Positions 1 to 11,753 of a stretch of 11,753 bases of DNA are shown piece by piece. The stretch comes from a bacterium (GTDB lineage Bacteria > CG2-30-53-67 > CG2-30-70-394), in contig JAJRSX010000044.1 in NCBI GenBank assembly GCA_024278555.1, forward strand, positions 1 through 11,753, in the 5' to 3' direction. The notes below the pieces were generated by a model. The model ran no database searches. It was not told the DNA's origin and saw nothing but the letters and a program-made list of their open reading frames with translations. A program made the position numbers and the translations under genes. How positions within the stretch are numbered: position 1 is the first letter of the stretch; each line of letters starts with the position of its first letter.

Positions 1-32
1 CGCGCCCTCAATCGTGTTGTTTTCCGATGGAG

Positions 33-66
33 TTCTCTGCGCCCTCTGGGTCTCTGTGGTGAAAAT
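33..66. repeat. CTCTG-periodic intergenic repeat
   Basis: Three CTCTG units start at 35, 44 and 52, followed by GTGGTGAAAA. From memory, this resembles a short repeat of the form TCTCTGTGTCTCTGTGGTGAA that turns up between genes in many unrelated environmental bacteria; that resemblance is not verified here. It lies in the 173-base non-coding stretch downstream of the HAD gene. I see no gene in 1-173 and no clear terminator. Function is unknown. Confidence 0.45.
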
Positions 67-173
67 CTCTTCCGGGAGCCCTCCACCTCCCAGCCGAGGC
101 GTGGAGCGACGCCGTACTTGGACTGCATTGCGATTTCCGCTACTCCTCTCAGGGCTATTTCTGCTGACTCTCT

Positions 174-851
174 CTACCGCAGGAGCGCCGTGACCATCTC
201 CGGGGTGACCTCGGCGAGGGTGGCGACGACCCGATCCGCCTCGCCGAGGCGTTCGGCCGGATAGGTGTGGGCGACCGCGAGACAGCGCATCCCCGCCCCC
301 TTGGCCGCCGCGATCCCCGCCACCGTGTCCTCGACCACCAGGCAGGCGTCGGCGGCCAGCGGGGAGAGGCCGGTGCGGTTGAGGGCGGCGAGAGCGGCCA
401 CGTACCCCTCGGGGTCCGGTTTGCCATGGGCGACGTCCTCGGCCGCCACCAGGGCGGTGAAGCAGTCGGTGAGGGAGGCGGCGGCGAGGACCATCTCCAC
501 CTCCTGACGCAGGGCGCCGGAGCAGATGGCGAGGCGGTGGTGGCGGGCCAGCCCACGCACCACCGCTGCCGCCTCCGGGAAGAGGGGAGGGTCTTGCGCC
601 ATGCGCGTGAGGTAGCGCGCCGCCTTCTCGTCGATGAGCCGTCTCACCTCGGCGTCGGTGATCTCCCCTCCACGGTCCTCCACCGCGTGGCGGAAGCAGT
701 CGGCATCATCGAAGCCGACATAGCGGTCGAAGTATTCGGCCTCGGAGAGGGCGTGGCCGAGGGGGGCGAGCGCCTCGTTGAAGAGGGCCAGGTGGATCCG
801 CTCGTCGTCGAGGAGGACACCGTTGAAGTCGAAGATGACCGCGTGATCCAT
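174..851 (-). CDS. HAD-superfamily hydrolase, beta-phosphoglucomutase-like
   Basis: A 225-residue protein of the usual length for HAD subfamily IA (beta-phosphoglucomutase, phosphoglycolate phosphatase and related enzymes), which act on small phosphorylated metabolites in the cytoplasm. Motif I is FDFNGVLLDD at residues 7-16: nucleophile Asp8 is present, but the second Asp, normally the general acid/base, is Asn10. The helical cap spans about residues 17-90. Motif II is CSG (Ser111), motif III Lys144 in HGKPDP, and motif IV Glu174-Asp175 in VVEDTVAGIAAAKGAG. The ATG at 849-851 has a GGGAG ribosome site about 11 bases upstream. The gene is transcribed away from the M23 gene, with a 143-base shared upstream region. 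The substrate cannot be told from sequence. The Asn may lower or change phosphatase activity, or may mark a subfamily. Confidence 0.88.
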   Translation of the reverse strand: MDHAVIFDFNGVLLDDERIHLALFNEALAPLGHALSEAEYFDRYVGFDDADCFRHAVEDRGGEITDAEVRRLIDEKAARYLTRMAQDPPLFPEAAAVVRGLARHHRLAICSGALRQEVEMVLAAASLTDCFTALVAAEDVAHGKPDPEGYVAALAALNRTGLSPLAADACLVVEDTVAGIAAAKGAGMRCLAVAHTYPAERLGEADRVVATLAEVTPEMVTALLR

Positions 852-994
852 AGGGGGTATGTCTCCCGGGCGGGCAAGCCGATAAGGTGAAGTTCAATGG
901 TGCGGGCGCAAAACCCGGCTGGCTCGCAGGGCCGCTAGTTTGACCCCTCTCCCCCTGCGTGATACAGACCGCCCGCCCTGCAGAGACCTTGAGT

Positions 995-1870
995 ATGTCC
1001 CGTCTAGAATTCCGCCTTCAGGTCCACCGAGGGGATGGTGCGGTGCACGTCGCCCACCTCCCCCGGCCCCTCCTCATCGCCCTCGCCGCCCTGCTCCCCG
1101 CCTGCGTCGTGTTGACGGTGGCGACGATCGCGCTCGTCGGCCACAGCCGCCAGGTGAGCGCGGAGCTGGCGGCCCTGGAGGAGGGGTACCAGGGGTCCCG
1201 TTACCTCTACGACCGACTCAACGACGAGCTCGCCCAGGTGCGGCGTCTCAACGACCGGCTGCGGGTCGTCGCCGACAACCGTCCGCCGTCGATCAACGGC
1301 CAGTTCTTCGGCCTTGGCGGCCTCTCCCCCTCCCCCTCTGTGGACGCCGCTCCGCTGAGCCGTCGCCTCCACGACCTTGCGCGGGCCACCGATGCGGCGG
1401 CAGGGGAGATCGAACGGCAGGGAGCGGGCTTCGTGGAGCTCACCCGGCTGCTGGAGGGGCGCCAGGCAGAGATGGCGACCCTCCCCTCCATTCGCCCGGC
1501 GCGCGGCTGGATCGCCTCCCCCTTCGGCCGCCGCCTCGACCCGTACAACCACCGGTGGAAGATGCATGAGGGCATCGACATCGCCGGCCGTTTCGGTACC
1601 CCGGTGGTCGCCAGCGCCGACGGCGAGGTGGCGAAGGTGGCGAGAGATCGTGGCGGCTACGGCCAGTTTGTCCTCCTCGACCACGGTGACACGGTGGAGA
1701 CCCTCTACGGCCACCTGGCGCAGGTGATCGTCGAGCCGGGCGACGTGGTCCGGCGCGGCGACGTCATTGCCTACATGGGCTCCACCGGCCGCTCCACCGG
1801 CCCCCACGTCCACTACGAGGTGCGGGTCGCCGGGGTCCACCGCAACCCGGTGGACTACATGCACGAGTAG
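995..1870 (+). CDS. Membrane-anchored M23 family metallopeptidase (peptidoglycan endopeptidase-like)
   Basis: A 291-residue zinc peptidase, predicted to cleave peptidoglycan cross-links in the periplasm. A short cytoplasmic N-terminus is followed by one hydrophobic segment (about residues 26-48), a Glu/Arg/Leu-rich stretch likely to be coiled coil (about 50-95), and a C-terminal LytM/M23 domain (about 165-290). The domain has SPFGRRLDP, the first zinc ligands His191 and Asp195 in MHEGIDIA, and the HxH motif His271-Val-His273 in GPHVHYEV, so it looks catalytically intact. I chose the ATG at 995. A GTG at 959 would add 12 residues that do not look like family sequence. Ribosome-site signal is weak at both. 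secA starts 79 bases downstream; an M23 gene next to secA is a known gammaproteobacterial arrangement. Co-transcription is plausible but unproven. Confidence 0.9.
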
Positions 1871-1949
1871 CCCCCCTCTGCCGCGCGGCCCGTCTCCGGG
1901 GCCCCGTGTGGTAGAGTGCCGCACTTTCGCGGTTGCACCCTGCGAGCCT

Positions 1950-4730
<2,781 letters not shown>

Positions 4731-4913
4731 TGAGACAACCGGGGCGCTTGCGGCGCCAGGGCTTGGGGAGAGAGGGAGGTGGGAGGGTCGCCCCGCGGGC
4801 TGATGAGATGGTGATGAAGCCACCCATGAAACGATCATCGCCGGCCGCGGGCCGGCACCACCCCTACATCCCTATCTCCCTACATCCCTAGCCGCCGCGA
4901 GTGCAACGAGCCC
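4731..4913. other. Intergenic gap after secA with a GC hairpin and a short direct repeat
   Basis: I find no convincing gene in these 183 bases. There is a perfect 7-bp stem with a 3-base loop (GCCGGCC GCG GGCCGGC, 4840-4856). It has no T-run, so it is not a standard intrinsic terminator. Just downstream lies a 13-base direct repeat, listed separately. The nitrilase-like gene begins at 4914. Confidence 0.5.
4862..4890. repeat. 13-bp direct repeat CCCTACATCCCTA x2
   Basis: Two exact copies of CCCTACATCCCTA at 4862-4874 and 4878-4890 are separated by TCT, a 16-base period. The A/T-containing, pyrimidine-only-on-one-side pattern contrasts with the GC-rich surroundings. It sits 24 bases before the nitrilase-like start codon. 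It could be an operator-like site or a fragment of a dispersed repeat; nothing in the sequence decides between them. Confidence 0.55.
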
Positions 4914-5729
4914 ATGGTCACCGTCGCCGCCATCCAGACCGCCGCCACCCTTGATGTGGGGCACAACATCGCCCACCTCGCCGAACTCACCGCGGTGGCG
5001 GCGGAGCGTGGCGCCGCCCTCGTCTGTCTGCCGCAGCTCTGCTGCACCCCGTGGTTTCCGGCCGCCGGAACGCCCGTGCCGATCGACGACCACCGGTCGC
5101 TCCTCGACCCCCTGGCCGAGGTCGCCGCCACCCGGTCGATCCACCTGATCGCCCCGCTCCCCGAGCGTGACGGTGACCGGTGGTACAACACCGCCTTCCT
5201 CCTTGCCCCGGATGGCTCCATCGCCGGACGCCACCGCAAGACACAGCTCCCGGAGATCGACGGCTACCGGGAACGAAGCTGCTTCACCGCCGGCGACGGG
5301 CCACCGAGCGTGTTCGAGGTGGCGGAGCTCAAGGTCGGGGTGCAGATCTGCTGGGAAAACTACTTCCCCGAGGGGCCACGGCTCCTGGCCCTGGCCGGCG
5401 CCGACCTCATCTTCGCCCCCACCGCCTCCGCCCTCGATTCACGGGACCGGTGGCGTGCGCTCCTCGCCTCCCACGCCCTGTGCAACAACCTCTACCTCCT
5501 GCGTCTCAACCGCATGGGCGACGAGGGGGATCTCCACTTCTACGGCCGCTCCTTCGTCGCCGACCCCCTCGGCGAAGTATTTGCCGAGGCCGGCGAGGGC
5601 GAGGCGATCCTCATGGCGGAGATCGACCCGGCCCGGGTGGCCGAGGCACGCGAGCGCACCCACTTCCTCGACGACCGGCGGCCGGAGAGCTACGGCGGCC
5701 TCACCGTCGTCCCCGCGGCCGACCGGTAG
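4914..5729 (+). CDS. Nitrilase-superfamily (carbon-nitrogen hydrolase) protein, N-carbamoylputrescine amidase-like, catalytic Glu replaced by Gln
   Basis: A 271-residue single-domain member of the nitrilase superfamily, whose enzymes cleave amide or nitrile C-N bonds with a Glu-Lys-Cys triad. The closest resemblance I recognise is to N-carbamoylputrescine amidase (polyamine synthesis), from GYRERSCF after the Lys, CWENYFPEGPR around the Cys, and FYGRSFVADPLGEV and DDRRPESYGGL near the end. Lys109 (GRHRKTQLPE) and Cys146 (VQICWEN) are present. Where the family has the catalytic Glu (QELF..PYF), this protein has Gln41 in CLPQLCCTPWF, codon CAG at 5034-5036. The fold looks intact, with no frameshift or truncation. 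It may be a non-catalytic or altered homologue, or the base may be a sequencing error. The start ATG has only a weak ribosome site. No polyamine genes are adjacent, so the substrate is unknown. Confidence 0.88.
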   Translation: MVTVAAIQTAATLDVGHNIAHLAELTAVAAERGAALVCLPQLCCTPWFPAAGTPVPIDDHRSLLDPLAEVAATRSIHLIAPLPERDGDRWYNTAFLLAPDGSIAGRHRKTQLPEIDGYRERSCFTAGDGPPSVFEVAELKVGVQICWENYFPEGPRLLALAGADLIFAPTASALDSRDRWRALLASHALCNNLYLLRLNRMGDEGDLHFYGRSFVADPLGEVFAEAGEGEAILMAEIDPARVAEARERTHFLDDRRPESYGGLTVVPAADR

Positions 5730-5754
5730 TCCGGCGCCCTCTCGAATCAGCCTC

Positions 5755-5848
5755 TGGGGTCAGGCTTGCAAACTTGCAAGTTTGGACCTCGCTGTTGGCC
5801 ACCAACGGGCAAACTCGCAAGTTTGCAAAGGTTGCAAGCCTGACCCCA
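5755..5848. repeat. ~94-bp palindromic intergenic repeat (REP/MITE-like)
   Basis: The outer arms TGGGGTCAGGCTTGCAA (5755-5771) and TTGCAAGCCTGACCCCA (5832-5848) are a perfect 17-bp inverted repeat. Each arm also holds a self-complementary 16-mer: CAAACTTGCAAGTTTG (5769-5784, perfect) and CAAACTCGCAAGTTTG (5810-5825, one mismatch). The centre has a small GTTGG-CCA-CCAAC hairpin (5794-5806). The A/T-rich arms stand out against the GC-rich genes. It lies between the nitrilase-like gene and maeB, touching the maeB ATG. GGGGTCAGG-type arms recall repeats mobilised by REP-associated (Y1) transposases, but no such transposase is in the window. Confidence 0.85.
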
Positions 5849-8206
<2,358 letters not shown>

Positions 8207-8250
8207 TGGGCGGGCCGTTGTACCGTTTCCGTTTTCCGTAGACGACCCCC

Positions 8251-8256
8251 GAGGAA
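8251..8256 (+). promoter_or_regulatory. Ribosome binding site of purE
   Basis: GAGGAA lies 6 bases before the purE ATG, the clearest ribosome site among the plus-strand genes. It supports the start at 8263 and suggests that purE is translated independently of maeB. Confidence 0.6.
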
Positions 8257-8262
8257 CGCGCC

Positions 8263-8760
8263 ATGCCCACCCCGAGAGTGACCATCGTCATGGGCTCCGA
8301 CTCCGACCTGCCGGTGATGGGGGTGGCGGCGGAGACCCTCGCCCGCTTGGAGATCCCCCACGAGGTGCGGGTCGCCTCGGCCCACCGCTCCCCGGACCAC
8401 ACCCGGCGGCTGGTGGCGGAGGCGGAGCAGGCCGGGGTGCAGTGCTTTATCGTCGGCGCTGGCGCCGCCGCCCACCTCGCCGGGGTGATCGCCGCGGAGA
8501 CGATCCGGCCGGTGGTCGGGGTGCCCCTGGACGCCTCTGCCCTGAAGGGCGTCGACGCCCTCTACGCCACCGTCCAGATGCCCGGCGGTATCCCGGTGGC
8601 GTGCATGGCGATCGGCAAGGCGGGGGCGAAGAACGCGGCCCTGTTCGCCGCCGAGCTCCTCGCCCTCTCCGACCCGGAGCTGGCCGCCCGCCTCACCAAG
8701 GACCGCGACGCCCAGGCGGCCACGGTGGCGGAGAAGGACCGGCGGGTCCGGGAGCGATGA
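8263..8760 (+). CDS. purE: N5-carboxyaminoimidazole ribonucleotide mutase, PurE class I
   Basis: A 165-residue class I PurE, which converts N5-CAIR to CAIR in de novo purine synthesis. The phosphate/substrate loop MGSDSDLP (10-17), SAHRSPD with catalytic His41, the GAGAAAHLAGVIAA segment, and the loop YATVQMPGGIPVA followed by GKAGAKNAALFAAELLAL are all present. The length is normal. A charged C-terminal tail (after about residue 140) varies within the family. Class I PurE normally works with PurK, whose gene is often adjacent; here the next gene is instead an overlapping secreted protease, so purK must lie elsewhere or be missing. Confidence 0.97.
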   Translation: MPTPRVTIVMGSDSDLPVMGVAAETLARLEIPHEVRVASAHRSPDHTRRLVAEAEQAGVQCFIVGAGAAAHLAGVIAAETIRPVVGVPLDASALKGVDALYATVQMPGGIPVACMAIGKAGAKNAALFAAELLALSDPELAARLTKDRDAQAATVAEKDRRVRER

Positions 8761-9551
8761 GGATGGGCCACCGGGCGGTGACGGTCCTCTCCCTCCTCGC
8801 CCTCCTCGCCGCCGACCCCGGCCGCGCCGCCTCCCTGGTGGAGACCGTGGCGGCGGTGCGGCCGGCGATCGTCGCGGTGGGGAGCTACCAGCTCCGCCGG
8901 ACGCCGCCATCGCACTACCTCGGCACCGGCTTTGTGGTCGGCGACGGTCGCCTCTGTCTCACCAACGCCCACGTGGTGGCGCCGGTGGTCGACCGCCACC
9001 ACGGGGAGGAGGAGAGCCTGCTCGCCCTCTTCGCCCGTGAAGGCGACGGAGTGCGCCGCCGCACCGCGCGGGTGGTGGGGCGCGACAACGACCACGACCT
9101 GGCGCTGTTGGCCTTCGACGGGCCGCCCCTGCCCGCCCTGCGCCTCGCCGACTCACACCGGGTGCGCGAGGGGGAGGCGGTGGCGATCACCGGCTTTCCC
9201 ATCGGCATGGTCCTCGGGCCGCATCCGGCGACCCACCGTGGAATCGTCGCCGCCATCGTCCCGATCACCGACCCGGCGCTCAGCAGCCGCCGCCTCACCG
9301 GCCGCCGCGTCCACCAGCTCCGCCACCCCTTCCCCATCTTCCAGCTCGACCTCACCGCCTACCCGGGCAACTCCGGCTCCCCCCTCTACCGGCCGGCCGA
9401 CGGCGCGGTGGTCGGGGTGATCAACGCGGTCTTTGCCAAGCGGGGCAAGGAGTCCGCCCTCACCCACCCCTCCGGGATCACCTACGCCATCCCCATCCAC
9501 CTCGCCCTGCCGTTGCTGAAGGCGGCCGGGGTGAAGCTCCCGGGCCGGTGA
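8757..9551 (+). CDS. Secreted trypsin-like serine protease (S1, HtrA-like, no PDZ domain)
   Basis: A 264-residue protein with a signal peptide: a basic start, a hydrophobic core of about residues 8-19, and likely cleavage after GRAA (22-25). It is therefore predicted to be periplasmic or secreted. The chymotrypsin-fold triad is visible: His72 in LTNAHVV, Asp114 in DHDLALL, and Ser206 in YPGNSGSPLY. The 'GTGFVV' strand before the His is typical of HtrA/DegP-type proteases, but the protein ends right after the protease domain, with no PDZ domain. Its ATG overlaps the purE stop (ATGA at 8757-8760), which suggests translational coupling; a second in-frame ATG is at 8763. A partner for purE is not obvious, so the pairing may be accidental. 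The target is unknown. Confidence 0.92.
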   Translation: MRMGHRAVTVLSLLALLAADPGRAASLVETVAAVRPAIVAVGSYQLRRTPPSHYLGTGFVVGDGRLCLTNAHVVAPVVDRHHGEEESLLALFAREGDGVRRRTARVVGRDNDHDLALLAFDGPPLPALRLADSHRVREGEAVAITGFPIGMVLGPHPATHRGIVAAIVPITDPALSSRRLTGRRVHQLRHPFPIFQLDLTAYPGNSGSPLYRPADGAVVGVINAVFAKRGKESALTHPSGITYAIPIHLALPLLKAAGVKLPGR

Positions 9552-9602
9552 TCCAGCGGAGGTCGGGCCAGGCAGACCGGCTGGCCGCTGCCACCGTCCA
9601 TC

Positions 9603-9801
9603 TACCCGAATCTGCGGGTCACCTCCTCGCCCGAGTCCTCGCCCGGGCAGGAGCGGCGTGCAGCCGCGACCCCGCGGCCTTGGGCCGCGGCCGGCCCTGC
9701 GGGCCGCAACCGGGGGTGCAACCCCCTCCTGCCACGGGTCGGACAACATCTTCGGGCATCTGCGCGCTGTCGCGACGATCTCCGGTGAGAAATACGGGCT
9801 A
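9603..9801. mobile_element. Possible small inserted element (MITE-like) with imperfect inverted ends
   Basis: The left end reads TACCCGAATCTGCGGGTCACC from 9603, and the right end, read on the minus strand from 9801, is TAGCCCGTATTTCTCACC. Both begin TA(G)CCCG, continue with an A/T-rich step and finish CACC, an imperfect terminal inverted repeat about 199 bases apart. No transposase is encoded inside. The interior carries a run of GC-rich hairpins (next entry). Boundaries and family are inference; a remnant or non-autonomous copy of an insertion sequence is the simplest reading. Confidence 0.35.
9672..9726. repeat. Cluster of three GC-rich hairpins
   Basis: Three stem-loops follow one another. 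CCGCGGCC-TTG-GGCCGCGG is a perfect 8-bp stem (9672-9690). GGCCC-TGC-GGGCC is next (about 9693-9705). GGGGGT-GCA-ACCCCC closes the run (9712-9726). They lie between two convergent genes, the protease (+) and the cupin gene (-), where they could slow or end transcription from both sides. They lack T-runs, so they are not classical terminators. The rest of 9552-9798 holds no gene I can support. Confidence 0.7.
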
Positions 9802-10137
9802 CGTGGCGGGCGCAAGGCCGCCATCGGGGTAGAAGACCGCCAGCCACACGGTGGCCTGCGCCGGATCGGTCCACGCCACCCGGTGGCGGGTGTGGGCCGG
9901 GATGAGGAGGTGGTCGCCGGGGGTGAGGGTGATCTCGCGCCCACCGGCAAAGGCGATCCGCGCGGCGCCGGCGAGCAGGGCCACCCACTCCGCCTCCTCC
10001 TGATCGTACCAGAACCCGTCGGGCGAGCGGTGGCCGTGGGAGACGATCCGCTCCACCCGCACCCGGCCGACGCCGGCGAGGCGATCGACCCGCTCGCCGC
10101 CGCCGCCGGCCCCGGTGTCGCGAAAGAGGTTGTCCAC
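9799..10137 (-). CDS. Small cupin-domain protein
   Basis: A 112-residue single-cupin protein. The conserved core includes RIVSHGHRSPDGFWYDQ with likely metal ligands His34 and His36, EEAEWV with candidate Glu ligands (47, 48, 50), PGDHLLIPAHTRHRV with His85, then VWLAVFYPD. This combination is shared by a family of small cupins of unknown function. A metal-bound beta-barrel is expected; the reaction is unknown. The start is GTG at 10135-10137, with AGGGA about 7 bases upstream. The longer upstream open frame is a shadow of the PilZ and yggS genes. The PilZ stop is only 8 bases upstream, so the two are probably one transcript. The last residues after VFYPD look non-conserved, and the TAG stop coincides with the end of the putative inserted element. 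Confidence 0.85.
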   Translation of the reverse strand: MDNLFRDTGAGGGGERVDRLAGVGRVRVERIVSHGHRSPDGFWYDQEEAEWVALLAGAARIAFAGGREITLTPGDHLLIPAHTRHRVAWTDPAQATVWLAVFYPDGGLAPAT

Positions 10138-10145
10138 GGTGTTCC

Positions 10146-10535
10146 CTACCGCGGCGTGCGGCGCCGGTTGAAGAGAGACCAGAGGCGCGGGTCCATGCCG
10201 GCGGCGACGGTGTCGACCTCCTCCATCTCGAAGCCGTAGCGCACGTGGTCGTCCTGGATCGCCATCCAGCGCACGGTGGCGCCGATCTCCATGGGACGGC
10301 CGGTCGGGCGTGGCCGGATGCGCAGGACCACCGCCTCGCCCACGTCGAGGATCGGGGTGGAGGCGGCGGGCCACCGCAGGCCGACGCCGCCGGCGCTGAG
10401 GTCGAGGAGCTCGGCGGTCAGGGCGGTCCCGTCGGCCAGGAGGAGGGCGACCTCGAGAAAGGTGTCGAGGCCGCTCTCGATGCGGTAGTAGCGCCGCTGG
10501 GTGGCGCCCGAGCCTTCGCCGGGAGGGGGGGCCAT
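10146..10535 (-). CDS. PilZ-domain protein (probable c-di-GMP receptor)
   Basis: A 129-residue protein that is essentially one PilZ domain, the common receptor for the second messenger cyclic di-GMP. Both binding motifs are present: RxxxR at Arg14-Arg18 (RRYYR) and DxSxxG at Asp45-Ser47-Gly50 (DLSAGG). Ligand binding is therefore likely. There is no output domain, signal peptide or membrane segment, so it would act by binding a partner protein. A GGAG ribosome site lies 8 bases before the ATG. It starts 21 bases after the yggS stop and ends 8 bases before the cupin start, consistent with an operon. The process it controls (motility, adhesion or other) cannot be told from these neighbours. Confidence 0.92.
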   Translation of the reverse strand: MAPPPGEGSGATQRRYYRIESGLDTFLEVALLLADGTALTAELLDLSAGGVGLRWPAASTPILDVGEAVVLRIRPRPTGRPMEIGATVRWMAIQDDHVRYGFEMEEVDTVAAGMDPRLWSLFNRRRTPR

Positions 10536-10556
10536 CGAGGTCTCCGTACGACCGGG

Positions 10557-11234
10557 TCAGCCGCGCGCTCCGAACAGGGCGGTCCCGACGCGCACCCAGT
10601 GAGCCCCCTCCTCGATCGCCGCCTCGAAGTCGAGGCTCATCCCCAACGAGAGGCGCAGCCGCCGGCCGGCGCGCCCTTCCAGCTCCCGCGCCAGGCGGGC
10701 AGCGGCCCGGAAGTAGGGGCGCGCCGCCTCCGGATCCGGATCGTACGGCGGCACCGCCATGATCCCCTCCACCGCCAGCTCCGGCAGCGCCGCCGTCACC
10801 GCCCAGAGATCGGCGAGCCCCTCCGGCAGGACCCCGCCCTTCTGCGGCTCGCGGCCGATGTTCACCTGCAGGAGGATCCGTTGCGGCGCGCCCGCCTCGG
10901 CCGCGGCGCGGGCGATCGCCGTCGCCAGGGAGGGGCGGTCGACCGCGTGGATCAGATCGAAGAGGGCGACCGCGGCCCGCGCCTTGTTGCGCTGCAACCG
11001 GCCGATCAGGTGGGCCTCGGCCACCCCGGTGAGCTGCGGCATCTTCTCTCGTGCCTCCTGCACCCGCGACTCGCCGAGGACCGCCGCCCCGGCGTCCACC
11101 ACCGGCTGGACCACCGCCACCGGCTGATACTTGGAGACCGCCACCAAGACCACCTCGGCCGGATCGCGCCCGGCGCGGCCACACGCCGCCGCGATCCGCC
11201 CCCGCACCGCCGCCACCCGCGCCGCCGGGGTCAT
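10557..11234 (-). CDS. yggS: YggS family pyridoxal phosphate homeostasis protein (PLPBP)
   Basis: A 225-residue cytoplasmic PLP-binding protein with a TIM-barrel fold like the N-domain of alanine racemase. The family has no known enzyme activity and is needed for balanced vitamin B6 and amino-acid pools. Lys35 in VAVSKYQP is the PLP-binding lysine. HLIGRLQRNK and the phosphate-binding end SLGMSLDFEAAIEEGAHWVRVGTALFG (given in parts: SLGMS.DFE and VRVGTALFG) are conserved. The usual GENRVQE reads GESRVQE. The ATG (11232-11234) overlaps the stop of the toxin remnant as ATGA, and its GGGAGG ribosome site lies inside that remnant. In many proteobacteria yggS sits near pilus or proline-synthesis genes; here it leads a yggS-pilZ-cupin run. 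Confidence 0.96.
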   Translation of the reverse strand: MTPAARVAAVRGRIAAACGRAGRDPAEVVLVAVSKYQPVAVVQPVVDAGAAVLGESRVQEAREKMPQLTGVAEAHLIGRLQRNKARAAVALFDLIHAVDRPSLATAIARAAAEAGAPQRILLQVNIGREPQKGGVLPEGLADLWAVTAALPELAVEGIMAVPPYDPDPEAARPYFRAAARLARELEGRAGRRLRLSLGMSLDFEAAIEEGAHWVRVGTALFGARG

Positions 11235-11314
11235 GTCGCCTCCCGCAGGGGTACCACCTCCACCTCCGTCAGCCGAAAGAGCCGGGCATCGGCGGTGACG
11301 AAGGCGTCGGCACC
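11231..11314 (-). pseudogene. C-terminal remnant of a PIN-domain (VapC-type) toxin
   Basis: In a different frame from the antitoxin upstream, 27 codons read GADAFVTADARLFRL, then TEVEVVPLREAT and a stop. This matches the usual end of PIN-domain ribonuclease toxins: a 'GAD..VT.D.RL' strand with the last acidic residue, then a final 'EVV.L' strand. About 100 N-terminal residues, including the other catalytic acids, are absent. There is no start codon of its own. The TGA (11231-11233) overlaps the yggS ATG. It is too short for a working toxin and overlaps the end of the antitoxin frame. Confidence 0.7.
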
Positions 11315-11457
11315 GGACGCAGGGTCGCCGCGCCCCCCTCCACCTCCAGGACCACCCGGTCTCCCGGCCCGATCCCCAACCGCCGGTGCACCTCCGCCGG
11401 AATGGTGATCTGCGACTTGGAGGTGAGGGTGGCGATCCGGCCCGTTGCCTTACTCAT
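11269..11457 (-). pseudogene. AbrB/VapB-type antitoxin, C-terminus lost by deletion
   Basis: The 62 residues hold an intact SpoVT/AbrB swapped-hairpin DNA-binding domain: ATLTSKSQITIPAEVHRRLG, then GPGDRVVLEVEGG and TLRPV. In toxin-antitoxin pairs this domain represses the operon and a C-terminal tail of some 25-35 residues binds the toxin. Here the normal tail is missing. After TLRPV the frame runs into toxin sequence out of phase and gives the low-complexity tail PTPSSPPMPGSFG. The DNA-binding part could still work as a small regulator. I prefer ATG 11457. A GTG at 11463 is in frame, but the candidate promoter leaves it almost on the -10 box. The upstream neighbour is an insertion-sequence fragment. 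Confidence 0.75.
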
Positions 11458-11465
11458 AGACACCG

Positions 11466-11494
11466 AACGTAAGGCGACCCTCGCTACCCGTCAA
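11466..11494 (-). promoter_or_regulatory. Candidate promoter of the antitoxin remnant (and yggS run)
   Basis: Reading the minus strand, TTGACG (11494-11489) is followed after exactly 17 bases by TACGTT (11471-11466). The -35 matches the sigma-70 consensus at 5 of 6 bases, the -10 at 3 of 6. Transcription would begin within a few bases of ATG 11457, giving a leaderless or nearly leaderless message. It is the best promoter-like site I see upstream of yggS-pilZ-cupin. Confidence 0.4.
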
Positions 11495-11564
11495 CCACGC
11501 GCTGCGCTGCCATCACCGTCGGTTCCCTCTATCCTCCGAACAACATTCCCTCCACCGGAAACGG

Positions 11565-11587
11565 AAAAGGGTCCTGTCCCCTTTTTT
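11565..11587. repeat. GGGGACAGGACCC-type hairpin motif with flanking A/T runs
   Basis: AAAAGGG (11565-11571) and CCCTTTT (11579-11585) form a 7-bp stem around TCCTGTC and end in a run of six T. On the plus strand it resembles a weak intrinsic terminator. On the minus strand it reads AAAAAAGGGGACAGGACCC. From memory, that string belongs to a class of short dispersed elements common in environmental proteobacterial genomes. It lies between the antitoxin remnant and the transposase fragment. Confidence 0.5.
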
Positions 11588-11613
11588 ACCCGGGCCAAAG
11601 TCCGACAGACTCC

Positions 11614-11753
11614 TAGCGCCGGTACGACTTCCTGCTTGTCGTTGGGGTGCTGCGTGACATGCTGCTCAACGATGAGCTGCGTCTCCATGTCCACCGCCGC
11701 TTGGGCGTTGTACGCCTGCTCGAATCCGCCGCTGGACGTCGGCATGATCCGCG
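11614..11753 (-). pseudogene. Transposase fragment (IS1182/DDE type), runs off the window edge
   Basis: From the right edge the minus strand reads RIMPTSSGGFEQAYNAQAAVD, given in parts as RIMPTSSGG and FEQAYNAQAAVD, then LIVEQHVTQHPNDKQEVVPAL. This is a well-known internal block of IS1182-like transposases and includes the catalytic Asp of the 'AVD' strand. The frame is open at the edge, so the N-terminal part lies outside the window. Family similarity stops near 11614. The frame then runs on to a stop at 11491 through unrelated sequence containing the hairpin motif above. The C-terminal catalytic part is absent, so this copy cannot work. Bases 11588-11612 (GTCTGTCGGACTTTGG on the minus strand) might be an insertion-sequence end. 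Confidence 0.8.

Follow-up and report, generated by a model that had tools for sequence, protein, structure and literature searches.

Members of the nitrilase superfamily hydrolyse or condense C-N bonds through a cysteine thioester, and the catalytic glutamate of nitrilases serves as the general base. The nearest curated relative of the protein described here is N-carbamoylputrescine amidase (AguB/CPA; model TIGR03381). In the enzyme MtCPA (PDB 5h8i-5h8l), both glutamates contribute to abstraction of the thiol proton, Glu187 orients the substrate, and Gln161 and Trp162 hold the catalytic water, while the C158S mutant still binds putrescine (PMC4812014). The Lnt mutants E267A and C387A are inactive, the former despite a fourth catalytic residue, E343 (PMC5500890). 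In Nit1, a Cys-to-Ala form retains tumour-suppressor activity (PMC9913352). The PDB titles of the engineered E41Q amidase of Nesterenkonia sp. AN1 (4izu, 4izt) indicate that its cysteine still reacts with acrylamide and fluoroacetamide, and other titles that Cys-to-Ala amidase mutants hold butyramide, nicotinamide or glutaramide.

The window, which is the whole stretch of 11,753 nucleotides that was analysed, contains a nitrilase-like gene with a CN-hydrolase fold (positions 4914-5729, forward strand; 271 amino acids), recognised from the translated reading frame, Pfam, an AlphaFold model and a PDB match. The CN_hydrolase domain (PF00795) covers residues 3-246 of the protein with E = 8e-54. 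The triad positions are occupied by Q41, K109 and C146. An ungapped motif alignment places Gln41 of the motif CLPQLCCTPWF (codon CAG, 5034-5036, forward strand) on the catalytic Glu48 of MtCPA, while Lys109 (5238-5240, forward strand; MtCPA Lys121) and the nucleophile Cys146 (5349-5351, forward strand; MtCPA Cys158) lie in the intact motifs RHRKTQLP and GVQICWENYFPEG. The alignment thus agrees with the original prediction, which had read the catalytic Glu as replaced by Gln41 and the motifs around Lys109 and Cys146 as intact. The protein has the fold and domain of the nitrilase superfamily and lacks an intact Glu-Lys-Cys triad. It also has the conserved second glutamate, Glu120 (5271-5273, forward strand), which corresponds to MtCPA Glu132 and whose role is known from that enzyme (PMC4812014).

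The AlphaFold model, built from a 29-row alignment, has a mean pLDDT of 89 and a pTM of 0.89. It matches MtCPA (5h8j_I) with a Z of about 35.6-35.7 and an rmsd of 2.1 Å over 271 residues, 6mg6_B with a Z of 36.5, and the Nesterenkonia amidase mutants E41Q, C145A and C145S, several of whose PDB entries contain bound or trapped ligands, with a Z of about 33.4. The window protein resembles AguB/CPA in its fold, its lysine and cysteine motifs and its second glutamate, at 32-33% identity. In contrast to MtCPA, it has Gln instead of the catalytic Glu, the segment of the substrate-orienting Glu187 is deleted, and the water-holding Gln161/Trp162 are replaced by Asn149/Tyr150 (Asn/Phe in most subfamily members). 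Because these specificity features of AguB are absent, N-carbamoylputrescine is not expected to be the ligand, judging from the aligned residues.

The window protein belongs to an uncurated, unnamed subfamily that is sister to AguB. A profile of the class proteins (A2), searched in 386 genomes, finds subfamily matches in 29 of them at 312-465 bits; below a score gap, AguB-like proteins start at 292 bits and lower. Searches of four larger phylum-level groups bring the set to 112 distinct sequences, and two additional group searches gave no new subfamily members. Most of the genomes are metagenome assemblies. Subfamily and AguB-type sequences form separate clades with 100/99 support. NCBIfam holds no model for the subfamily itself, and all 29 members tested against it hit the AguB model (best E-value 1.2e-82). 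The window protein scores 180 bits against TIGR03381, the cut-off of which is 410. AguB membership is rejected on the grounds of this score, the separate clades and the specificity residues. The residues Glu120, Trp47, Trp147, Glu153, Arg156, Pro169, Trp180 and Arg197 are invariant (112/112). Among them, Trp47 in the pocket (5052-5054, forward strand) and Arg197 (5502-5504, forward strand) are diagnostic of the subfamily, each occurring in 2 of the 82 controls. Each genome has one subfamily copy, and a heteromer of an inactive and an intact sister subunit is not supported on that ground. No description of the subfamily, or of natural nitrilase pseudoenzymes of such a kind, was found in the open-access literature. 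Two borderline relatives beyond the profile gap (L206 in G084 and L214 in G187) have Trp47 and the triads E-K-Gly and E-Gly-C; given these, the subfamily may extend past the 112 members counted. In a separate small nitrilase-like group (L022 in G013 and L249 in G350), the position of the triad Lys is occupied by Met (TRMIHIT, TRMVHIT).

Gln41 is fixed in the class of the window, a point on which the original prediction had looked to close homologues. The codon at this position is CAG in all eight class genomes examined, which comprise four genera and two families. The congener, 'Nitrospirae bacterium CG2_30_70_394' (G001; MNYW01000061), has the motif LGQLCCTRWF and 74-75% identity to the window protein, and six class-mates from another family have CFPQLFFLPWF-type motifs, 38-44% identity and likewise CAG. 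Independent Gln origins in the two families, as drawn by a quick tree, are not supported, since holding the eight members together gives a better likelihood than the split. As they can be grouped at no cost, the Gln of the window is assigned to a single change in the ancestor of the class. The stem branch of this clade is long (1.37 in a 118-row tree), and pocket positions that are otherwise kept are altered in it (His111 to Gln, Tyr107 to His). The pocket of the window's own clade may have drifted. Owing to the long stem and the changed positions, the window protein is perhaps not the best choice for ligand discovery, and L047, L048 or L096-type proteins would serve better.

Among the 112 members, 48 have the triad E-K-C, 28 E-K-Ser, 18 E-K-Gly and 16 Q-K-C, with a single E-K-Ala and a single E-Gln-C; the Cys146 position is Ser, Gly or Ala in 47 of them. 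The 82 AguB/Nit-type controls, drawn mostly from the same genome set as the subfamily, consist of 78 E-K-C, two E-M-C, one E-K-G and one E-G-C sequence, and none has Gln. The E-K-G and E-G-C controls also have Trp47, and from this they may be divergent subfamily members. Parsimony on the 118-row tree, for which the triad columns were removed, requires a minimum of 15 changes between broken and intact states, with 6 at the Glu site and 12 at the Cys site, the count being uncertain as the backbone is weakly resolved and the tree has long branches. A single Gln clade is rejected (p-AU 0.0012), as is a single Ser clade (p-AU 0.025). Gln41 is one of the kinds of triad loss that recur in the subfamily, which goes beyond what was first seen in the window. 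Outside the class, eight further members have Gln, encoded by CAG or CAA. In family f13, one group has changed Cys to Gly and its closest relatives retain Cys. In family f270, the sisters L112 and L114 have CAG (Gln) and GAG (Glu), respectively. The catalytic position of f270 alternates among close relatives in general, with GAG in L114 and L121, CAG in L112, and CAA in L118 and L119, and this set is good natural material for a direct Glu/Gln comparison. One Gln member (L050/L081 in G154) has the motif CFEQLF, in which the order of Gln and Glu is swapped and the Glu lies one residue ahead of the catalytic position.

The broken lineages are under purifying selection. Most broken pairs have a dN/dS of 0.06-0.18 and intact pairs 0.04-0.16 (pairwise, Nei-Gojobori), values that are approximate as some pairs are near synonymous saturation. 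The pair formed by the window protein and its congener (G000/G001) has a dN/dS of 0.32-0.36, and its neighbours have 0.31 (M23), 0.36 (HAD) and 0.20 (SecA). Whole clades of 10-14 species retain one broken state, and the broken members have open, full-length frames. No member among the 112 has lost two triad residues. At the rate of the intact lineages, about 5 second losses (Glu and Cys) to 8 (all three sites) would be expected over the broken branches, and the Poisson chance of zero is about 0.006 to 0.0003, a rough estimate from one tree with the class entered as two events. This absence speaks against simple decay. Either the residues left in the triad are needed to shape the pocket or to hold a ligand, or losing another one does harm.

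On the forward strand, the nitrilase-like gene is preceded by secA (1941-4730; Pfam SecA domains), which lies immediately upstream with a gap of 183 bases, and further upstream by an M23 peptidase gene (959-1870, forward strand; Pfam M23, 2.3e-32), a partner of both by synteny. The order M23 peptidase, secA, nitrilase-like gene on one strand is that of the class; in G006 the contig ends in or just past secA and M23 is not visible. The secA gene is directly upstream in all eight class genomes and in other lineages (14 members in all, with the states QKC, EKS, EKG and EKC). Very long frames in G582, G583 and G585, considered as a SecA-nitrilase fusion, are GC-rich read-through and contain no SecA sequence. 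The argS gene lies directly downstream on the same strand in 25 members (QKC, EKC, EKG, EKS and EKA) and overlaps by 4 bases in three Gln members. In 29 members typA is upstream (EKG, EKC and EQC) and in 27 rimI is downstream, all but one of them in one family-level group. A gene for a GGDEF protein lies ahead of the nitrilase-like gene in 12 members. Intact and broken forms occur at the same loci, as expected of orthologues sharing one role. The neighbours (SecA, ArgS and the TypA/RimI/TsaB loci) are mostly housekeeping genes of translation and export, which hints at a functional link, but the linkage may instead reflect conserved gene order and not function.

Directly 3' of the nitrilase-like gene, positions 5756-5847 form a 92-base inverted repeat (GGGGTCAGGCTTGCAA ... 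TTGCAAGCCTGACCCC) that folds much better than shuffles (z -6.2). Its end motif has 58 copies across the genome, most of them paired face to face some tens of bases apart, and the repeat is of a REP/MITE-like family. At the contig end, an ORF fragment (11491-11751, reverse strand) resembles the C-terminal part of a transposase and has no Pfam match.

Several explanations of Gln41 can be weighed against these data. The GAG and CAG codons are one base apart, and the original prediction had allowed for a one-base error of sequencing or assembly. This is excluded with near certainty because the same CAG occurs in all eight class genomes, as does CAG or CAA in the eight Gln members of other lineages. 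The decay of an amidase that is no longer needed, with neutral triad losses and disappearing genes, would fit the repeated losses and the long stem of the window clade. It is in turn very improbable, as broken clades have the same low dN/dS as intact ones, the window pair (about 0.32) is similar to its neighbouring genes, and broken states persist in clades of 10-14 species with full-length frames and no second losses. The selection and exclusivity results largely refute this reading, and the statement of the original prediction that the gene is not decaying holds.

Two further readings keep some chemistry at the site. The protein of the Gln lineages might have altered chemistry, in which Cys, Lys and Glu120 form a thioester or cysteine adduct and the protein acts as an acyl carrier, a transferase or a slow enzyme. 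Cys146, Lys109 and Glu120 are fixed in every Gln member, none of which lacks the Cys, and acrylamide and fluoroacetamide adducts of the engineered E41Q amidase are recorded in PDB titles; the two other triad residues, being retained, could mean residual or changed chemistry. A thioester is however impossible in sister lineages that have Gly, Ala or Ser as nucleophile at the same loci, and around the site the Gln forms have no distinctive new acid or base. Close to position 41 the Gln members have gained no acidic residue of their own; only Asp128 is enriched in them, and it is not known to lie in the active site. Altered chemistry, the main rival reading, is on balance rather unlikely. A hydrolase that is still active, with Glu120 or a group of the ligand replacing Glu41 as general base, is more doubtful again, and each broken lineage would need a different rescue. 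The invariance of Glu120 and the part taken by both glutamates in drawing the thiol proton in MtCPA (PMC4812014) speak for it, but Lnt E267A is inactive although E343 is present (PMC5500890), and the Cys to Gly/Ala lineages are left unexplained.

Within the nitrilase superfamily, the window protein is probably a naturally occurring pseudoenzyme or close to one, and the conserved role of its subfamily would be independent of amide hydrolysis. An essential catalytic residue has been naturally lost and the fold is kept under selection. Among the readings named in the original prediction, that of a binding or regulatory homologue appears the best supported, as the nucleophile itself is lost in sister lineages at the same loci. 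Purifying selection holds the fold, the pocket and the residues Trp47, Glu120, Trp147, Trp180 and Arg197. Single substitutions in the triad would have abolished hydrolysis on many occasions, through Gln in place of Glu in the window, and in other lineages through Ser, Gly or Ala in place of Cys or Gln in place of Lys. The pocket may bind a small amide- or carbamoyl-type ligand without turnover, or the protein body may bind a partner, and the binding would serve the housekeeping process encoded nearby, protein export or translation. The window protein itself would have no useful amide hydrolysis and would act through binding. Its function, as far as comparative data can indicate, is most likely ligand binding or scaffolding. 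The 48 members with E-K-C may be active, with catalysis as a possible ancestral or parallel role. A bolder proposal, put forward tentatively, is that the subfamily, widespread in bacteria, senses a ligand without hydrolysing it, in connection with protein synthesis or export. Hydrolysis would then be dispensable and repeatedly switched off by single ligand-trapping substitutions (Glu to Gln, or Cys to Ser, Gly or Ala) that never combine.

A pseudoenzyme is typically encountered as a lone inactive paralogue of an active enzyme. In this subfamily, single-copy orthologues range from intact to inactive, with each triad position hit separately, the rest of the protein held in place and the same neighbours. 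Since intact and broken orthologues occur in the same setting, they offer a direct test of a nitrilase-fold role that needs no chemistry. The automatic name 'carbon-nitrogen hydrolase' is probably wrong for more than half of the sampled members. The natural Glu-to-Gln and Cys-to-Gly proteins are also a means of trapping a candidate ligand.

The engineered E41Q amidase of Nesterenkonia sp. AN1 has the same substitution at the same position of the same fold, and also keeps Cys and Lys. That protein was made in the laboratory from an active amidase, whereas Gln41 of the window protein is natural and fixed. By analogy, the natural triad losses resemble the mutations introduced in crystallography for trapping ligands. 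As in mammalian Nit1/Fhit, a role of the nitrilase fold can survive the loss of the catalytic Cys (PMC9913352), but wild-type Nit1 keeps its triad, is a deaminated-glutathione amidase of branch 10, outside this subfamily, and has no natural triad loss. The subfamily is similar to other pseudoenzymes, such as degenerate ABC nucleotide-binding sites without the catalytic Glu, in that the fold, and probably binding, are kept and a catalytic residue is replaced. In contrast to these, all three triad positions are hit, repeatedly and singly, in one orthologous subfamily that also has intact members.
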